Made by a program: the position numbers and the translations under genes
The notes under the pieces: generated by a model
Seen by the model: only the letters and a program-made list of their open reading frames with translations
Database searches by the model: none
What the model was told of the DNA's origin: nothing
Shown here: in pieces, positions 1 to 64,000 of the stretch
Layout of the letters: each line of letters starts with the position of its first letter
Position numbering within the stretch: the first letter of the stretch is position 1
DNA from: Candidatus Gastranaerophilales bacterium
GTDB taxonomy: Bacteria; Cyanobacteriota; Vampirovibrionia; Gastranaerophilales; Gastranaerophilaceae
Length of the DNA: 64,000 bases
Direction: 5' to 3'
Assembly (NCBI GenBank): GCA_944326555.1
Contig: CALVEK010000011.1
Span: forward strand, 1 to 64,000

Positions 1-174
1 AAAAAAGTTACTTTAGTTGGCTTCGGTACTTTTGAAGCTAGAAAAAGAGCTGCTAGAACTGGCCGCAATCCTCAAACTGGTAAAGAAATTAAAATTGCTG
101 CTAAAACAGTTCCTGCTTTTTCAGCTGGTAAAAAATTCAAAGAAGCTGTTGATTGCAAGGCTTGCAAAAAATAG
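1..174 (+). CDS. hup: HU-family DNA-binding protein, 5' truncated
   Basis: Only the last 57 residues are in the window; the start lies to the left. The HU beta-arm is clear: VGFGTF, then [17 protein letters not shown], then the [14 protein letters not shown] end. HU proteins are small dimeric nucleoid proteins that bend DNA. The family assignment is secure from the GRNPQTG arm. The tail DCKACKK is odd, because most HU proteins end shortly after the lysine-rich helix and lack cysteines. A strong terminator follows directly, so this is the last gene of its transcript. Confidence 0.95.
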
Positions 175-189
175 TTTTTTAACAGTTTT

Positions 190-226
190 AAAGACCGTCT
201 CTGTTTTAAGAGACGGTCTTTTTGTT
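190..226 (+). terminator. Rho-independent terminator of the HU gene
   Basis: A perfect 12-bp stem (AAAGACCGTCTC at 190-201 with GAGACGGTCTTT at 210-221) has an 8-base loop and a T-rich tail. It lies 15 bases after the HU stop codon. Confidence 0.92.
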
Positions 227-281
227 TATTTGGCAATATTTTCTCTTGAGTTGTTTTGTATTGTTGTGTGAAAGGTTTAAT

Positions 282-920
282 ATGGCAATTCAAAATTTAA
301 CAAGACAAATTCTTCCTAAAATATCTTTGAATAGTAAGGAGAATATTCGATTTATTAATGAAATGCCAGAAATGGTTCTGTCTAATGCAATTAGAAACGG
401 AAATAAAAAAATAGTTCATGTAGGAATGAATGAATCTGCTGCAGTTAGAATTTCTCAAAGAGGAGTAAACACTGTTTTTACTGATGCTCTTGCAGGTTGT
501 AACTCTGTTGGGGTTGTTGCAAAAACTGTTGACGGTAAACCTCTTATTGTTCTTTCTCATTACACTCCTTTACCTGAGTCTGTTAAAAGACAGTGCGCTG
601 CAATAGATAAGCAATTATCTGTTTATGACTCTTATATTGATAAATCAGTAAAGCCTGACGTTTTCTTTAATGTTAGAGGCTATACAGATTTAGATGGGGC
701 ATTAAAACCTCAGCCAAACAGTATTTTTGAGGCAGTAAGAAATGTATTGTCCAAGTTTTTTCCAAAAGGTGTGAATGAAACTGTTAATCCTTATCCCAAT
801 TCAAAACGTCCTGCATTCTTTTCTTCTGCTAATATTTTTCAGTTTGATTCTAAAAATTTAAACAAACTTAAGATGACTACAGTTGGTGAAAAAGAGCATT
901 TTATTGACTTAAATTATTAG
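282..920 (+). CDS. Uncharacterised protein with a possible CheD/CNF-type cysteine deamidase core
   Basis: A 212-residue cytoplasmic protein with no signal peptide or membrane segment. The start at 282 was chosen for AAAGG 8 bases upstream; the frame is open further left but without a ribosome site. I recognise no named family outright. The central segment, residues 67-98, has T67, a DALAGCN block with C73, and LSHYTPLP with H93. CheD chemoreceptor deamidases have a Thr six residues before the catalytic Cys, in a TxLGSC block, then a His followed by LP about 17 residues later. CNF-type toxin deamidases share this fold. The T-to-C spacing here is identical and the C-to-H spacing is 20. A deamidase role is inference; no chemotaxis genes are nearby. 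Its end overlaps the convergent outer-membrane factor gene by 4 bases. Confidence 0.6.
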   Translation: MAIQNLTRQILPKISLNSKENIRFINEMPEMVLSNAIRNGNKKIVHVGMNESAAVRISQRGVNTVFTDALAGCNSVGVVAKTVDGKPLIVLSHYTPLPESVKRQCAAIDKQLSVYDSYIDKSVKPDVFFNVRGYTDLDGALKPQPNSIFEAVRNVLSKFFPKGVNETVNPYPNSKRPAFFSSANIFQFDSKNLNKLKMTTVGEKEHFIDLNY

Positions 921-2311
921 ATATTTTCTATTGTGTATAAGTCTTTCCCGCCAACAGCTTTATAAAGTCCTATAGTTGATATAAGATAGTTTATTTTTGC
1001 TGCGACTTCATCTCTTTGTGTAAGCAGTTGTTGCTCTTTGTTGTAGAGTACTTCAAGGTTTGATGCAGCACCTATCTCATTTTTGTGTGCCATAAGAATA
1101 TACTTTTGATTTTCTAACTTTAGTCGTTCTTCACATTCTTTATAGTTTTTTTCATCGGTTTTTAGCTGAGCAGTACTATCATTTATCTCTTGTACACTCG
1201 TTAGAATTGTCTTTTTGTAGTTATGCATTGCTTCTTCGTATTGATATTTTCTAAGTTTAAGTATTGCCATTTTTCTTCCGCCTGAAAATAAGTCAAAAGA
1301 GGGCATTATACCTGCATTTGCAAGTTGTGAATAACTGTTGAAAAGTCTGCTCCACTGGTATGCATTAAGCCCCAGTTGACCGTATATTACAAATTTGGGC
1401 AGAAATTCTTTTCTTGCTATTCTTACATCGTAGCCTACTTTTTTTATGTAGTTCTCTGCTTGAATGTAATCTGGACGATTTTCAACAACTGTTGATGAGA
1501 TTTTTAGCGGCAAATTCTGTGGAATTTGCAGTTCTTCGCAGTTTATTCTGTCAATTTTTTTATCATTATCCGATAGATAAACTCTGAGCTGATTTGTTAA
1601 AACAGTTTGCGAGTGTTCAAGGCTGTTTTGAATTTCTTTTTGAACTGTTAGTAGTTTTTCTTCTGCCAGAACTTCGTTTATTGAACATAGCCCGTTTTCG
1701 TATTTTTTTCTGGTCTTTTGTGCTATTTCTTCTTGTGTTTTTACAATATCATCTTGTATTTGCAACAGTTTATCTGTTTTTACCAAGTTAAAATATGTAG
1801 AAGCAAAGGCGGACGTAAGGGCGATATAACTTGCTCTTTCTTCTTGTTTTATTATTTCAAGTTGTTTTTCAACACTTTTTGTTTTTATTCTGTTTTCTCC
1901 CCAGATATCTATTTCATAGCTTGCTGTAAAAGGAAACTGATATCCCCACTGTGCGTAACTTGGAATAATCAACGAACCGAATTGTTGGTTGCTTGAACGC
2001 ATAGTTCTTCCAAGATTACCGTCAAAAGAGACTTGGGGTAGTTCGTTTGCCAAGGAAATTCTGACCATTTTTTCGCCTTCTTTTACTTTTAAGGCTGCTA
2101 TTTTTAGGTCATGGTTTTTTTCATACAGTTCAGTCATGTAATCAGCAAGAATCGGATCATTATACCTGTTCCACCAAGAAACATTAAGATACTCTATTCT
2201 GTTTTGTTCTTGCTGTTTTTCTTTGTTTGATTTTGTCTGTTTTGCATCAGCAGGCGTGAAAAACATTGTTGTAATGCAAAACAATAATAATGTTGTTAAA
2301 GTTTTTCTCAT
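917..2311 (-). CDS. Outer-membrane efflux factor (TolC/OprM/NodT type)
   Basis: A 464-residue protein with a signal peptide (residues 1-23, ending in ADA) and the duplicated long-helix architecture of the outer membrane factor family. Seen features are WWNRYNDPILADYM near the N-terminus, the FTASYEIDIWGE block, and FLPKFVIYGQLG and PSFDLFSGGR in the second half, all as in OprM/NodT proteins. These form trimeric channels through the outer membrane for tripartite pumps. The signal peptide has no lipobox cysteine at its cleavage site. It is divergent from marR-emrA-emrB and shares the 24-bp palindrome with it, so it is very probably the exit duct of that EmrAB-type pump. A second outer-membrane factor lies at 9890-11185. 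Confidence 0.9.
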   Translation of the reverse strand: MRKTLTTLLLFCITTMFFTPADAKQTKSNKEKQQEQNRIEYLNVSWWNRYNDPILADYMTELYEKNHDLKIAALKVKEGEKMVRISLANELPQVSFDGNLGRTMRSSNQQFGSLIIPSYAQWGYQFPFTASYEIDIWGENRIKTKSVEKQLEIIKQEERASYIALTSAFASTYFNLVKTDKLLQIQDDIVKTQEEIAQKTRKKYENGLCSINEVLAEEKLLTVQKEIQNSLEHSQTVLTNQLRVYLSDNDKKIDRINCEELQIPQNLPLKISSTVVENRPDYIQAENYIKKVGYDVRIARKEFLPKFVIYGQLGLNAYQWSRLFNSYSQLANAGIMPSFDLFSGGRKMAILKLRKYQYEEAMHNYKKTILTSVQEINDSTAQLKTDEKNYKECEERLKLENQKYILMAHKNEIGAASNLEVLYNKEQQLLTQRDEVAAKINYLISTIGLYKAVGGKDLYTIENI

Positions 2312-2344
2312 AATTTTTCTTTTCGGCTTACAATTTTTTTTATG

Positions 2345-2368
2345 CTTGTGTTATTATAATAACACAAG
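2345..2368. promoter_or_regulatory. Perfect 24-bp palindrome, probable MarR operator over divergent promoters
   Basis: The arm CTTGTGTTATTA is followed without a gap by its exact reverse complement. Because the centre is palindromic, TATAAT reads on both strands inside the site, so a bound repressor could block a -10 element in either direction. The site sits between the outer-membrane factor gene (start 2311) and the marR gene (start near 2421). MarR dimers bind such inverted repeats. The assignment to this MarR protein is inference from position. Confidence 0.75.
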
Positions 2369-2420
2369 AAAATTTTATAATAAAAAAATTAAAAATCAAA
2401 AATTCTATTTTTTAAACACT

Positions 2421-2891
2421 ATGCAAGAGAAACAAAAAAACATTTTATTAAACAAAAGAGTTGGTGCCATGCTTGTTGCGACAGGTATTATGTCTCGTGT
2501 CATGGCTTTACAATTGTATGCAGAAAGAGGATTTGAAATTACTCCTGAACAGTACCTCGTGTTGTCAATAATTATGGATTCGGGCGGAGAGTTGTATCAG
2601 CGACAAATTTCTGAAATTACATATAAAGACAGACCTAATGTAACTAGGATAATAAATATATTGGAAAGCATGGAACTTGTTAAAAGAATCGAAGATGTTA
2701 ATAAACGAAAAATTTACAAAGTTGCTGTTACTCAAAAGGGTATTGACTTAAGAAAGAAAATACAGCCAACTATGTATGAATTAAGAGCAATTACAACCAA
2801 AGGTATTAGTGATAGAGATTTGGAATTTACTTTGGGTATACTGGAGCAGATGCAAGAAAATATGAAAGACCATGTAAAATTACACATATAA
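2421..2891 (+). CDS. MarR-family transcriptional regulator
   Basis: A 156-residue winged-helix protein. The core reads EITPEQYLVLSIIMDSGGELYQRQISEI, followed by DRPNVTRIINILESMELVKR as recognition helix and IEDVNKRKIYKVAVTQKG as the wing, typical of MarR. Family members are usually 140-160 residues, so the ATG at 2421 is preferred; the frame stays open far upstream but that part would run through the palindrome. No clear ribosome site precedes 2421, and the ATG at 2469 is an alternative. It is followed 10 bases later by emrA, so it probably heads marR-emrA-emrB and represses both its own operon and the divergent outer-membrane gene. Confidence 0.88.
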   Translation: MQEKQKNILLNKRVGAMLVATGIMSRVMALQLYAERGFEITPEQYLVLSIIMDSGGELYQRQISEITYKDRPNVTRIINILESMELVKRIEDVNKRKIYKVAVTQKGIDLRKKIQPTMYELRAITTKGISDRDLEFTLGILEQMQENMKDHVKLHI

Positions 2892-2901
2892 GGATAAAAT
2901 T

Positions 2902-4032
2902 ATGAGTCAAGACGAAATTAATAACAACAATCAAGAAGAACTTACACAAAGTGCAGAAACACAAGAAGAAGTTTCATCAGTTCAACAAATAGATGATGAT
3001 GAAAAAGATGATAGACCAAGTTACAAGAAAAAGAGGGTTATTGTTCCAACTATAACAGCAATACTTTTCTTTTTGGCCGGTTTGTATTTTATGGTTCATT
3101 CCATTCATTTTCAATCTACAGATGATGCTTTTGTTGAGGGACATATCGTCTCGATTGCACCAAGGGTGTCAGGTCCGGTTGAAAAAATGTTGATAACGGA
3201 TAACCAACCTGTCAAAAAAGGTGATTTGTTAATTGTTATTGACCCGAATGATTATGAGGCAAAGTTGGCTCAATCTAAAGCTAAACTTTCTCAGGCCAAA
3301 GCGTCCTTGAAGATTTCTGACGATGATATATCAAAATTTGAATCAGGAGTTCAAGAATCAGGTCATGATTTAGTTTCAACCAAATCAAAATTGGATTTCG
3401 CACAAAAAGATTACAAAAGATATTCTGCAATGTATAAAGAAGGAATTTCTTCCAAGCAGGATTATGATAACAGCAAAACAGGTTTGACAGTTGCTCAATC
3501 TGCTCATAAAGCAGCAATTGAAAAAGAAAAAGCTGCAAAAGCCATGTTGGAATCGGCAAAAGCGAAGAAAGAAGCTACATTGGCAGAAATAGAAAAACTA
3601 GAGGCAGAGGTTAAAACTGATGAACTTAATCTCTCTTACACAAAGATTTATGCTCCTCAAGACGGATTGATTACAAACAGAAATGTAGAACAAGGTAATT
3701 ATGTACAAGTTGCTCAGCCGATGTTTGCAATTGTTCCGGAAAAAGTTTGGGTAGTTGCTAATTTTAAAGAAACTCAACTTACATATATGCAGCCGGGGCA
3801 GCCCGTTGAAGTAAAGATTGATACTTACCCCGGTAAAAAATTTAAGGCAAAAGTAGACAGTATACAAAGAGCGACAGGTGCAAAGGCAAGTTTGTTCCCT
3901 CCTGAAAATGCTGTTGGCAGTTATGTAAAAATAGTTCAAAGGGTACCTGTAAAAATTGTGTTTACGGAAGATATTTCAAAATACAATATAGTCCCCGGTA
4001 TGTCAGTAGTTCCTGAAGTTAAGGTGAGATAG
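2902..4032 (+). CDS. emrA: EmrA-type HlyD membrane fusion protein
   Basis: A 376-residue periplasmic adaptor anchored in the inner membrane by one segment (residues about 45-67), with an acidic cytoplasmic N-terminus. It has the family order: STDDAFVEGHIVSIAPRVSG (first lipoyl half), a long coiled-coil hairpin (about 115-240), YTKIYAPQDGLITNRNVEQG (second lipoyl half), then the beta-barrel with NFKETQL and PGQPVEVKIDTYPG. These match EmrA. It bridges the MFS pump and the outer-membrane channel. AAGGA lies upstream of the ATG. The gap to emrB is only 3 bases, indicating co-transcription. Confidence 0.93.
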   Translation: MSQDEINNNNQEELTQSAETQEEVSSVQQIDDDEKDDRPSYKKKRVIVPTITAILFFLAGLYFMVHSIHFQSTDDAFVEGHIVSIAPRVSGPVEKMLITDNQPVKKGDLLIVIDPNDYEAKLAQSKAKLSQAKASLKISDDDISKFESGVQESGHDLVSTKSKLDFAQKDYKRYSAMYKEGISSKQDYDNSKTGLTVAQSAHKAAIEKEKAAKAMLESAKAKKEATLAEIEKLEAEVKTDELNLSYTKIYAPQDGLITNRNVEQGNYVQVAQPMFAIVPEKVWVVANFKETQLTYMQPGQPVEVKIDTYPGKKFKAKVDSIQRATGAKASLFPPENAVGSYVKIVQRVPVKIVFTEDISKYNIVPGMSVVPEVKVR

Positions 4033-4035
4033 AAT

Positions 4036-5616
4036 ATGTCGGCGGATATTTCTGCGGAAAAAACAACAACAGTTACAGGTAATCCTCTACCTGTCATAAA
4101 TAAAAAAGAAACACCTGTTTGGTTGGTAGCTTTTACGATTTTGTTGCCGACAGCATTTGCCATGCTTGCAACATCTGCAACAAACGTTGCTATTCCTTAT
4201 ATTGCCGGCTTTTTTGGTTCAACAGTGGATGAAGCCAACTGGGTTATTACTACATATATGATTGCAAATGCCATACTGATTCCCTTGACAGGTTGGCTAG
4301 AAAATTATATGGGAAGAGTGCTTTTTTTGAAGGTCTTTATTTCCATATTCACAATAGGTTCTCTTGTTTGTGCGATGGCTCAGAGTTTAAATATGCTCGT
4401 TCTCGGAAGACTAATTCAGGGGATTGGTGGTGGTCCAATGATGCCGATTTCACAAGCTATTTTGATTGCCAGTTTCCCTTATAACAAAAGAGGACAGGCT
4501 ATGGCCTTATTTGGCTTGGCTGTTATGGTGTTTTCAATTTTAGGACCGACATTTGGCGGGTTTATTGTCGATAATTCCGCTTGGCAATGGATTTATCTTG
4601 TTAATATACCGATTGGAATTTTTTCCGTTGTTTTTGTTCATTGCAATATTGCAGAATTAAAAGATAGAAAGAAACCGTCAAAAGTTGATTATGTCGGTTT
4701 TTGTGCTCTTGTTCTTTGGTTATTGTCTATGCAGATTGTTTTGGATAAAGGTCAACAGTACAATTGGTTTGATTGTACCTGGGTGTGCTGGCTTGCTGGT
4801 ATTTCTTTGTTCTCCTTTATATTCTTTATTGTATGGGAGCTTGAATACAAGGCTCCAATTGTTAACTTGAGGGTTTTTAAAGATAAAAACTTTTTTATAG
4901 GGACTATTTTAGGCTCGTCTGTAAACATGATTATTTACGTTACGATAGTACTCTTGCCGAGTTTTTTGCAAAGCCTTATGGGATATAATGCAGTACTGGC
5001 TGGTATGTCTTTGGCTCCTCGTGTTTTTTCATGTGTGATTATGCTGCTTTTGATAGGGCCAATGGTGGAATATTTTGATAACAGAATTTTGATTGCTTCC
5101 GGATTTTTCTTTTTGGGCCTTTCTACCATACTTTATACAAATCTGAATTTATCTATATCGTTTGATTATGTGGTTATTCCAAACATATTGATGGGTATTG
5201 GTGTAATACTTGTCTTTATACCTGTATCAGGTTTGGTGCTGGGAACTTTACCTAAGTCTGAACTTTCAAACGGTGCCGGGTTACACAGTTTGTGCAAATG
5301 TGTTATGACTGCTTTTGTTGTTTCTATGTCTTCAACTCTTGTTGCAAGATTATCTCAGGTGCATCAAACTTACCTTGTACGGAATCTTTCTAATTTTAAT
5401 TTGATATTCCAGCAAAAATTGCATGCTTTATCCGGACATTTTGTTTATCTTTCCGGAAATCTTGCTTCTCACAAGGCAGGAGGTCTTTTGTACAAACAGC
5501 TTTTAGCTCAATCAAAATTGATGGCTTATTTTGATGTGTTTGCTTTGTTTGCTTTAATTGCCTTTATTCTTATTCCTTTTGGCTTTTTGCTAAAGGTGCC
5601 TGAAAGAAATAAGTAA
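4036..5616 (+). CDS. emrB: EmrB-type MFS drug exporter (DHA2 family, 14 segments)
   Basis: A 526-residue hydrophobic protein, normal for the 14-segment DHA2 family. Characteristic pieces are NVAIPYIAGFFGSTVDEANWVITTYMIANAILIPLTGW, split here as NVAIPYIAGF and VDEANWVITTYM, then LGRLIQGIGGGPMMPISQA, the motif-C-like GPTFGGFIVD, and WQWIYLVNIPIG. EmrB uses the proton gradient to export hydrophobic toxic compounds through EmrA and an outer-membrane duct. AAGGTGAG upstream supports the start. With the adjoining marR, emrA and divergent outer-membrane gene it forms a complete tripartite pump with its own regulator. The substrate cannot be read from sequence. Confidence 0.93.
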   Translation: MSADISAEKTTTVTGNPLPVINKKETPVWLVAFTILLPTAFAMLATSATNVAIPYIAGFFGSTVDEANWVITTYMIANAILIPLTGWLENYMGRVLFLKVFISIFTIGSLVCAMAQSLNMLVLGRLIQGIGGGPMMPISQAILIASFPYNKRGQAMALFGLAVMVFSILGPTFGGFIVDNSAWQWIYLVNIPIGIFSVVFVHCNIAELKDRKKPSKVDYVGFCALVLWLLSMQIVLDKGQQYNWFDCTWVCWLAGISLFSFIFFIVWELEYKAPIVNLRVFKDKNFFIGTILGSSVNMIIYVTIVLLPSFLQSLMGYNAVLAGMSLAPRVFSCVIMLLLIGPMVEYFDNRILIASGFFFLGLSTILYTNLNLSISFDYVVIPNILMGIGVILVFIPVSGLVLGTLPKSELSNGAGLHSLCKCVMTAFVVSMSSTLVARLSQVHQTYLVRNLSNFNLIFQQKLHALSGHFVYLSGNLASHKAGGLLYKQLLAQSKLMAYFDVFALFALIAFILIPFGFLLKVPERNK

Positions 5617-5620
5617 TTAA

Positions 5621-6019
5621 CTATTTTTCATGGCTGTTAAATACTTTATATAACTTGTTGTTTAAAAAAAGTTTTGTTATTTTTTCATTAGAAAATGGAA
5701 TACCTTTTTTGTATACTTCTGTAGTCGTTGTGTAAACTTTTCTTGTTTCTGTTGAAAATGATTCGTATGTCTTAATTATTTTTGTGTCATCCGGTTTGAA
5801 AATGACCAAAACGTCTTTACCTTTATTGTAGATGTTCTCTTTAAAAGGATATTTTATAAGTACAGCTTTGGTGCTGTTTTTTAAGTTTCTTTGATAAATA
5901 TGATATTCTGTGTTCTTTTTTTGTTCTTTTAGGCTGTTTATATATTCATTTATGTTTTTTCCTGTTTTTGTAAATGAATTGAGGAAATTTCTTAATGTAG
6001 AAATAGATTGTGTTTTCAT
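5621..6019 (-). CDS. Hypothetical lysine-rich protein
   Basis: A 132-residue basic protein that I do not recognise. The N-terminus (SISTLRNFLNSFTKTGKN) looks helical; the middle has alternating beta-type stretches such as KAVLIKYPFKENIY and DVLVIFKPDDTKIIKTYES. No signal peptide, membrane segment or metal motif is visible. GGAG upstream of the ATG supports it as a gene. It is convergent with emrB, with a gap of 4 bases, and is followed by nothing on its own strand, so it is probably monocistronic. Confidence 0.6.
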   Translation of the reverse strand: MKTQSISTLRNFLNSFTKTGKNINEYINSLKEQKKNTEYHIYQRNLKNSTKAVLIKYPFKENIYNKGKDVLVIFKPDDTKIIKTYESFSTETRKVYTTTTEVYKKGIPFSNEKITKLFLNNKLYKVFNSHEK

Positions 6020-6096
6020 TTTTTCTCCATTATGTAATTTGACACCTGAAATATCTTAGTCTTTTTTTTTCTTTATTGCAATTGTCTAAGTCATCA

Positions 6097-6130
6097 TAAA
6101 AACAAAAGAATCGGTTTTGACCGATTCTTT
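6097..6130 (-). terminator. Terminator of the rubrerythrin gene
   Basis: A perfect 11-bp stem (6105-6115 with 6120-6130), loop of four bases, with the T-rich tail on the minus strand. It sits downstream of the rubrerythrin stop at 6167. Confidence 0.88.
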
Positions 6131-6166
6131 CGTCTGGGTTGCGATATTATTTTTGTTTTATAAGCA

Positions 6167-6706
6167 TTAATATTGGTTTTCAACTTTAAAGAAGTATGCT
6201 TTGGGGTGTTTGCAAACAGGGCAAACTTCCACAGATTTTTGACCTTTGTGTCTGAAACCGCAATTTGCACATTCCCATTCAACTTCTTCTTCTTTTTCAA
6301 ATACTTTATTGCTTTTTATGTTTTCTAATAGCTTTTTGTATCTGTCTTCGTGGTGTTTTTCAATTTCTGCTACTTTTTTAAACAAGAAAGCAATATCCTT
6401 AAAACCTTCTTCTTCTGCTTCTTGTGCAAATTTTGCATACATTTCTGTCCATTCGTAATTTTCCCCGTTAGCAGCATCTTCAAGATTTGTCATTGTATCT
6501 GCGATGTTTCCGCCATGGAGTAATTTGAACCATATTTTTGCGTGTTCTTTTTCATTATTTGCAGTAGCTTCAAATATTTGTGATATCTGAACATAACCTT
6601 CTTTTTTTGCTTGAGATGCATAGTATGTATATTTGTTTCTTGCTTGAGATTCTCCTGCAAATGCTTCCATCAAATTTTTTTCTGTTTTAGACCCTTTTAA
6701 TTCCAT
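6167..6706 (-). CDS. rbr: Rubrerythrin
   Basis: A 179-residue protein of usual rubrerythrin length. The N-terminal ferritin-like four-helix domain carries the diiron ligand motifs ([59 protein letters not shown]). The C-terminal rubredoxin-like domain has the two CxxC knuckles, [10 protein letters not shown] and [11 protein letters not shown]. Rubrerythrin reduces hydrogen peroxide in the cytoplasm of anaerobes, receiving electrons through rubredoxin. AAGGAG precedes the ATG. Rubredoxin and PerR lie just upstream on the same strand, separated by a hairpin, so the three form an oxidative-stress locus. Confidence 0.97.
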
Positions 6707-6741
6707 ATAATTCTCCTTTTTAATAAAACTATAATTATAAA

Positions 6742-6780
6742 GACAATCTATCTAAAGCCATTTGCTTTTGACAGATTGTC
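6742..6780 (-). terminator. Hairpin between rubredoxin and rubrerythrin
   Basis: GACAATCT at 6742-6749 pairs with AGATTGTC at 6773-6780, and AAAGC/GCTTT pair inside it. The minus-strand tail is only weakly T-rich (TTTATAATT), so it may attenuate rather than stop read-through from perR-rubredoxin. A TATAAT on the minus strand at 6734-6739, just after it, could be the -10 of a separate rubrerythrin promoter. The sequence around that -10 also resembles a PerR box, but weakly. Confidence 0.6.
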
Positions 6781-6796
6781 TTATTTTTTGTATGGT

Positions 6797-6934
6797 TTAT
6801 TCTTCTTCAAAGTCTTCTTTGCCAACACCGCAAAGAGGACAAGTATAATCTTCTGCTAAATCCTCAAATGCAACATTGCCATTCTCTGATGGATCATATA
6901 CATAACCGCATACTGTACATACAAATTTTTTCAT
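6797..6934 (-). CDS. rub: Rubredoxin
   Basis: A 45-residue protein reading [20 protein letters not shown], then the aromatic/acidic middle, then [15 protein letters not shown]. The four iron-binding cysteines are C6 and C9 (CTVCG) and C32 and C35 (CPLCG), the standard rubredoxin arrangement; the protein is at the short end of the family. It is a one-electron carrier, here probably feeding rubrerythrin. AAGGAG upstream of the ATG overlaps the end of the perR gene, 11 bases away, so it is co-transcribed with and probably translationally linked to perR. Confidence 0.96.
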
Positions 6935-6945
6935 AATTTTTCTCC

Positions 6946-7413
6946 TTAGTTTTGTTTATTTTTTTGTTCTTGCAGGCATTTGTTACAAATACCTCTTATT
7001 TGTATATTTATATCTTTAACTTCTCCAAACTTTTCTGCATTGCCTGGGATTTTTATTTCTTCATCTTTATCAAAAAAGATATCATAAACTTCATTGCATT
7101 TAATGCATATAAAGTGGTTATGAGGCCTTTTGTCCGCGTCAAATCTTGCTCTTGGAAGTTGATTGTCAACCCTGAAAATCATATCCAAATCTTCGAGTGA
7201 TGCAAGAGTTCTGTATACGGTATCAACAGAAACATTTGGCATTTTGTGTTTGACCGCTTCGTACACTGTTTCTGCGTCAGGGTGCTCACAAGAATTCGCT
7301 ACTTGTTTATAGATTTCTATGCGCTGCGGTGTTACTCGCATACCCTTGAGCTTGCACATTGTTCTTAAGTAGTTTATTTTATCTTCTATTGCTTCTTTAT
7401 TAGAATCATTCAT
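6946..7413 (-). CDS. perR: PerR-type Fur-family peroxide sensor/repressor
   Basis: A 155-residue Fur-family protein: winged helix ([16 protein letters not shown], then [16 protein letters not shown]) and a dimerisation domain. Structural zinc cysteines are C103/C106 and C143/C146. The regulatory metal site includes H98 and H100 (PHNHF) and an aspartate in RFDAD (D92), matching Asp85 that distinguishes B. subtilis PerR from Fur. PerR loses DNA binding when peroxide oxidises a metal-bound histidine. Immediately downstream is rubredoxin and then rubrerythrin, the expected peroxide-defence targets. Its promoter carries PerR-box-like sites, suggesting autoregulation. PerR rather than Fur is inference from the Asp and the context. 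Confidence 0.9.
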
Positions 7414-7426
7414 AATATTTCCTTAT

Positions 7427-7441
7427 TAAGAATGGTTACTA
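7427..7441. promoter_or_regulatory. PerR-box-like site at the perR start region
   Basis: A degenerate 7-1-7 inverted repeat next to the expected transcription start. TTAAGAATGGTTAC here and GTAATCATTCTTAA at 7494-7507 are reverse complements with one mismatch, so the two sites mirror each other across the promoter. Confidence 0.5.
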
Positions 7442-7445
7442 TTTA

Positions 7446-7473
7446 AGTATAGCAAATTTTTTCTTTTATGCAA
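7446..7473 (-). promoter_or_regulatory. perR promoter
   Basis: On the minus strand TTGCAT (7468-7473), a 16-base spacer, and TATACT (7446-7451) preceded by TGC, an extended -10. It lies 33 bases upstream of the perR start. Confidence 0.75.
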
Positions 7474-7491
7474 GTGCTTTACTTAGTTTTC

Positions 7492-7506
7492 TTGTAATCA
7501 TTCTTA
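7492..7506. promoter_or_regulatory. PerR box upstream of the perR promoter
   Basis: TTGTAATCATTCTTA matches 12 of the 14 defined positions of the B. subtilis PerR consensus TTATAATNATTATAA. It lies just upstream of the -35 element. Confidence 0.65.
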
Positions 7507-7536
7507 AAAATCAATGGCTTTCAGTGTTACAATGAC

Positions 7537-9801
7537 TTAATTTTTGGAATTTATTTTTGTTTTAAATAAAGTAATATTTTCTCTGATTTCTTCACACAGT
7601 GCTTGGTAATCTCTTTGATTGCCGTTCTTTTTTAACCATTCATTGAACATTTCTTCAAATTTTTCCCCTGTTATTATTGAGGCTTTGTTTTCTTTTTCTG
7701 CATCAAAGAAAGTATTTACATATTCTTCGATAAATGGTTTGACAAATTTAGATATATCGCTTGAAATCATCATTGCTTTATTTGAGTACTCAACAATGTC
7801 ATTTTTTATATCCGGTTTAAACAGTTCATAGGAGTAGCCATTTGGTGTGCAACCTATATATTTTGTTTTTGAGCCAAGACCCCATTTTGTTACTGATTTT
7901 AGTATGAGATTTGTACTGCTTTCCAAATCACCGCTTACACCATCGGTATGTCCGTCAAACATCTCTTCTTCTATACTGTAGCCACCATAGTTAACAACAA
8001 GTGTACTAAGTAGTGATTCTACAGTTAGTCGGCTGTTGTCAGACGGTTTCATAAGAGTTAAACCCGCAGCATCTCCTCGAGATTCATTTACTATAAAATC
8101 GACTTTTTGAATAGGTAATTTAGATTTATGGTATTCATTTGCAAAAACATTATTCATTATTATCTGGTTAATTGCATGACCTGCTTCGTGTGCGATTATT
8201 GACCTTTGTTCAAAATCTGACTTTTCGCTATCATTTTTTATGCCTATTAATGACTCCAATTTTGCTTCATTTATGTCTTTAGGTGTGATGTATTCAATTT
8301 TTCTTCCAAGGTATAGAGTTTTTCTATAGGCCTTTTTAATAATATCGGCAAGTTCTGCACCGGATAAACCTGATGATGTTTTTGCCAAATCATCTAACAA
8401 TTTTTTCTTTGTTTCTTCATCTTTAAAAGGTTTGTCTTTTGCATTTATTTCCAGTATTTCTCTACGTGCTTTTTCGGAAAATCTTGGGTCATCGATTTTA
8501 AATTCAAAATCAATACGGCCTTTTCTAAATGCTTCATCGAACAAGTCTCTTCTGTTTGTTGCAAGTATTGTTATTACTTTTATTTCATTTTCTTCTTTTG
8601 TTTGAACACCGTCCATTTCGCCAAGAAGAGCATTTAGGGTATGATTGCTTTCTGTATTGTTTGCACTTTCTCTTTTGGCTGCTACTGCATCAGCTTCATC
8701 TATAAATATTATTGCTGTTTTATTTTCATTTTTTGCTGCAAGATTTCTTGCCAATGCGTATAGTTCTCTTACGTGTTTTGCTCCTGCTCCTACGTATATT
8801 TCATTAAAGCTGCTGCCGTTAGCACTAATTAATGGTACTTTTGCCTCACCAGCAATAGCAGTTGCAAGGAGAGTCTTGCCTGTGCCGGGAGGTCCGTATA
8901 GTATTATTCCTGATGGTTTGTCTGCTATTTTTACTTTTGGGTTGTTTAGTATGTTTAAAAGTTCTTCTTTGATTTGTTTTTTTACGTTAAATAATCCGCC
9001 TACATCATCAAATGTTGTTTTTACATTTTCGTATACTCTAAAATTCGATATTTTTTCAGGGGTGGGTTTTTCTTCTTCTTTAGGTCTGATATTTTCAAAA
9101 TTTCCTTCAGGTTTATCAGCTTTATTATATTTTTTTTCATACTTTTTAGCTAATTCGGGGTATTTTTTTGCATATTTGTTTTTATCTGCAAGCAATTCTT
9201 GTGCAAATAAATTACAGCCGCTGTCTCGAAGTTCTTCTATAACATCTGTATTACTTCCGAAGAGATTGCTTAGTTTGTGATAATAAAACTCTCCTTGATG
9301 TTCGGGGGTAAGAGTTTTTACCATTTTTCTGAGTTCTTGTGCGATTTGCAATGTAGAATCGTAATCTACAGCTGTAAAAAATGGCGAGCCCATTGTTCTG
9401 ACTTTAGGTACAAGCAGTTGAAATCTTATGTCTTCATCTGCTTTTTTGAACATCTTAATGATATTTTGAGCCATGCTTATATCATTTGCATACAGCGATA
9501 AATTAAACGTCGATTCTTGATCTCCGTTTCGCATAAGTAAAAATTGATTTTTGACTTTTTCCGGTTGTTTTTCTATTGCATCAAAAAACTTTTTACTCTT
9601 TTTTTCAAAATCTTCTATTGTTTCATCTGTATCTATTGTAGTAATTTTTGCAAACTGTTTATAAAATTCGTTTGCTATTCTTTTGTCATCAAAATTGGAG
9701 CCAAATGTCGGTCTTGTTATATTAGTCGTCATTTGGGTAGGTTGATTTTGATAATATTTATTAGCTGTATAACTATAAGTGCGTATATTATTTATTTTCA
9801 T
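7537..9801 (-). CDS. FtsH-like AAA+ zinc metalloprotease without membrane anchor
   Basis: A 754-residue protein. The AAA+ core has Walker A GPPGTGKT (303-310), Walker B IIFIDEAD (364-371), ATNRRD sensor 1 and the arginine-finger region RKGRIDFEF. The M41 peptidase part has the zinc motif HEAGH (538-542) and a downstream GDLES (D625) as probable third ligand. This is the FtsH domain order, but no N-terminal transmembrane helix is visible. In its place are about 250 residues beginning with a Gln/Asn-rich stretch that ends in PTFGSNF, then helical, loosely ankyrin-like repeats (SPFFTAVDYDSTLQIAQEL). It is therefore probably soluble and selects substrates differently from housekeeping FtsH. A PTFGS motif near the N-terminus is shared in form with three other proteins of the window. 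Confidence 0.88.
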   Translation of the reverse strand: MKINNIRTYSYTANKYYQNQPTQMTTNITRPTFGSNFDDKRIANEFYKQFAKITTIDTDETIEDFEKKSKKFFDAIEKQPEKVKNQFLLMRNGDQESTFNLSLYANDISMAQNIIKMFKKADEDIRFQLLVPKVRTMGSPFFTAVDYDSTLQIAQELRKMVKTLTPEHQGEFYYHKLSNLFGSNTDVIEELRDSGCNLFAQELLADKNKYAKKYPELAKKYEKKYNKADKPEGNFENIRPKEEEKPTPEKISNFRVYENVKTTFDDVGGLFNVKKQIKEELLNILNNPKVKIADKPSGIILYGPPGTGKTLLATAIAGEAKVPLISANGSSFNEIYVGAGAKHVRELYALARNLAAKNENKTAIIFIDEADAVAAKRESANNTESNHTLNALLGEMDGVQTKEENEIKVITILATNRRDLFDEAFRKGRIDFEFKIDDPRFSEKARREILEINAKDKPFKDEETKKKLLDDLAKTSSGLSGAELADIIKKAYRKTLYLGRKIEYITPKDINEAKLESLIGIKNDSEKSDFEQRSIIAHEAGHAINQIIMNNVFANEYHKSKLPIQKVDFIVNESRGDAAGLTLMKPSDNSRLTVESLLSTLVVNYGGYSIEEEMFDGHTDGVSGDLESSTNLILKSVTKWGLGSKTKYIGCTPNGYSYELFKPDIKNDIVEYSNKAMMISSDISKFVKPFIEEYVNTFFDAEKENKASIITGEKFEEMFNEWLKKNGNQRDYQALCEEIRENITLFKTKINSKN

Positions 9802-9815
9802 CTCTCTAAATCCTA

Positions 9816-9836
9816 AAATACTCTCAATGAGTATTT
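9816..9836. promoter_or_regulatory. Inverted repeat in the leader of the AAA+ protease gene
   Basis: AAATACTC (9816-9823) and GAGTATTT (9829-9836) form a perfect 8-bp inverted repeat with a 5-base centre, 15 bases before the protease start codon. It could be an operator or a leader hairpin. Confidence 0.4.
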
Positions 9837-9889
9837 AACGACTATGAAAATAAATTTTGTTATTTATTTCGTTATGGCTTAAATATTTT

Positions 9890-11185
9890 TTACAAATTTT
9901 CTTTTTGTTCATTCAAAGAGCCAAAACTATCAACACCGATTTCTTGAAGTAGTGCAATATACGCATTGTAATATACACCAATGGCACTTATATATTCATT
10001 CATTAGTTCTTGGTGAGAATGTTCTACAACTATTAAACTGGTCAGTGGGGTTTTACCTTTTTTGTATCTTTGTTTTGAAAGTTTAAGAATCTTTTTTGAT
10101 TCTTCCAAAATTTCGTCATAATGCCCAACATTTTCTTTTGCTATGACAAATTTGTCATGGTTTGTATGTATAACATTCTTTGTAATATTTATTATTGAGT
10201 TATATTCAAGTTGAGCTTTTTCGTAATTTAGTTTTGCGTTTTTTATTTCCGGTGAGTATAAATACAGTGATGGTATATCAAAACCTGCTCCGACATAGGC
10301 ACCAGGTGTCCCATCATGGGCAAATGCATATCCACCTGAAAGATATATATCAGGAATTCTTTGCTTTGCTGCTACATCAATATCTCTTTTTGCTTTCAAA
10401 ATTTTTGTTTCAGCCATTTTTATGTCATATCTGTTTTTAAAGGCCGTTTCTTCCAGTTCTTCATATCCTGGAAGGTTTAGTTCTGCGACAAATGACTTGT
10501 CAAAAAGAGAATCTTCTTTTGTGTCATATAAAGTGAGATTATTTTCGAGATTTAGGACTCTGTTGAAGTTATATTGAGCAGTTCTAACGTTTGCTTTTGC
10601 TTTGTTAATTTGTATAATTTGTTTTTTTAACTTCATATCAGCTTGGAGCAGATCTATTTCATAGCTGTCAGACTTTTTGGGTTTATTTTTTGCTATTTCG
10701 TATAAATCTTCAAGCAGTTCTTTTCTTTCTTCCATTATCCTTAAGTCTGATTTTGCAAGAAGCAGGTTGAAGTAGGCTGTTCTTATTCTGAGTTTTAGCT
10801 TAAATTCATAGTCATTTATTTTATTTTCTGTATATGATAGGCCTGCAACAGCTGCTTTTTTTCTTGCTCCTCTTTTTGTTATTTCAATAGGAAGCATAAG
10901 CCCAAATTGGCTTGAATTGCCTTTTGCAATGCGCCCCATAAGAAAATTAGATTGAAACTGTGGATTTTTTAGCGCATTTGCTGCTTTAATATCATTTTGA
11001 GATATTCCCAAATTTTTGCGTTGTTCTTGCAGCTCAATATTGCCGATAAGAGCCATTTCCATTGCTTTGTTTAGGTCTATTTTATACTTATCATCATCGG
11101 AAAAAGCTCTTTCCGTTGATGTTTCCGCAAAAGCTCCAAGGCAAAATACTGCCAAAAATAAAATTGTGAGTAAAAACCTTTTCAT
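9890..11185 (-). CDS. Outer-membrane factor (TolC/CusC superfamily)
   Basis: A 431-residue protein with a signal peptide (residues 1-20, ending GAFA). It has two long-helix repeats: IDLNKAMEMALIGNIELQEQRKNLG and IKAANALKNPQ in the first, NRYDIKMAETKILKAKRDIDVAAKQRIPDIYLSGGY in the second (given here only as landmarks NRYDIKMAETKIL and RIPDIYLSGGY). This is the outer-membrane efflux protein family, closest in look to CusC/CzcC metal-efflux ducts. No inner-membrane pump or adaptor lies beside it, so its partner is elsewhere or it pairs with emrAB. It is divergent from the alcohol dehydrogenase gene. Confidence 0.85.
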   Translation of the reverse strand: MKRFLLTILFLAVFCLGAFAETSTERAFSDDDKYKIDLNKAMEMALIGNIELQEQRKNLGISQNDIKAANALKNPQFQSNFLMGRIAKGNSSQFGLMLPIEITKRGARKKAAVAGLSYTENKINDYEFKLKLRIRTAYFNLLLAKSDLRIMEERKELLEDLYEIAKNKPKKSDSYEIDLLQADMKLKKQIIQINKAKANVRTAQYNFNRVLNLENNLTLYDTKEDSLFDKSFVAELNLPGYEELEETAFKNRYDIKMAETKILKAKRDIDVAAKQRIPDIYLSGGYAFAHDGTPGAYVGAGFDIPSLYLYSPEIKNAKLNYEKAQLEYNSIINITKNVIHTNHDKFVIAKENVGHYDEILEESKKILKLSKQRYKKGKTPLTSLIVVEHSHQELMNEYISAIGVYYNAYIALLQEIGVDSFGSLNEQKENL

Positions 11186-11277
11186 ACTAATTACATTGTA
11201 AAATAAAATTTTCTGAATACAAATCCTTAAAAATAGTGTATTATATTATTGAAAAGTTTGGATAGAAAGGATTTTTT

Positions 11278-12492
11278 ATGTGGGAAAAAGATATGAATAT
11301 TGATCAAATCCAAGAAATAAGAGTAAAAACAAACGTATATTTTGGAGTAGGGGCAATATCAAAAATTGAAGATATTGCAAAAGATTTGAAATCAAAAGGA
11401 GTTGACAAGGTAATTGTTGTCAGCGGTAAGGGCGCATATAAACTTACAGGCGCTTGGGATTATGTTGAAAAAGCACTAAATTCAAATAACATTGGATATG
11501 TTAATTATGCAAAAGTAACACCTAACCCAACAACAGCTGCAATTGATGAAGCTGTGGCTATGGCAAAAGACTTTGGTGCAAAAGCTGTTATTGCAATTGG
11601 CGGCGGTTCTCCTATTGATACTGGTAAAAGTGTTGCTATATTAATGGAATATAAGGATAAGACTGCTGCTCAACTATATGAATTTGAGTTTACTCCTGAA
11701 AAAGCAGCACCTATTGTTGCTATAAATTTGACCCACGGTACAGGTACAGAGGTAAACAGATTTGCTGTTGCTACAAATCTGGAGAAAAACTTCAAGCCTG
11801 CTATTGCATATGATTGTATTTATCCTTCATATTCTATTGACGATCCTTCTTTGATGACTAAATTGTCATTAAATCAAACTTTATACACATCTATAGATGC
11901 GGTTAACCATGTTGTTGAAGCTGCTACATCAAAGGTTGCTTCTCCTTATGCGGTTACTCTTGCAAAAGAAACAATAAGATTGGTTGCTGAATATTTGCCT
12001 AAGGCTGCTGCAGATTTAGAAAATCCTGAATACAGATATTACCTATTATACGCTTCATTGTTGGGCGGTGTAGGATTCGATAATGGTCTTTTGCACTTTA
12101 CACATGCACTAGAACACCCATTGAGTGCTGTGAAACCGGAATTGTCTCACGGCTTGGGATTGGCAATGCTATTGCCTGCTGTAATTAAGGCTATATATCC
12201 TGCAAAAGCAGCTACGCTTGCTGATATTCTTGAGCCTATTGCTCCGGGGTTAAAAGGTACTCCTGATGAAGCTCAAAAAGCTGCAGAATTAGTTGAAAAC
12301 TGGTTGGCAGGCGTTGGTGTTCCTCAAAAATTGACTGATGACGGATTTAGTGAGGCTGATGTAGATAAACTTGTTAATTTATCATTTACAACACCTTCAT
12401 TAGACGGATTATTGGCAATAGCTCCGGTTGAGGCGACAAAAGATGTTGTAAAACAAATATATCAAGAGTCTTTGACTCCATATAATAAATAG
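11278..12492 (+). CDS. Iron-containing alcohol dehydrogenase
   Basis: A 404-residue group III alcohol dehydrogenase. The nucleotide-binding part has AIGGGSPIDTGKS; the metal site has an aspartate and histidine in IDAVNHVVEA, and histidines in FTHALEHPLS and LSHGLGLAM. These enzymes interconvert aldehydes or ketones and alcohols with NAD(P)H, as in fermentation. AAAGGA upstream supports the ATG at 11278; an internal ATG at 11293 is possible but has a poorer ribosome site. It appears to be a single-gene transcript ending at the terminator at 12517. The substrate is not predictable. Confidence 0.93.
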   Translation: MWEKDMNIDQIQEIRVKTNVYFGVGAISKIEDIAKDLKSKGVDKVIVVSGKGAYKLTGAWDYVEKALNSNNIGYVNYAKVTPNPTTAAIDEAVAMAKDFGAKAVIAIGGGSPIDTGKSVAILMEYKDKTAAQLYEFEFTPEKAAPIVAINLTHGTGTEVNRFAVATNLEKNFKPAIAYDCIYPSYSIDDPSLMTKLSLNQTLYTSIDAVNHVVEAATSKVASPYAVTLAKETIRLVAEYLPKAAADLENPEYRYYLLYASLLGGVGFDNGLLHFTHALEHPLSAVKPELSHGLGLAMLLPAVIKAIYPAKAATLADILEPIAPGLKGTPDEAQKAAELVENWLAGVGVPQKLTDDGFSEADVDKLVNLSFTTPSLDGLLAIAPVEATKDVVKQIYQESLTPYNK

Positions 12493-12516
12493 TATTATAG
12501 ACTATACTTATAAGAG

Positions 12517-12549
12517 AAAGCTCCGTTTTTTGACGGAGCTTTGTTTTTA
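12517..12549. terminator. Bidirectional terminator
   Basis: A perfect 10-bp stem (AAAGCTCCGT at 12517-12526 with ACGGAGCTTT at 12533-12542) and a 6-base loop, T-rich on both strands. It lies between the convergent alcohol dehydrogenase gene and the 957-residue gene. Confidence 0.9.
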
Positions 12550-15420
12550 TATATCTTTCATAATTATATCCGGAATCAAATTTTTCAAAATATCGTGTAT
12601 AATATTTTCCAGAAGAATATTTTTTGCATCTTGAGATTCTTTATTATCTGTTATAAATTCAACTGCACCCTTGTAGTTTCTTATATAGTCAATTACAAGA
12701 GATTCATCTGCTTGAAAAAGCAAGTACCTGCTAAGGCTTTTTTGTGATTCTAATGACATATCTTCATAATATTTGAATCCGTTTTCTCTGATGGTTTTTA
12801 TTTGTTTTTTCAATATGTTGTTATAGAAGTCTTCAGCTTTTATTGTACTTAGTTTTTCGGCGTATATTCTATATCTATTGTCTACTATTGATGTTTTTTC
12901 ATTATACTGTTCTTCAATATTATTCTCTTTTATATATTTAGCCGAATCATTTCTTGTGTTCTTAAATATTGTGCAATCGTTTGTTAACTCGTAGAGTGTT
13001 TTATTCATAGCAAATTCATTTGCTTTTGACAGCAATGGATATTCTCTTTCGAAGTCTTTTGATATTTCTGCCTTTATCTTGTTTAGCGATTCTTTTACTT
13101 CTTTTATTTTTTGAGGATTTATGTCAATTTTTGCTTGTCCTATTTCTAAACCTACAAATGCGCTAATTACTTCTTCTCGCATTTCCGGATGGTTTAAAAT
13201 ATAGTCTGTTAATGTTTCTCTGAATTCGCTGCTATAGAATTTTGTATCTTTTGTTGATAGGGCTTTGAATGCCTTTTTCAGAGATTTCATTGAAGAAAAA
13301 TCTACATTATATTTGGCTGTTAATATGTGTTTTGCAGAGCTTTTGGCAGCGCGTTCTTCATTTGTTTTTACATTGTTGTCAGACATTACATGTTTTTCGT
13401 ATGAGCATATAAAGTAGTCTATTGCTATGTGTTCTAAAATTGCTTTTTTTACTTCTTCTGAATCTGTCTGATTTAATAGTTTTGCGTATCCGTTGTAACT
13501 TTGAATAAATTTTATGCTTTCATTTCTAAATGTTGTACTTTTATCCAAGCTGTTTTTGATTATTTGCAGGTTCATCATAATATTATCCGGCAGAGCGTAG
13601 TTGTCTGTGCCGTTAATTGCCATATCTTCTAATTTAGGCAGTATATTGTTTTTGAGGAGTTCAAGAGCCTCTTTTTGATTCATTGGCTTTGCTAATTTTT
13701 TCATTTGTTGATTGAATAATGTTTTTTGTGTGATTATTTCTTTCATCAATTTTGGATTTTGTACCAATATATCGTAAGAATCTCCTCTTTCGTTTCTGAA
13801 AATTGAAGGATTGCCTGTTTTTTCATACAAGAAGTTGTTTATTATAAATTCATTGGTTTTTGATATAAGTCTATGTTGATTATCAAATTCGTGGTTTATT
13901 TTTTCTATTTTGGGGATATATTCTTGTTTTATTTTTTCAAGCCCATCTTCATCTACATTGAATAATTCTTTTGCATCGGGTCGGTTTAATTTAACGACAT
14001 CTAATTTTGTTTTGTAGTCAACTTTTTGCATAGCGAAGTCTAAAAATTCTCTGGCAAAAATATCAGGAGAATATTTTAGTAAATCCATTTCTATTTGTTT
14101 AAATAACATTAGTATTTCTTTTTTTGAATAATTTTCTATAGGAGTTAGATTCTGTTTTTGCTCTATTTTTGTATCTTCTTGTTGCTTTGGCTTGGGGGCG
14201 AGCTTTTGCATTTCCAGTCTTTCTCGTCTCTTTAGCTTTGCTTTTTCAAGTATTTTTGATTTGAGATCTAGTGCTTGGTTTATTAAAAACTCTAATTTCT
14301 CAGGATGTTCTTTGTCGTGGTATGCTACATCAAAATCTGAAATAGTTTCTTGTATGGCTTTTGAATATATTGTTTTAAAATTAGGATCTTTATTCCAAAA
14401 TTCGAGCATAATTTCTCTCGATTTTTCGGCAAAAGTGGGAAAATCCGTATTAAATTCATCATCATTCATTTTATCGGCAAATATTTGACTGAGTCTTTCA
14501 GAAAAGCCTATTTTTGCCGCAGCAATTGTCATAATTTGTCCTTGGAATTTTGAAAATATTGAGTCGGCAAATTCTTTGCCGTTCATCATTTTTTTGACTT
14601 GTTCTTCTCTCTCTATTTGATTAAGACCTGCCCACCAGCTTTTTGATGATATACTGAGCTTTTCTCTTGTTTCCTCTGATATTACTCTTGGGGTCTCAGG
14701 CTGTTTTCTTACAGGTGGAATGTATTCTTTATCGTTTCTTGTTGCTAAAAATGAATTATAGTAAGACAAATTTGGGTATTTTATTCCAAGAGAACGTATT
14801 GTTGAATTTGTAAAGTATTGACCGTTCTTTACTCCAAGTTCTCTTTTTATTGCTTCTGTCGCATCTTTATCAAAATCTTTATTTATTTCTTCTATTGTTT
14901 TTCCTTCAAGATAGACCTTTTTTAGCAAATATAATGTTATGTCTTTTTCTTTAGAATCTTTAAATATAGGTGTATTGCTTGTTTGTTTATCCCATTTTAA
15001 AAGTAATAGAATTCCTGATGATGGCTTTGTTTCATCCACTGTCTTCAAATTTGCAAATAATTCTTCATTTGGGTAGATTTCTTTTACTTCTTTTATATCG
15101 TCAGCAAGTTTTAAGTATTCGAATGCCAATCTTTGTAATTGAGCAGGTGGCATGTGATGTCTCGTTTCAAAGTCTTCTTCCAGATACTTCCTTACTGTAT
15201 CAGGCATGTTTTTTTTGTTAAATTCTTGTGCATAGAAATTTTCCGGAGTTCTGTTTAATCTTTCACCAAAACTTATTTTGTTTATGTTGTAGTCTCGGTA
15301 AGCGTAAATGTTGTGTGTTTGTATTGATTTGGAAATGTTTTTGACTGTTTTGGATTTTAAGTTATTATTTGTATTTGTTTTTTTATAATGATTATTTTGT
15401 GGCAACAGATTAATTTTCAT
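12547..15420 (-). CDS. Large uncharacterised helical protein with an internal duplication
   Basis: A 957-residue lysine- and glutamate-rich protein without signal peptide or membrane segment. The Asn/Lys-rich N-terminus ends in KISFGERLNR (residues 48-57), like three other proteins here. Residues about 247-282 (SEETREKLSISSKSWWAGL) resemble the NUMOD3 type of DNA-binding motif found in homing endonucleases, and a basic linker follows (KAKLKRRERLEMQK). The C-terminal half is duplicated: LISKTNEFIINNFLYEKTG at 518-536 matches LLSKANEFAMNKTLYELTN at 797-815, and similarity continues from 591 and from 868 (NILPKLEDM and NILKKQIKT) to the end. No catalytic motif is recognised. It is monocistronic. 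Function unknown; DNA binding is only a hint. Confidence 0.75.
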   Translation of the reverse strand: MKINLLPQNNHYKKTNTNNNLKSKTVKNISKSIQTHNIYAYRDYNINKISFGERLNRTPENFYAQEFNKKNMPDTVRKYLEEDFETRHHMPPAQLQRLAFEYLKLADDIKEVKEIYPNEELFANLKTVDETKPSSGILLLLKWDKQTSNTPIFKDSKEKDITLYLLKKVYLEGKTIEEINKDFDKDATEAIKRELGVKNGQYFTNSTIRSLGIKYPNLSYYNSFLATRNDKEYIPPVRKQPETPRVISEETREKLSISSKSWWAGLNQIEREEQVKKMMNGKEFADSIFSKFQGQIMTIAAAKIGFSERLSQIFADKMNDDEFNTDFPTFAEKSREIMLEFWNKDPNFKTIYSKAIQETISDFDVAYHDKEHPEKLEFLINQALDLKSKILEKAKLKRRERLEMQKLAPKPKQQEDTKIEQKQNLTPIENYSKKEILMLFKQIEMDLLKYSPDIFAREFLDFAMQKVDYKTKLDVVKLNRPDAKELFNVDEDGLEKIKQEYIPKIEKINHEFDNQHRLISKTNEFIINNFLYEKTGNPSIFRNERGDSYDILVQNPKLMKEIITQKTLFNQQMKKLAKPMNQKEALELLKNNILPKLEDMAINGTDNYALPDNIMMNLQIIKNSLDKSTTFRNESIKFIQSYNGYAKLLNQTDSEEVKKAILEHIAIDYFICSYEKHVMSDNNVKTNEERAAKSSAKHILTAKYNVDFSSMKSLKKAFKALSTKDTKFYSSEFRETLTDYILNHPEMREEVISAFVGLEIGQAKIDINPQKIKEVKESLNKIKAEISKDFEREYPLLSKANEFAMNKTLYELTNDCTIFKNTRNDSAKYIKENNIEEQYNEKTSIVDNRYRIYAEKLSTIKAEDFYNNILKKQIKTIRENGFKYYEDMSLESQKSLSRYLLFQADESLVIDYIRNYKGAVEFITDNKESQDAKNILLENIIHDILKNLIPDIIMKDI

Positions 15421-15472
15421 AAATTCCCTCTTACATATTAAATAGTTATATTAAAATTCATAAAAATTAATT

Positions 15473-15502
15473 TTGCTATACTTTTCTGCTTTTCTTTATA
15501 AT
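15473..15502 (+). promoter_or_regulatory. Promoter of the LeuD-type gene
   Basis: TTGCTA (15473-15478), an 18-base spacer and TATAAT (15497-15502). A second TATAAT lies at 15507-15512, and TGCTATACT (15474-15482) could itself serve as an extended -10. All lie between the divergent 957-residue gene and the LeuD-type gene. Confidence 0.55.
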
Positions 15503-15559
15503 ATGTTATAATTTTAAAGTGTTTTTACACATCTGCACAAGATAGAGAGGCTTTTAATT

Positions 15560-16060
15560 ATGGAATATAGAGGTACAGCTTTTAAATTTGGTGATAATAT
15601 TTCAACTGACCATATAGCACCGGGTCGACTTTTTCACCTTCGTTCTAATTTGGAAGAATTTGCAAAACATGTTTTAGAGGATGCAGATGAGACTTTTGCT
15701 CAAAGAATGAAAAAAGGTGATTTTGTTGTTGCGGGTAACAACTTTGGACTTGGTTCATCAAGAGAACATGCTCCACAAATTATTAAAATTGCAGGTGTGT
15801 CAGCTGTACTTGCTAAGTCTTTTGCTCGTATATTCTATAGAAACGCTATTAATATAGGCCTTTTATTAATTGAGTGTGATACTGATAAGATAAATGCAGG
15901 TGATGAACTGGAAGTTGATATTAAAGCAGGCGTTGTAAAAAATATCACTCAAGGTATAGAAATTAAGTTTGCTCCTTTACCTGACGTTATGATAAAACTC
16001 TTGAATGATGGCGGTTTGATAGAACATCTCAAAAAACATGGCGATTTTGAGTTGGTTTAA
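15560..16060 (+). CDS. leuD: Small subunit of a 3-isopropylmalate dehydratase/homoaconitase-type enzyme
   Basis: A 166-residue protein of the split aconitase superfamily, the swivelling small subunit. Landmarks are KFGDNISTDHIAPGR near the N-terminus, FGLGSSREHAP (serine/arginine of the active site) and AKSFARIFYRNAINIGL. It pairs with an iron-sulfur large subunit (LeuC type) that is not in this window, so it is encoded apart from its partner. The substrate cannot be decided from this subunit: isopropylmalate in leucine synthesis is the usual one, but homoaconitate or citrate/isocitrate is possible, and an NAD isocitrate dehydrogenase is encoded at 55039. GAGAGG precedes the ATG. It is convergent with, and directly adjacent to, the next gene. 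Confidence 0.88.
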   Translation: MEYRGTAFKFGDNISTDHIAPGRLFHLRSNLEEFAKHVLEDADETFAQRMKKGDFVVAGNNFGLGSSREHAPQIIKIAGVSAVLAKSFARIFYRNAINIGLLLIECDTDKINAGDELEVDIKAGVVKNITQGIEIKFAPLPDVMIKLLNDGGLIEHLKKHGDFELV

Positions 16061-16969
16061 TTAAAGAAGCGGTTCTTTTTCTATAATTTTAACGTATTTG
16101 TCTATTAGCTTTTTGGGCATATACATTTTTGTGATGCCCCAATTATCAATAGATACGTGTTTTCCGTTGCTTTTTTGCAAAAGTGTTTTTATTATTTTGT
16201 TTAGGTCTGTACAATTATAATTTTCTTTGAAATAGTTATACGGTAAGCTGTCTTTTTCAAGCGGGAAAAATCTTTTACCCCTTTTGTAATGAGCTATATG
16301 TGAACCGATATCGGCATATGACACAACTGCAGGTGGATATCCTTTTTTTAGACAATATTCTATACAGAGTCTGTCTGCAAGTTCTCCTATCCCATGATAT
16401 TTTTGGTCATTCCAGTTTTCTAAATAATCAACTGTTATTTTGGGTGGTGGATTTTTTATGCCATTTTGTATGCCCTGCATTTTTAAATCTATTATCGAAA
16501 CGTATCCGAGTTCTTTTGACAAATCAGGTTTCATAAAATGGAATGTCGTTTGATATTTACCGTCAAATGAACTCATAATATTTACTTTCATTGGCTTTCT
16601 TACTTTATCACCCGTTTTTTTATTTATTTTACTTACATATATTGTTCCGTTGCGATTTGGGTTATATTCTGCAACCATTGCTTTTTGTTTGTATTTTAAA
16701 ATGCTTTCAACTTTATCAAGGACTATTTTACAAGGTTTTGATAAATTTATTTCTATATCCGCCATATTTTTGCTGTAAGTTGTTCCGTTAGTCAGCTTTA
16801 TTTTTATTTTCTTTAGCTTACTTTGGCTCGGGGAATACAACTGTACGGTATCTTTGGACAGTTGATAAATTTTTATTGTACTTTTGTTTAATAGCAAATT
16901 TTGCGAATAAAAAAATCGTTTTGCTATTGGCTTTTTGAATAAAGAGTTAAGATTGTTTATAACTTTCAT
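16061..16969 (-). CDS. Uncharacterised protein with a GNAT-like C-terminal region
   Basis: A 302-residue protein, beta-rich and basic in its N-terminal half (for example KKIKIKLTNGTTY and NGTIYVSKINKKTG). Residues 189-210 (QKYHGIGELADRLCIEYCLK) resemble acetyl-CoA-binding motif A of GNAT acetyltransferases (short GxG loop then a helix), and HYKRGKRFFP at 227-236 resembles the FYxKxGF-type segment near the end of such domains. The match is by eye and the usual Q/RxxGxG/A signature is relaxed. No signal peptide. Substrate unknown. The gene starts 112 bases from the YbgC stop and its stop abuts that of the LeuD-type gene. Confidence 0.6.
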   Translation of the reverse strand: MKVINNLNSLFKKPIAKRFFYSQNLLLNKSTIKIYQLSKDTVQLYSPSQSKLKKIKIKLTNGTTYSKNMADIEINLSKPCKIVLDKVESILKYKQKAMVAEYNPNRNGTIYVSKINKKTGDKVRKPMKVNIMSSFDGKYQTTFHFMKPDLSKELGYVSIIDLKMQGIQNGIKNPPPKITVDYLENWNDQKYHGIGELADRLCIEYCLKKGYPPAVVSYADIGSHIAHYKRGKRFFPLEKDSLPYNYFKENYNCTDLNKIIKTLLQKSNGKHVSIDNWGITKMYMPKKLIDKYVKIIEKEPLL

Positions 16970-17081
16970 ACATAGTAATAAAATGCAAACAAATTAAAAA
17001 TTGCTATGCATTCACCTTAAGAAAATAATGTACAAAGAATTATAGACTTATATTTTAGTCGTATATTTCAACGATAAAATT

Positions 17082-17495
17082 TTACTGTTTGTTCAAGTAT
17101 GCCTGTGTAATAAAATCGGGAAGTCTTCTGAACATTTTATTTGTTTTTGTATCTACCGCAACACAGGTAACTGTTCCAACAATATTTATTACTCCTGTGT
17201 CTTTATTTTTTAATACTTGTTTAAATGTTATTGCACTAGGTCTGAGTTCGTCAATTGTTGTTTCCAAAATCAAATTTTCATCCAATTTTGCTGAAAGTTT
17301 GTATTTAATATTGAGTTCAACAACAGGAAGAATACATCCGTCCTCTTGCATTTTTTTTAGGTCAAGCCCCATAACTTTGTCAGTAAATTCTATTCTGCCT
17401 GCTTCAAGCCATCTTAAATATGCTCCATGCCAGACAACTCCGTATGCATCTGTATCTGCGTAATAAACTCTTATTTCATCAACGTGTGTTTTCAT
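17082..17495 (-). CDS. ybgC: YbgC-family acyl-CoA thioesterase
   Basis: A 137-residue hotdog-fold protein. The 4-hydroxybenzoyl-CoA thioesterase/YbgC signature is clear: VYYADTDAYGVVWHGAYLRW with the catalytic aspartate near residue 16 and H23, then WLEAGRIEF. Members hydrolyse acyl-CoA or acyl-ACP esters in the cytoplasm. In proteobacteria ybgC heads the tol-pal cluster, but no tol genes are seen here. It follows the TPR gene by 15 bases on the same strand and is probably co-transcribed with it; GGGA precedes the start. Confidence 0.92.
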   Translation of the reverse strand: MKTHVDEIRVYYADTDAYGVVWHGAYLRWLEAGRIEFTDKVMGLDLKKMQEDGCILPVVELNIKYKLSAKLDENLILETTIDELRPSAITFKQVLKNKDTGVINIVGTVTCVAVDTKTNKMFRRLPDFITQAYLNKQ

Positions 17496-17510
17496 ATAAA
17501 TTCCCAGTAT

Positions 17511-19118
17511 TTAATTATTCGAATCAAAAAGACCTTGGATTTTGTCTGTAATCTCTTGCGGGTCGAGTTCGTTTGTTACATTATTCAAATCCATTGCAAT
17601 TTGATATAATTTTGCCGCTTCAACTTTGTCGCCCTTTATTGCTACAGATCTGCCTAAATTGTAGTGTGCAAGTGCATAATTTGGGTTGTATTTAATAGCT
17701 TTTTCAAACAACTCAATTGCATTTTGAACTCTGCCAAGATCATCGAGATAAATTACACCAAGGTTGTTGTATGCTATATCATAAGTCGGGTCATATTTGA
17801 TAGAAAGCTCATATTCTTTTATTGCTTCGTCAATATCTCCCTTGCCCCAGTGTAAAAATCCTAAGTTACAGTGAATTTTTGCATTTGTCGGATCTAGCTC
17901 CAACGCTCTTCTGTAAACTGTTAGAGCATTGTTATATTCCTGCTTGTCATAGAATGCACTGCCGAGGTTTATAAATATATCTATATCTGTTGGTGTTAAT
18001 AGATATGCAGATTGATATGCACTGATTGCCGCATCTGCATTTTTTTCCGATTCTTGAAAAACGTATCCCAATGTTTGAGCAATTATACTTGTCCATTCAG
18101 GTCTGGGATTTAGTGTTATTGCATTTTGGTAGTAACCAATGGCTTCTTTTGCTTCACCTTTCAGATACAAAATATTTGCCAAGTTACTGTAGTATTCTGC
18201 AGCGTTGGGTTGTATTTCTATGAGTTTTTGATACGTTTCTACAGCGCTGTCTAAGTCGCCAAGTTCTTCGTATACAGAGCATAAAGAACGATATGCAGTG
18301 ATATTAAGGCTATCTACTATAATTGCCATTTTATATTCAAGTATCGCATCCTCGTAGCGTCCCATGGCTCTGTATATATCACCGAGAAGACAATACAAAA
18401 GTATAAAACCCGGTGCCTTATCAAGAGCATCTCGATATATGTCAACAGCTTCATTTATGCCGTTTCTTGCAACCATAATCCAGCCTTTTAAAAGCATTGG
18501 CAAAAATTGCAAGTATGAAAGTACTTTTAAAACTCCTTTTATTGCTAATCTGTCAAAAGGCAGTGTTAAAATAGATAAAAGCAATTCTTTTTGTGTGTTA
18601 AAAGTAACTTTGAAACCTTTAACTATCATTACTCTGTGAAGATTGTATTTCAGAAAATGTGCTCTTGAAGAAGCAAAAGGTCTGATTTTAATGGCTTTTG
18701 ATGCATATTCAAAAGCATCAGGAAAATGTGCTTTTTTTGTATGACAACAAGCCAGCATATAATATGATTCGGCATATTTGGGATTCTTTTCTGTTGCCAG
18801 ATTAAAATAGTTTATAGCTCTATCTATTTCATTCTTATAGTAGAAAGCCATTCCTATCTTAAAATAAATTTCTGCTGAATTTATATAAGATTCGAGTGCT
18901 CTTTGGTATTCTGTAATGGCTTCGTCTATATATTGTCTTGCTTGATGAATGTCGAGATGCCACTCGATGTATAAGTCGCCGAGTTTTACGTGTAACTCTG
19001 CATTTGTTGGGTCATTTGCAAGATCAATTTGACATTTTTCTATTGCTTTTTGCAGATTACTGTTTATTTTAAAATCTTTATTTGATTTTTCTCTATGTTG
19101 TCTTATTCTACTAAACAT
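17511..19118 (-). CDS. TPR-repeat protein, paralogue of 59444-61138
   Basis: A 535-residue protein composed mostly of tetratricopeptide repeats, for example AEYYSNLANILYLKGEAKEA and AKIHCNLGFLHWGKGDIDEA. A non-TPR hydrophobic segment lies at about 165-215 (ILTLPFDRLAIKGVLKVLSYL), which may be membrane-associated. TPR arrays are protein-docking scaffolds; no catalytic domain is present. The whole architecture, including the mid-protein hydrophobic insertion and the landmarks WTSIIAQTLG and NNLGVIYLDDLG, is repeated in the gene at 59444. The start at 19118 has no strong ribosome site. It lies between pilZ-type and ybgC genes on the same strand. Confidence 0.88.
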   Translation of the reverse strand: MFSRIRQHREKSNKDFKINSNLQKAIEKCQIDLANDPTNAELHVKLGDLYIEWHLDIHQARQYIDEAITEYQRALESYINSAEIYFKIGMAFYYKNEIDRAINYFNLATEKNPKYAESYYMLACCHTKKAHFPDAFEYASKAIKIRPFASSRAHFLKYNLHRVMIVKGFKVTFNTQKELLLSILTLPFDRLAIKGVLKVLSYLQFLPMLLKGWIMVARNGINEAVDIYRDALDKAPGFILLYCLLGDIYRAMGRYEDAILEYKMAIIVDSLNITAYRSLCSVYEELGDLDSAVETYQKLIEIQPNAAEYYSNLANILYLKGEAKEAIGYYQNAITLNPRPEWTSIIAQTLGYVFQESEKNADAAISAYQSAYLLTPTDIDIFINLGSAFYDKQEYNNALTVYRRALELDPTNAKIHCNLGFLHWGKGDIDEAIKEYELSIKYDPTYDIAYNNLGVIYLDDLGRVQNAIELFEKAIKYNPNYALAHYNLGRSVAIKGDKVEAAKLYQIAMDLNNVTNELDPQEITDKIQGLFDSNN

Positions 19119-19190
19119 ATTTATCCGAATAAATTTTCTATATCTCTATATTAAAATACATATTGTTTTTTTGCAAAAATTTTATATGGC

Positions 19191-19817
19191 TTAGTATTTG
19201 TTCGCATTTTGAGTTTGTTCTATTTTTACACATTTTTGTATAATTTTGTCTCTGTCTTGTTCTTTTATTTGCATAAATTCCAGTACATACTCATTTTGTT
19301 TGTAAAAATTCTTTTTTAAGATTACTCCGTCTATTTTTATAAGAGGTTCAAATTGTTCCAGTCTTAGTTGCGCTGTTACTTGTTGAGAGTCTTTTAATGG
19401 TAATGATGTACTAAACCTTACACCACCGCCGCCAATATCTATTGTATCGACTCGTTTATTTCCTGCTTCATCAAGTATGTATAAGTCTGTAATGTATGGC
19501 ATTCTCAGGTATTTTCTTCTTTGTATAATCTGGTGTTGTTCGTTAAATTCTATCACCATTTTGCCGTCAAAAGGTGCATCATAAACTATCGAATCTATGA
19601 TTAATATACCTGTAAAGCTGTAGATAAATGCTTTTATCTCTGTCCCTTCACTCAAATAAGGTGCAAATTCCAGTTTTGACTCCGGGAATGATACCGTTAA
19701 TCTGTCAAATTCAGGTTCTATAATATAGCAATCTATTCTGGTTTTAGTACCTGTAAAACTTCCCGTATCAATTTCTACTTGAACTTTTAGTCCTCTTTTA
19801 ATAGGATTTTGAGCCAT
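19191..19817 (-). CDS. YcgR-like PilZ domain protein
   Basis: A 208-residue cytoplasmic protein. An N-terminal beta-barrel of the YcgR/FlgZ type precedes a PilZ domain beginning with QRRKYLRMP (RxxxR, R101 and R105) and TIDIGGGGVRFS (D127 and G132 of the (D/N)x(S/A)xxG motif, with glycine where serine or alanine is usual). PilZ proteins bind cyclic di-GMP and control motility, secretion or polysaccharide synthesis. No cyclic di-GMP enzyme is encoded in the window. It follows the inactive M16 peptidase gene by a single base, so it is certainly in that operon. Confidence 0.88.
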   Translation of the reverse strand: MAQNPIKRGLKVQVEIDTGSFTGTKTRIDCYIIEPEFDRLTVSFPESKLEFAPYLSEGTEIKAFIYSFTGILIIDSIVYDAPFDGKMVIEFNEQHQIIQRRKYLRMPYITDLYILDEAGNKRVDTIDIGGGGVRFSTSLPLKDSQQVTAQLRLEQFEPLIKIDGVILKKNFYKQNEYVLEFMQIKEQDRDKIIQKCVKIEQTQNANKY

Positions 19818-19818
19818 T

Positions 19819-21051
19819 TTATACCTCTTTTAAGTATTCACTTGGAGCAAGTATTGTTAGCACGCTTGGTTCTTTAATACAAACATTTGCAACGCGTTGA
19901 ATATCTTCAATTGTTACTTTATTGATTTGTTCTATCAATTTATCTTCAAAATCTGCACCAAGTCCTTTATCTTCATAAAAAGCCATAAGACTGGCTTGTT
20001 GAAGATTTGTTTCAGTAAAGAACTGACGTTTACCTATTAAGTTGTTCTTTGCGTTTTCCAACTCTTGTTTTGACACAGGAACGTTTTTTATTTTATCCAG
20101 CTCTACTTTGAAACCTTCAAGCGATGTTTTTATATTTTTAGGTTCTGTTGCTATGTATACATTAAATAAAGCTGCTTTTTCATATATTTCATAGCTGCTT
20201 CTTACAACGTATGCCAGACCTTTTTTGTCTCTAAGTTCTAAGAAAAGTCTTGAAGATAGCCCGCTAGAACCCAGCATTGTGTTCATAACCATTATGGCTG
20301 CATAATCTTTGTCATATATAGTTGGCACGTGCCAGCCTTGTATTATTTGAGCTTGAGCGGCATCATCTTTTTCTATTTTCACTATTTTGTTATCTTCAAG
20401 TGTTGGTGCCGGTATATTAGTAATAGTTTCTTTTTTGTTTTTTATATCGTGAAAGTATTTTTTCATTAATTCAGATATATCTTTATTTTCAAAATCACCA
20501 GCTATGCTTATTACTTTAGGTGAATTTGTTAATATATTTTTGTAGGCTTCTTCAACATCTGGTTTAGTTATATCGTCTATTTGTTCAAGAATTTTTGTGT
20601 ATGTATGGCCATAGGGATGATTTAAAAATATATTTTTGTAGAATCCGTCCATCGCTTTTGACTTTGGCTCATCCATTTCTGCAGGGATTTCACCTTTTAG
20701 TTTTATTACTTCTTTTTCGAATTCTTCAAGTGTAGAATTTTTAATTATATCTGAAAGAATGTCCAAACCTTTTTCAAAGTCTTCATTCAAACATTGCAAT
20801 TTAAAGCGTATAAAATCGTGTTTCATTTCACTGTAGCAATCAATTGCGTTTTCATCTAATTCAATTGCTATATCTTCTGCACTACGCTTGCTTGTGCCTT
20901 GCAAAAACAATCTGTTTAGCAATGTATATAGACCTGCCTTTTTTTCAGGTTCTGTTAATTTGAAATAAAAGCAAAGAGCTATTCTCGGTGTATTTTTGTT
21001 TTCTTTAATAACTACTGGTATATTATTTTCTAAAATTATTTTTTTCATCAT
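19819..21051 (-). CDS. M16-family peptidase-like protein, catalytically inactive subunit
   Basis: A 410-residue M16 (insulinase/pitrilysin) family protein. The fold landmarks are present (LYTLLNRLFLQGTSKRSAEDI, LKGEIPAEMDEP, LGSSGLSSRLFLELRDKKGLAY shown here as LSSRLFLELRDKKGLAY), but the zinc motif HxxEH is absent; its place reads YTLLNRL. In many bacteria an active and an inactive M16 protein form a heterodimer, with the inactive one carrying the R/Y substrate-binding motif, which is seen here as the SSRLF and GLAY pair. It follows the active partner by 11 bases. A second ATG lies at 21048. Confidence 0.9.
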   Translation of the reverse strand: MMKKIILENNIPVVIKENKNTPRIALCFYFKLTEPEKKAGLYTLLNRLFLQGTSKRSAEDIAIELDENAIDCYSEMKHDFIRFKLQCLNEDFEKGLDILSDIIKNSTLEEFEKEVIKLKGEIPAEMDEPKSKAMDGFYKNIFLNHPYGHTYTKILEQIDDITKPDVEEAYKNILTNSPKVISIAGDFENKDISELMKKYFHDIKNKKETITNIPAPTLEDNKIVKIEKDDAAQAQIIQGWHVPTIYDKDYAAIMVMNTMLGSSGLSSRLFLELRDKKGLAYVVRSSYEIYEKAALFNVYIATEPKNIKTSLEGFKVELDKIKNVPVSKQELENAKNNLIGKRQFFTETNLQQASLMAFYEDKGLGADFEDKLIEQINKVTIEDIQRVANVCIKEPSVLTILAPSEYLKEV

Positions 21052-21062
21052 TAATCCTTTTT

Positions 21063-22400
21063 CTATTCGGGAATAAGTACTGTTGTAACTGAATTTTTGA
21101 TTTGAAGATATTGTTTAGCAATGTTTTTTACATCTTCTAATGTAAAAGAATCAAGTGTTTCTAAGTATTTTTCAACCAAATCCAAATTATCGCATACTGT
21201 CATATAGTATCCTATATTTTCTGCTATATCAGAAACTCTTTCAGAACTTTCTGCAAAATTGCATTTTAGAGTTTTGCATGCTTTTTTGAATTCTCTTTCA
21301 GTTATATCTCCGTCAACAACCTTTTGTAATTCTTTTTTTATAAGATTTAATGCCAATTCTTTTTTGTCGGCCTTAAAATTTGCCTGTATAAAGAAATTGC
21401 CACCATCTTTAAAGTTATAGAAATCGCTCGCAACAACATTGAAAACAGGTTCATCTGCTTTTTCTATAAGATTTTGATATAATCTTGAACTTTGACCTTC
21501 ACCAAGAATTACATTAATAATTTCAAGGCCAATATTATCTTTAATATTATTCGCTACAGGGCCAAGCCAGCCTGTTATTGCAAATCCTGTGCTGATTTTT
21601 CCTTTTAGTTCATAATATTGTTCTTCTTGTGTAGGAGTGTCAATTTTGTGTATGGGGTTTTGAGCATTTGCTCTCCCTTTAAAATCAAACTCTTTTATTA
21701 CTTTTTCTAATATTTCTTCATGATCGAAATCACCTGCAACAATTGTTGTGATATTGTTTGGCGTATAGTGCGTTTTATAGTAATCAAGTATGGTTTCTCT
21801 TGGAATTGATGCAATTGTTTCAGGGAATCCTATAACATCTCTTTTGTAGGGATGTTGTGTGTACATGTGTTTGTTTGTATTGTTGTATATTTTTGTCCAA
21901 GGTTGATCTTGTCTCATCCTTATTTCTTCTATTACAACATGTCTTTCTCTTTTTTGTGAAACCGTATCATCACCCAATTGGAAAGCAGGGCCGATTTCAT
22001 CTTCGGGAATAACTGGGTCTAGCATCATGTCTGCGTGTAATTCTATTGCTTCTTTAAAGTATTCACCGTTTGGTCCTTGGGGCAAAGTTACATAATAGAA
22101 TGTATAGTCTTTCCAAGTTGCAGCATTTACTATTGCACCTTTTGCTTCTAATGTTTTGTCAAAGTAACCTGCTTTATGTTTGTGAGTGCCTTTGAACATT
22201 AAGTGTTCCAAAAAATGTGAAATGCCGTTGTTGGCGTCATTTTCGTTAATAGAACCTGTTTTTACCCAGCTTGAAATATTTACAAGGCCACCTTCTTTGT
22301 GAGCAAGTATTATCTTGTGTCCATTTTCTCTTTCATATATTTCAACTGGCTTTGTCAGATAAGGATATTCAATCTCTGTTTTTTTTATATTATTTTCCAC
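21063..22400 (-). CDS. M16-family zinc peptidase, active subunit
   Basis: A 445-residue M16 peptidase with the inverted zinc motif HFLEH (H62, E65, H66) in GISHFLEHLMFKGTHKH and the downstream glutamate region VVIEEIRMRQDQP. Members of this family degrade unfolded peptides or process presequences; cyanobacterial and proteobacterial homologues work as dimers with an inactive partner, which is encoded next. No signal peptide is seen, so action in the cytoplasm is likely unless exported differently. The operon order is active M16, inactive M16, PilZ. Confidence 0.93.
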   Translation of the reverse strand: MENNIKKTEIEYPYLTKPVEIYERENGHKIILAHKEGGLVNISSWVKTGSINENDANNGISHFLEHLMFKGTHKHKAGYFDKTLEAKGAIVNAATWKDYTFYYVTLPQGPNGEYFKEAIELHADMMLDPVIPEDEIGPAFQLGDDTVSQKRERHVVIEEIRMRQDQPWTKIYNNTNKHMYTQHPYKRDVIGFPETIASIPRETILDYYKTHYTPNNITTIVAGDFDHEEILEKVIKEFDFKGRANAQNPIHKIDTPTQEEQYYELKGKISTGFAITGWLGPVANNIKDNIGLEIINVILGEGQSSRLYQNLIEKADEPVFNVVASDFYNFKDGGNFFIQANFKADKKELALNLIKKELQKVVDGDITEREFKKACKTLKCNFAESSERVSDIAENIGYYMTVCDNLDLVEKYLETLDSFTLEDVKNIAKQYLQIKNSVTTVLIPE

Positions 22401-22545
22401 CGTAATACCTCAAATATTTTATACAAGACAATTGTATCAAATAATATTAACATTTACACATATATAAGGGGGATATTAATGCTGTATGTGCATAAGTTAT
22501 ATTGTTTGGTTGTGCAAGTCTGAGCTAATAAATTTGGATTCTTTG

Positions 22546-23997
22546 CTATTTTATGTTCCAAAAATCAGGGTGAAGCATTGCCAAAAATGGAATAAGCTCT
22601 AACCTGCCAATTAACATATTTAATATGCATATTATTTTTGATATCGGATGTAATATATCAAATGTTCCCATTGGACCTATAACCCCAAATCCGGGGCCAA
22701 TATTTCCAAGTGTTGTGATGCTTCCTGTTATTCCTATTAGTGAGCTTTTTTCTATGACTGCAATTAAAAATGCAGATGTTGCAAATATAAGTAAGTAGAA
22801 TAAAATGAATGCTACAATTTGTTGTATTACTTCTGGAGGTACAATGGCTCTATTTATTTTGATTGGATAAACAGCATTCGGGTGTAAGATTTTAGCAGTT
22901 TCTCTTTTGAGATATTTTATGAGAAAAACCCATCTTACGATTTTCATGCCACCGCCTGCAGAACCTGCACATGCGCCAAAGAAGAAAGTGCAAAATAAGA
23001 ATAATTTTGCTGTAATTGGCCATAGTGAAAAATCACTTGATGCAAAACCTGCTGTTATTATTACGCTTATTGTTTGAAAAAAGCCTTCTGTTAATGATTT
23101 AAAAAGCCCAAAGGAGTGGCTTGTATACAATATTAAAGAAATGATTATTGAAAAGAACAGAACAATTGTTGCATAGTTTACGAATTCTTCATCTTTAAAA
23201 AGAAAAGATGGTTTTTTGTTGAGGTAGACTTTATACATCAATGCAAAGTTTATACCTGCGATGAACATAAAAAATATCATAATCCAGCATATTAAATTTG
23301 AGTTATAGCCCATTATACTGAGAGGGTGTGGTGAAAATCCTCCGCCTGCTAATGTAGAGAGTGAATTACATACGGCATCAAATAGCGGCATTCCTGCAAT
23401 TTTCAGTAAAATAATTTCTAAAAGTGTGATTATTATATAAATTGTCCAAACAGCACTGGCAGTGTGTCTTATTCTTGGCGTTATTTTGTCTTCTGTCGGG
23501 CCTGGAGCTTCTGCAAAGAACATTTGTCTTCCGGCAACAGCAAACTGAGGTAATACTGCAATAAATAATACGATAATTCCCATCCCTCCTAACCATTGAC
23601 TCATTGAACGCCAAAAAAACATTGTTTTGGGATAGGTGAAGGTCGTTAAAATTGTTGCGCCTGTTGTTGTTATTCCTGATACTGATTCGAAAAGCGAGTT
23701 AAGAGGGCTTAGCCCAAAGTGCAAGTATGGAATCATTCCAATGACACTGAACATTATCCAAGAAAGAGCAACAACGCAAAGGGCTTCTGACTTTTTGATA
23801 TCATTAAGACTTTCAAATGTATCCGATTTCTTTGTAAAAAGGAAGCTGAGCCCATAGGAAAGTATTGCCGAAAAAACAAAAGGTGTTATTGATGACCAGT
23901 CTTTATAATAAATTGCTACCAAAACAGGAGCAAGTATTACTATTGCTATACACTTTAATACAAGTTCCAATGCTGTAAATATGTATGTTAATCTCAT
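22546..23997 (-). CDS. trkH: TrkH-type potassium transporter subunit
   Basis: A 483-residue membrane protein with the four P-loop repeats of the Trk/Ktr family: SGITTTGATI, SLSTLAGGGFSPHPLS, TAGFASSDFS and STLGNIGPGFG-type (TTLGNIGPGFG) segments. It forms the potassium-conducting pore in the inner membrane and is gated by TrkA. The length is normal for TrkH. AGAGGA upstream of the ATG. It follows trkA by 9 bases, so the two are co-transcribed as trkA-trkH. Confidence 0.95.
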   Translation of the reverse strand: MRLTYIFTALELVLKCIAIVILAPVLVAIYYKDWSSITPFVFSAILSYGLSFLFTKKSDTFESLNDIKKSEALCVVALSWIMFSVIGMIPYLHFGLSPLNSLFESVSGITTTGATILTTFTYPKTMFFWRSMSQWLGGMGIIVLFIAVLPQFAVAGRQMFFAEAPGPTEDKITPRIRHTASAVWTIYIIITLLEIILLKIAGMPLFDAVCNSLSTLAGGGFSPHPLSIMGYNSNLICWIMIFFMFIAGINFALMYKVYLNKKPSFLFKDEEFVNYATIVLFFSIIISLILYTSHSFGLFKSLTEGFFQTISVIITAGFASSDFSLWPITAKLFLFCTFFFGACAGSAGGGMKIVRWVFLIKYLKRETAKILHPNAVYPIKINRAIVPPEVIQQIVAFILFYLLIFATSAFLIAVIEKSSLIGITGSITTLGNIGPGFGVIGPMGTFDILHPISKIICILNMLIGRLELIPFLAMLHPDFWNIK

Positions 23998-24006
23998 TGT
24001 TCCTCT

Positions 24007-25341
24007 TTATTTTTTGTCTTTAAAAAAGTCTATAATTTTTTGAGAATCTTCTTCTCTCGTAAAAATCAAGAGAGAATCACCAGGTTTTAGTATTGTAATA
24101 CCTTTTGGGATTATTACGTTTAGTCCCCTTTGAACTATTGCAATAATCGCCTTGACAGGGAGTTGTATATTCATTAGTGAAATTTCTTCAAAGTTGTCAG
24201 GAATGATTGCTTCTATTATTCGGCCTTGACCTCTTTCCACCGTAGCCAAAATTTCAACATCTGTTTCTATAAGATTGTTTTTGATTTCATTTACGGCTGC
24301 TTCTTTTGGTGATATTGCAACATCTATTCCGACTTTCTCAAATAATCCTATATTTGTGGATTTTGATACTCTTGTAATTACTTTTTGGCTTCCCATTTGT
24401 TTTGTTAAAAGAGAACATAGCAAATTCTTTTCATCATTATTGGTAACACTTATGACGACATCGCTTTCCCCAATATCTTCTTGCATAAGCAATTCCATGT
24501 TTGTACCATCACCATAAAGCACAAGTGTGTTTTTTAATTCTTCGGTTAAATCTTCGCATCTTTTATAATCTTGCTCTATTATCTTTGTCTTTATGTTTAT
24601 TTTTTCCAAGTTCTGAGCAAGCATCAAACCGACGCTTCCACCACCGATTATTGCTGCTGTTTTTACTTTTGACTGACTCTGAAAAATTTCTCTTGCAAGA
24701 ATGTCTAAGGATGTTGACGAGCCCATAAATATCACTTTGTCATTGAGCATAAACTCTGTTTCGCCATCAGGTATAAACAAGTTTTCATCTCTTGTTATAG
24801 CAACAACCAATGTTTGATCAGGAAATCTGCAATCTTTTAGCTTTTTCCCTGTTATTATCGAGTCTTCTTTTATGCGGTATTCTAAAAGCCTTGCTCTGCC
24901 TCCTGCAAAGTTTTCAACGTCAACTGCTTCCGGTACTGTTATTATTCTAAAAATTTCTTGTGTAAGAAGTTCTTCAGGCCAAATTATATAATCAATCATT
25001 TCGTATTGCGTGTTTTTAACCAGTTTTAAAGATTCTATGTATTCCGGTTTGCTTACGAAACATACGGTTTTTGCACGGCTTAATCGGCTTACTGTCATAC
25101 AAGATACAATATTGGCTTCATCAAAATTTGTACAAGCTATGAAAATATCAGCATCATCGATATTTGCTGATTGTAATGTGTTTATATTTGAACCGTTCCC
25201 CGCGATAAAACTTATATCGAGCCTGTTTAGGGCTTCTGTTTTATTTTCTTCTTTATCAATTATTGTGATATCGTGGTCTTCAAAAAATTCTGTTGCAACA
25301 AGACAGCCTACTTCGTTTGCGCCAAACACTACTATTTTCAT
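24007..25341 (-). CDS. trkA: TrkA potassium uptake regulatory protein
   Basis: A 444-residue cytoplasmic protein with two RCK modules, as in E. coli TrkA. Each begins with a Rossmann motif, VFGANEVGCLVATEF at the N-terminus and IGGGSVGLMLAQNL near residue 225, and each has a C-terminal RCK lobe (ending ILKPGDSLLIFTRE). It binds NAD(H) or nucleotides and gates TrkH. It begins the trkA-trkH operon; AGGAA precedes the start. Confidence 0.95.
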   Translation of the reverse strand: MKIVVFGANEVGCLVATEFFEDHDITIIDKEENKTEALNRLDISFIAGNGSNINTLQSANIDDADIFIACTNFDEANIVSCMTVSRLSRAKTVCFVSKPEYIESLKLVKNTQYEMIDYIIWPEELLTQEIFRIITVPEAVDVENFAGGRARLLEYRIKEDSIITGKKLKDCRFPDQTLVVAITRDENLFIPDGETEFMLNDKVIFMGSSTSLDILAREIFQSQSKVKTAAIIGGGSVGLMLAQNLEKINIKTKIIEQDYKRCEDLTEELKNTLVLYGDGTNMELLMQEDIGESDVVISVTNNDEKNLLCSLLTKQMGSQKVITRVSKSTNIGLFEKVGIDVAISPKEAAVNEIKNNLIETDVEILATVERGQGRIIEAIIPDNFEEISLMNIQLPVKAIIAIVQRGLNVIIPKGITILKPGDSLLIFTREEDSQKIIDFFKDKK

Positions 25342-25547
25342 TGTTATTTCCTATAACCTGTGGACATATTGCTATTTTTGTATCAAACCTTTTGTTTACG
25401 GTTCTTTCTATGATACTCAAAAATTTTATTTAATTCCTTTGTTCATTTTTTAATGAGCAATCTTTGTTAATTATAATACATAATTATATTTGGCAAAATA
25501 TATTTTTGTTTTACAATATTAAACAGAGTAAAAGGGGAGAGATAAAA

Positions 25548-26669
25548 TTGGATTTTACTACGTTAACTATAGATTTTTTAAAGCAATTGAGTAATATATT
25601 CGGAAGCTACGGTTTGGGTATCATAGCTTTGACAGTAATTATCAGATTAGCTATGTGGCCATTGAACGTTTCACAACAACGTTCTATGAAAACAATGCAA
25701 CTTTTGCAGCCTAAAATGAAAGCCATTCAGGATAGATATAAAAATAATCCTCAAATGATGCAGCAAAAGATGATGGAGTTCTATAAAGAGCATAAATTCA
25801 ACCCAATGGCAGGTTGTTTGCCTTTATTGATTCAAATGCCTATTTTCATTCTTTTGTATTCATCATTAATGAGCCCTCAATTTATATCTATGGCCGGTCA
25901 ATCCAATTTCTTGTTTATAAACAGATTGGATGCAACTTTAAAAGGTAATGCAGGAATCTCAAATGACGGTAAATTCTCTGTTGGACAGAGAGATACTTTC
26001 TCTTTGAACAAAAATATTAAGGTATATGTTGGTGATAAAGAGCTCGAAAATGCTAAATTGTCTAATCCGAGAAATGCAGTTAAGGTTCAAGGAGACATAG
26101 TTCCCGGTGAACCTGTTGATTTGAAAATCAGTTTAGATGATTTTGATTTGAAGTTTAGCCAACTTGCTCAAATAACTTCTGCTGAGGCAACAGTAACTGA
26201 TAACAATACAAGAGAAATTGAAAAAATTAAATTTACAAAACAGGGTGATAATTTGGTTGCTTCTGTTCCTACTTCTGCAACAAAGTCATCATTCAATTAT
26301 GATGTGTTGTTGCTTGTTGTAATCTTTGGTGCAACTATGTTCTTGACTCAAAAGATTATGATGGCAACTAACAAAATGCAGCAAGCAGACCCGACACAAG
26401 AGGCTATGCAAAAAACATTGGGAACTATGATGCCTGTAATGTTAACTGCAACTTTTCTCTTTATTCCTATTCCTGCAGGTGTTTTGTTATACCTGATTGC
26501 TAGTAATGTTATTCAGGTTGCCCAAACTCTTATTATTAACAAGCAGTTAGATGTTGAAGAAGAAAGAAAACATAAGTCAGGTGTTGTATCAGCTCAAGAT
26601 TCATTTGCTTCTTCCGCCAAAAAAGTTGAGGCAAAAGAGATAAAAAATATTGAATCTGATAAAGAGTAG
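25548..26669 (+). CDS. yidC: YidC/Oxa1 membrane insertase with a large periplasmic insertion
   Basis: A 373-residue insertase. The start is a TTG at 25548, chosen because AAAGGGGAG lies just before it and the protein then begins at the first membrane segment. Landmarks are the groove arginine R33 in IIRLAMWPLNVSQQRSM, NPMAGCLPLLIQMPIF and PIPAGVLLYLIASN. There is no N-terminal E. coli-type P1 domain. Instead about 115 residues (132-248), polar and beta-rich, are inserted between the second and third membrane segments of the core, where most YidC proteins have a short loop. As far as I recall, cyanobacterial YidC carries an insertion at this place. It inserts proteins in the inner membrane with or without SecYEG. 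Carbonic anhydrase follows closely. Confidence 0.92.
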   Translation: MDFTTLTIDFLKQLSNIFGSYGLGIIALTVIIRLAMWPLNVSQQRSMKTMQLLQPKMKAIQDRYKNNPQMMQQKMMEFYKEHKFNPMAGCLPLLIQMPIFILLYSSLMSPQFISMAGQSNFLFINRLDATLKGNAGISNDGKFSVGQRDTFSLNKNIKVYVGDKELENAKLSNPRNAVKVQGDIVPGEPVDLKISLDDFDLKFSQLAQITSAEATVTDNNTREIEKIKFTKQGDNLVASVPTSATKSSFNYDVLLLVVIFGATMFLTQKIMMATNKMQQADPTQEAMQKTLGTMMPVMLTATFLFIPIPAGVLLYLIASNVIQVAQTLIINKQLDVEEERKHKSGVVSAQDSFASSAKKVEAKEIKNIESDKE

Positions 26670-26690
26670 TTTTTGACAGAGGAGATTGTA

Positions 26691-27266
26691 ATGAACGGTA
26701 ATGCACAAAAAGCTCTTGATATCCTTTTAGAGGGAAACAAAAATTTTGTTAATGGAAGATCAACAGCAATTCACCGTACTGTTGATGACTTGAAGTCTCT
26801 TCAAAACGGACAATCTCCTATTGCTTGTGTGGTTACTTGTTCCGATTCCAGAGTTATTCCAGAATTGATTTTTGATAAAGGTTTTGGCGATATTTTCGTT
26901 GTAAGATGCGCCGGAGCTGTAATTGGTGAGAATATATTAGAAAGCGTTGAGTATGCGGTTGAGCATCTTAATGTTCCGCTCGTTATGGTTTTGAGTCATG
27001 ATGATTGCGGAGTGATGAAGGCTGCAAAAGCCTTGTATCCTAAAGAACCTGACCATCTGGAATTACTTATTCGTTCCGTATATGAAATTATTGATAGTGA
27101 AACAGAGTGTTACAATGAGCTGGCTAGAGATTATACTTTGGTTAAGAAAAGAAAACTTCTTAAACGCTCTAAAATATTAAGACAGGCTTATCACGACGGA
27201 AAATTTGAGATTGTAAGGGCTTATCTCAAATTTGATACAGGTGAAGTTGTTATAATTGAAGACTAA
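26691..27266 (+). CDS. Beta-class carbonic anhydrase
   Basis: A 191-residue beta carbonic anhydrase. Zinc ligands are C50, H103 and C106, with the catalytic dyad D52/R54 in CSDSR and the HDDCG motif. It interconverts carbon dioxide and bicarbonate. The ATG at 26691 is chosen because AGAGGAG is ideally spaced before it; the in-frame TTG at 26673 overlaps that ribosome site. It is 21 bases after yidC and probably on the same transcript. The C-terminus is longer than in the smallest beta enzymes and ends in a predicted beta strand (VRAYLKFDTGEVVIIED). Confidence 0.94.
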   Translation: MNGNAQKALDILLEGNKNFVNGRSTAIHRTVDDLKSLQNGQSPIACVVTCSDSRVIPELIFDKGFGDIFVVRCAGAVIGENILESVEYAVEHLNVPLVMVLSHDDCGVMKAAKALYPKEPDHLELLIRSVYEIIDSETECYNELARDYTLVKKRKLLKRSKILRQAYHDGKFEIVRAYLKFDTGEVVIIED

Positions 27267-27284
27267 AAAATTAGTCTTCTTTTC
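27258..27284. terminator. Bidirectional terminator containing both stop codons
   Basis: GAAGACTAA (27258-27266) and TTAGTCTTC (27271-27279) form a perfect 9-bp stem with an AAAA loop and T-rich flanks. The stop codons of the convergent carbonic anhydrase and 277-residue genes are inside the two arms. Confidence 0.85.
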
Positions 27285-28104
27285 TTCTTTTTGGCGGTGT
27301 ATATGTTAATAGTTTGAAAATTGTCGCCACAAGACATATCAGATAATTGGTTTCTTGTATATCCCTATATGCCCTATTCATATCGATACGGTCGCTTTCA
27401 AGTTTCCTTTTTTCTTGGAATTTTTGAAGATTCTGCTCATTTAATAAAGTTTTTTCTTTACCGTTTAAAAGGTAAAGATTTCCGTAGTAATCTCTTTCAA
27501 AAGTTTTTGTAACAGCTACAGAATCATCTTGAGATTTTAAAGTAATATCAAAGGTTTTAGTTTTTGCATCTTTAAAATTTAACTCATAGTTATAAGCGGA
27601 TACAGCGTTCTCATCTTTGACAAGCAAATCACCGCTGAGTTTTTTATCTTCTAAATTTTCTGTATTAACGGTCATACCAACTTTTTTATCGTTCATAGAA
27701 AAATCTACACTATAAAAATTTTCACCCATTTTTTCAATTATAGGCATTTCTGTATTTTTAAAAGTATTCAGATGATAAAAAGCGTTAGATGTTTTTTCTG
27801 TTTGTTGGAAAGTCTCTTTCAATTCCTTGTACAAGTTTTGTGTATTTTCATCTGTTTTATATACAGTATACATTTCGTCTAAATTATTTTGAGCCTTGTT
27901 ATATAAAAGAGGATTAACAGCCAAAGTATTTGCAAGTATTGCCCAATAAAATAAATTACCTGCAGTAAAATTAGAGTTTTTAGGCGTTCTTTCATTATCA
28001 TTACTATACCCGTTTGGTCCTGATAAGGAACCTGATGCTCCTTTAAAGGATTTATGTGATTTATTTTTGTTTATGACAGATATGTTTATTCTTTGTATAG
28101 ACAT
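27271..28104 (-). CDS. Uncharacterised membrane protein with N-terminal SFKG motif
   Basis: A 277-residue protein I do not recognise. The polar N-terminus contains KSFKGASGS (residues 18-26). Two hydrophobic stretches, about 52-68 (FYWAILANTLAVNPLLY) and near the C-terminus (NYLICLVATIFKLLTY), flank a 180-residue soluble, beta-rich domain (for example YELNFKDAKTKTFDITLKS). The C-terminus is basic (PPKRRKED). Both termini are therefore probably cytoplasmic with the domain on the outside. AGGGAG precedes the ATG. It stands alone on its strand. Role unknown. Confidence 0.65.
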   Translation of the reverse strand: MSIQRINISVINKNKSHKSFKGASGSLSGPNGYSNDNERTPKNSNFTAGNLFYWAILANTLAVNPLLYNKAQNNLDEMYTVYKTDENTQNLYKELKETFQQTEKTSNAFYHLNTFKNTEMPIIEKMGENFYSVDFSMNDKKVGMTVNTENLEDKKLSGDLLVKDENAVSAYNYELNFKDAKTKTFDITLKSQDDSVAVTKTFERDYYGNLYLLNGKEKTLLNEQNLQKFQEKRKLESDRIDMNRAYRDIQETNYLICLVATIFKLLTYTPPKRRKED

Positions 28105-28234
28105 TTAATCTCCCTTGATAAGTATTCCCGTGAATTACTACAACAAAAAAATAGAATTAATCTTCTCTTGTTGCGTTTATATAAAATGACTAAAAATTTA
28201 TTTTTGTTATTAATGAAAATTAAATTTACATAGC

Positions 28235-29305
28235 TTAATTGATAAGCATGCAATCTCCATAGCTGTAAAATTTATATTGTTCTTTTATTGCTTCTTTGTA
28301 TGCATCAAAGATAAAATCTTTACCAGCAAGTGCACTGACAAGCATTAATAATGTCGATTTTGGCAAGTGGAAGTTTGTTATCAACCTGTCTATAACTTTA
28401 AACTCAAAACCTGGATAGATAAAAAGAGTTGAATCATCGATTACTTGAAGAATTTCATCATACTTTTGCATGCAAGTCTCAAGAGTTCTTACTGTAGTTG
28501 TTCCTACTGCGGTAATTCTTTTACCTTGTTTTTTTGCATTCATTATTATTTCTGCAGTTTCTTTTGATATTTCATACTCTTCAGAGTCCATTTTATGTTC
28601 AAGAATATTTTCTACTTTTACAGGTCTAAATGTTCCAAGTCCAACATTTAGAGTTACATAACAGATGGTAACTCCTTTTTGTTTTAATTTTTCGAGGATT
28701 TCATTTGTAAAATGCAATCCAGCCGTAGGGGCAGCAACAGAGCCTTCTCTTTGTGCATAGACTGTTTGGTATCTCTCATAGTCAAGATTTCTCAATTGTT
28801 CGTCTGTCATGTTTCTTTCTATGTATGGAGGAAGCGGAATATTTCCTACTTTATCAAGAATCTCATAGAAATTACCGTCATAGTGGAGTTCTACAAGCCA
28901 TTTGCCCTCATTTTGTCTTGTCAAAACTTTTACGTATAAATCCGGACAAATTTCTATTATCGATTCTTCTTTGACTCTTTTTGACGGGTTAATTAATACT
29001 TCCCATGTTTTGTCGCCTATTTGTTTTAACAAAAAGACTTCTATGTGAGCGCCTGTGTTTTTTCTTCCAAACAATCTCGCTGGAATTACTTTAGTATTAT
29101 TCAAAACAAGTACATCATTTTCGTCAAAATATTCTGTTATGTCATAAAAATGCTTATGTTCTATACTTTTTTGCGCTTTATCAAGAACCATCATTCGGCA
29201 ATTTTCTCGTTTTTCTGATGGTGTTTGTGCAATTAGTTCTTTGGGTAATTCATAGTCATAATCATGAATTGAAATATGTTGCACCTGTTCTTCTTTTGTA
29301 TTCAT
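28235..29305 (-). CDS. queA: S-adenosylmethionine:tRNA ribosyltransferase-isomerase QueA
   Basis: A 356-residue enzyme transferring the ribosyl part of SAM to preQ1 in tRNA, giving epoxyqueuosine. Landmarks are YDYELPKELIAQTPSEKR, NNTKVIPARLFG, the APTAGLHFT motif, VTLNVGLGTFRPV and NFHLPKSTLLMLVSA. Slightly longer than the usual 340-345 residues because of an N-terminal extension (MNTKEEQVQHISI). It follows asd by 11 bases and is probably co-transcribed. queD of the same pathway is encoded at 35998. Confidence 0.96.
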   Translation of the reverse strand: MNTKEEQVQHISIHDYDYELPKELIAQTPSEKRENCRMMVLDKAQKSIEHKHFYDITEYFDENDVLVLNNTKVIPARLFGRKNTGAHIEVFLLKQIGDKTWEVLINPSKRVKEESIIEICPDLYVKVLTRQNEGKWLVELHYDGNFYEILDKVGNIPLPPYIERNMTDEQLRNLDYERYQTVYAQREGSVAAPTAGLHFTNEILEKLKQKGVTICYVTLNVGLGTFRPVKVENILEHKMDSEEYEISKETAEIIMNAKKQGKRITAVGTTTVRTLETCMQKYDEILQVIDDSTLFIYPGFEFKVIDRLITNFHLPKSTLLMLVSALAGKDFIFDAYKEAIKEQYKFYSYGDCMLIN

Positions 29306-29316
29306 TTTTGTACTTC

Positions 29317-30333
29317 CTAAAAGAGTTGCATTTCAATTACTCTTTTTGCTATTCTCACTGTATTTAAAGCTGCACCTATTCTTATGTTGTCAGCTACACA
29401 CCACAAGTCTATTGCATTATCAAATGCAATATTTTTTCTGATTCTTCCGACATACACAGGATCTTTGCCTGCTGCATCTTGAGGAGTAGGATAAATGTAG
29501 TTTTCTGTATCATCCATTACTTCTACACCCCAAGCATTTTCTAAAAGTTCTCTTGCTTTTTGTGCAGTTATTTCTTTCTCAAATTCGATAGTAACAGCTT
29601 CCGAATGTCCATGGAATACGGGAACTCTTACTGCTGTACAAGATATCGGAGTGTCTTCTGAAAGGTGTAATATTTTTCTTGTTTCGTTTGTAACTTTCAT
29701 TTCTTCTTTTGTATATCCGTTTTCACAGAAAGAATCAATTTGAGGAATTACGTTGTACGCAATAGGCTTCTTAAATTTAACATTTTCAAAATCTTTGTTA
29801 TCATTAACTGCAATCGTGTTATCTTTTAACTCATTTATTGCTGCCAACCCTGCACCTGAGACTGCTTGATAGGTGCTTACGATAAGACGTTTAATTTTTG
29901 CATAATCGTGCAGCGGCTTTAGCACAAGCATGAGTTGAGATGTAGAGCAGTTAGGATTAGGAATAATACCTTTATGAGTTTTTAAATCTTCGTCATTAAC
30001 TCCAACAATAACTAATGGGCAATCTTTATCCATGCGATATGCACTGGAGTTGTCTATAAATACGCAACCTCTTTTTACTGCTTCAGGAGCGAGAGCCAAA
30101 GATGTAGAACCACCAGCAGAGGCAAGAACTATATTAACCCCTTCGAATGCATCAGGTGTTGCTTCAATGATAGTATGTTCTTCACCTTTGAATTCGATTT
30201 TTTTGCCTGCACTTTTTGCACTTGCAAGAAACTTTATTTCATTATATGGAATATTTTCTTCAACCAGAATTTTGAGGATTTCTCTGCCTACTACACCAGT
30301 TGCGCCAAGTACAGCAATGTTTGGTTTTTTCAT
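29317..30333 (-). CDS. asd: Aspartate-semialdehyde dehydrogenase
   Basis: A 338-residue enzyme that makes aspartate semialdehyde for lysine, diaminopimelate, threonine and methionine. The NADP motif is GATGVVGREIL, the catalytic cysteine is in IPNPNCSTSQLM, and the active-site histidine region is RVPVFHGHSEAV. Length normal. A promoter and GAGAGAG-type ribosome site precede it. It heads the asd-queA unit. Confidence 0.96.
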   Translation of the reverse strand: MKKPNIAVLGATGVVGREILKILVEENIPYNEIKFLASAKSAGKKIEFKGEEHTIIEATPDAFEGVNIVLASAGGSTSLALAPEAVKRGCVFIDNSSAYRMDKDCPLVIVGVNDEDLKTHKGIIPNPNCSTSQLMLVLKPLHDYAKIKRLIVSTYQAVSGAGLAAINELKDNTIAVNDNKDFENVKFKKPIAYNVIPQIDSFCENGYTKEEMKVTNETRKILHLSEDTPISCTAVRVPVFHGHSEAVTIEFEKEITAQKARELLENAWGVEVMDDTENYIYPTPQDAAGKDPVYVGRIRKNIAFDNAIDLWCVADNIRIGAALNTVRIAKRVIEMQLF

Positions 30334-30367
30334 ATTCTTCTCTCTCTGTTTTCTACATTACATTTAG

Positions 30368-30395
30368 ATTATAGTATAAAATTATCCGTGTGTAA
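30368..30395 (-). promoter_or_regulatory. Promoter of asd-queA
   Basis: On the minus strand TTACAC (30390-30395), 16-base spacer, TATAAT (30368-30373), 35 bases before the asd start. Confidence 0.65.
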
Positions 30396-30456
30396 TATTT
30401 CGGCTTTTTATTTCAATACTTCTTTACTATTTGCAAAAAATCATTATCATATAAGT

Positions 30457-31041
30457 ATGAGAAAAATTTCTTTAATTCTTTTATTTTTATTCTTTTGTTT
30501 GTCATTTGCACCAGTAATTGCCGATGATAGTGCTGATTTTTGGGATGAACCAATGAAGGTAGACAGTGCTGCCAAAAGTCAACAAAAGGCTGTTACTGAT
30601 CAAGAATTTGAAAAAGTAATGAAAATGTTTGAAAAGAAAAAGAAGAAAAAAGAAGAGAAAAATAAGCCCAAGGGTAATCCTGTTTGGGATGCTAATTCTG
30701 AAAGTGAGGGACAGCAGGATCTTGTATCGGGTGCTTTAAAAAATCAAAAGGCTGATTATCCAACGGTTATGATTCCTGTTACTCTTATTACACCTTATAT
30801 GTCAGAAATTCCTCCGGGCTTTTACCGAATACTATCTGCAAAAAATCAAGATGGGTATTTCATAAATTTCTATCAGGGGAATTCTCTTGTTGCAAAAATA
30901 AAAGCGATAGATACCGGTAATGATTATAATCAAAAGTCTTTGAACTATGCAAAAATCATACCTGTAAACGATGATTATATGAAAGTTATTTACGGTGATA
31001 TTGATTGTAACATTGAAGCCAGACTTGATATAAAGCACTAA
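30457..31041 (+). CDS. Secreted protein with Lys/Glu-rich linker, function unknown
   Basis: A 194-residue protein. Residues 1-22 form a signal peptide (ISLILLFLFFCLSFAPVIA then DDS). A very charged stretch follows (about 60-72, mostly Lys and Glu), then a beta-rich C-terminal domain (YPTVMIPVTLITPYMSEIPPG, FINFYQGNSLVAKIKAIDT). It is probably periplasmic. I do not recognise the domain. The start at 30457 is chosen because it begins the signal peptide; the frame is open upstream but reads through the asd promoter. No good ribosome site is visible. A terminator follows 43 bases after the stop. Confidence 0.7.
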   Translation: MRKISLILLFLFFCLSFAPVIADDSADFWDEPMKVDSAAKSQQKAVTDQEFEKVMKMFEKKKKKKEEKNKPKGNPVWDANSESEGQQDLVSGALKNQKADYPTVMIPVTLITPYMSEIPPGFYRILSAKNQDGYFINFYQGNSLVAKIKAIDTGNDYNQKSLNYAKIIPVNDDYMKVIYGDIDCNIEARLDIKH

Positions 31042-31083
31042 ACAATGCGTATGTAATTCGTTTATGACGAATGTTAACTAAAT

Positions 31084-31113
31084 AAAAAGCTCTCATTTTG
31101 GAGAGCTTTTTAT
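31084..31113. terminator. Bidirectional terminator
   Basis: A perfect 11-bp stem (31084-31094 with 31101-31111), 6-base loop, A- and T-rich flanks, between the convergent secreted-protein and sigma-factor genes. Confidence 0.9.
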
Positions 31114-31127
31114 CTTATTCTGTTTTA

Positions 31128-32204
31128 TTAAACTTCTACGTATTCTCTAAGACGTTTGCTTCTGTTTGGATGTCTTAGTTTTCTTAATGCTTTAGCTTCG
31201 ATTTGTCTGATACGTTCTCTTGTTACCCCAAAGAGTTGTCCAACTTCTTCAAGTGTTCTTTGACGTCCGTCATCCATACCGAAACGTAATCTTAAAACAT
31301 CTCTTTCTCTTGGAGAAAGACCGCTCAATACTTCCGCAAGGTCTTCTCTCAAAAGTTCATGAGCCACTGTTTTAACAGGTGCATCAGCATCTTTGTCTTC
31401 GATAAAATCACCAAGTCTTGAATCTTCTTCTTTTCCGATAGGAGTTTCAAGAGACAACGGTTCTTGTGCTACCTTGATAATTTCTCTCAATTTTGAGATA
31501 GAAATATTCATTTCTTGAGCTAGTTCATCTTCGGTTGGTTTTCTTGAAAGTTCCTGTGCAAGTTTTCTTGTAACTTTTTTCAATTTATTGATAGTTTCAA
31601 CCATGTGAACAGGGATACGGATAGTTCTTGCTTGGTCCGCAATAGCTCTTGTGATAGCTTGTCTAATCCACCAAGTTGCATAAGTAGAAAATTTGTAACC
31701 TCTTTCGTGGTCAAATTTTTCTGCTGCACGAATAAGACCAAGGTTTCCTTCTTGAATCAAGTCTAAGAAGAGCATTCCTCTTCCTACATATTTTTTTGCA
31801 ATAGAAACAACAAGTCTCAAGTTTGCTTGGACAAGTTTTCTTTTTGCAATTGCACCGACATTGCCGCCTTGGATAATTTTTCTTGCAAGGTCGATTTCCT
31901 CGTCAGCTGTTAAAAGTTTTATACGACCGATTTCTCTTAAATACATTCTGACAGGGTCATCAAGAGAAACTCCTCTTGGGATTGCAATTTGTTGTTCATC
32001 ATCAGATTCCAAGTCATCGGATGCTTGCATATATATTTCGTCTGCAGCTACAGAACCTGCTTTGCCGATAATAACATCAATACTGTCTGTAGTAATAGTT
32101 TCCGGTTCGCTAAATAAATCATCACCTGTTGTATCATCAGCTTGAAGATCATCTTCATCAATAATACTAACGAGTGATTTGTCTGACATTCTTTTTCTGC
32201 TCAT
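31128..32204 (-). CDS. rpoD: Principal RNA polymerase sigma factor (RpoD/SigA)
   Basis: A 358-residue group 1 sigma factor. Region 1.2 begins [21 protein letters not shown]; region 2 has [23 protein letters not shown] and [14 protein letters not shown] (the -10 recognition part); region 4 ends with [20 protein letters not shown] and [16 protein letters not shown]. The acidic N-terminal region is short, giving a length like cyanobacterial and Gram-positive SigA rather than E. coli. Its start codon overlaps the dnaG stop by one base, the classic macromolecular-synthesis gene order. Confidence 0.97.
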
Positions 32205-34120
32205 TAATTGTCTCCAGTTCTTAGCTTGTTTTTTATATTTTCTCTTAGTTGCATTTGTATTTGGATTGCTTCAATTTCATCGTCATTTAGTTTTTTATAT
32301 TGAGACCTTAAATGACTTTGGACTTCCTTTTCCTTAAAAGCAGCTATTTTTGCAATATTTTCATTAATAGCATTTTTAAAGTCTTTTTCCGACAAATTTT
32401 TAAAACTGTCGGATAAATATATCAAATCTGTAATTATATCTTTGACTTCATAGTCCTCGGCAAATTCTGTGTACAGGGTTTCGATTAATTCTTTAACATT
32501 ATTTACCCGTTGAACTAATTTGTCAATTGTATTTTTTACAATTATTAACGTATCGTTTGTATATTCGACATCCTTTAAAATACTGTTTAATGTTTGGATG
32601 CTATAAGAGCTTTCTTCTATTAAATACATCGACAATAAATTTTTTTGCGCTTTTTCTGAAATATTTAAAGATTTCTTTACAATAGGCGCTAATGTTGTAT
32701 TAGCCTGTGTTTTGGGTGTGATTGAAAAGGTGTCTGCTGTACTCTTTTTCAATTCTTTCTTTAGTGCAGATTCATTGATATTCAATTGTGCACTTACTAT
32801 TTTTGTATATTCATCTCTTATTATGTCGTTATTAATTTCGTTTAGGTATGGAATGACTTCTTTTACCAGATTGTTTTTTTCTGTTGGCGTCATGTCCGGT
32901 CTTTTGTGTTTTAAAACGCTGTTAATTTGAAAATCTACGAGTAGTGGTGCTTTATTTAGAATTTCTTGGTATGCTTCGGCTCCGTTTTCTCTGATAAATT
33001 CATCAGGGTCTTTGCCCTCAGGCGGAACAACAACTCTAAGTTCACAAGAGTATCTGTCGTTATTGTTTGCTATTGATGAGTAACTTTCGTCAAATTGTTT
33101 TATGTTTCCAAGACCTGCAAATGCTTCTTTTATAACATCCGCACCTCTTTTAGTTGCATTTTGACCTGCTTTATCTGTATCAAAGGCGAGGTAAATTCTA
33201 CGGGATTGTGTATACCTCGATATTAGCTTTACATGGCTTTCTGTCAGTGCAGTGCCACAAGCTCCTACTGCATTTTTTACACCGTTTACCTGTGCGGATA
33301 TTACATCAAAATATCCTTCCATTATTACTATAGAATCTTTTTCTTTTATTGCATCTTTTGCTTGATATAGCCCGTACAGAATATTGCTTTTGTTATAAAC
33401 AACGGTATCAGGAGAATTGAGATATTTTGGGTTTTGGCCTGATTCGATGGCTCTTGCTCCAAAAGCAACAATATTCCCTTTATCATCAAAAATTGGAATT
33501 GTTATCCTGTTTCTAAATCTGTCCAAGTAGCCTCTTGAGTTTTCTCTTTTTATTACAAGACCTGCTTTATCAATTATTTCTTCACTATATTTGCCTTTGA
33601 GGTGTTGTTGCAATTCATCATAAGAATTTGGCGCAAAGCCGAGTTTGTAAAGTTCTATATTTTCATCCGTTATTCCTCTTGATGAAATATATTTGTAGGC
33701 AACAGAATCTTTGTTTTTTAAGAGATTAGACTTAAAAAATTCGGCTGCATCAAGCATGCAAGAATAAATTTGTTCTTTTATATCTTTATTGTTGTTTTGT
33801 TTTTCAAAAGAAGATGGAAGTTCTATACCCAATATTTCGGCTTGCTCTTTGACTACATCATGAAAACTCTGATTATTAATTTTCATCAAAAAGCTAAGAA
33901 CATCGCCGCCTTCTCCGCAGCCAAAACACTTGTATATCTGTTTTGCAGGGCTGACACTAAAAGACGGAGTCTTTTCGTTGTGAAAAGGACAACGTCCCCA
34001 GTAATTTCCTCCTGATTTTTTCAGGATGACATATTTTGATATGACATCAACTATGTCTAACCTGTCTTTTATTTGTGCAACGACGTCTTGATAAGTTATT
34101 CCATTCATTTCGTTTAACAT
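32204..34120 (-). CDS. dnaG: DNA primase
   Basis: A 638-residue primase from the ATG at 34120. The zinc ribbon is [13 protein letters not shown] with the second pair in [10 protein letters not shown]; the catalytic TOPRIM domain contains [12 protein letters not shown] and LAFDTDKAG; the rest is the helicase-binding region. It synthesises RNA primers at replication forks. The start is uncertain: an ATG at 34162 is in frame but would lie under the divergent promoter region, and one at 34108 is also possible; none has a clear ribosome site. Co-transcribed with rpoD. Confidence 0.95.
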
Positions 34121-34150
34121 TATATCATGACAATTTTTTTGTCGATAAAT

Positions 34151-34159
34151 TGCTATAAG
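34151..34159 (+). promoter_or_regulatory. Candidate extended -10 for the TPR-queD-uppP transcript
   Basis: TGCTATAAG on the plus strand lies 55 bases before the TTG start of the TPR gene. No good -35 is visible, as is tolerated with an extended -10. The same TGCTATA string occurs at the perR promoter. Confidence 0.35.
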
Positions 34160-34213
34160 CAAAAATTTTTTGGTTATTGTAAAATTAATTTAGGAAGAAA
34201 AGAGGATACCGTT

Positions 34214-35998
34214 TTGGATAGAGAAGATATTTTATCGGAAGCAAATTCACTAATTGCACAAAAAGATTTTGAGGCAGCTAAAAAACTTTTGAACGAATAT
34301 GTCGATGCAAACCCCGATGATGACAATATAGAAATACAAAAAAATCTCGGGCTTTGCAATGTCAATTTAGAAAAAATGCAAGAGGCAATGACTAACTTTG
34401 AAAAAGTCGTTGATGTTAATCCTGATGATGCGACTAGTTGGTTTTATCTTGGGATAATATATGAATCATTGGATGCTTTGGATAAATCACAAAGTGCCTA
34501 TGAAAAAGTTATATCTTTAAGAGAAGATTATAAAGATGCACATAAAAATCTTGCTGTTTTGTATTTGAAAAAACAATCTCCGGACAAGGCTCTGCTTGCT
34601 GCCGAAAGAGCAATGACAATAGATGCTGATGATTATCAAATCTATTACATAATTGGAACCGCCTATACAACACTCAAAGACTATGAAAAAGCAGTTGAGG
34701 CCTTAAAAAAAGGTATTTCTCTCAGGCCTGAACATCCTTTGATGTATAACAATCTAGGGTCTTGCTATCTTGCTTTAAAACAAATAAAAGATGCACAGCT
34801 TGCTTTTGAAAAAGCAGTTGAATTAAACCCTGATAATGCTACAAGTTATTACAATCTTGGAACATCGTTGCAACTCCAACAAAAACATAATGAGGCTTTT
34901 GAATATTTTAAAAAGGCTTTTGATATTGAACAATCGGAATTTTATCTTACATCATTGGCTTTGGCTTCTATCAATGCAGAAAGATGGCCAGATGCTGTTT
35001 GCTATTATCAAAAATTGATAGTTTTGCATCCTGAAAAACAGAATTTTCAGTACAATCTGGCATGTGCACTGCAGGAGACAGGACGTTTTGATGAAGCTAT
35101 AAAGATACTTGCACCATTGGCGTTAATGAATCCAAAGTCAATTTCTATGGGACAGCGATTGGCGGATTGTTATGAGGCGGTTGGTAAAAATTCTGAAGCG
35201 ATGACAGTTTATAATGCTCTTATAAGACTTGGAAAAATTCCTGCCTCTGTTTATTACAAATATGCCCTTCTTTGCATGAAAACTAACGATAAAGACAAGG
35301 CAGAAACTATTTTTAAAAAGGTTATTCAATTAGAACCTACAAATGCAAGAGCACACAAGGATCTTGGGGTTGTTTATCTGTCTCAAAGACTTTTTGATTA
35401 TGCAAAAGATGAATTCCAAAAAGCCTATGAGCTCGCTCCTGATGATGCTAACATTGTTTTTGAATTGGCAAATTTTTATTATGCGACAAACGATTATCAT
35501 TCAGCAAAAGATTTTTATGAAAAAGCATATGACCTCGAACCGCAAAATATGGATATAGCAATTTTTAGAGGGCTGAATTATCTTGCTTTGCACGATGTAG
35601 ACAAGGCATTGAGTATATTTATCGAAGCTAATTCCAAATATCCGTCTCAGTACTTGATACTGTTTAATATCGGTTTGATATATTTCGGAAAAGGTAATTT
35701 TGATGTTGCTAAGGAATTTTTGTCTGATGCATACAGCATTGAACAAACACCTGATGCAATGAATGCTTTGGCAATGGCGTTTTTTGAACTTAAAGAATAT
35801 GAAAACGTGATAAATCTCGCTTCAAAGTTGCTTGTTCAATTTCCTGAAAATATTAATGTATTGCTACTATTAGCAAAGGCGTACATTGAAACAGGTGATG
35901 TGGATAATTCTGTTAGGTATCTGGACAAAATTATGGAAATATTTCCTGAACAGCCTGAGGCGAAAGAATTGTATCAGAAAATTAAGGGGACAGTATAA
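34214..35998 (+). CDS. TPR-repeat protein
   Basis: A 594-residue protein made almost entirely of tetratricopeptide repeats, about fifteen or more, with consensus pieces such as YNNLGSCYLALKQIKDAQLAFEK (shortened) and ARAHKDLGVVYLSQRLFDYA. The start is the TTG at 34214, because AAGAGGAT sits 7 bases before it and the predicted protein then begins with the first repeat. There is no signal peptide or enzyme domain; TPR arrays dock partner proteins. Its stop overlaps the queD start by one base (TAATG), so the two are translationally coupled. Whether it is functionally linked to queuosine synthesis is unknown. Confidence 0.88.
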   Translation: MDREDILSEANSLIAQKDFEAAKKLLNEYVDANPDDDNIEIQKNLGLCNVNLEKMQEAMTNFEKVVDVNPDDATSWFYLGIIYESLDALDKSQSAYEKVISLREDYKDAHKNLAVLYLKKQSPDKALLAAERAMTIDADDYQIYYIIGTAYTTLKDYEKAVEALKKGISLRPEHPLMYNNLGSCYLALKQIKDAQLAFEKAVELNPDNATSYYNLGTSLQLQQKHNEAFEYFKKAFDIEQSEFYLTSLALASINAERWPDAVCYYQKLIVLHPEKQNFQYNLACALQETGRFDEAIKILAPLALMNPKSISMGQRLADCYEAVGKNSEAMTVYNALIRLGKIPASVYYKYALLCMKTNDKDKAETIFKKVIQLEPTNARAHKDLGVVYLSQRLFDYAKDEFQKAYELAPDDANIVFELANFYYATNDYHSAKDFYEKAYDLEPQNMDIAIFRGLNYLALHDVDKALSIFIEANSKYPSQYLILFNIGLIYFGKGNFDVAKEFLSDAYSIEQTPDAMNALAMAFFELKEYENVINLASKLLVQFPENINVLLLLAKAYIETGDVDNSVRYLDKIMEIFPEQPEAKELYQKIKGTV

Positions 35999-36363
35999 TG
36001 TATGAATTAAAAGTTATAAGTTCATTTTCAGCAGCGCATCATCTTCTTAATTATGAAGGTGAGTGCGAGAATCAACATGGACATAATTGGAAAGTCGAAG
36101 TTTTTATTAAGGGAGAAAATTTAGATAAATCAAATATCCTTGTGGATTTTAAAGTTTTAAAAAGAGAATTAAAGAAAGTTCTTGATAGATTGGATCACAA
36201 GGACATAAATGAATTGCCTGAATTCAAAAATATGAGTCCAAGTAGTGAAATTATTGCAAAGTTTATTTATGACGAAATGAATAAGGTTTTTCCTCAAGTT
36301 TCGAAAGTCGGTGTTTGGGAAAATGAAAATTCTTGTTCTATGTATTATGAAAATTGGGATTAG
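35998..36363 (+). CDS. queD: 6-carboxytetrahydropterin synthase QueD
   Basis: A 121-residue enzyme of the 6-pyruvoyl-tetrahydropterin synthase family. Zinc and catalytic residues are visible as FSAAHHL, the CENQHGH motif (C23, H27, H29) and WENENSCSMYYE at the C-terminus. It makes 6-carboxytetrahydropterin in preQ0/queuosine synthesis, the pathway that ends with QueA encoded at 28235. It overlaps the preceding TPR gene by one base and is followed by uppP. Confidence 0.95.
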   Translation: MYELKVISSFSAAHHLLNYEGECENQHGHNWKVEVFIKGENLDKSNILVDFKVLKRELKKVLDRLDHKDINELPEFKNMSPSSEIIAKFIYDEMNKVFPQVSKVGVWENENSCSMYYENWD

Positions 36364-36382
36364 TTAGGATAGGTTTTTATAT

Positions 36383-37228
36383 ATGAATTTGATACAAGCT
36401 ATTATAATGGGTTTAATGCAAGGTTTAACTGAGTTTTTGCCTGTGTCCAGTTCCGGACATTTGGTTTTGACATCCAGTTTATACAAATTTTTTACTAACA
36501 AAGAATTTGTTGCAGGTAGTTCTGAAGAAGTTGTTTTTGATATTATTCTTCACCTTGGTACTTTGTTGGCTGTCATTTTATTTTTTAAAGATGATATTTT
36601 TAAAATCACAAAGTCTTTTGTAAATGCTTGTATAAAGAGAGATTTTTCTGATTCAGATGCAAAGTTGGCCGCTTTTATTCTTTTAGGTACTGTTTTTACT
36701 GTTTTTGTGGCCTTTCCTTTAAAAATAGTTTCAGAAAGTCTCATTAACCTACCTTATGTTGTTGGAATATTTATTTTTATAACAGGATGTATTCTTTATC
36801 TTGGAGAATGGGCTTCTGAAAAAAAAGCAGCAAAAACAGATAAAGTCAGCTTAAAGACTGCTATTATAATTGGTATTGCTCAAGGTCTTGCATCTATTCC
36901 GGGTATTTCTCGTTCAGGTTCTACTATTTCTACAGGTATTTTTCTCGGTTTAGACAGAGTATCTTGTGCAAGGTATTCTTTCCTTTTGAGTTTACCGATA
37001 ATTATTGGAGCTTCAGTTTTCTATCCTGTTTTAGAAGTTGATTTGCATGAATTTTTAAATTACAACTGGATTGCTTTTGCTGTTGGGTTTATTGTTTCTT
37101 TTATTTCAGGATATTTTTGTATAAAGTATTTTCTGCAGTTTCTTGCAAAACATTCTATGAAAGTTTTTGCATATTATTGTTGGATTGCAGGGGCTTTTAT
37201 GTTTGTATTCTTTAAATTCTTTGCATAA
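36383..37228 (+). CDS. uppP: Undecaprenyl-diphosphatase UppP
   Basis: A 281-residue inner-membrane protein of the BacA/UppP family. The two conserved motifs are QGLTEFLPVSSSGHL near the N-terminus and SIPGISRSGSTIS in the middle, which together form the active site. It removes a phosphate from undecaprenyl diphosphate to recycle the lipid carrier of cell-wall synthesis; overproduction gives bacitracin resistance in E. coli. Length normal. It lies 19 bases after queD and may be co-transcribed. Confidence 0.96.
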   Translation: MNLIQAIIMGLMQGLTEFLPVSSSGHLVLTSSLYKFFTNKEFVAGSSEEVVFDIILHLGTLLAVILFFKDDIFKITKSFVNACIKRDFSDSDAKLAAFILLGTVFTVFVAFPLKIVSESLINLPYVVGIFIFITGCILYLGEWASEKKAAKTDKVSLKTAIIIGIAQGLASIPGISRSGSTISTGIFLGLDRVSCARYSFLLSLPIIIGASVFYPVLEVDLHEFLNYNWIAFAVGFIVSFISGYFCIKYFLQFLAKHSMKVFAYYCWIAGAFMFVFFKFFA

Positions 37229-37334
37229 TAAATATGTTTAAAATACTCTCTTTGCATGATGTATGTCATGGTCAAATCTTGCATGATATGAACATCGATT
37301 TAGACTTTGAAAAAAGTTGGGAGAGGTTAGACAA

Positions 37335-37832
37335 ATGGTTAGTTCAATTGGTTCTGTTGCGAGCAGTATGTTTTTGCAATATCAAAATCTACAGGCAGGT
37401 TCTGATGCTTTATCCACGCAGCAGGGACAGAGTTTTGAAGAATTGATAGGTATGGGGAAAATTTCTCAAGATGACGGTTCTTCATCTATGAGTATTACAG
37501 CGTTACCTTCCGTTTCATCTTCCGGTGGTTCATCTGCATCTTCATCATCATCTTCTTCTTCAAACAGTGAGATGGATTTAAACGGTGATGGTGTTGTTAC
37601 GTCTGATGAAGTTATGCAGTATATTGCAATGCAAATGTCAGAAAAAGTTCAGGAAGATATAGCTTCTGATGAGGCGTCTGATAATATGGCTCAGAACGAA
37701 AATCAAAATCAGCAGCAACATAAATCAGGTGTTGAAAATTTCAAAACTCAGATGGCTTCTCAGGCTTATCAATTCGGTGAAAATCTCTTAACTGCATCAA
37801 TTGGTGCTGTTACAAAAAGTTTTGTACTTTGA
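37335..37832 (+). CDS. Small protein with poly-serine linker and EF-hand-type calcium loop
   Basis: A 165-residue protein of unknown function. After an N-terminal helix (SIGSVASSMFLQYQNLQAG), there is a serine-rich linker (about 54-71) and then DLNGDGVVTSDEV, which matches a calcium-binding EF-hand or dockerin-type loop (acidic/polar at positions 1, 3 and 5, Gly at 6, Glu at 12). One helix follows (MQYIAMQMSEKVQEDI). A Gln/Asn-rich stretch precedes the C-terminal helix. No signal peptide is present. The ATG at 37335 is chosen because GGGAGAGG lies before it. It is 106 bases after uppP. Confidence 0.65.
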   Translation: MVSSIGSVASSMFLQYQNLQAGSDALSTQQGQSFEELIGMGKISQDDGSSSMSITALPSVSSSGGSSASSSSSSSSNSEMDLNGDGVVTSDEVMQYIAMQMSEKVQEDIASDEASDNMAQNENQNQQQHKSGVENFKTQMASQAYQFGENLLTASIGAVTKSFVL

Positions 37833-37904
37833 AAAGATTCCTTTATAGCAGCTACTGACTTGGGCGAGGTCTGAACAGGGTGATATTATTTTTACGCAAA
37901 AAAA

Positions 37905-37930
37905 AAGACCTTTCGGTCTTAAATATTTTT
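37905..37930 (+). terminator. Terminator after the EF-hand protein gene
   Basis: AAGACC (37905-37910), loop TTTC, GGTCTT (37915-37920), followed by an A/T-rich tail ending in TTTTT. The 70 bases between the stop codon and this hairpin are more G-rich than the surroundings (for example TTGGGCGAGGTC). Confidence 0.7.
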
Positions 37931-37953
37931 GTGTTCCTCGTGTGTTGTAGATT

Positions 37954-37999
37954 TTCTCTCTTTATTCCTCGTATATATATAAAGTATACACAGAGAGAA
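37954..37999. repeat. Nested inverted repeat in the gene-free stretch
   Basis: TTCTCTCT (37954-37961) pairs with AGAGAGAA (37992-37999), and GTATA (37971-37975) with TATAC (37985-37989) inside it. There is no T-tract for a terminator on the plus strand. It lies downstream of the convergent DUF1292 gene and may shape its mRNA 3' end. Confidence 0.4.
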
Positions 38000-38041
38000 T
38001 AATTGCTATATAGGAACTAAATTGTTAAGAAATATTAAAAC

Positions 38042-38350
38042 CTATTTTGATGTTTCTTCTTCGATGTCTTCAAGAGTATCTATAAAGTCTACAACTTTGT
38101 TGAACTCTTCGTCATCTTCAATCATTTCAAATATATATTCTTCACCTTCTTTTGTTAATCGCATCAAGACGACTTCTCTTTCTACATTGGGGTCGTCATT
38201 TTCATTTTCTTCTTTAGGAAGCAAAAGACCGTATTCTTTGCCGTCCATTTCGATAATGTCTATCAGTTCGAAGTTAACTACGTTGCCGTCTTCATCGATA
38301 GTTTCAATCATTTGTTCTTCGATTTCTTCATTGTGAGAATGTTTTGTCAT
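38042..38350 (-). CDS. DUF1292-family protein
   Basis: A 102-residue very acidic protein matching the DUF1292 family (YrzB in Firmicutes): TIDEDGNVVNFELIDIIEMDGKEYGLLLP and EYIFEMIEDDEEF. The function is unknown. It follows ruvX by 16 bases on the same strand, which is the order found in many Firmicutes (ruvX then yrzB-type gene) and supports the call. Confidence 0.85.
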   Translation of the reverse strand: MTKHSHNEEIEEQMIETIDEDGNVVNFELIDIIEMDGKEYGLLLPKEENENDDPNVEREVVLMRLTKEGEEYIFEMIEDDEEFNKVVDFIDTLEDIEEETSK

Positions 38351-38366
38351 ATATTTTTCCTTTTCT

Positions 38367-38783
38367 TTAGTTAGTTCTGTCCAGATATTGTTGTAGTATA
38401 ATACAAGCGCTTTTTAAATCAACCATACCCTTGTTTTTTGTGTACTTCTTGCCTTGAAGCGCCAGTATATTTTCTGCTTGTTTACTTGTTAGTCGTTCGT
38501 CTTCAAACAGAAACTCCTTATCGGGAATATTTTCTTTCAGTTTGTTGGCAAACGCAATACAATCTTCTGCTTGAGGACCCAGTGTCCCGTTCATATTTTT
38601 GGGCAGACCGATAATTACTTTTTCTACCGAATTAGAATGACATAAATCCTTTATTTTTTCAATTGCCATTTGTTCCGGTTCTCTTTGGATTGTTTCACAA
38701 GGTTGTGCTGTAAGTAATAAAAAATCACTTAGTGCTACTCCAATTCTTTTTGTTCCCACGTCAAGTCCCATTACCTTGTGCAT
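38367..38783 (-). CDS. ruvX: RuvX/YqgF-family RNase H-fold nuclease
   Basis: A 138-residue protein of the YqgF family. The RNase H-like fold is shown by GLDVGTKRIGVALSD at the N-terminus, VEKVIIGLPKNMNG, and FEDERLTSKQAE with catalytic acids. Members are Holliday-junction resolvases and/or 16S rRNA 5'-end processing factors. The gene abuts the upstream HEAT-like gene (1-base gap) and precedes DUF1292. Confidence 0.94.
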   Translation of the reverse strand: MHKVMGLDVGTKRIGVALSDFLLLTAQPCETIQREPEQMAIEKIKDLCHSNSVEKVIIGLPKNMNGTLGPQAEDCIAFANKLKENIPDKEFLFEDERLTSKQAENILALQGKKYTKNKGMVDLKSACIILQQYLDRTN

Positions 38784-38784
38784 A

Positions 38785-40416
38785 TTAAATCCAACTGCTT
38801 TCTATGCTTTTTATAGCATTTTCTATGTATTTTATATCAATTGATTCAAGTTCTTTGTTTGATTTTCTTGAAAATATTGATGTTGCGTTTTTGAGACTTT
38901 TATATTTGTCTTTTTGTCCAAGAAAATATTGGTATAGGCTCTTTTTTAAGTAATCTGTAAGTAGTCTGTCTTTATATTCGTTGTTGTCTGTCAATGAATA
39001 CAGTATTTGAGAAAAATCACTGTCTTCAAATGACTTTGACATATAGGCACACATTGTAAGTCTGTGATTTAAAACAGATAATTCTGTTTGGTTAAATATT
39101 TCGTATTTGTTGCTTTCAATTTTTTCTTCAAAAACAACAGTATCTGTGATTTTATTATTTTCTATATTTTCAACCAATTCAGAAAACTTTTTGTTATCAT
39201 CTTTTTCCATAAACCATTTGTCAAAGTATGGTTGTTCATATATTTTTTTCATTAAGAATTCGTTGAGTTCTATCTTTTCAAGGTTTTCTTTTATGTTGAT
39301 TTCTTCATAGTCAACATCATTTGTGATTGATTTCCAAGCTATATATTCATAAGGAACTTCTTGATATTTTAGTCTTGTTATTTTTTCTGCATTTTCCATA
39401 AGATATTTTGCAAAAGTGCAGTCTATTTGAGAAATATTGTTATCCTGATAGAACTTTGAAGTTATTCTTTCAAATTCCTTTTCGGATATTTCATTAAATC
39501 CAAAGCAATCAATAATTCCGTCTATGTCATTGACTACTAATGCGAACATTTGTATAAAGTTTAGTTCATTTTTTCTTGAAAAAATGAGTCCGATATTGCC
39601 ATGTCCGTCAGGGTAACTTGCATAGCAATTATATACGGGAGATAGTTCAAGCAGTTTTTTATAGTAATCTTTCGTGATGTCTTTTGTTACTCCAGACAAT
39701 TTTAAAAGGTTTAGACTTTTTTGCACGGTATATTTTACTTTTGCATCTTCGATATTTTCTTGCAGCCACATTAAAATTGGGTAAGCAAGATTTGATTTGC
39801 TTTCACCAATTGCTTGTATTGCAGTTTGAGCGATTTCACTATATGGATTTGACATTATAACAGGTATCAATATGTTTGTAAGATTGTCCCCGTCATAGTC
39901 ATTTGTGAGTGAGGTTACAAGCATTTCTTTTTCTGAATCAGGAAGTGCTGAGAGAAAGTCCAGAAAATCTATTTGTGCTTCCGGATTTATTTTTGCATTT
40001 TCCAAAAGTTTTATTGTATCCGAATCGATTACTTCATCAGGATTTTCAAAATAGCTGATATATTGGTCATAATTTACGTGTTTACCTGTTTCTCTCAATA
40101 TTTCAACAAGTTTTGCTTTGAGAGAATCTTTTATTTTGGGGTTGGCTAGTTCTTCAAAAAAAGCAGCTTCTATTTTAGGTGTATCTACAAGCTCTCTCAG
40201 TAAATAAGATATTGTGTAGTCTTTTGCTTCTGTGTTCTCTTTTAACAGTTCTTTTAAAAGAATTTCAAGGATTGCATCTTTATTTTGGATGTTTTTTAAT
40301 TCATTAACTGTTTTTTCTACAAAGCTCCCGTCTTGAGAATTGTTTATAAGATTTATTACTGCAGACAGGAGTTTGGCTCTTATTTGAAGTTTATTTTCCT
40401 GAATATTTTCAGGCAT
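38785..40416 (-). CDS. Uncharacterised helical-repeat protein
   Basis: A 543-residue acidic protein without signal peptide. The N-terminal 230 residues are paired helices that look like HEAT/ARM-type repeats (for example LILLKELL-like KDAILEILLKELLK, and NPYSEIAQTAIQAIGESKS). The C-terminal half is a mixed domain I do not recognise (YPDGHGNIGLIFSRKNELN, FALVVNDIDGIIDCFGFNE). It sits between the zinc-finger gene (20-base gap) and ruvX (1-base gap) in one operon. Function unknown. Confidence 0.75.
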   Translation of the reverse strand: MPENIQENKLQIRAKLLSAVINLINNSQDGSFVEKTVNELKNIQNKDAILEILLKELLKENTEAKDYTISYLLRELVDTPKIEAAFFEELANPKIKDSLKAKLVEILRETGKHVNYDQYISYFENPDEVIDSDTIKLLENAKINPEAQIDFLDFLSALPDSEKEMLVTSLTNDYDGDNLTNILIPVIMSNPYSEIAQTAIQAIGESKSNLAYPILMWLQENIEDAKVKYTVQKSLNLLKLSGVTKDITKDYYKKLLELSPVYNCYASYPDGHGNIGLIFSRKNELNFIQMFALVVNDIDGIIDCFGFNEISEKEFERITSKFYQDNNISQIDCTFAKYLMENAEKITRLKYQEVPYEYIAWKSITNDVDYEEINIKENLEKIELNEFLMKKIYEQPYFDKWFMEKDDNKKFSELVENIENNKITDTVVFEEKIESNKYEIFNQTELSVLNHRLTMCAYMSKSFEDSDFSQILYSLTDNNEYKDRLLTDYLKKSLYQYFLGQKDKYKSLKNATSIFSRKSNKELESIDIKYIENAIKSIESSWI

Positions 40417-40436
40417 GATTTATTGCTCCTTGTCTT

Positions 40437-40718
40437 TTATTCTAATTTTGTCCAAAATGCATCAAGTATTTTTTGAGCTTCGCCTGAGGGCATTCTATCT
40501 TCAAGAATCAAGTATTGCACAGCAATCATTGTGCATTCCGAACAAATATTTACTCCGGGACCCTTTACCATTTTGACGACTTCTGTATTTGGTCGACCAC
40601 AAAAACTACAGTATACAGGCTCAAATTTGGCTCCGTTCTGTGTTGATTCTTCATTTTTTTGTTTTTCGTTATCGTGTTTTGCCTTGGATAAGGATACTAC
40701 TTTTTCATCATTGGACAT
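40437..40718 (-). CDS. Stand-alone ClpX-type zinc-finger protein
   Basis: A 93-residue protein whose residues 34-75 match the N-terminal zinc-binding domain of ClpX: YCSFCGRPNTEVVKMVKGPG then NICSECTMIAVQYLI, with ligands C37, C40, C59 and C62. In ClpX that domain dimerises and binds adaptors and substrates; here no AAA+ part follows. The Lys/Glu-rich N-terminus looks disordered, and a short helix ends the protein. AAGGGA precedes the ATG. It is the first gene of the operon with the helical-repeat protein, ruvX and DUF1292. A role as a Clp adaptor or competitor is speculation. Confidence 0.8.
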   Translation of the reverse strand: MSNDEKVVSLSKAKHDNEKQKNEESTQNGAKFEPVYCSFCGRPNTEVVKMVKGPGVNICSECTMIAVQYLILEDRMPSGEAQKILDAFWTKLE

Positions 40719-40842
40719 GTCTGTTTTCCCTTTTCTACTTCGTTTATTGTATCTTATTTTATGTGTGTTGCCAAATTTTTTAATTTTGTTTATTATGTTA
40801 AGGTATTACAGAGTTACAATTTTTTGAATTTATATATTTCTT

Positions 40843-41484
40843 ATGAAGAAAGTTGTTTTATTAATTACAATATTGTTTGTCTCCGTTATTAGTACAGCTT
40901 GTATAAACAATTTAGCTGTTCAAGAGTTAAATAACAAGGCAAAAGAATATATGGCTAATGGAGAAACTGAAAAAGCTATTTGCCGTTTGCGTTCAAGTAT
41001 TGATCTTGATACCAGTATCTTTGAGACACATTATAACTTAGGTGTTGCTCTTATTGAAAATAAAGAATATGCAGAGGCTCAAAGTGCTTTGCAAAATGCT
41101 ATAAAGCTAAAACCGGAGTTTGCTGATTCATATTATTCTTTGGCCGTAGCTTTTGAAAATGAGGCAAGTGATATTATCAACGGCGTTAATAAAGAAGCTG
41201 ATGAAGATGCTGTGTCTGATGATGATAGCAGTAATGATACCAAAGCTGACAAGAAAAAAGAGTTAACTGAGTCGGATAAGACAAAGATTGTAGAATATTA
41301 TAATTCTGCTGTTGATAACTACAATAAGTATCTTGTAAAACAAACTGATGCAAAAGATAAGGATAAAATACTTTCACAGATAGATTATCTTAATTCAGAA
41401 ATAAAAAAATATAATACTGACAGAAACACAAGTCTAAATAGTTCTGCTGTTTCTACTACAAAGGAAAGTCCGGTTTTGGAATAA
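40843..41484 (+). CDS. TPR-containing probable lipoprotein
   Basis: A 213-residue protein with a signal peptide ending in VISTAC at C20, a plausible lipobox although the -3 residue is serine rather than leucine. Residues about 25-115 hold two to three TPR motifs (HYNLGVALIENKEYAEAQSAL, DSYYSLAVAFENEA). An acidic linker (about 120-140) precedes a further helical repeat. It is probably anchored to a membrane from the periplasm. Its stop overlaps the lgt start by one base (TAATG), so the lipoprotein and the enzyme that lipidates such proteins are translationally coupled. Confidence 0.82.
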   Translation: MKKVVLLITILFVSVISTACINNLAVQELNNKAKEYMANGETEKAICRLRSSIDLDTSIFETHYNLGVALIENKEYAEAQSALQNAIKLKPEFADSYYSLAVAFENEASDIINGVNKEADEDAVSDDDSSNDTKADKKKELTESDKTKIVEYYNSAVDNYNKYLVKQTDAKDKDKILSQIDYLNSEIKKYNTDRNTSLNSSAVSTTKESPVLE

Positions 41485-42287
41485 TGCAGTCGCCGCCTTC
41501 TTCAATATTATTTGAAGTAAATGGTTTTTGTATCCATTATTATGGCGTGATAATGTTTTTGGCGATTATATCGGCTCTTTTTGTAATCCGTTACATTGCC
41601 AAGAATTTTTATAGAAATGTAAATACTGATATTATTTTGGATATTTTGCCTTGTATAATATTATTCTCCATCTTAGGGGCAAGGTTGTATTATGTTTTGA
41701 TGGATTTTTCTTATTATTCTGCTCATATTGTAGAAATACCCGCAATATGGAACGGGGGTATGTCAATACATGGCGGAATTTTGGGAGGAATTTTAAGCGG
41801 TTTAATACTGGCTAAGATAAAGAAGATAGATTTTTTAACTTATGCGGATGTATTTGCGTACGGTATTGTTATAGGGCAAGCTATTGGTCGTTTTGGTAAT
41901 TACTTTAACTGTGAGGCCTTTGGAAAACCTTGTTCAATTCCTTATTTAAAGTTATACATTCCCGAGCAGTTTAGACCTTTTGGTTACGAACTATACGATT
42001 ATTTCCATCCGACATTTTTGTACGAATCATTGTGGGATCTACTTGTGTTTTTTATTTTGTTTTTTGTAGTAAGAAAATTTGTTTCTGTTAAAAATCTTTC
42101 ACAAGGAACAATATTTTTTTCATATTTGATTTTATATTCCATTGGACGATTTTTTATTGAGTGGTGCCGTTTGGATAGCGTAAAAAACTTTGGCTCTGTT
42201 CCTGTTGCTCAAATTGTTTGCGTTTTAACTGTTTTGGCAGGTATTTTGTTTTTATTTTTATTGAATAGAAGAAGAGGTAAGATTTAA
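41484..42287 (+). CDS. lgt: Prolipoprotein diacylglyceryl transferase
   Basis: A 267-residue inner-membrane enzyme with about seven hydrophobic segments. The family signature GRFGNYFNCEAFG is present, as are GARLYYVLMD, GGMSIHGGILGG (with the essential His) and the C-terminal GRFFIEWCRLDS. Lgt transfers diacylglycerol to the lipobox cysteine, the first step of lipoprotein maturation. Length is normal. It is coupled to the preceding lipoprotein gene and ends in a hairpin. Confidence 0.96.
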   Translation: MQSPPSSILFEVNGFCIHYYGVIMFLAIISALFVIRYIAKNFYRNVNTDIILDILPCIILFSILGARLYYVLMDFSYYSAHIVEIPAIWNGGMSIHGGILGGILSGLILAKIKKIDFLTYADVFAYGIVIGQAIGRFGNYFNCEAFGKPCSIPYLKLYIPEQFRPFGYELYDYFHPTFLYESLWDLLVFFILFFVVRKFVSVKNLSQGTIFFSYLILYSIGRFFIEWCRLDSVKNFGSVPVAQIVCVLTVLAGILFLFLLNRRRGKI

Positions 42288-42299
42288 GGCTTACCTCTT
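42272..42299. terminator. Terminator-like hairpin at the lgt stop codon
   Basis: AAGAGGTAAG (42272-42281) pairs perfectly with CTTACCTCTT (42290-42299), with an 8-base loop holding the lgt stop codon. The plus-strand T-tract is poor; it separates two convergent genes. Confidence 0.5.
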
Positions 42300-42322
42300 G
42301 ATATATGTAATAGATGATGTAT

Positions 42323-44146
42323 TTATATTAAATCAGGATAGGGTGAAACATATAACTCGTTGAATCCTAAGTTGTTGCCTTGTGGTGCTTGCATATTGTA
42401 GCCTGCGAAAATATTAGCTTGTCCGTAAGGATTCATTGTTGTATAGTTTCCGTTTGTTGATAGAACTTGATTAGCTTCGTTAAGTGCTCTTTGGCTGTTT
42501 TCCATTGCTTGAATGTATTCTTGCATTTGTTGAGCATTTGCAAATCCGTAGGCTTGAGCGTATGCATCGAGTTCGCTGATTTGATCAGGAGCTATTTGTA
42601 TTGCAGGTAAGAATCCGTTATTTACTGCTGCTGTTCCTGCCCATAGTCTGTTTGTTTTAAGTTCTTTAACACCGGGTGTGATGTATTTTGCTTTTGCGAA
42701 TGCATAGTTTTCTTTTAGACCTATTGTTTCTGTTACGTTGTTTTTTTCGAAAATTTCTATATCTGTTTTGATTTTTTCGATTTCAGCTTTAAGTGCATCT
42801 TGTCTTGCTGTATCTTTTTCTTTTGCGAGTTCTGATTTGAGTTTTTTGATGTCTTGTTTGTATGCATCAACTATTTCTTTGTTTGTTTGAATTGATTCAG
42901 CATTTGCTTTTTTGTAAGTTGCTGTTGCGACTTTTTTGTATTCTTCAAGTGTTTTGATTTCGTTTTCGATTTCTGATATAGCCTTTTTGTATTGAGCAAT
43001 TAATCTTCTTTCACCGGCTGTGCGTTTTAGTGGGCTGCCTGCTTGTTCTTTTATGTTAGCAAGTGCTTCTTTGTATCTTGCAAGTTCTGCCTTTGAATTG
43101 TCAATTACAGTTTGATATTCAAGTGGTGATTTGTTATCCATTGCTGCCAAGTGGTCTAACAATTGTTGTTTGTTTGCTTTTTTGATTGCTAAATCACTGT
43201 TGAGTTTTGCAAGTTCTTTTGTGTCAGTAGTTTTTGAAATTTGTTTTTCTAGTTTTGCAATTTCTTTATCAAATTTTTCAACTTTGTTTTCTTTAAAGTA
43301 TTTTGCTGCATTTGTATTGTTGAATTTTGCAGACAAGTTGTTTCTTCCAACTTCAACAGCGTTGCTTACTGTGCCGGTAAAGTCGCTGCGTAGGTTTTGA
43401 TAACCTTTTCCAATCATTTTGCCTGATTCTGTAAAGCATTTTGCTGTTGATTGCAACGCACCTTTTACTCCGTGGTAACCTGATACATCAACCTTACCTG
43501 CGGATTTTAATGCTCCTTTTGCTCCTGCTACTGATGCAACTATTGCAGTTGTGCCTCCGCCTATATCTTGCCATGCTTTTTCTGCTTCTGCATCTGTTTT
43601 TGCTGTGTTTGCTTTGTATATACCTTTTCCGACTTGTATGCCGCCCATAGTAGCACCTGCTGCAACCAAAAATGGAGCTGCTGCACCACCTGTTGCTACT
43701 GTTACTGCTACGGCAGCTGCTGCAACGCCTACTGTTGTTAATGTACGTTTCCAGCTAAATTTGCCGTCATCATCTAAAAACATTCCTGTAAAGAATTTGC
43801 CGACGCCTTTACCAAAGTTTTTGAGTTTAGAATCCCAGCTGATTTTGCCATCATCTTTGCCATCGCCGCTTACATGTTGAGTTGTTTCAATATTTTGTGT
43901 TTTAGTTATTTGTGTTGTATCAACAGGTACTTCTCTAAGTTCACCTTGTTGAACAACTGTTCTTGTTTCTTGTCCTTGTTGTATAGAGTTTGAGGGTTGC
44001 TGTTGTCCTGCTTGTTGCATTCTTTGTATATATGCTTGTTGTTGCATTTGTTGCTGTTTTGCTGCTTGCATCATCATAAGCATATATTGCATATAAAGTG
44101 GGTTGCCAGTTGTGTAATTTGACGGTAAACCGAATGGTGAAGTCAT
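42323..44146 (-). CDS. Large Gln/Ala-rich coiled-coil protein, function unknown
   Basis: A 607-residue protein. The N-terminus is Met/Gln-rich (for example QAAKQQQMQQQAYIQRM). Residues about 135-175 are an Ala/Gly/Val-rich hydrophobic stretch (VGVAAAAVAVTVATGG, AAPFLVAAGATMGGI) of the kind that could enter a membrane. Residues about 290-460 are strongly predicted coiled coil (KFDKEIAKLEKQISKTTD, AEIEKIKTDIEIFEKN). The C-terminus is Asn/Gln/Tyr-rich and low complexity. No signal peptide is seen. The arrangement recalls secreted translocator or tape-measure-like proteins, but I see no specific family. It is monocistronic, facing lgt. Confidence 0.7.
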   Translation of the reverse strand: MTSPFGLPSNYTTGNPLYMQYMLMMMQAAKQQQMQQQAYIQRMQQAGQQQPSNSIQQGQETRTVVQQGELREVPVDTTQITKTQNIETTQHVSGDGKDDGKISWDSKLKNFGKGVGKFFTGMFLDDDGKFSWKRTLTTVGVAAAAVAVTVATGGAAAPFLVAAGATMGGIQVGKGIYKANTAKTDAEAEKAWQDIGGGTTAIVASVAGAKGALKSAGKVDVSGYHGVKGALQSTAKCFTESGKMIGKGYQNLRSDFTGTVSNAVEVGRNNLSAKFNNTNAAKYFKENKVEKFDKEIAKLEKQISKTTDTKELAKLNSDLAIKKANKQQLLDHLAAMDNKSPLEYQTVIDNSKAELARYKEALANIKEQAGSPLKRTAGERRLIAQYKKAISEIENEIKTLEEYKKVATATYKKANAESIQTNKEIVDAYKQDIKKLKSELAKEKDTARQDALKAEIEKIKTDIEIFEKNNVTETIGLKENYAFAKAKYITPGVKELKTNRLWAGTAAVNNGFLPAIQIAPDQISELDAYAQAYGFANAQQMQEYIQAMENSQRALNEANQVLSTNGNYTTMNPYGQANIFAGYNMQAPQGNNLGFNELYVSPYPDLI

Positions 44147-44407
44147 AATTTCCTCTTTCCCTAAATCTAAGCTCTATAATAAAGTATCTAAATATCCCTT
44201 ATATTGATAAAAACAATTTAGAAGAAAAAAATGACTTTTTTAATTTTTTCTCTTAACAATTCTTAATGTATTGGTTATTTGTTTTATCTGCAAATTTGAA
44301 ATATTAATTTTTTGTTTATTTTTTAATTTTTCTTTGAAAACGATGTTATATATTAGTTAAGAAAAAATAAGACAAGATTTTAATTAATCTGAAGGAGAGA
44401 TAAAACT

Positions 44408-46252
44408 ATGGCAAAAACAATTGGTATTGACTTGGGTACAACAAACTCCGTAGTTGCCGTAATGGAAGGTGGTAAACCGACCGTTATTGCTAATGCTGAG
44501 GGTTCAAGAACTACCCCGTCAATAGTAGGATTTTCAAAAACAGGTGAAAAACTTGTTGGTCAACTGGCAAAACGTCAGGCTATTTTAAACCCTGATAAAA
44601 CAGTCATTTCTATTAAAAGAGAAATGGGTACAGATTATAAAAAGAATATTAACGGCAAGGATTACACTCCTCAAGAAATTTCTGCAATGATATTGAGAAA
44701 ACTTGCAGATGATGCTTCTGCTTATTTGGGAGAAAAAGTAACTTCTGCAGTTATTACTGTTCCTGCATATTTTAACGATGCTCAAAGACAGGCAACAAAA
44801 GATGCGGGTAAAATTGCTGGCTTAGATGTTTTACGTATCGTAAACGAACCTACAGCTGCAGCTCTTGCTTACGGTCTTGAAAAAGATAAACCTGAAAAAG
44901 TTTTAGTATTTGACTTAGGTGGTGGTACTTTTGATGTTTCTGTTCTTGAAATAGGGGACGGTGTTCACGAAGTACTTTCTACATCTGGTGATACTCACCT
45001 TGGTGGTGATGATTTTGACCAGAAGATTATGGACTGGCTTGTTGAAGAATTTAAAAAACAAGAAGGTATTGACTTGAAGAACGACAAACAAGCTATGCAA
45101 CGTTTAAAAGAAGCTGCAGAAAAAGCTAAATGTGAATTGTCTTCTGTTGTAGAGACAAACATTAACCTTCCGTTTATTACGGCTGATGCAAACGGTCCAA
45201 AACACTTGGATATGCAATTAACAAGAGCAAAATTTGAAGAATTGTCTCATGATTTGCTTGAAAGATGTAAAAAACCTGTTGCTGATGCATTACAAGAGGC
45301 CGGTCTTTCTAAAGGCGATATAGATGAAGTTGTTTTAGTTGGTGGTTCATCTCGTATCCCTGCTGTTCAGGCTCTTGTTAAAGAATATACAGGTAAAGAA
45401 CCTAACCAATCCGTTAACCCTGATGAAGTAGTTGCAGTTGGTGCTGCTGTTCAGGCAGGTGTTTTGGCTGGTGAAGTTAAAGACATCGTGTTATTGGATG
45501 TTACTCCTTTGACTCTTGGTATTGAAACTTTGGGTGGCGTTATGACTCCTTTGGTTCCAAGAAATACAACAATCCCTGTGTCTAAATCTCAAGTGTTCTC
45601 TACAGCTGAAAATAATCAAACTGCTGTCGATGTCCACGTATTGCAAGGTGAAAGACCAATGGCAAGAGATAACAAGTCTCTTGGTATGTTTAGATTAGAC
45701 GGTATTCCACCGGCAATGAGAGGTTTGCCTCAAATCGAAGTTACATTTGATATCGATGCTAACGGTATTGTTAATGTTTCTGCTAAAGATAAAGCTACAA
45801 ACAAAGAACAAAAAATTACCATTACAAATTCTTCTAATCTTTCTGAAGCTGATATTGACAGAATGGTTAAAGAAGCTGAAGCAAATGCAGCTGAAGATAA
45901 AAAGCATAAAGAAGAAGCTGAAATCAGAAATAATGCTAACAGCTTGATATCTTCTGCTGAAAGAATAGTTAAAGATTTTGAAGGTAAAATATCTGATGCC
46001 GACAAATCTAAACTTGAAGAACAAAGAAAAGCTCTTGAAGATGCATTGAAAGAAAATAAACCAGCTGAAGAAATTAAGAAAATGTCTGAAGATTTACAGC
46101 AAACTATGTATGGAATTTCTCAGGCAGCATATTCTCAAGTTCAGCAAGAAGCACCTCAAGCTGATGGTAATGCTTCTTCTGGTTCTTCATCAGATTCTTC
46201 TTCATCAAACTCTGATGATGATGTAATTGATGCAGAATATACAAAAGAGTAG
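44408..46252 (+). CDS. dnaK: Chaperone DnaK (Hsp70)
   Basis: A 614-residue Hsp70. The nucleotide-binding domain has [27 protein letters not shown] and [15 protein letters not shown]; the substrate domain begins near [16 protein letters not shown]; the C-terminal lid ends in a Ser-rich linker and [12 protein letters not shown]. It folds proteins with DnaJ and GrpE, neither of which is in the window. AAGGAGAG lies before the ATG. No CIRCE element is visible in the 261-base upstream gap, so HrcA control is not indicated. A terminator follows. Confidence 0.97.
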
Positions 46253-46275
46253 ATTTCTGATTATCGATAGAATAC

Positions 46276-46305
46276 AAAAAGCCCTCATTAGAATGAGGGC
46301 TTTTT
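46276..46305 (+). terminator. Terminator of dnaK
   Basis: AAAAAGCCCTCATT and AATGAGGGCTTTTT (46276-46289 and 46292-46305) form a strong stem; the innermost pairs open into a small loop. T-rich tail. Confidence 0.9.
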
Positions 46306-46350
46306 GTTATATGAGATGATTTCGACTTATTTTATTTCTTAGCTTGCATT

Positions 46351-46384
46351 AAAAAATCCGAGAATAAAATTTCTCGGATTTTTT
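46351..46384 (-). terminator. Terminator of the Skp/OmpH gene
   Basis: A perfect 14-bp stem (46351-46364 with 46371-46384) with a 6-base loop, located after the minus-strand gene ending at 46405. Confidence 0.9.
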
Positions 46385-46404
46385 ATGTTTTTTGGAGTTG
46401 TAAT

Positions 46405-46890
46405 TTATCTTTTTACAGGTTTAAATTTTCCTGAGTTTAGGTAATTGATAACGTCCTGAGAAATATCAATACCACCTGTAAATATAACTCTGTAATCGAG
46501 TACTACATCTATTTTTTTGTCAGCTGCAACAGCTTTTGTTGCTTGAAGAATATTACTTTCTACTTCTTCTGCTCTTTTCATTTTTAGTTTTGTGAATTCG
46601 TCGTTTTTGGCTTTAAAGTCTTTTTGTACTTGATCTTCAAAGTTCTTTTTGTTTATGGGAGAGTCAATATTTTTATATTGTTTTTCTTTATCCATAAGAT
46701 ATTGTTGAAGTTCAAGGTATTTTGTATCTATTTCCTTGTATGCATTTTTTGCAAATTCATAATTTGATTCTACTGTTTTGTAGTTTACGTAGCCTATTGT
46801 CTGGGCATTTGCTTGAGGAGCTGTTGTGTTTAATGACATAAATGTCATTACTGCCGCAGCTGAAATTAAAATCTTTTTTAAATTTTTCAT
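46405..46890 (-). CDS. skp: Skp/OmpH-family periplasmic chaperone
   Basis: A 161-residue protein with a signal peptide (cleavage after QANA, about residue 29). The mature part begins QTIGYVNYKTVESNY and continues with a long helical hairpin (EIDTKYLELQQYLMDKEKQY, KAKNDEFTKLKMKRAEEVES) and ends DVVLDYRVIFTGGIDISQDV, typical of OmpH/Skp. Skp trimers hold unfolded outer-membrane proteins in the periplasm. It is divergent from the AsmA-like gene, another envelope-assembly gene. Confidence 0.9.
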   Translation of the reverse strand: MKNLKKILISAAAVMTFMSLNTTAPQANAQTIGYVNYKTVESNYEFAKNAYKEIDTKYLELQQYLMDKEKQYKNIDSPINKKNFEDQVQKDFKAKNDEFTKLKMKRAEEVESNILQATKAVAADKKIDVVLDYRVIFTGGIDISQDVINYLNSGKFKPVKR

Positions 46891-47016
46891 TATAATTCCC
46901 CTATTTGATATTAGTCTCTCTAATTAAATAATTTTAACAATAATTATATGTAAAGACAAGTGAAAAAAAAGCACTTTGATTATATAATTGTATGCAGAAT
47001 AAAGTATAAAATCAGA

Positions 47017-50000
47017 ATGAATATAAGAACAATTAAAATTTCTATAATAGCTTTAATCTCTCTATTTCTGATGATTGAAGGAATATACCTTTTTGTCCTT
47101 AGCGGTGTGGTTAATTCTTTCTTGAAGTCTGATAGAGTGAAAGATATTGTTGTGCAAGAAACAGGCTTGGTTTTGTCTTATAAAAGTGCACAAGTTAAGA
47201 CTTATCCTAATTTTTCTATCCGACTTTTAGTTGATCATGTTGCATTGAAAACATCTGATACAAAAACTGTTTTTTCTGCTAAAAAATTTGATACAACAGT
47301 TCTTACTATACCATTGCTGTTTAAGAAAATTTCTGTTTTAGGATTGAAAACTGAGAATTTAATGCTTATTCTCTCAAGGAATAGCGACGGAAATATATAT
47401 ATTGGTAATTATCTTGTAAATATTCCCAAAATAGAAAGCGAATCCTTCGATTTTAACTTGAATGGGATAAAAATTAGAGACGCTGTTTTGGTTTTGCAAG
47501 ATAAAGTTACAGGAAAAGTTCTTAATTCCAAGGTTAATTCCGCTGATTTTTATTACAAGAAAAATAAAATTGTGGGATTGATTTTAAGTGCAGATTTTTT
47601 CGTTAATGAAAAGAAAAAGTCTGATATATTTGTGAATTTTTCATCAAAACTACCGTTGCAAAAAGGCTTGGCAGATTCTTTGTCTGTTTGTGAAGGGAGA
47701 ATTGATAATTTAGATTTATCTGATTTTGATGTTTATATTTCTCCGTTTTTTGAGGACAAGTTGGTTAGTGCTTCGGGTATTTTAAATGCCGACTTTAAAA
47801 AAGATAAGAATTTGATTTTAAATTCTAAATTGGAAAAGTTTAGGTTGGATATGAAAAATCCACTTGATTCCATAAAATCTGATGAACCTATTACAATTAA
47901 TTCCGCATTGGATTTTCATAAAAATAATCTGTTAGTAAAATCTCTCTGTGTAGAGTCTTCGTGTTGGAAAATATTGGTCGATGGCTCGATAAAAAATTAT
48001 ATGTCAAACAAACTAGCAGATATCAAACCTGACTTAAATGTAATTGTTTCGGATGCTGATATTCATTCTTTGTATTGGCTAATGCCATCAATCCCCGGTG
48101 ATCCCAGAGATGTGATGCAAAAATTTAAAAAATATGGTGCTTGGGGCAAGGCTAACGGAAATATTCAGGTCAAAGGGAATGCTGCTTTACCTGAAATATA
48201 CGGAGAACTTGAGGCTTCTGATGTGTACATTGTCAAAGACAATCCTCTTGTTCCTCATTGCAAAATATTTGCCAAGTTCTTAAAAGATAATGTAAAAATC
48301 AAGACAAGAGTCTTTGCAGGATATGGTGAATACGTTGATGTAGATGGTATTGCAGAGATGAAGATTAACGGCAAAGGTGATTTTCATGTTTCATCTTCAA
48401 AAAATGTTGATCTTAACACCGCAGAATATATGCTTGTACCTGTACATGAGGTAGTAGGGTTTGATTTGGGCCCTGTTCCTTATATGAGAATAAAAGGGAA
48501 AGGGAATATTGATATCAGAACAAAAGGAACTGTTTTGGATGGTGAGGTCGTTGGTCGTTTTAATTTTAGAAACACAGAAGCGTCTTTAAACGGTTTAAAT
48601 ACTACAATTAATAATGCTGATGGTTCTTTAGTCTTTGATAAAAAGAATATGCATTTTTATACTAATCACGCTTACATAAAAAAATCGCCCCTTAAAATAG
48701 ATGGGCTTGCGTCTTTGGATGGAAATATTGATTTTGATATCACATCTAAAGAAATAAATCTAAATGATTTGCTTAATATATTAAACACAAGCCCGATGCT
48801 GGTATCTCAAAAAAAACTCGCGGAACCTATCAAATCTGCTGAGGGAAAAGTGGATACTTCCATTAAACTTAAGGGTGTAGTAAAAGATTTTGGCGAGATT
48901 ATAAAGAATAATACTCTGGATATTTCAGGCAGACTGGTTTTGAAAGATGTAAAAGCCTATTTAAGGTATTTGCCGTTACCTGTTGAGCACTTAAAAGGGC
49001 CTATTTCTTTTGATAATGATGGTTGGCAAATTGATTTAAACGGTATTTTAGCCGGCTCTAAGTTACTTGTTAAGGGTTCTGCCGATACAAAAAATATTAA
49101 TGTAAGTATAAATTCCGCAGGTATAGATACTGATGAGCTAATTGCTCTGTTTGCAGCTAATAACACTAAGTTTGCTTTTTTAAAAAAATTGCCAAAAACT
49201 AATGCAAAAGTTTATTTTGATGCAAAATACAAAGCATCAGGCGATATAAAAAAAATTGGAATTAATACTAATAAGCTGATTGCTTCCGGATATTTTAAGC
49301 CTATTGTCAAAAGCAATGTCAATACACAGGAGCCGTTTGGTATTTTAAAAGGGAGCTTTAAACTTTCTAACGGAAAATTATTAATAAATGATTTTGGTGC
49401 AAAATTATACGATTCCAATGTTGTTGCCAGTGCAAAAGTTGATAAAGTTTTTTCTTCTAAACCTTTAATTAATGGAATTCTAAATGTTAGTGCATTTGAT
49501 ATTTCCTGTTTCGACAGTCTTCGTAATTTGGGCTTTTTGCCAAATGAAATAAGAAAACTCCTAAATGCTTATGAAAATTATAAGGGTATTGCAGATATTC
49601 ATGTTGTATGTAAAAACAATATTCTTGACGGTTTTATTAATTTAAAAGATATAAAATTTAATCATAGTTATTTTAAAACCCCTATTTCTGTTGATAGCGG
49701 AAGAATTCTGTTAGATGGTCATAAAATATCGATGAAATCAATTGTAGCTCAGGTTGATGGCATCCCTGTCTTTTTAACTTTTTCTGCTTGGGATTTTGAT
49801 AAAACAATGCGATTTAGCGGATATATCACTACTAAAATAACTGATAATTTGGTAAATAAATATATTAACTCTTTTTTCACATATCCTATCAAACCCAGGG
49901 GTGATATATCTTTGATGGCTGATGTTTTTGGGAATTTGAATAATTTTAGAGTTAATTCCACAATAAAGTTTGCTCAGGGTGCAGATATTTATTATATGGG

Positions 50001-51516
50001 AGCAAACCTTGGTGATGAGACTGACAAAAGAGAGGTTAAAGCAGATATAATTGTTAACCAAAATACATATAATATCAAAAAGTTAGACTATGTTCGTTAT
50101 ATGACATCTCAAAATGACAGAACTTATCCTCTTACTGTTCTTAATATGCATGGGATTATTAGTAAGAATAAAAATAACGTTTATTTGCATAATGTTAATG
50201 TAACAACGTTAAACAATGCAAATGCAAAAATATTCAATGTTATTTTCAAAAAATCAGTACTTAAAAGCGGAATGTTCAATTGTAAGTTGACTTTAAACGG
50301 TAATATCAGTAATCCTAAAATAAGAGGAACAATGCAGCTTGGCAATATAGAGATGCCTCTTTATGATACTTTACTAAAGAACGTTGCGTTAGTTTTTAAT
50401 GATAAAAATATTCAAATAGATACATCAGGTTATACATTTAATTCGGATTTCTCAATGAAAGCTAAGTTGAAAAATCAGCTTAATCCGCCTTTCGTTATTG
50501 AAGATTTAGTCTTATCTTCAGAAAGGCTTAATCTGGATAAATTTATTGATTCGTTAACTAGGATACCAACTCCAGATACAACCATAAAAATGACAGGTGT
50601 GAGCGGAAATTCCAAAAATCTTATACCTGTAAATGTTTCTGATTTTCAAATAAGAAAAGGAAAAATGACCGTTAAAAATATAATAATAAGAGATTTGCCT
50701 GCTAATAATTTTGTGGCAGATTTTGCTCTTGGTCGTGATATGGTTTTGAAACTCGATAAGCTGTGGTTTGATGTTACAACAGGAAAAATGACCGGTGCAG
50801 CAAGTTACAATTTTGCAAATGGAAGGATAAAAGCTACTGTTTCTGCTTTAAATGTTGATGCTAACAAAGTTGCAACCTCTTTATTTAATGTTAAGGATCA
50901 AATATTTGGAAAGGCTAATGGCAGTATTGTTGTTTCGACAAGAGGTAACAGTGAAGACGAACGTATAAGAAATATGTTTGGCTATGTGTACTTTGAAATT
51001 GCTGATGGCAAAATGCCTAAACTCGGCTCTGTTGAGTATCTGCTTAAGGCTGGAAATTTTATAAAAAGCGGTATTACAGGTGCAAGTTTGAGTAACTTTA
51101 TTGATTTAATTGCACCAATAAAAACAGGTTATTTTGATTCAATTAAAGGTAATTTTGCTCTTAAAAACGGCATTGCTCAAAATATTGAGGTATATTCAAA
51201 GGGTGATAATTTAAATATTTATATTAGCGGAGAATTTGATATTCTACAGCAATATGCAGATTTGCGTGTTTATGGCCGACTTACAAAAAAAGCAACAAAT
51301 ATTCTTGGTAAAGTCGGAAATCTTTCATTTAATTCTTTACTTAATGCTATTCCGGGATTCAAATTGGATAACAAAGATAAAACAAAATTGATTCAGGATT
51401 TGAACAAAATCCCCGGGGTTGAACTAAGTGATCAGCAATATAGAATATTCACCGTAAAAATAGACGGCAAATTGAGTGATGAAAAGTTTGTAAAGAACTT
51501 CAGATGGATTGAATAG
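47017..51516 (+). CDS. AsmA/TamB/YhdP-like envelope protein
   Basis: A 1499-residue protein with one N-terminal membrane segment (about 7-33; IKISIIALISLFLMIEGIYL) and a very long, beta-rich periplasmic part. Repeated features are Asn/Asp/Lys-rich beta hairpins such as ASGILNADFKKDKNLILNSK and the C-terminal GYFDSIKGNFALKNGIAQNIEVYS, typical of AsmA/YhdP C-terminal domains. Such proteins span the periplasm and are thought to move lipids to the outer membrane or help outer-membrane assembly. The ATG at 47017 is chosen as the start of the membrane anchor; a GTG at 46960 is in frame but not better supported. No strong ribosome site is seen. Confidence 0.85.
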   Translation: MNIRTIKISIIALISLFLMIEGIYLFVLSGVVNSFLKSDRVKDIVVQETGLVLSYKSAQVKTYPNFSIRLLVDHVALKTSDTKTVFSAKKFDTTVLTIPLLFKKISVLGLKTENLMLILSRNSDGNIYIGNYLVNIPKIESESFDFNLNGIKIRDAVLVLQDKVTGKVLNSKVNSADFYYKKNKIVGLILSADFFVNEKKKSDIFVNFSSKLPLQKGLADSLSVCEGRIDNLDLSDFDVYISPFFEDKLVSASGILNADFKKDKNLILNSKLEKFRLDMKNPLDSIKSDEPITINSALDFHKNNLLVKSLCVESSCWKILVDGSIKNYMSNKLADIKPDLNVIVSDADIHSLYWLMPSIPGDPRDVMQKFKKYGAWGKANGNIQVKGNAALPEIYGELEASDVYIVKDNPLVPHCKIFAKFLKDNVKIKTRVFAGYGEYVDVDGIAEMKINGKGDFHVSSSKNVDLNTAEYMLVPVHEVVGFDLGPVPYMRIKGKGNIDIRTKGTVLDGEVVGRFNFRNTEASLNGLNTTINNADGSLVFDKKNMHFYTNHAYIKKSPLKIDGLASLDGNIDFDITSKEINLNDLLNILNTSPMLVSQKKLAEPIKSAEGKVDTSIKLKGVVKDFGEIIKNNTLDISGRLVLKDVKAYLRYLPLPVEHLKGPISFDNDGWQIDLNGILAGSKLLVKGSADTKNINVSINSAGIDTDELIALFAANNTKFAFLKKLPKTNAKVYFDAKYKASGDIKKIGINTNKLIASGYFKPIVKSNVNTQEPFGILKGSFKLSNGKLLINDFGAKLYDSNVVASAKVDKVFSSKPLINGILNVSAFDISCFDSLRNLGFLPNEIRKLLNAYENYKGIADIHVVCKNNILDGFINLKDIKFNHSYFKTPISVDSGRILLDGHKISMKSIVAQVDGIPVFLTFSAWDFDKTMRFSGYITTKITDNLVNKYINSFFTYPIKPRGDISLMADVFGNLNNFRVNSTIKFAQGADIYYMGANLGDETDKREVKADIIVNQNTYNIKKLDYVRYMTSQNDRTYPLTVLNMHGIISKNKNNVYLHNVNVTTLNNANAKIFNVIFKKSVLKSGMFNCKLTLNGNISNPKIRGTMQLGNIEMPLYDTLLKNVALVFNDKNIQIDTSGYTFNSDFSMKAKLKNQLNPPFVIEDLVLSSERLNLDKFIDSLTRIPTPDTTIKMTGVSGNSKNLIPVNVSDFQIRKGKMTVKNIIIRDLPANNFVADFALGRDMVLKLDKLWFDVTTGKMTGAASYNFANGRIKATVSALNVDANKVATSLFNVKDQIFGKANGSIVVSTRGNSEDERIRNMFGYVYFEIADGKMPKLGSVEYLLKAGNFIKSGITGASLSNFIDLIAPIKTGYFDSIKGNFALKNGIAQNIEVYSKGDNLNIYISGEFDILQQYADLRVYGRLTKKATNILGKVGNLSFNSLLNAIPGFKLDNKDKTKLIQDLNKIPGVELSDQQYRIFTVKIDGKLSDEKFVKNFRWIE

Positions 51517-51598
51517 TATATTCTTACATACGGTTCTATCTGCATTTATAATATCGCTATTTAATTTAGCACGCATGTTTGTTTTATAAAAACTAATA

Positions 51599-51634
51599 AA
51601 AAACACTAAAGGCTAAATAGCAGGAAGTGTTTTT
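51599..51634 (-). terminator. Hairpin at the end of the phosphoesterase gene
   Basis: AAAAACACT (51599-51607) pairs with AGTGTTTTT (51626-51634); the long loop holds the stop codon of the phosphoesterase gene. The minus-strand tail is T-rich. Confidence 0.45.
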
Positions 51635-52464
51635 CCATCCAGTTTGAAATTCTTTCCTTTTAACAATGGAACTTTATCATATTTTAGCTCTATTTCTGTA
51701 TATAAGTACGGTTCCATATATAGTGCAGGTACGCAAATATGATAAATACCGTTTTCTTCTTTGTATAAAGATTCTTTGTGATAATGACCTGAGAATATTG
51801 CTAAGATATTGTCATGTCTGGATATAACGGCTTTGTATTCGGGTTTTTCCAAAATTTCATATTCTGGTTTTTCGTAAGGGGCATAATACGGTATATGCTG
51901 GAATATAAGAGCTTTTTTATTCTTGTTCTTAGATAGTACTTCATCAAGCCATTTTAATGTTTTGGAACTGAAAACGCCATGTCCGCTTGGCATACCGGAA
52001 GAAACACTATCTAATACTATTACTATCACGTCAGATGAAGGATAAAAATAGTAAGAATTTTCAGCTTTCCTTTGATATTTACTCTCTTTTGAAACTATGA
52101 GATTGTAATCTTTTTTATCCAACCCTGAAATTTTATGTACATCGTGATTCCCCATGACAAGATAGTATGGTGTTTTTATTTTTTTTGCTGTTTTAAGAAA
52201 AGCTCGTAATGTCTCTTCATTAGATTTGTCTATGTTATCACCAAGAAAGATTACAAAATCATAGTCATTTTCATTGACTCTATCAACAAAACCTCTAAGA
52301 GCTTTTGGTGCTGCGTAAAGAGAACTGTCCACTGTTGGATTGTTTAAATAGTGAGCATCGGAGGCTATTGCAAAGTTTAATGTTTTTGAATAGCTTGCGT
52401 TAGACAGTAAAAATAAACATACAAAAACGGCAATCGTGTTAAACAAAAACTTTAAACTTTTCAT
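51613..52464 (-). CDS. Secreted calcineurin-like metallophosphoesterase
   Basis: A 283-residue protein with a signal peptide (1-27, ending ASYSK). The metallophosphoesterase blocks are in order: ASDAHYL (D36, H38), FLGDNID (D76), MGNHDVHK (N106, H107), FQHIPYYAP and SGHYHKES. The enzyme uses two metal ions to hydrolyse phosphoesters; the substrate is unknown (phosphodiesterase or phosphatase). It is probably periplasmic. The ATG at 52464 is chosen because GGGAG lies before it and it begins the signal peptide; an in-frame ATG at 52491 is less likely. It follows the next membrane-protein gene on the same strand by 44 bases. Confidence 0.9.
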   Translation of the reverse strand: MKSLKFLFNTIAVFVCLFLLSNASYSKTLNFAIASDAHYLNNPTVDSSLYAAPKALRGFVDRVNENDYDFVIFLGDNIDKSNEETLRAFLKTAKKIKTPYYLVMGNHDVHKISGLDKKDYNLIVSKESKYQRKAENSYYFYPSSDVIVIVLDSVSSGMPSGHGVFSSKTLKWLDEVLSKNKNKKALIFQHIPYYAPYEKPEYEILEKPEYKAVISRHDNILAIFSGHYHKESLYKEENGIYHICVPALYMEPYLYTEIELKYDKVPLLKGKNFKLDGKTLPAI

Positions 52465-52508
52465 TGTATACTCCCAGTATTTTATCAACAAATATAGTAT
52501 AACAGAAA

Positions 52509-53285
52509 TTATTTAACCAAGTCTTTATTTACATGTTCTGCGGTTTTTGTTCCTGCTTCATATCCGCATATAAGGAATATTGCAGGCAAGGCCTTTGATA
52601 TGAATTTTTGTATTCCTGTTTTGGGCATTTCATCTAAAGCTGCATCTGCAGGAATATTTTTCTTGCTGGTTGCTAAGGCTATAACTGTTAGTATGTCATC
52701 CACGTGTATGCCGAAATCTTTGATTCCAACTTTTCTGTCATCATTTTCTTTAAATATTACTTTGTTAACTTTTGAAGCAATATAATTTCCGCCTGTTACT
52801 CCGACAAATACTCCAACAGCACCGGCTAATGCGTTAAGTGTCCATTTTGTTATGGTATTGAAATTATGTTTTTTTATCTGTGAAGTTGCGATGCCTACTA
52901 TTGTTATAGGCGTAACGATGTTGCCGAGAAACTGGTGCACGGCTTCTTTTAATTTTGGTTTTCTGTTTTCTTTTTTATCACTAATTAAACCACCCGCAAG
53001 TCCTCCGATAACAGATGAAGTTGCAAGACCTATTGCAGACAATGTACCAAAATCCAGATTAAACATGTCTTTTATCTTAAATGCTGATTTAGAGCGCCCT
53101 TTTGCAAGAGCAAACATGTATAATAACGTAGTAATAGCACTGCCTGCAAGTGCAGCCCTTTTAACTGTGCCCTCTTGGTCTTTTTTTACAAGACCTTTTA
53201 GTGGGTTTTCTTTATACTTTATTACTCCTCCGTTTTTCACATTGTGTGATGGCGAATATTGAACGGGTGTTATCAATGATGTCAT
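52509..53285 (-). CDS. Polytopic membrane protein of unknown function
   Basis: A 258-residue protein with five or six hydrophobic segments: ALAGSAITTLLYMFALA, LSAIGLATSSVIGGLAGGLIS, NIVTPITIVGIATS, LNALAGAVGVFVGVTGG, ILTVIALATS and ALPAIFLICGYEAGT. The loops are short and lysine-rich, and the N-terminal 35 residues are polar (MTSLITPVQYSPSHNVKNGG). I recognise no family. Its upstream region has the same AT-rich TATAGCAAAA-type element found before other hypothetical genes of this window. It may share a transcript with the phosphoesterase gene. Confidence 0.7.
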   Translation of the reverse strand: MTSLITPVQYSPSHNVKNGGVIKYKENPLKGLVKKDQEGTVKRAALAGSAITTLLYMFALAKGRSKSAFKIKDMFNLDFGTLSAIGLATSSVIGGLAGGLISDKKENRKPKLKEAVHQFLGNIVTPITIVGIATSQIKKHNFNTITKWTLNALAGAVGVFVGVTGGNYIASKVNKVIFKENDDRKVGIKDFGIHVDDILTVIALATSKKNIPADAALDEMPKTGIQKFISKALPAIFLICGYEAGTKTAEHVNKDLVK

Positions 53286-53431
53286 TTTTCTTCTCGAATT
53301 TTTTTCTCATTGACATGAATACACGTAAAAAAAATTTTTTGCTATACCCATGTGTTTTTGTTAAATAATTTAAAGGATACTTTATCCACTCAAATTGTAC
53401 TACAAACATAATTTTTTTGATGATACTAATT

Positions 53432-53437
53432 TATAAT
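53432..53437 (+). promoter_or_regulatory. Candidate -10 of the S4 protein gene
   Basis: TATAAT ends 17 bases before the ATG at 53455, implying a very short leader. No convincing -35 is seen. Confidence 0.35.
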
Positions 53438-53454
53438 ACAGGCGGTATTAACTT

Positions 53455-53700
53455 ATGAGATTAGATAAATTTTTGAAAGTTTCAAGACTTATAAAGAGAA
53501 GAACAGTAGCCAATGATGTCTCTGATCAAGGTCGTGTTCTTGTTAACGGTAATCCTGCAAAACCTTCAAAACAGTTAAAAGAGGGCGATGTTATAACAAT
53601 TGAACATTTTAAGAAATCTGTTTCCGTAAAAGTAGTAAAGATTCCGACAGGTAATGTTTCTGTTCAAGAATCAGGCTCTTTGTATGAAGAATTAAGTTAA
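53455..53700 (+). CDS. S4-domain RNA-binding protein (RqcP/HslR type)
   Basis: An 81-residue single S4 domain: MRLDKFLKVSRLIKRRTVAN, then GRVLVNGNPAKPSKQLKEGD and IEHFKKSVSVKVVKIP. It matches RqcP/YabO of Firmicutes and HslR of E. coli. RqcP helps RqcH add alanine tails to stalled nascent chains on 50S subunits; HslR rescues stalled 50S-peptidyl-tRNA complexes. Which role applies depends on whether rqcH is present elsewhere. It is monocistronic. Confidence 0.9.
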   Translation: MRLDKFLKVSRLIKRRTVANDVSDQGRVLVNGNPAKPSKQLKEGDVITIEHFKKSVSVKVVKIPTGNVSVQESGSLYEELS

Positions 53701-53813
53701 TATTTGCATTTTGTTTAAACAATCTCTAAAATAGCATTTATAGGAATACTCACATTAATATAGCGGGTAATCATTGAAGAATGCATAGTTTAAAATTATA
53801 GAGGAGATTATTC

Positions 53814-54503
53814 ATGAAAAAACATATTATTGCTTGGTCGCTAGTAGGTATGCTGGCTTTTTGTATGGGGCTTGGTGCTGATGCTTCTGCATCAAGAACG
53901 ATAAAAGCCGATGTTCAGGCAATAAGGATACCTGCAGGTACTAATATGAAATTGGAGTTGCTATCTCCTATTTCTACAAAAGTTGCATCTGTAGGTGATG
54001 AGTTCACTGCAATGCTAAAAGAGGATAAGTTTGTTAACGGTCAAATAGCATTGCCTGCTGGAACGGTTGTAAGAGGAACTTTTGACAAGATTGTTCCTCC
54101 GAGAAGACTTTCAAGAAGTGCAGTTTTGTATGTAACATTCGACCATGTAGTTACACCTACAGGCAGACAAATTCCTGTTAACGCAGGACTTTATAACTAC
54201 CCTGAGATAACTCTTGATGGCGGTATTTATCAAAATGGTAACTATGGTTATGCAATAAAACAAAACTGGGAAAATGCAAAGAAAATTGTGAGAACAACAA
54301 TAAACTGGGGTAAAGGGACAGGCGAAAACATGCAGTATGTTTGTGTTCCTATCGGTGCTTTTGGTGGTGTTGTTGGCGGTGCGTTCTACTATGTCGGTGA
54401 TGATATTGTTGATTTGTTCAAAAAGGGTAACGACGTTATGCTTCCTCAAGGTAAAGAACTTGAAGTCATGCTTACTCAACCGCTTGATATACCTTTACAC
54501 TAG
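53814..54503 (+). CDS. Secreted protein, possibly of the TrbI/VirB10-like beta-barrel type
   Basis: A 229-residue protein with a signal peptide (1-26, ending GADASA). The middle reads IRIPAGTNMKLELLSPISTKVASVGDEF and LPAGTVVRGTFDKIVPPRRLSRSA (landmarks IPAGTNMKLELL and LPAGTVVRGTFDKI), a pattern of beta strands and Gly turns reminiscent of the VirB10/TrbI-type or SAF-like barrel proteins. The C-terminal part contains a Gly-rich stretch (GAFGGVVGGAFYYVGDDI) that could enter a membrane. AGAGGAG precedes the ATG. The exact family is not recognised. It is followed 14 bases later by the pncC-type gene. Confidence 0.72.
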   Translation: MKKHIIAWSLVGMLAFCMGLGADASASRTIKADVQAIRIPAGTNMKLELLSPISTKVASVGDEFTAMLKEDKFVNGQIALPAGTVVRGTFDKIVPPRRLSRSAVLYVTFDHVVTPTGRQIPVNAGLYNYPEITLDGGIYQNGNYGYAIKQNWENAKKIVRTTINWGKGTGENMQYVCVPIGAFGGVVGGAFYYVGDDIVDLFKKGNDVMLPQGKELEVMLTQPLDIPLH

Positions 54504-54517
54504 TTTAAGGGCGATTT

Positions 54518-55042
54518 ATGTTTGATTTTTTCAAAATTATTAAACTAATGTTGAATACTGACTCTGAAAAAAGAGTTTCAGTGTATCTTATTGAAAGAAA
54601 CTCTGTTGTGTCAGTTGCAGAGTCTTGTACCGGAGGACTTGTCAGCTCTTTACTTACTGATGTTTCCGGCAGCTCTGCTTACATTAAATCAAATTTTGTT
54701 ACTTATGCAAATGAAGCTAAGGTAAAATACTTGTCTGTGAGTGAAGAAACTCTTTCTAACTACGGCGCAGTAAGTGCTCAAACCGCTCAAGAGATGGTTA
54801 AGGGGTTGCTAGAAACTACAGGTTCCGATTATGCACTTGCTACTACGGGTATTGCCGGGCCTACAGGAGGATCAAAAGAAAAACCTGTCGGACTCGTTTT
54901 TATTGGTGTTGGTTCAAAAGACAAAATAAAGGTTTTTCCTTATAAAGTTAACCCCTTATATTCAAGGTGTTTGATAAAATACATGTTTGCAAAGCATGCA
55001 ATAAAATTGCTTGCTGATTTTTTAGGAGGTATTGATAAATGA
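54518..55042 (+). CDS. pncC: CinA C-terminal domain (PncC-type nicotinamide-nucleotide amidase)
   Basis: A 174-residue stand-alone CinA C-terminal domain: SVAESCTGGLVSSLLTDVSGSSAY, then TTGIAGPTGGSKEKPVGLVFIGV. PncC deamidates nicotinamide mononucleotide in pyridine-nucleotide recycling. An N-terminal extension of about 25 residues precedes the domain. The stop overlaps the next start by four bases (ATGA), so translation of the isocitrate dehydrogenase gene is coupled. Both genes concern NAD metabolism or use. Confidence 0.92.
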   Translation: MFDFFKIIKLMLNTDSEKRVSVYLIERNSVVSVAESCTGGLVSSLLTDVSGSSAYIKSNFVTYANEAKVKYLSVSEETLSNYGAVSAQTAQEMVKGLLETTGSDYALATTGIAGPTGGSKEKPVGLVFIGVGSKDKIKVFPYKVNPLYSRCLIKYMFAKHAIKLLADFLGGIDK

Positions 55043-56046
55043 CAACTGTTACATTAGTCCCAGGGGATGGCATTGGTCCGGAAATTTCAGAATCCGTAAC
55101 AAGAATAATTGATTCTTTGGGCGTTAAAATAGATTGGGATGTCCAAACAGCGGGTGCTGATGTAGCAGAGAAGGAGGGCACACCTCTTCCTCAAAGAGTC
55201 ATTGATTCAATAAAGAAAAATAAAGTTGCACTAAAAGCTCCTGTTACTACTCCTATAGGTAAGGGATTTAGAAGTGTCAATGTAGCCTTGAGAAAAGAAC
55301 TGGATTTGTATGCAAATGTTCGCCCTTGCAAAAATATAGAAGGTATAAAAACACCTTTTGACGGAGTTAATCTTGTCGTTGTAAGAGAGAATACAGAAGA
55401 TTTGTACGCAGGTGTTGAGAGAAAAGTTAGTGATGATTGTGCAGAGTCAATAAAAACAATTACAAGAGGTGCTTCAACCAGAATTGCAAAATATGCTTTT
55501 GAGTATGCCCTAAATAATTCAAGAAAAACTGTATGGGCTGTTTCTAAAGCTAATATTTGTAAGTTGTCAGACGGCTTATTTTTAGAGTGTTGTCGTGAGG
55601 TTGCAAAAGAATATCCGCAAATAGAATACAAAGAGATTCTTGTGGATAATTTGTGTATGCAGCTTGTACAAAATCCTCAAAAGTTTGATGTTTTAGTCTT
55701 GCCAAATTTGTATGGTGATATTGTTTCTGATTTGACAGCAGGTCTTATAGGCGGTTTGGGAGTGGCTCAGGGCGCAAATATTGGTAAGGAGTGTGCTGTG
55801 TTTGAGCCTGTACATGGTTCGGCTCCCGATATAAAAGGACAGAATAAAGCCAATCCTACTGCTCTTTTGCTTTGTGCTGTGAATATGCTAAAACACATAG
55901 GTGAAACAGAAAAAGCGCAAATCCTTGAATCAGCCGTTTTGAAAGTTATTGCAGACGGCAAAGTTCTTACGGCGGACCTCGGCGGTAGTGCAACCACAGA
56001 TGAATACACTAATGCTATTATTGATTGTATAAAACTACTCAGCTAG
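55039..56046 (+). CDS. icd: NAD-dependent isocitrate dehydrogenase
   Basis: A 335-residue beta-decarboxylating dehydrogenase: VTLVPGDGIGPEI at the N-terminus, TTPIGKGFRSVNVALRKELDLYANVRPCK (landmarks KGFRSVNVALRK and LYANVRP, the substrate loop), RENTEDLYAGVE, and GDIVSDLTAGLIGGLG, HGSAPDIKGQ at the C-terminal side. The loop with S and N (SVNVALRK) favours isocitrate over isopropylmalate. It oxidises isocitrate to 2-oxoglutarate with NAD. Its end overlaps the convergent aroE by 12 bases. Confidence 0.9.
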   Translation: MTTVTLVPGDGIGPEISESVTRIIDSLGVKIDWDVQTAGADVAEKEGTPLPQRVIDSIKKNKVALKAPVTTPIGKGFRSVNVALRKELDLYANVRPCKNIEGIKTPFDGVNLVVVRENTEDLYAGVERKVSDDCAESIKTITRGASTRIAKYAFEYALNNSRKTVWAVSKANICKLSDGLFLECCREVAKEYPQIEYKEILVDNLCMQLVQNPQKFDVLVLPNLYGDIVSDLTAGLIGGLGVAQGANIGKECAVFEPVHGSAPDIKGQNKANPTALLLCAVNMLKHIGETEKAQILESAVLKVIADGKVLTADLGGSATTDEYTNAIIDCIKLLS

Positions 56047-56898
56047 TGCTTCCAGTGCGGCGATTTTCATGATTTCAGGTTTTGCTTTTTGACCTGTCCA
56101 TATTTCGAATGCTTTTGCACCTTGATGCACAAACATGTCAATACCTGTGATTGTTTTGTATCCGTTTTTTTGTGCAAGTTTTAACAGCTCTGTTTTAAGA
56201 GGGTTGTACACAATATCATAGACAGTTGCTGTGATTGTCTCTGTCTTTGGCAAGGTTATGATTATGTCTTCTTCTATAGGGCTTGTACCCATTGCTTTGC
56301 CTCGCATGCCTATGGGTGTGGAATTTACCAGCATTTTTGAGTCTGACAGGTCTTTGAGACTCTGCATTTGTTTTAAGTTAAATTTTGTTGATTTAAAGTT
56401 CTCTCTCAAAAAATTAACCATTTTGCTTGCATTTATTATATTTCTTGCATAAAAGTCGATTTCTGATACACCTATTTGACAAAAGGCTATAGCGGCTGCT
56501 CTTGCGGCTCCGCCTGTTCCAAGTATTGAAACTTTTTGTCCTTTTATTTCTTTTTGTGTCTCTTCAGGAATAGCTTTTTGAAAACCGTAGATATCTGTAT
56601 TGTATCCATACAAAGATTTATCAGGCATGATTTTTACTGTATTTGCGCATCCTGCCAAATCCGCAAGTTTGTCAAACTCGTCAAGAAATAGTGTTATCGG
56701 GACTTTTAAAGGGATTGTTACATTAAAACCACCGTAGCCCTGTGATTTTAATTGTTTTACTCTGGTAACAAGGTCTTCACTTTCTGTATCAAGTAATTCG
56801 TAACTGCAATCAAGTCCCAGTTCTTTAAACATTGCGTTATGCATTACAGCTGATAAAGACTGGGTTAGTGGGTGTCCTATAACCGCGAATTTATTCAT
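56035..56898 (-). CDS. aroE: Shikimate dehydrogenase
   Basis: A 287-residue AroE. The substrate domain has GHPLTQSLSAVMHNAMFKEL and GFNVTIPLKVPI with the catalytic lysine, and NTDIYGFQKA; the NADP motif is LGTGGAARAAAIAF. It reduces 3-dehydroshikimate in aromatic amino-acid synthesis. The start overlaps the end of topA by eight bases, so the two are co-transcribed. Confidence 0.96.
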   Translation of the reverse strand: MNKFAVIGHPLTQSLSAVMHNAMFKELGLDCSYELLDTESEDLVTRVKQLKSQGYGGFNVTIPLKVPITLFLDEFDKLADLAGCANTVKIMPDKSLYGYNTDIYGFQKAIPEETQKEIKGQKVSILGTGGAARAAAIAFCQIGVSEIDFYARNIINASKMVNFLRENFKSTKFNLKQMQSLKDLSDSKMLVNSTPIGMRGKAMGTSPIEEDIIITLPKTETITATVYDIVYNPLKTELLKLAQKNGYKTITGIDMFVHQGAKAFEIWTGQKAKPEIMKIAALEALAE

Positions 56899-59194
56899 CC
56901 TTTTTATCTTCCTCTATTAATTTTGAGAACCCGCATTTTGTATTTATGCAAACTAATTTAGATTCTTTTTTTGTTATTTTCTTTGTAAGTATTGAACCGC
57001 ATTCGGGACATTTTTCGTTAACAGGTTCATTCCAAGAAACAAAGTCGCAATCCGGATATTTGTTACATCCATAGAAAATTTTTCCGTATTTTGATTTTCG
57101 TTGGATAATTTCTCCTTCCTCGCATTTGGGGCATTTTACTCCGGTTGTTATGACCATTCTTTTTCTGTTTTTGCACTCATCGTTAGTGCATTGCAGATAT
57201 TTGCCGTAAGGTCCAACTTTCACAACCATGTCGGAACCGCATTTTTCGCATTTCTCTTCGCTTTTTTCCTCTACAGGTGCTGCTGTACCGTCTTTGTTTA
57301 AAGGAAGCATTGTTTTGCACTCAGGGTATCCTGAACAGCCAAGGAATTGTGTGCCAAAACGGCTTGTTCTGACAATCATTTTTTTGCCGCAATTCGGACA
57401 TATTACATCAGATTCAATAAGAACTTTTGGCATGTTTTTCTTTGCTGCATCAACAGTATCCGTAAAAGGAGTGTAAAAATCTCTTAGTACGTCTGTCCAC
57501 ACCGCTTTTTCTTCTGCAATTTCATCAAGTTTTGTTTCCATTTGCGCAGTGAATTTGTAATTCATTATATCCGTAAAGTATTTTACGAGTTCTCTGCACA
57601 GAGTTCTTCCAAGGATTGTCGGTGCTAATGCTTTGTCTTGTTTTTCCACGTAACCTTTTTGCTGTATTTTTGAAATAATCGGGGCATAAGTTGACGGACG
57701 TCCTATGCCGTGTTCTTCAAGTGCTTTAACAAGCGATGCTTCCGTATATCTTGGAGGAGGTTGTGTAAAATGTTGTTTCGGCTCAATCTTTTTCAAGCTG
57801 ACAGTGTCTCCTTGTTCAAGATCCGGGATTTTGCTTGAATCAGGTTCATCGTCGTTTTCGTTATAGACTTTTAAAAATCCGTCAAATGTAACTTTGCTTG
57901 TACCTGTTTTAAACAAATAGTCGCCTGCTGTTATATCTACAGAAGTGTTTTTTACCTTTGCGTTGGCCATTTGAGATGCAATAAATCTTGACCAAATCAG
58001 TTTGTATAATCTGTATTGCTCTGATGTGAGATATTGTTTAATACTTTCCGGTGTTCTTTCAACATATGAGGGGCGAATTGCTTCGTGAGCATCCTGAACA
58101 TTTTTTCCGCCTTTATGATATATGTTGGGAGTCTGTGGATAATATTCTTTTCCATAGGCTTCTGTTACAAAATCCTTTGCGGCAGCTTGCGCATCGTCAG
58201 AAATTCTGACCGAGTCTGTTCTCATATATGTAATTAAACCGACAGGACCGTCTGAGCCTATGTCTATACCTTCATATAGTTTTTGGGCTATTTGCATAGT
58301 TTTTGATACGCCATAGCCTAGTTTTGAGCTTGCTTCTCTTTGTAAGGTTGATGTTATAAAAGGAGCTGCAGGTTTTCTTTGAGTATCTCTGTATGCGACT
58401 TTTGATACCTCATACTTTAGCCCTTTTTGAGTTAGGTCTTCTACAATTTTGTCAGCTTCTGATTGGTTTTTTATATCAATCTTTTTATCTTTATATTTTG
58501 TAAGTTCTGCACTAAACGGTAGTTTCCCTTTCAAAAGATTTGCTGTTATCGTCCAATATTCTACAGGTTTGAACGCATCTATTTCATCTTCTCTTTCGCA
58601 AATCATTTTAAGAGCTACACTTTGTACTCTTCCTGCCGAGAGCCTGTAGTTTCTCATTTTTTCCCAAAGAACGGGGCTAATCTTATAACCAACGAGTCTG
58701 TCCAAAATCTGTCTTGTTTGTTGAGCCTTTACTCTTTCCATGTCTATTGCTCTTGGATGCTCAACTGCACTTTTTATTGCTTTAGGTGTAATTTCGTTAA
58801 ATTCGATACGGTTAATTTTTTCATCAGGGACATCCAAAACCTGTCTGACATGCCAAGCAATAGCTTCTCCCTCTCTATCAGGGTCGGATGCCAGATAGAT
58901 TTTGTCTGATTTTTTTGCCAATTCATTTAATTTTTTTACAACAACTTTCTTCTCAGGAATCACGATGAATGATGGTTCAAAGTTATTGGCTACATCAAAT
59001 CCCAGAACCTTTGGCGGAAAGTCTCTGATGTGTCCGTAGCTTGCTTCAATCTGGTATGAATCTCCAAGAATCTTCTTTATTGTCTTGGATTTTGCAGGAG
59101 ACTCAACTATTACCAGAGCTGTTTCTTTTTTTGTTTTTGTCGTTTTTTTTGCCGGTTTATTCTCTTCGCCGGCGGTCTCTTTTTTTCTTACCAT
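56891..59194 (-). CDS. topA: DNA topoisomerase I
   Basis: A 767-residue type IA topoisomerase. The TOPRIM domain has VIVESPAKSKTIKKIL and SDPDREGEAIAWH; the active-site tyrosine is in GLITYMRTDSVR; RLSAGRVQSVAL is present. The C-terminus carries four zinc-ribbon motifs (CPNCGKKM, CEKCGSDM, CPKCEEGE and CPECGSIL, each with a second Cys pair). A basic Lys-rich N-terminal extension of about 25 residues precedes the domain. It relaxes negative supercoils. It is followed by aroE in an overlapping operon. Confidence 0.96.
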   Translation of the reverse strand: MVRKKETAGEENKPAKKTTKTKKETALVIVESPAKSKTIKKILGDSYQIEASYGHIRDFPPKVLGFDVANNFEPSFIVIPEKKVVVKKLNELAKKSDKIYLASDPDREGEAIAWHVRQVLDVPDEKINRIEFNEITPKAIKSAVEHPRAIDMERVKAQQTRQILDRLVGYKISPVLWEKMRNYRLSAGRVQSVALKMICEREDEIDAFKPVEYWTITANLLKGKLPFSAELTKYKDKKIDIKNQSEADKIVEDLTQKGLKYEVSKVAYRDTQRKPAAPFITSTLQREASSKLGYGVSKTMQIAQKLYEGIDIGSDGPVGLITYMRTDSVRISDDAQAAAKDFVTEAYGKEYYPQTPNIYHKGGKNVQDAHEAIRPSYVERTPESIKQYLTSEQYRLYKLIWSRFIASQMANAKVKNTSVDITAGDYLFKTGTSKVTFDGFLKVYNENDDEPDSSKIPDLEQGDTVSLKKIEPKQHFTQPPPRYTEASLVKALEEHGIGRPSTYAPIISKIQQKGYVEKQDKALAPTILGRTLCRELVKYFTDIMNYKFTAQMETKLDEIAEEKAVWTDVLRDFYTPFTDTVDAAKKNMPKVLIESDVICPNCGKKMIVRTSRFGTQFLGCSGYPECKTMLPLNKDGTAAPVEEKSEEKCEKCGSDMVVKVGPYGKYLQCTNDECKNRKRMVITTGVKCPKCEEGEIIQRKSKYGKIFYGCNKYPDCDFVSWNEPVNEKCPECGSILTKKITKKESKLVCINTKCGFSKLIEEDKKDE

Positions 59195-59307
59195 AATCTA
59201 TCTAATCTAATATTATTTTATTCTGAGTATTCAAACTCCAAACACTCGTTTCTGAAATTCCTTATCTGTTAAAAAAACGGCTTTGTTATATTAACATCAT
59301 GAAAACT

Positions 59308-59317
59308 TTATAGCAAA
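59308..59317 (-). promoter_or_regulatory. Candidate extended -10 upstream of topA
   Basis: TGCTATAAAG on the minus strand, about 114 bases before the topA start. No clear -35. Confidence 0.3.
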
Positions 59318-59443
59318 TATATCCATAAGTAAAATTTTACAGTATATTTTTTAATTTGGTATAAAAAGAGGATTTCTTTTCACAAAATTAAATATTTGTT
59401 TTTGCTTTGTCGTCATCCATAAAGACATGAGACTGAGGTAGGC

Positions 59444-61138
59444 ATGCTTGAGCAACAAAAAATGACAGACAATGATGTGATAAATAATGTTAATTTGCAA
59501 GAAGATAGAGAAGAGTCTTCTGATAGTTCTGTTTTGAATACGCTGGAGAAGGCGAGAATTTATCATGAAAGATATTTGCTAAGATCTAACAGCTCTGATC
59601 TGGAAAGTGCTGTGGGTTATTATATACAGGCAATTAAGCAAAATCCTAAAATTCCTGAAACCTATTATAGGTTGGCATGCTTATTATTTGAAAATGGACA
59701 AATTTCTTTGGATTCTGCTATAGAACAATGCAAGATGGCTGTTGATATGGCTCCTGACAACCCCAATGCTCACACTTATACTGGTTATTTTTTAAAGTTG
59801 GCTAATGATTTTGATGCTGCAGAAAAAGAATTTAGAGACGCTATTAAAATTAACCCAATAAATTCGGCAAGACCTCGTATTATTCTTGCTTCAATGCTAT
59901 ATGAGAAAATTAACAAGGTAAAACCATCTTTTGTCGATTTTGTTAGAATGGTTTATTATGCATGCTCAGGATGTCTCACTGTCTTGTGGGATTTTGCGTC
60001 TTTAAAAATGTTATACAAAAATATTTCAGATGATGCTCTTGTCTTGATGTATAAAACTTATGGCGGCTTTTTAGAAAAAATCAAAAAGAGTTCCCTTGCT
60101 GTTGCCGCTTATGATGTGGCTGCCGAAAATACCGGCAGAGACGAATATTTTTATGGCAAAATCGGTGATATTTGTGTAAAAGAGCATGCTCCCGAAATTG
60201 CTCTTGATGCGTATAAAAAAGTTTTGGAATCAAATCCTTATGATAGAACGGCCTTGATAAAGATGGCGACATTGGTTCAAACTTATTTTCCTGAAGATTA
60301 TGATGATGCCATTGACTCTTACACAAGGCTTTTGGAGTTAGAACCGGATAATGATAAGGTCTATTATGAATTAGGACATTTGTACCTGCAAAAAAATGAA
60401 AGTTTATCCGCTGTAAATGCTTTTTCTATGGCTTTGGAAAAGGATGATAATAATCCTTTTTATCATAACAGCATTGCTTTTGCTCTTGTTCAGTTAGAGC
60501 AATATGATGATGCTATAGAGCATTATCAACGAGCTATTAATATTAATCCTGATCCATACTGGACTTCTATTGTTTGTCAGGCATTGGGGTCAGTTTATCT
60601 GGAAATTAAAGAAAATCCTGAGGCTGCTATTGTTTTGTACCAAACGGCTTCTGTTCTTAATCCGGATTCTGAAGAAAGTCAGATATCAATAGGCGATACA
60701 TATTTCTCCATGGATGATTATGATAATGCTATAAAGGCTTATTGTGATGCAATAAAAATCAATCCTGAAAATGCAAAAGCCTACTGTAAGTGTGGTATGG
60801 CGCTCTGGGAAAAAGATTATACTGAAGAAGCTATTGTTGCATATCATAAAGCTATTGCTCTTAATCCTGATTATGCTATTGCTCACAATAATCTTGGTGT
60901 TATTTATTTGGATGATATCGGTAATGTTTCTGAGGCTATAGATTTATTTCAAAAGGCTGTAGATGGTAATTCTGAATATACATTGGCATATTTTAATCTT
61001 GGTAGAGCTTATGCATTGCTGGGAGAAAATACAAAAGCTGCAAGATATTTTCAAAGAGCTCTTGATTTGAATCAAACTACGCAAGATTTGGATAACGATG
61101 ATATTCGTACACGACTTCACAAATTATTTGAAGTTTAG
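59444..61138 (+). CDS. TPR-repeat protein, paralogue of 17511-19118
   Basis: A 564-residue TPR protein. Landmarks include ETYYRLACLLFENGQISLDS, DKVYYELGHLYLQKNESLSA and NNLGVIYLDDIGNVSEAID. A non-TPR hydrophobic insertion near 155-190 (VDFVRMVYYACSGCLTVLWDF) corresponds to that of the paralogue, and WTSIVCQALG and the C-terminal LGRAYALLGENTKAARYFQ also align. The N-terminal 30 residues are acidic. GAGG lies 6 bases before the ATG. It is followed by the DUF262-like fragment on the same strand, but 59 bases away. Confidence 0.88.
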   Translation: MLEQQKMTDNDVINNVNLQEDREESSDSSVLNTLEKARIYHERYLLRSNSSDLESAVGYYIQAIKQNPKIPETYYRLACLLFENGQISLDSAIEQCKMAVDMAPDNPNAHTYTGYFLKLANDFDAAEKEFRDAIKINPINSARPRIILASMLYEKINKVKPSFVDFVRMVYYACSGCLTVLWDFASLKMLYKNISDDALVLMYKTYGGFLEKIKKSSLAVAAYDVAAENTGRDEYFYGKIGDICVKEHAPEIALDAYKKVLESNPYDRTALIKMATLVQTYFPEDYDDAIDSYTRLLELEPDNDKVYYELGHLYLQKNESLSAVNAFSMALEKDDNNPFYHNSIAFALVQLEQYDDAIEHYQRAININPDPYWTSIVCQALGSVYLEIKENPEAAIVLYQTASVLNPDSEESQISIGDTYFSMDDYDNAIKAYCDAIKINPENAKAYCKCGMALWEKDYTEEAIVAYHKAIALNPDYAIAHNNLGVIYLDDIGNVSEAIDLFQKAVDGNSEYTLAYFNLGRAYALLGENTKAARYFQRALDLNQTTQDLDNDDIRTRLHKLFEV

Positions 61139-61197
61139 ACGTAACGTATTTGTTACAGTTTTGTTTTTTAATTTTTGCCTGTCATAATATTTATATT

Positions 61198-61851
61198 ATG
61201 GACAAGATTAATAACGTTTCAAAAATAAGAAAATTTATTGCAACAGAGCTAATAAACACTGGCCTTTTTGATGTTTATTTGTTGTATTGGCTGGAGATGG
61301 AGCATTCTTTTTTGGATGCATCTGAAAAGGTGAGAAAAAATCTTTTTTCGAGATTCCTTGTTGATTATCTGACTATACAGAATAATGGTTTGATTCCGAA
61401 AAACAATGAGCTTTTTGATAAGTTTGTTGGTTTTTATAAAAATGCATCAAAGTTTCAGCAGAAAGAAATAATTATAAAAAATATTTTCCGATATTCTGTA
61501 TATTACTTAAAGATTATATTTGCTGATATTTCTGATACAGATATAAGAGTTAGGGTTAAAAAGATAAATGCCTATAATGCAAAGGATGCATATCCTTTTT
61601 TGATGGAAGTTTTTGAGGATTTTGAATTTGCTCATATAAATAGAGCCATGCTTCTTGAAATTTTGGATACTGTTATTGGTTTTATTGAAGAGAGAAATTC
61701 TAAAAAACCGTCTCAAATTGCATTATCGTTTGCAGGTTTGAGTTCTGAGATAAATAAAATGCTGGTGTTAAAGGATTATACTCCAAGGTTTGTTGTTGAT
61801 GAACAGGATTTGGCAGATGGTAACACGATAAACACTTTGGTGAAGGCTTAA
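61198..61851 (+). CDS. DUF262/GmrSD-like helical domain lacking both flanking domains
   Basis: A 217-residue helical protein. FSRFLVDYLTIQNNGLIPKNNELFDKFVGFYKN (landmarks FSRFLVDYLTIQN and NELFDKFVGFY), RYSVYYLKIIF, NAKDAYPFLMEVFEDFE and LLEILDTVIGFIEER follow the pattern of the middle helical part of DUF262/GmrSD-type proteins, between the ParB-like nuclease-related N-domain and the C-terminal DUF1524 HNH domain. Neither flanking domain is present in this frame. Thus it may be a remnant or a stand-alone derivative. The start at 61198 has no clear ribosome site. The two HNH genes next to it are on the other strand. The family match is by eye. Confidence 0.55.
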   Translation: MDKINNVSKIRKFIATELINTGLFDVYLLYWLEMEHSFLDASEKVRKNLFSRFLVDYLTIQNNGLIPKNNELFDKFVGFYKNASKFQQKEIIIKNIFRYSVYYLKIIFADISDTDIRVRVKKINAYNAKDAYPFLMEVFEDFEFAHINRAMLLEILDTVIGFIEERNSKKPSQIALSFAGLSSEINKMLVLKDYTPRFVVDEQDLADGNTINTLVKA

Positions 61852-61856
61852 TTTTT

Positions 61857-62891
61857 CTACCTTCTTAATGTTGAAATATCTAAGTTATAATCGCATACAT
61901 TTGACAGTGTGTTTTTAATTTCCTGAGGGTAATTGTCAAAGTTTAAAAGGCGTTTTCCATTAATTTCTGATATAACTTTGTTCATATTCTTCTGTATGTT
62001 TTTTAGCATTTCGGGGTGAGATTCAAACCACTCTTTGTATGGAATGCTCCCTCTATGGCTGTTGCATTTTTCGCACATTACAAGAAGGTTGGAAAAATTG
62101 TCGTGCCCACTCTTATTGGCAGGAATTATGTGATCCAGTGTTGGTAAAGACGGAGACATTAGCCTTTGTCCAATTTCTCTATTACCTCTTTGTGCATATT
62201 TAATCATGAATGCATCGACATCATCTTTTGATGTAGGTAATTGTTGGAGCTTTTTTAGGATTGTATCTATTTCCTGTTTTTCTTCGCAGACTTTTTTTAA
62301 TGTTTCAAATTCTTTTATTATTCTGCTTCTTTTTTGTCTTGTTTCCTTTGGTTCAACAAATATAATTTCTCTTACTTTTGCAAGAGTGTTATCAAGTTCT
62401 TTTTGTGATTTAGGGCTTAGTTCTAACTTCATGGATGCAACATCATTGATTATTTTTAGTTGTTTTATTTCCAAACGGCCAAGATGGTAGTAGTATCTTT
62501 TTTTTAGCAGTGTGTTCAAGTCAGCATTCGGGTCTTTATTTGCTGCTCTTTTAAGCAAATTATAAACAGTTTTTTCTGTAGAGCGCATGTATGGAACGTA
62601 AGGTTTCAGTTTCTTCAAGACAGGAGCCGCAGGACCTTGAAAATCTTTTGATTTGAATTTTGCATATTCTTTTTCGTTTATCATTTTTTTTCCACAGCAT
62701 GCACAAGGCAGGTTTTGAATGTTCCTCAAGTTAAATGCATCTTCTTTGTCTACACGTGCAGAACCAAATGATATTGTATCTTTTTGTAATTTGTAAGATA
62801 AGGTGCTGTATACAATGTTTTCTTGTATACAGTTTTTATTTTTACTTATTGGGTGGTACACAAAAGTTGTTATTTTTAATGAGCCTGTCAT
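61857..62891 (-). CDS. HNH-family nuclease-like protein with N-terminal ISFGS motif
   Basis: A 344-residue protein. The HNH core lies at 252-280: LDHIIPANKSGHDNFSNLL then CEKCNSHRG, with D253/H254, N268 and zinc cysteines C273 and C276. The other zinc pair is probably CACC (C63, C66) near the N-terminus, so about 185 mostly helical residues lie between the two halves of the zinc site, where ordinary HNH proteins have about 20-30. The polar N-terminus contains TISFGSARVD (39-48). It is convergent with the DUF262-like gene (5-base gap) and follows its paralogue by 35 bases. A DNA-cleaving role is inferred. Confidence 0.75.
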   Translation of the reverse strand: MTGSLKITTFVYHPISKNKNCIQENIVYSTLSYKLQKDTISFGSARVDKEDAFNLRNIQNLPCACCGKKMINEKEYAKFKSKDFQGPAAPVLKKLKPYVPYMRSTEKTVYNLLKRAANKDPNADLNTLLKKRYYYHLGRLEIKQLKIINDVASMKLELSPKSQKELDNTLAKVREIIFVEPKETRQKRSRIIKEFETLKKVCEEKQEIDTILKKLQQLPTSKDDVDAFMIKYAQRGNREIGQRLMSPSLPTLDHIIPANKSGHDNFSNLLVMCEKCNSHRGSIPYKEWFESHPEMLKNIQKNMNKVISEINGKRLLNFDNYPQEIKNTLSNVCDYNLDISTLRR

Positions 62892-62926
62892 GTTTTGTAT
62901 AACGTATATGAAAATATTTTTTGCTA

Positions 62927-64000
62927 TTATTTGTTTTTTTCCATATATTTTCTATTTTTTTCTGCTTCTATTAAGTTTAGTTTTGAGTAATCTAAAATAA
63001 TTTTTCCTGCAGATTCTTTTTCAACAGCTTTTTTTATTTGGTGAGGATATTTATCATAGCCTTGCAATTGTCCATTATTTATATACTTGATAACAGTATC
63101 GAAATATTTCTGTGCGTTTTGAGGCATATCTTTGTGCAGCTTAATAAATTCATCGTATGGTATTTGAGCTCTTTCTGAATTACAGTTGCTGCAAAGAACT
63201 ATGTAATTTTTTATGTCATTTTCTCCTGGATCGTTTATTCTTTTTTGTGGTTTAACGTGCTCTATTGTTGATGCAGAACCTATCAATAGTCTTTTTGCAA
63301 TTTCATTTGGGTTGTTATCTCTATATTTTACGATAAATGCACTTGCGTTGTTTTTTGAACTTGGCAGTTGATTTATTTTATCTTTAATTTCTTGATAAAG
63401 TTCTTTTTCGGGTATTAATTTTTCCGCATTGTCAAACGTTTGTATAATTCTTGTTCTTTTATTTTTTACAGACGCGTCTTCTTTTATCAAAATGTTATAT
63501 GCATTTACTAGCATACTATGTACTTTTCGTTTTGATTTAGGGTTCAATTTTTCTGCAATCTGGTCTGCTTCCCACAATATTTTACCTTGTTCAAGTTCTA
63601 TTTTTTTTAGATTAACCGTATATATTGACGGGTTGTTAAATATTTCAGTGAAAGATTGTTCAGGGTATCTTTGTGCGTTTTCTTTCAGAATTTGAAAGAC
63701 CTCTTTTTCTGATTTATTCATTCTCTGTTCAAATTTTGACATAGCGTCAACCATATATTTTGAGTTATGATAAACTCTTTTGGTCATTAGTTCGATGTCT
63801 TTTATATTTACTCTTACATCTTTGGGTAGTGTTTGTAATTTCTCTCTTACGGCTTCTCTGTCAAGAATATTGCTCAGAGTTTGATTTTCATATAATTTGC
63901 TTAGTAATTTACAAAATTTGTAGGCTTCATATTGTGAATCGGTTAACTTTTTTTTGTTGAATACTCCGCTGGCTTCAATTATTTTTATTGCTTCATTTGC
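62927..64000 (-). CDS. HNH-like protein, paralogue of the preceding gene, 5' truncated by the window edge
   Basis: The reading frame is open from 64000 to the stop at 62927, so the visible 357 residues lack the true start; an ATG at 63787 is internal. The C-terminal domain aligns with the 61857 protein: KRTRIIQTFDNAEKLIP with KRSRIIKEFETLKKVC, INQLPSSKNNASAFIVKYR with LQQLPTSKDDVDAFMIKYA, and TIEHVKPQ, NYIVLCSNCNSERAQIPYDEF with the HNH core. Here the DH pair is EH, and the final His of CNxHR is Glu (CNSERA), so catalysis is less certain. An N-terminal CxxC may lie outside the window. Tandem duplication is likely. Confidence 0.7.
   Translation of the reverse strand, partial: ANEAIKIIEASGVFNKKKLTDSQYEAYKFCKLLSKLYENQTLSNILDREAVREKLQTLPKDVRVNIKDIELMTKRVYHNSKYMVDAMSKFEQRMNKSEKEVFQILKENAQRYPEQSFTEIFNNPSIYTVNLKKIELEQGKILWEADQIAEKLNPKSKRKVHSMLVNAYNILIKEDASVKNKRTRIIQTFDNAEKLIPEKELYQEIKDKINQLPSSKNNASAFIVKYRDNNPNEIAKRLLIGSASTIEHVKPQKRINDPGENDIKNYIVLCSNCNSERAQIPYDEFIKLHKDMPQNAQKYFDTVIKYINNGQLQGYDKYPHQIKKAVEKESAGKIILDYSKLNLIEAEKNRKYMEKNK

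Follow-up and report, generated by a model that had tools for sequence, protein, structure and literature searches.

FtsH proteases are anchored in the membrane, according to a review of the family (PMC9020784). The window analysed here, a stretch of 64,000 nucleotides from a contig of Candidatus Gastranaerophilales, gut bacteria related to cyanobacteria, carries a gene for an FtsH-type protein of 754 aa, and this raises the question of what a member of this family does without its anchor and what its unusual N-terminus is for. With a probability of about one in two, we propose that it works in the cytosol as an ATP-dependent zinc protease and is one of a set of divergent paralogs that share an N-terminal tag, and that this tag is read by one receptor.

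A soluble FtsH-like protein

The 754-aa open reading frame lies on the minus strand at 7537-9801, where stops crowd the plus strand. Pfam placed an AAA domain at residues 299-436 (5e-35) followed by Peptidase_M41 at residues 531-693 (1.7e-17). Both matches are above the cut-offs. The open reading frame represents a real gene for an FtsH-type protease, as a preliminary description had stated. The NCBIfam FtsH equivalog TIGR01241 was not reached (269.6 bits versus a cut-off of 600). The features of the locus are the following:

7537..9801, minus strand: whole gene, 754-aa soluble FtsH-like AAA+ M41 protease (ORF list, Pfam, orthologs)
9712..9801, minus strand: disordered leader, residues 1-30 (pLDDT <50 at residues 1-34; poorly aligned)
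9697..9711, minus strand: tag motif PTFGS, residues 31-35, with F33 invariant in 13 orthologs (alignment)
9121..9696, minus strand: helical-repeat domain, residues 36-227 (AlphaFold2 models)
9046..9120, minus strand: charged linker, residues ~228-252 (pLDDT <50)
8494..8907, minus strand: AAA domain (PF00004), residues 299-436 (Pfam)
8872..8895, minus strand: Walker A, GPPGTGKT, residues 303-310 (ortholog/FtsH alignment)
8788..8802, minus strand: pore loop, EIYVG, residues 334-338 (alignment)
8689..8712, minus strand: Walker B, IIFIDEAD, residues 364-371 (alignment)
8506..8526, minus strand: SRH, RKGRIDF, residues 426-432, lacking the last arginine of the canonical RPGRFDR (alignment)
7723..8211, minus strand: M41 peptidase domain (PF01434), residues 531-693 (Pfam)
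8176..8190, minus strand: zinc site HEAGH, residues 538-542 (alignment)
7918..7932, minus strand: third zinc ligand Asp625 in GDLES, residues 624-628 (alignment)
9890..11185, minus strand: TolC-like gene, 88 bp upstream of the FtsH-like gene and in the same direction (ORF list; sequence reading)

The arrangement with the upstream neighbour, which we take to be TolC-like from reading its sequence, is conserved in most loci of the genus. In the window, as in some relatives, the genes that come next are presumably PerR/Fur-like and rubrerythrin-like, again by reading of the sequences. An Rfam search of the 64-kb window gave no match, and matches in a promoter scan were at chance level.

No transmembrane segment was found in the 754-aa protein, whose best 19-residue Kyte-Doolittle mean was 0.99 versus 3.07 in canonical FtsH. 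Predicted membrane helices would count against the loss of the anchor, so this earlier claim holds; since the canonical form of FtsH is spread universally, the anchor was presumably lost here rather than gained elsewhere. AlphaFold2, run with 13 orthologs, modelled residues 36-227 as one compact helical unit (block means mostly 70-95) whose helix pairs, arranged in the model much like a solenoid, resemble ankyrin repeats. No Pfam ankyrin match was obtained in the protein at E up to 1, and Foldseek with the N-terminal domain returned only E-values >0.1, though ankyrin proteins rank near the top. VIA-align matched the domain to DARPins with Z ~8 over ~120 residues at ~3 A, and to designed helical repeats and scaffold proteins with Z 8 to 10, values that by the program's own note may reflect merely a common arrangement. 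The DARPin match is within the noise for helical repeats. The helical, ankyrin-like repeats of the preliminary description are thus borne out by the predicted structure as helical repeats, but not as ankyrin by Pfam or Foldseek significance, and for the modelled domain ankyrin is our best guess.

In structure, the catalytic part resembles FtsH and AFG3L2 most closely. Walker A and B, the pore loop, HExGH and the third zinc ligand align with those of the canonical FtsH of the same genome. The catalytic motifs are kept in 7/7 aligned orthologs, and the domain architecture is maintained in the orthologs of the protein. All catalytic parts had been described as intact: GPPGTGKT, IIFIDEAD, HEAGH and GDLES are indeed present, but one SRH arginine is lost. 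In the alignment rows shown, this last arginine is absent throughout the 754-aa clade, while the RxGR arginines are retained. Its loss need not mean inactivity, since the second AAA domain of p97, where the motif reads RPGRLDQ, is active without this arginine as well.

The same genome encodes two further M41 proteins. A normal FtsH of 620 aa with two N-terminal hydrophobic helices is found on contig C13. The 754-aa protein is therefore not the sole FtsH; had it been, the preliminary description would have been refuted. The third one, on contig C38 (L004:1908-5018), is soluble, has ~1000 aa and carries a degenerate ATPase. Proteins of this class occur order-wide (relatives L035-L044) and have a tagged leader; their N-terminal part appears to us Clp-like, a reading that Pfam does not confirm. 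In a maximum-likelihood tree of AAA plus M41 (54 rows including 23 canonical FtsH, root not inferred), the 754-aa class formed its own clade (100/99) apart from the canonical proteins, and the ~1000-aa class formed another, separate clade (100/100). Relations among the non-canonical classes are unsure, since some long branches meet in the tree. A sister of the 754-aa clade in genome G031 (L012:1462-4443) has a longer N-terminal half and REAGH in place of HEAGH, and judging from this sequence it is probably an inactive protease. A profile of the N-terminal domain detected this domain in 11 of the 23 species of the genus, with one weak match in another genus, and a protein search added further orthologs from other genera. 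In Gastranaerophilales, the non-canonical M41 proteins constitute a family, a point absent from the preliminary description, as is the N-terminal tag treated below.

It is improbable, in our view, that the ATPase or the protease of the 754-aa protein is inactive and that the protein serves as a scaffold or chaperone. Such a role would fit the missing SRH arginine of the whole clade, the sister protein with REAGH, and the alignment of the related ~1000-aa class, which has lost the Walker A lysine, the Walker B glutamate and the arginine finger and retains HExGH. Against it, the 754-aa clade itself keeps Walker A and B, the RxGR arginines, the pore loop, HExGH and the third zinc ligand. We rather picture a soluble, FtsH-derived ATP-dependent zinc metalloprotease, six subunits of which may form an FtsH-like ring. 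The helical-repeat domain, presumably placed at the ATPase entry, could select or hold substrates, and might also aid assembly in place of the membrane anchor. For such an enzyme we infer a dedicated substrate set, as had already been suggested.

The N-terminal motif and its carriers

The leaders of non-canonical M41 proteins align poorly save for a closing motif, which is PTFGS in the window protein and PSFTG, VSFGG, INFSG, VPFTG or VSFKG in others. F33 is one of only 6 invariant residues among the first 240 in the 13 orthologs. In its loose form, [PVIL][STN]F-x-[GA], the motif closes the leader in 31/31 non-canonical M41 proteins with a readable N-terminus. A strict pattern matched 18 of 28 non-canonical M41 leaders versus 0.43 expected after shuffling, a test that is partly circular since these sequences had themselves suggested the pattern, and it matched 0/18 canonical FtsH. 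Three further non-canonical M41 proteins, which lay outside the definition of the pattern, have ITFTG, LTFGV and LSFGA.

A strict pattern was then counted, first in the own genome, in samples of 0.33-0.46 Mb per genome using predicted gene starts; PTFGS of the window protein itself falls outside it. In the own genome, it occurred 16 times in 30,800 N-terminal positions versus 6 times in 95,015 interior positions, an 8.2-fold enrichment (p 2.6e-6, like the other p-values uncorrected for the small number of patterns tried). Two genomes fetched after the pattern had been fixed served as held-out samples. For G043, of the same genus, the counts were 13 versus 6 (7.1-fold, raw p 3.9e-5), and for G145, of another family, the N-terminal enrichment was 3.6-fold (raw p 0.03). 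No enrichment was observed in the samples of G073 (same family, genus g6) or of the outgroup G157 (another order), and the tag is therefore lineage-limited and uneven. Patterns with Tyr or Leu replacing Phe gave no consistent N-terminal excess in the genome samples. Since bare F-x-G showed no N-terminal excess either, the claim of a tag rests on the longer motif. The motif is short, it was first noticed in M41 sequences, and chance matches occur. A first position-weight scan for the tag was discarded because it clearly misfired on ordinary enzymes; one of these, at 32207-34120 of the window, we take from its sequence to be DnaG primase.

According to Pfam, the carriers of the motif in the own genome include an alpha-amylase-domain protein, a starch-synthase-like protein, a DEAD/DSHCT helicase, two tandem AAA ATPases, an HNH nuclease and a weak GNAT match. 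The tandem ATPases (L064:14175-17394) have leaders tagged PVFKG and PSFKG, and the HNH-nuclease-domain protein lies in the window (61860-62891, minus strand), where ISFGS closes its leader. A 957-aa protein with no Pfam family, also in the window (12547-15420, minus strand), has a leader ending in ISFGE, with INFKA in its orthologs, and it also adjoins the locus of the FtsH-like gene in relatives. It is uncertain whether FolE2 (one case, with a short leader) and a FliH-like protein of G043 belong to the tagged proteins.

Canonical and divergent copies were compared for glycogen synthase, helicase and FtsH. The canonical glycogen synthase GlgA, on contig C1, starts with MKIMFVSAEV and is untagged, whereas 3/3 divergent GlgA-like proteins carry the tag: QVSFG on C5 (L059:7779-10160), KISFKG on C29 (L221) and KISFG on C17 (L222). 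Two of these three came from a family search and not from a search for the tag. SFG stays constant throughout 19 GlgA-like orthologs, whose leaders otherwise drift. Divergent helicases were tagged in 9/9 cases (the own copy on C2 and eight relatives), and the canonical-type helicases of relatives start without the motif. In the FtsH family of the own genome the canonical protein is untagged and both divergent copies, of 754 aa and ~1000 aa, are tagged.

The motif could also be an inherited quirk, or a feature of translation or folding, on an ordinary soluble FtsH paralog, with no sorting involved. The otherwise variable leaders, the lack of an N-terminal excess of bare F-x-G and the uneven presence of the motif between genera would agree with this, but we consider it unlikely. 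Common descent cannot explain a motif that recurs in unrelated families, spares the canonical copies and is 7-8-fold enriched at the N-termini of two genomes. The tag is the more surprising part of the case, and it has moderate support. More tentatively, it may be an undescribed N-terminal address borne by a few percent of the proteins of Gastranaerophilales, marking divergent duplicates of housekeeping enzymes for a separate location inside the cell or for export as a set through the conserved second flagellar-type apparatus. A literature search found no published description of this N-terminal motif, and the conserved hydrophobic-S/T/N-F-x-G/A sequence matches no N-terminal targeting signal known to us.

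Sorting within the cell or export

The composition of tagged leaders is skewed towards P, N, Q, Y, S and T, and away from F, L and D. Type III signals are often disordered as well, with a composition rich in N, S, P, Q and T and poor in L, F and D. The disordered, polar-rich tagged leaders, which have no hydrophobic core, are suggestive of such signals. The main alternative is that leader and motif form an export signal of a flagellar-type (type III) apparatus, and that the tagged proteins, the 754-aa protease among them, act outside or in another cell. Genes of FlhA and FlhB type were found in 58/59 relatives, usually as two full copies of each. Several genera retain only the lower-scoring copy and their motility set seems gone, copies being assigned to sets by score class and by gene clusters in one genome, G145. 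In that genome, the second export set has its own cluster with FlhA, FliF, FliH and rod-type genes (L175:8473-18865). Genome G157, the only one without FlhA/FlhB-type genes, is also without the tag.

However, the link between export genes and tag is a co-occurrence with a single negative genome, and G006 of genus g6 has export genes, yet the g6 member G073 shows no enrichment of the tag. To our knowledge, type III signals have no conserved motif. Furthermore, the gut lumen does not supply the nucleotides on which an AAA+ protease, a GlgA-like protein and a helicase depend. We therefore judge export quite unlikely. The motility flagellum was set aside as reader of the tag, since tagged M41 proteins also occur in genera that have kept the lower-scoring export set alone. 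Several genomes of the genus encode, close to the tagged GlgA-like gene, a stand-alone protein of ~490 aa that matches FlhA in its cytosolic part only (FHIPEP 321-655; L059:5586-7046, L176:13541-15019). The FlhA- and FlhB-type genes have been reported before as complete or partial flagellar sets (PMC3787301, PMC4040986).

Sorting within the cell is the reading that we favour. Many tagged proteins are enzymes expected in the cytosol, and a likely membrane segment was present in only 1 of 41 tagged proteins from two genomes. The first 35 residues of the 754-aa protein would then be a lineage-specific tag, namely a disordered leader closing in a motif of the hydrophobic-S/T/N-F-x-G/A type, common to divergent paralogs (GlgA-like, helicase, amylase and AAA ATPases) and missing from canonical FtsH and GlgA. 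One putative receptor would read it and gather the tagged set at a common place inside the cell. Type III export signals and the encapsulation peptides of microcompartments are likewise short disordered N-terminal stretches common to unrelated cargo.

Relation to known proteases and significance

The 754-aa protein shares with FtsH (M41, TIGR01241) and with the mitochondrial i-AAA and m-AAA proteases the AAA-M41 order, the Walker motifs, an aromatic pore loop, HExGH and the third Asp. It differs from FtsH by the missing membrane anchor, the helical-repeat N-terminal domain, the tagged disordered leader and the loss of one SRH arginine. The ~1000-aa M41 proteins of the same order are likewise soluble, with a tagged leader, an extra N-terminal region and an M41 domain with HExGH, but they have a degenerate ATPase and a different N-terminal region, and belong to a separate clade. 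The engineered soluble YME1L (PMC5095350) is also an M41 AAA+ protease freed from the membrane and provided with a soluble N-terminal module; there, an engineered hexameric coiled coil has taken over from the membrane span, whereas the 754-aa protein has a natural module predicted to be a helical-repeat domain.

Soluble domains of bacterial FtsH are able to form hexamers in isolation (PMC9020784), while mitochondrial relatives stripped of the anchor lost both hexamers and activity, which returned once a soluble hexameriser was supplied (PMC5095350). Since FtsH is described as anchored and its mitochondrial relatives depended on the anchor in this way, a natural soluble form offers a case in which assembly without the membrane can be tested directly. 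Should the tag serve as a sorting signal, a targeting route would come to light in a lineage of gut bacteria that is known mostly through genomes of uncultured members, and the cargo of this route could be listed from sequence alone.

What the first reader, a model, noticed from the sequence alone, without database searches (positions are those of the whole stretch)
61198..64000. Cluster of nuclease-related genes at the right edge: DUF262-like fragment plus two HNH paralogues
A GmrSD/DUF262-type helical domain without its nuclease domains lies convergent to tandem HNH proteins. It could be the end of a defence island, or a decayed type IV restriction system with unrelated nucleases beside it. 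The window edge hides the rest.
Basis: partly seen in the sequence, partly recalled or inferred. Interest (0 to 1): 0.5.

Follow-up and report, generated by a model that had tools for sequence, protein, structure and literature searches.

The report
Orphan restriction-enzyme helix, leader-tagged HNH nucleases
At the edge of this gut-bacterium window sits a lone, well-preserved helical piece of an anti-phage enzyme that has become an ordinary core gene, beside a fast-changing row of likely DNA-cutting enzymes whose proteins start with a disordered tag shared by many unrelated proteins of related bacteria.

Summary
Named relatives are mostly Candidatus Gastranaerophilales. The 217-aa protein (61198-61851, +) is the free-standing helical half of a DUF262-helical-DUF1524 enzyme (SspE, DndI, GmrSD): its model aligns with SspE over 187 residues (Z 13.8) from the domain linker onward. 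It shows no sign of decay: intact in 23 of 23 genus genomes, omega about 0.03 in the two closest helical-only pairs, housekeeping neighbours. DUF262 was not found in this genome. The row holds three tandem HNH genes, not two; the edge cuts the second. They encode a Cas9-like, probably zinc-binding HNH fold interrupted by about 160 helical residues, sit with 1-4 copies in a fixed slot beside a BadF-type gene, and diverge far faster than their neighbours. A defence island is not supported. The unexpected part is the HNH N-terminus: a disordered, acid-poor leader typically ending in D-T-V-S-F-K. Sites of that DNA pattern put the motif at residues 25-55 in 42 of 44 long reading frames, in 12 sequence families; outside the order, 0 of 4 (window 25-60). 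I read it as an uncharacterised N-terminal sorting signal; receptor and destination are unknown, and looser scans support it only weakly.

The parts
61198..61851 (+). Free-standing helical half of a DUF262-helical-DUF1524 (SspE/DndI/GmrSD) type enzyme, 217 aa
   Evidence: intact in 23/23 genus genomes; AlphaFold pLDDT 83.6; SspE 6jiv_A Z 13.8, rmsd 3.8, 187 aligned; homologues L110-L112 carry DUF262 upstream of the same region
61857..62891 (-). HNH-A, 344-aa HNH endonuclease
   Evidence: Pfam HNH E 9.3e-7, above cut-off; H254, N268, N277 invariant in 23 of 23 aligned members; model pLDDT 83.5
62760..62891 (-). N-terminal leader of HNH-A (residues 1-44), with DTISFG at 62763-62780
   Evidence: pLDDT under 50 for residues 1-46; motif site also; leader 21-30% identical to two homologues against 65-71% for the rest
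62631..62753 (-). First part of the HNH fold (residues 47-87) with the zinc-knuckle-like C63-x-x-C66
   Evidence: C63 and C66 invariant in 23 of 23; aligned to a Cas9 HNH domain from residue 47
62160..62630 (-). Helical insert (about residues 88-244) between the first Cys pair and the D-H strand; borders inferred
   Evidence: DSSP helices; alignment of model 47..334 with about 115 contiguous residues of AnaCas9 covers only 109 residues
61890..62159 (-). Second part of the HNH fold (residues 245-334): LDH253-254...N268...C273xxC276-N277
62927..64000 (-). HNH-B, 439 aa, cut by the window edge (full gene contig C11:62927-64246); its DTVSFK lies outside the window at contig 64124-64141
59444..61138 (+). 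TPR protein upstream of the helical gene, conserved context
   Evidence: Pfam TPR; next to the helical gene in 19 of 23 genus genomes within 1.5 kb, 78-82% identical
56891..59194 (-). DNA topoisomerase I, housekeeping context
   Evidence: Pfam Topoisom_bac E 7.6e-132; conserved in the block

Best explanation
Two unrelated things meet here. (1) The 217-aa protein is a domesticated remnant of an anti-phage enzyme. An ancestor of the DUF262-helical-DUF1524 type lost its nuclease domain, then its DUF262 GTPase domain. The helical half was kept as a small, mostly acidic core protein that most likely acts as a protein-binding scaffold, not as a nuclease or DNA sensor. (2) The HNH genes encode metal-dependent DNA nucleases (probably nickases) whose HNH fold is interrupted by a helical domain that may read or grip DNA. 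They multiply and diverge at one fixed chromosomal slot. Most carry a disordered, acid-poor leader ending in D-T-V-S-F-K or a variant of it. The motif is shared with many unrelated proteins, and the leader most likely sends the protein to a particular place in, or out of, the cell. Shown: architecture, conservation, synteny, fold matches, the shared motif and its fixed position. Inferred: nuclease activity, zinc binding, scaffold role, order of domain loss, and that the leader is a sorting signal.
For: Helical protein: VIA-align puts 6jiv_A (SspE, Z 13.8), 9jfl_B (DndI, Z 10.8), 7drs_A and 7drr_A (SspE, Z 10.3) in the first four places; the next row is a designed repeat protein at Z 7.7. The alignment begins at SspE residue 327, inside the reported linker T325-T331 between its two domains (PMC9646914, passages). 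Homologues form a series: frames of 614-738 aa with DGQQR (L118-L120, one cut by the contig edge), 408-426 aa with DGQQR (L110-L112), 407-454 aa without it (L113, L116), and helical-only, 186-264 aa from the first start codon (30 of 38 loci). A tree of 33 rows needs 2 label changes, shuffled mean 7.6. Close pairs give omega 0.027 and 0.033. HNH: H254, N268, N277, C63, C66, C276 invariant in 23 of 23; AnaCas9 HNH Z 8.5 and AceCas9 Z 8.2 are the two best rows; HNH pI 8.4-9.7 in 23 rows, helical pI 4.4-6.9 in 30 rows. Slot: 16 of 23 genus genomes have an HNH gene convergent to the helical gene within 1.5 kb; identity to the window's genes is 93-97% for BadF, 78-82% for TPR, 28-64% for HNH. Leader: 48 sites of the DTVSFK pattern in 26 of 36 genomes against 9 for the pattern read backwards; of 47 distinct sites, 44 in frames of 100 aa or more, 42 at residues 25-55, 12 families; acidic residues 2.2% in these leaders against 14% after the motif.
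Against: No activity is shown for any of these proteins. Pfam HNH matches only 12 of 23 aligned members at E 0.001. The tool warns that mostly helical models often reach Z 13-14 by common arrangement, so the SspE match leans on the sequence link as well; HNH Z values of 8.2-8.5 are modest. Foldseek alone gave no match with E under 0.001 for either model. A motif-weight scan of 417 sampled non-HNH genes showed little N-terminal excess (13 of 417 against 19 of 1162 internal stretches at score 8). A relaxed scan gave 12 of 417 against 13 of 1619 (P 0.0018) in this genome but 1 of 193 against 3 of 631 in loci L105-L117, and its criteria were set after seeing these data; some of the 12 look like chance. 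So the number of leader proteins per genome is uncertain. The control outside the order rests on 4 frames. dS is saturated for most pairs; a third helical-only pair (dS 1.21) gives omega 0.154.
Confidence: 0.6

Rival explanations
1. The cluster is the end of a defence island or a decaying type IV restriction system.
For: The helical protein is homologous to defence enzymes (PADLOC Orf5 E 8.2e-14); HNH genes are adjacent.
Against: Metabolic and housekeeping neighbours on both sides with no clear defence match among 10 tested; block conserved across most of the genus; intact in 23 of 23; omega about 0.03 in close pairs; short form found in other gene rows elsewhere; HNH-A only brushes PADLOC models (PtuB E 0.0069).
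Confidence: 0.07
2. The helical protein and the HNH proteins form one split system: an SspE-like helical module working in trans with, or restraining, an HNH nuclease.
For: In SspE the HNH motif lies in the C-terminal domain, whose start is the part that the helical protein matches (PMC9646914); 16 of 23 genus genomes have the two genes side by side; one protein is acidic or near neutral, the other basic.
Against: Convergent, so not one transcript; no HNH member found in the flanks held for L105-L117; G029 has the helical-only gene but no HNH match at E 0.001; 7 of 22 named genus loci show no HNH gene in the flank held, one of them cut by its contig end.
Confidence: 0.12
3. The HNH genes are selfish or phage-derived endonucleases that proliferate at a permissive site.
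For: 1-4 copies in the slot and rapid divergence; the best PHROG match covers part of the insert as well (phrog_2214 E 3.1e-11, residues 155-310).
Against: Family present in 52 of 59 relatives, in several families of the order; no match of HNH-A in 50,697 phage records by tblastn at E 1e-5; one weak locus in viral contigs; leader motif shared with unrelated proteins; the closest HNH pair has omega 0.086.
Confidence: 0.2
4. The leader is an export signal of a type III-like apparatus and the HNH proteins are secreted nucleases.
For: Rich in Asn, Ser and Pro, acid-poor; FHIPEP export gate in 58 of 59 relatives and a FliF-FlhA gene row in this genome with a VSFKG-bearing protein directly upstream.
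Against: Some leader-bearing proteins look intracellular: an AAA-M41 protein and an HD-domain protein, a starch-synthase-like and an amylase-family protein. FHIPEP is almost universal here, so co-occurrence does not discriminate.
Confidence: 0.2

Closest known systems
SspE (SspABCD-SspE phosphorothioate-sensing defence), DndI
   Same: Helical region directly after the DUF262 domain; Z 13.8 and 10.8; the alignment starts at the SspE inter-domain linker
   Different: No DUF262 GTPase domain, no DUF1524 nuclease domain, core-genome location
GmrSD family of type IV restriction enzymes (PF03235 plus DUF1524)
   Same: [quoted passage not shown] this protein corresponds to that linker
   Different: The linker alone is kept as a gene
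PADLOC Orf5 family
   Same: Best profile match, E 8.2e-14, positions 206-358 of 543; longer relative L110 matches at 5.8e-79
   Different: Only the middle of the profile is present
HNH domain of type II-C Cas9, IscB
   Same: D-H...N...CxxC-N core; AnaCas9 Z 8.5; NCBIfam IscB E 1e-7 over residues 252-306
   Different: IscB score 31.4 bits against a cut-off of 175; HNH fold interrupted by a helical insert; N-terminal leader
Phage HNH endonucleases (phrog_2214 and others)
   Same: HNH core, and in phrog_2214 perhaps part of the insert
   Different: No match of HNH-A to 50,697 phage records by tblastn

Membership tests
SspE/DndI/GmrSD (DUF262-helical-DUF1524) | N-terminal DUF262 domain with DGQQR | tested here: not met
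   No PF03235 in the protein or found in G000; present in homologues L110-L112
SspE/DndI/GmrSD (DUF262-helical-DUF1524) | Helical region after the DUF262 domain | tested here: met
SspE/DndI/GmrSD (DUF262-helical-DUF1524) | C-terminal DUF1524 HNH nuclease domain | tested here: not met
   The protein ends at residue 217 after the helices; no Pfam match to DUF1524. DUF1524 was not searched genome-wide.
HNH endonuclease (PF01844) | Profile match above cut-off | tested here: met
   A 29.3 bits, B 26.6 bits, cut-off 21.4; but only 12 of 23 aligned members match at E 0.001
HNH endonuclease (PF01844) | Catalytic His and Asn conserved | tested here: met
   H254, N268, N277 invariant in 23 of 23
HNH endonuclease (PF01844) | DNA cutting | not testable with these tools
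   Needs an assay
RNA-guided IscB/Cas9 | Full-length family profile | tested here: not met
   IscB 31.4 bits against cut-off 175; Cas9d 20 against 375
Defence island | Neighbouring defence genes | tested here: not met
   10 neighbours: 7 without PADLOC match at E 0.01; 3 with matches (topoisomerase to DpdF 1.4e-13, TPR protein to TPR, PDC-M71B and PrimPol models, shikimate dehydrogenase 0.0016) read as shared domains or noise, given their Pfam identities
Type III export substrate | Export dependent on the N-terminal segment | not testable with these tools
   Only co-occurrence with FHIPEP seen

The most novel reading that the evidence does not exclude
Gastranaerophilaceae use an undescribed N-terminal sorting signal: a fast-drifting, disordered, Asn/Ser/Thr/Pro-rich and acid-poor leader of about 30-45 residues closed by a short D-T-[VI]-S-F-[KGS] motif. 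It resembles organelle transit peptides in design (recalled comparison) and sends nucleases, an HD-domain protein, an AAA-M41 protein, glycogen enzymes and unknown proteins to a common destination, possibly a subcellular compartment.
Probability: 0.4. Interest if true: 0.8.

Novelty: new variant of a known kind. Interest (0 to 1): 0.5.

Why it matters
It gives a case of a restriction enzyme stripped to its helical core and kept by the cell, so the function of that core can be studied alone. The HNH leader points to an unrecognised targeting system in a gut lineage related to cyanobacteria, testable with one fusion protein.

Tried and rejected
A single split system of helical protein plus HNH was considered and set aside, because a genome with the helical-only gene has no HNH match (G029) and the linkage is limited to part of one genus.

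A retained DNA-binding role for the helical protein was my first idea, from the R404/R408 helix of SspE (PMC9646914). A pI of 4.4-6.9 in 30 rows speaks against it; the window's own protein has pI 6.8 and net charge 0, and I did not map those residues.

Viral contigs gave one weak match and phage records none for HNH-A. Solved-structure searches by sequence gave none for the helical profile and only weak rows for the HNH profile, among them Cas9 and an HNH endonuclease at E 0.16-0.57. The only Pfam family listed for the helical protein (RTEL1 ARCH, E 0.011) is under its cut-off.

The motif-weight scan and the looser genome pattern (339 sites against 200 for the pattern read backwards; the list is cut short and I did not evaluate its loci) were too unspecific to count leader proteins. 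The wider class GAYWCNRTNWSNTTYRRN gave 12 sites in this genome against 5. Of these, searches show the motif near the start of five frames over 100 aa (residues 34-39, L143, L145, L148, L150, L151), once internally (L146, residue 491), and once near the start of a 124-aa frame that may be antisense (L152).

Paper searches for the motif letters found none. Searches for Gastranaerophilales with HNH, lineage names with secretion and effector terms, Gastranaerophilales with signal, leader and transit peptide terms (5,795 papers, 20 listed, none of the listed naming Gastranaerophilales), and Melainabacteria with type III secretion and flagella showed no description of such a leader in their listings. 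The library is partial; only passages of PMC9646914, PMC11662687 and PMC4619093 were seen.

My eye suggested a kinase-like, an acetyltransferase-like and a radical-SAM-like protein among the leader families; Pfam did not support these at E 0.01, so I do not claim them.
Full report
The window is the first 64,000 bases of contig C11 (78,348 bases) of a 2.08 Mb assembly. Of the 22 named loci whose helical gene is 65-77% identical, 19 are labelled Candidatus Gastranaerophilales, two uncultured bacterium and one uncultured Clostridia. Genus, family and order below are the kinship labels of the genome tool.

Observation. Beyond the window the HNH row continues with the rest of B and a third paralogue C, then a BadF-type ATPase and other ordinary genes. 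A further relative is a 676-aa tandem protein on contig C24.

The helical protein. Alone it matches no Pfam family above cut-off. PADLOC Orf5 matches at E 8.2e-14, only from profile position 206 on. Of 59 genomes searched, 31 have a relative at E 0.01 or better, including all 23 of the genus, without stop codons in those 23. PF03235 (DUF262) is absent at E 0.001 from 19 of 23 genus genomes, this one included; 3 of the 4 others have hits over the cut-off.

Among 38 named loci, 30 encode the helical part only, 186-264 aa from the first start codon (L083-L109, L114, L115, L117). Three encode 408-426 aa with DGQQR (L110-L112). Two, L113 and L116, encode longer proteins without DGQQR; L116 reads DGLQR, and the L113 locus still gives a PF03235 hit. 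Three from Neomarinimicrobiota/Marinimicrobia encode 614 aa or more, one cut by the contig edge. In the 426-aa relative DUF262 covers residues 17-224 and the window protein aligns to what follows. The tree of 33 rows separates the forms with 2 label changes; one origin of the helical-only form is not ruled out, and long branches (L117, L116, L113, L112) make details unsure.

The AlphaFold model (pLDDT 83.6) aligns best with SspE: 6jiv_A Z 13.8, rmsd 3.8, 187 aligned, from SspE residue 327. DndI follows at Z 10.8; the first row outside the family is at 7.7. The tool warns that helical models can reach Z 13-14 without kinship; here the same family leads by sequence too. Foldseek alone had ranked SspE at E 3.9 and found nothing under 0.001. 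SspE's linker between its domains is reported as residues 325-331 (PMC9646914, passages). Published GmrSD proteins often have an alpha-helical linker of 200-400 residues between the two domains (PMC4619093, passage).

Selection and setting. Two close helical-only pairs give omega 0.027 (dS 0.21) and 0.033 (dS 1.11), a third 0.154 (dS 1.21). 54 of 435 pairs passed the dS filter; many are distant pairs with values near 0.6 that I regard as saturated. In the genus the gene follows the TPR gene in 19 of 23 genomes and is met by a convergent HNH gene in 16 of 23, within 1.5 kb; some contigs end too early to tell. In loci outside these 23 it sits in different gene rows: after a lepB-like gene (L105, L106), next to sepF-like and ispH/rpsA-like genes (L107-L109), near hisH/tilS-like genes (L114, L115), before an obgE-like gene (L117), and, in its longer form, before an ftsH-like gene (L113, L116) (names by reading the sequences; the genus of L105-L109 was not determined). 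This is the behaviour of a core gene, not of a defence-island gene. Of 10 neighbours run against PADLOC, 3 gave matches, which I read as common domains or noise.

The HNH proteins. Relatives at E 0.001 occur in 52 of 59 genomes, usually several per genome. In the slot beside the helical gene there are 1-4 copies (L090 is cut by its contig end). Their identity to the window's genes is 28-64%, while BadF stays at 93-97%. In 23 aligned members C63, C66, H254, N268, C276 and N277 are invariant and C273 nearly so. The model (pLDDT 83.5) has pLDDT under 50 over residues 1-46 and is mostly helical over about 88-248. VIA-align pairs model residues 47..334 with a stretch of about 115 residues of AnaCas9 (109 aligned, Z 8.5) and of AceCas9 (111 aligned, Z 8.2), and with many other Cas9 HNH domains. 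I infer a zinc-type HNH fold split by a helical insert of about 160 residues. That AnaCas9 HNH binds zinc through two Cys pairs, and the pairing of D253/H254/N277 with Cas9 residues, is recalled, not looked up.

The leader. In the 45 HNH-family frames first collected, 36 held a match to [VILA][STNC]F[KGTSQRCA] in residues 13-110; most begin with a variable stretch that ends in a motif such as DTVSFK. Members from other genera and families can lack it (for example L047, L048, L054), and one copy in L088 keeps only SFG. The leader drifts faster than the body (21-66% against 65-91% identity in five pairs).

To ask whether the motif is particular to HNH proteins, I searched DNA for D-T-V-[S and codon neighbours]-F-K. 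36 genomes, 23 of them of this genus, gave 48 sites against 9 for the pattern read backwards. Two sites have the same surroundings and were counted once, leaving 47. Of these 44 lie in frames of at least 100 aa, and 42 of the 44 have the motif at residues 25-55. The two exceptions read DTVTFK and DTVRFK and lie inside other proteins. The 42 fall into 12 groups by BLAST linkage; 21 are HNH proteins by profile. In these leaders D+E make 2.2% against 14.0% after the motif, Asn 13.3 against 8.1, Ser 10.1 against 5.8.

In 98 genomes spread over the phylum, frames of at least 100 aa outside the order had the motif at residues 25-60 in 0 of 4 (one, L241, at residue 15). In other genera of the same family it was 7 of 8; one of the 7 (L252) may be an antisense frame, and the eighth (L244) has no usual start codon before the motif. 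Species are not independent samples, and the choice of DTVSFK came from these proteins.

Looser motif scans are weaker. The motif-weight scan shows little excess. The relaxed scan shows 12 of 417 against 13 of 1619 in the sampled part of this genome and no excess in loci L105-L117. Other proteins of this genome with a similar N-terminus include the AAA-M41 protein at window 7537-9801 and a 957-aa protein at 12547-15420 without a Pfam match, a starch-synthase-like protein (L201) and an alpha-amylase-family protein (L131).

How it works, in my reading. The nuclease core is probably active. The leader is a flexible address tag read through its terminal S-F-K motif, because composition and motif are kept while sequence is not. 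Destination and receptor are unknown. Export by a type III-like gate (FHIPEP in 58 of 59 relatives) is possible, but the enzyme types argue for a place inside the cell. The helical protein is a separate story and probably a scaffold.

Novelty. The domain types are known. The helical-only core gene, the split HNH family and above all the shared leader were not seen described in the listings and passages of the searches made, which cover a partial library.

Noticed in passing
window 7537-9801 (-): AAA ATPase with an M41 peptidase domain, FtsH-like, with an acid-poor N-terminus ending PTFGS.
   Followed up: partly
window 12547-15420 (-): 957-aa protein without a Pfam match at E 0.01 and with a leader ending KISFGE.
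   Followed up: partly
L199:9160-11262 (G000:C23), L200:7715-9829 (C18), L201:5587-7050 (C5): Three FHIPEP-family genes in this genome, one in a FliF-FlhA-FliI-like row, one matching only the C-terminal half of the profile. FHIPEP is in 58 of 59 relatives, flagellin in 47 of 59; 11 of the 12 without flagellin keep FHIPEP.
   Followed up: partly
L199:4378-5559: A protein with PVSFKG near its start lies directly upstream of the FliF-like gene; no Pfam match at E 0.01.
   Followed up: no
L040:2164-4194 (G000:C24): 676-aa protein that looks like two HNH-family units; the first lacks the D-H of the second.
   Followed up: no
L201:7777-10161 and L131:3663-7451: Starch-synthase-like and alpha-amylase-family proteins with leader-like N-termini, a possible link of the leader to glycogen metabolism.
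   Followed up: partly
L116:6768-7991 and L113: DUF262-helical proteins without a DGQQR motif (L116 reads DGLQR), encoded directly before an ftsH-like gene.
   Followed up: no
L088:11699-13216: One HNH copy in the slot has lost the DTV part of the motif (SFG is kept) and the first Cys of the second pair; perhaps a degenerating copy.
   Followed up: no
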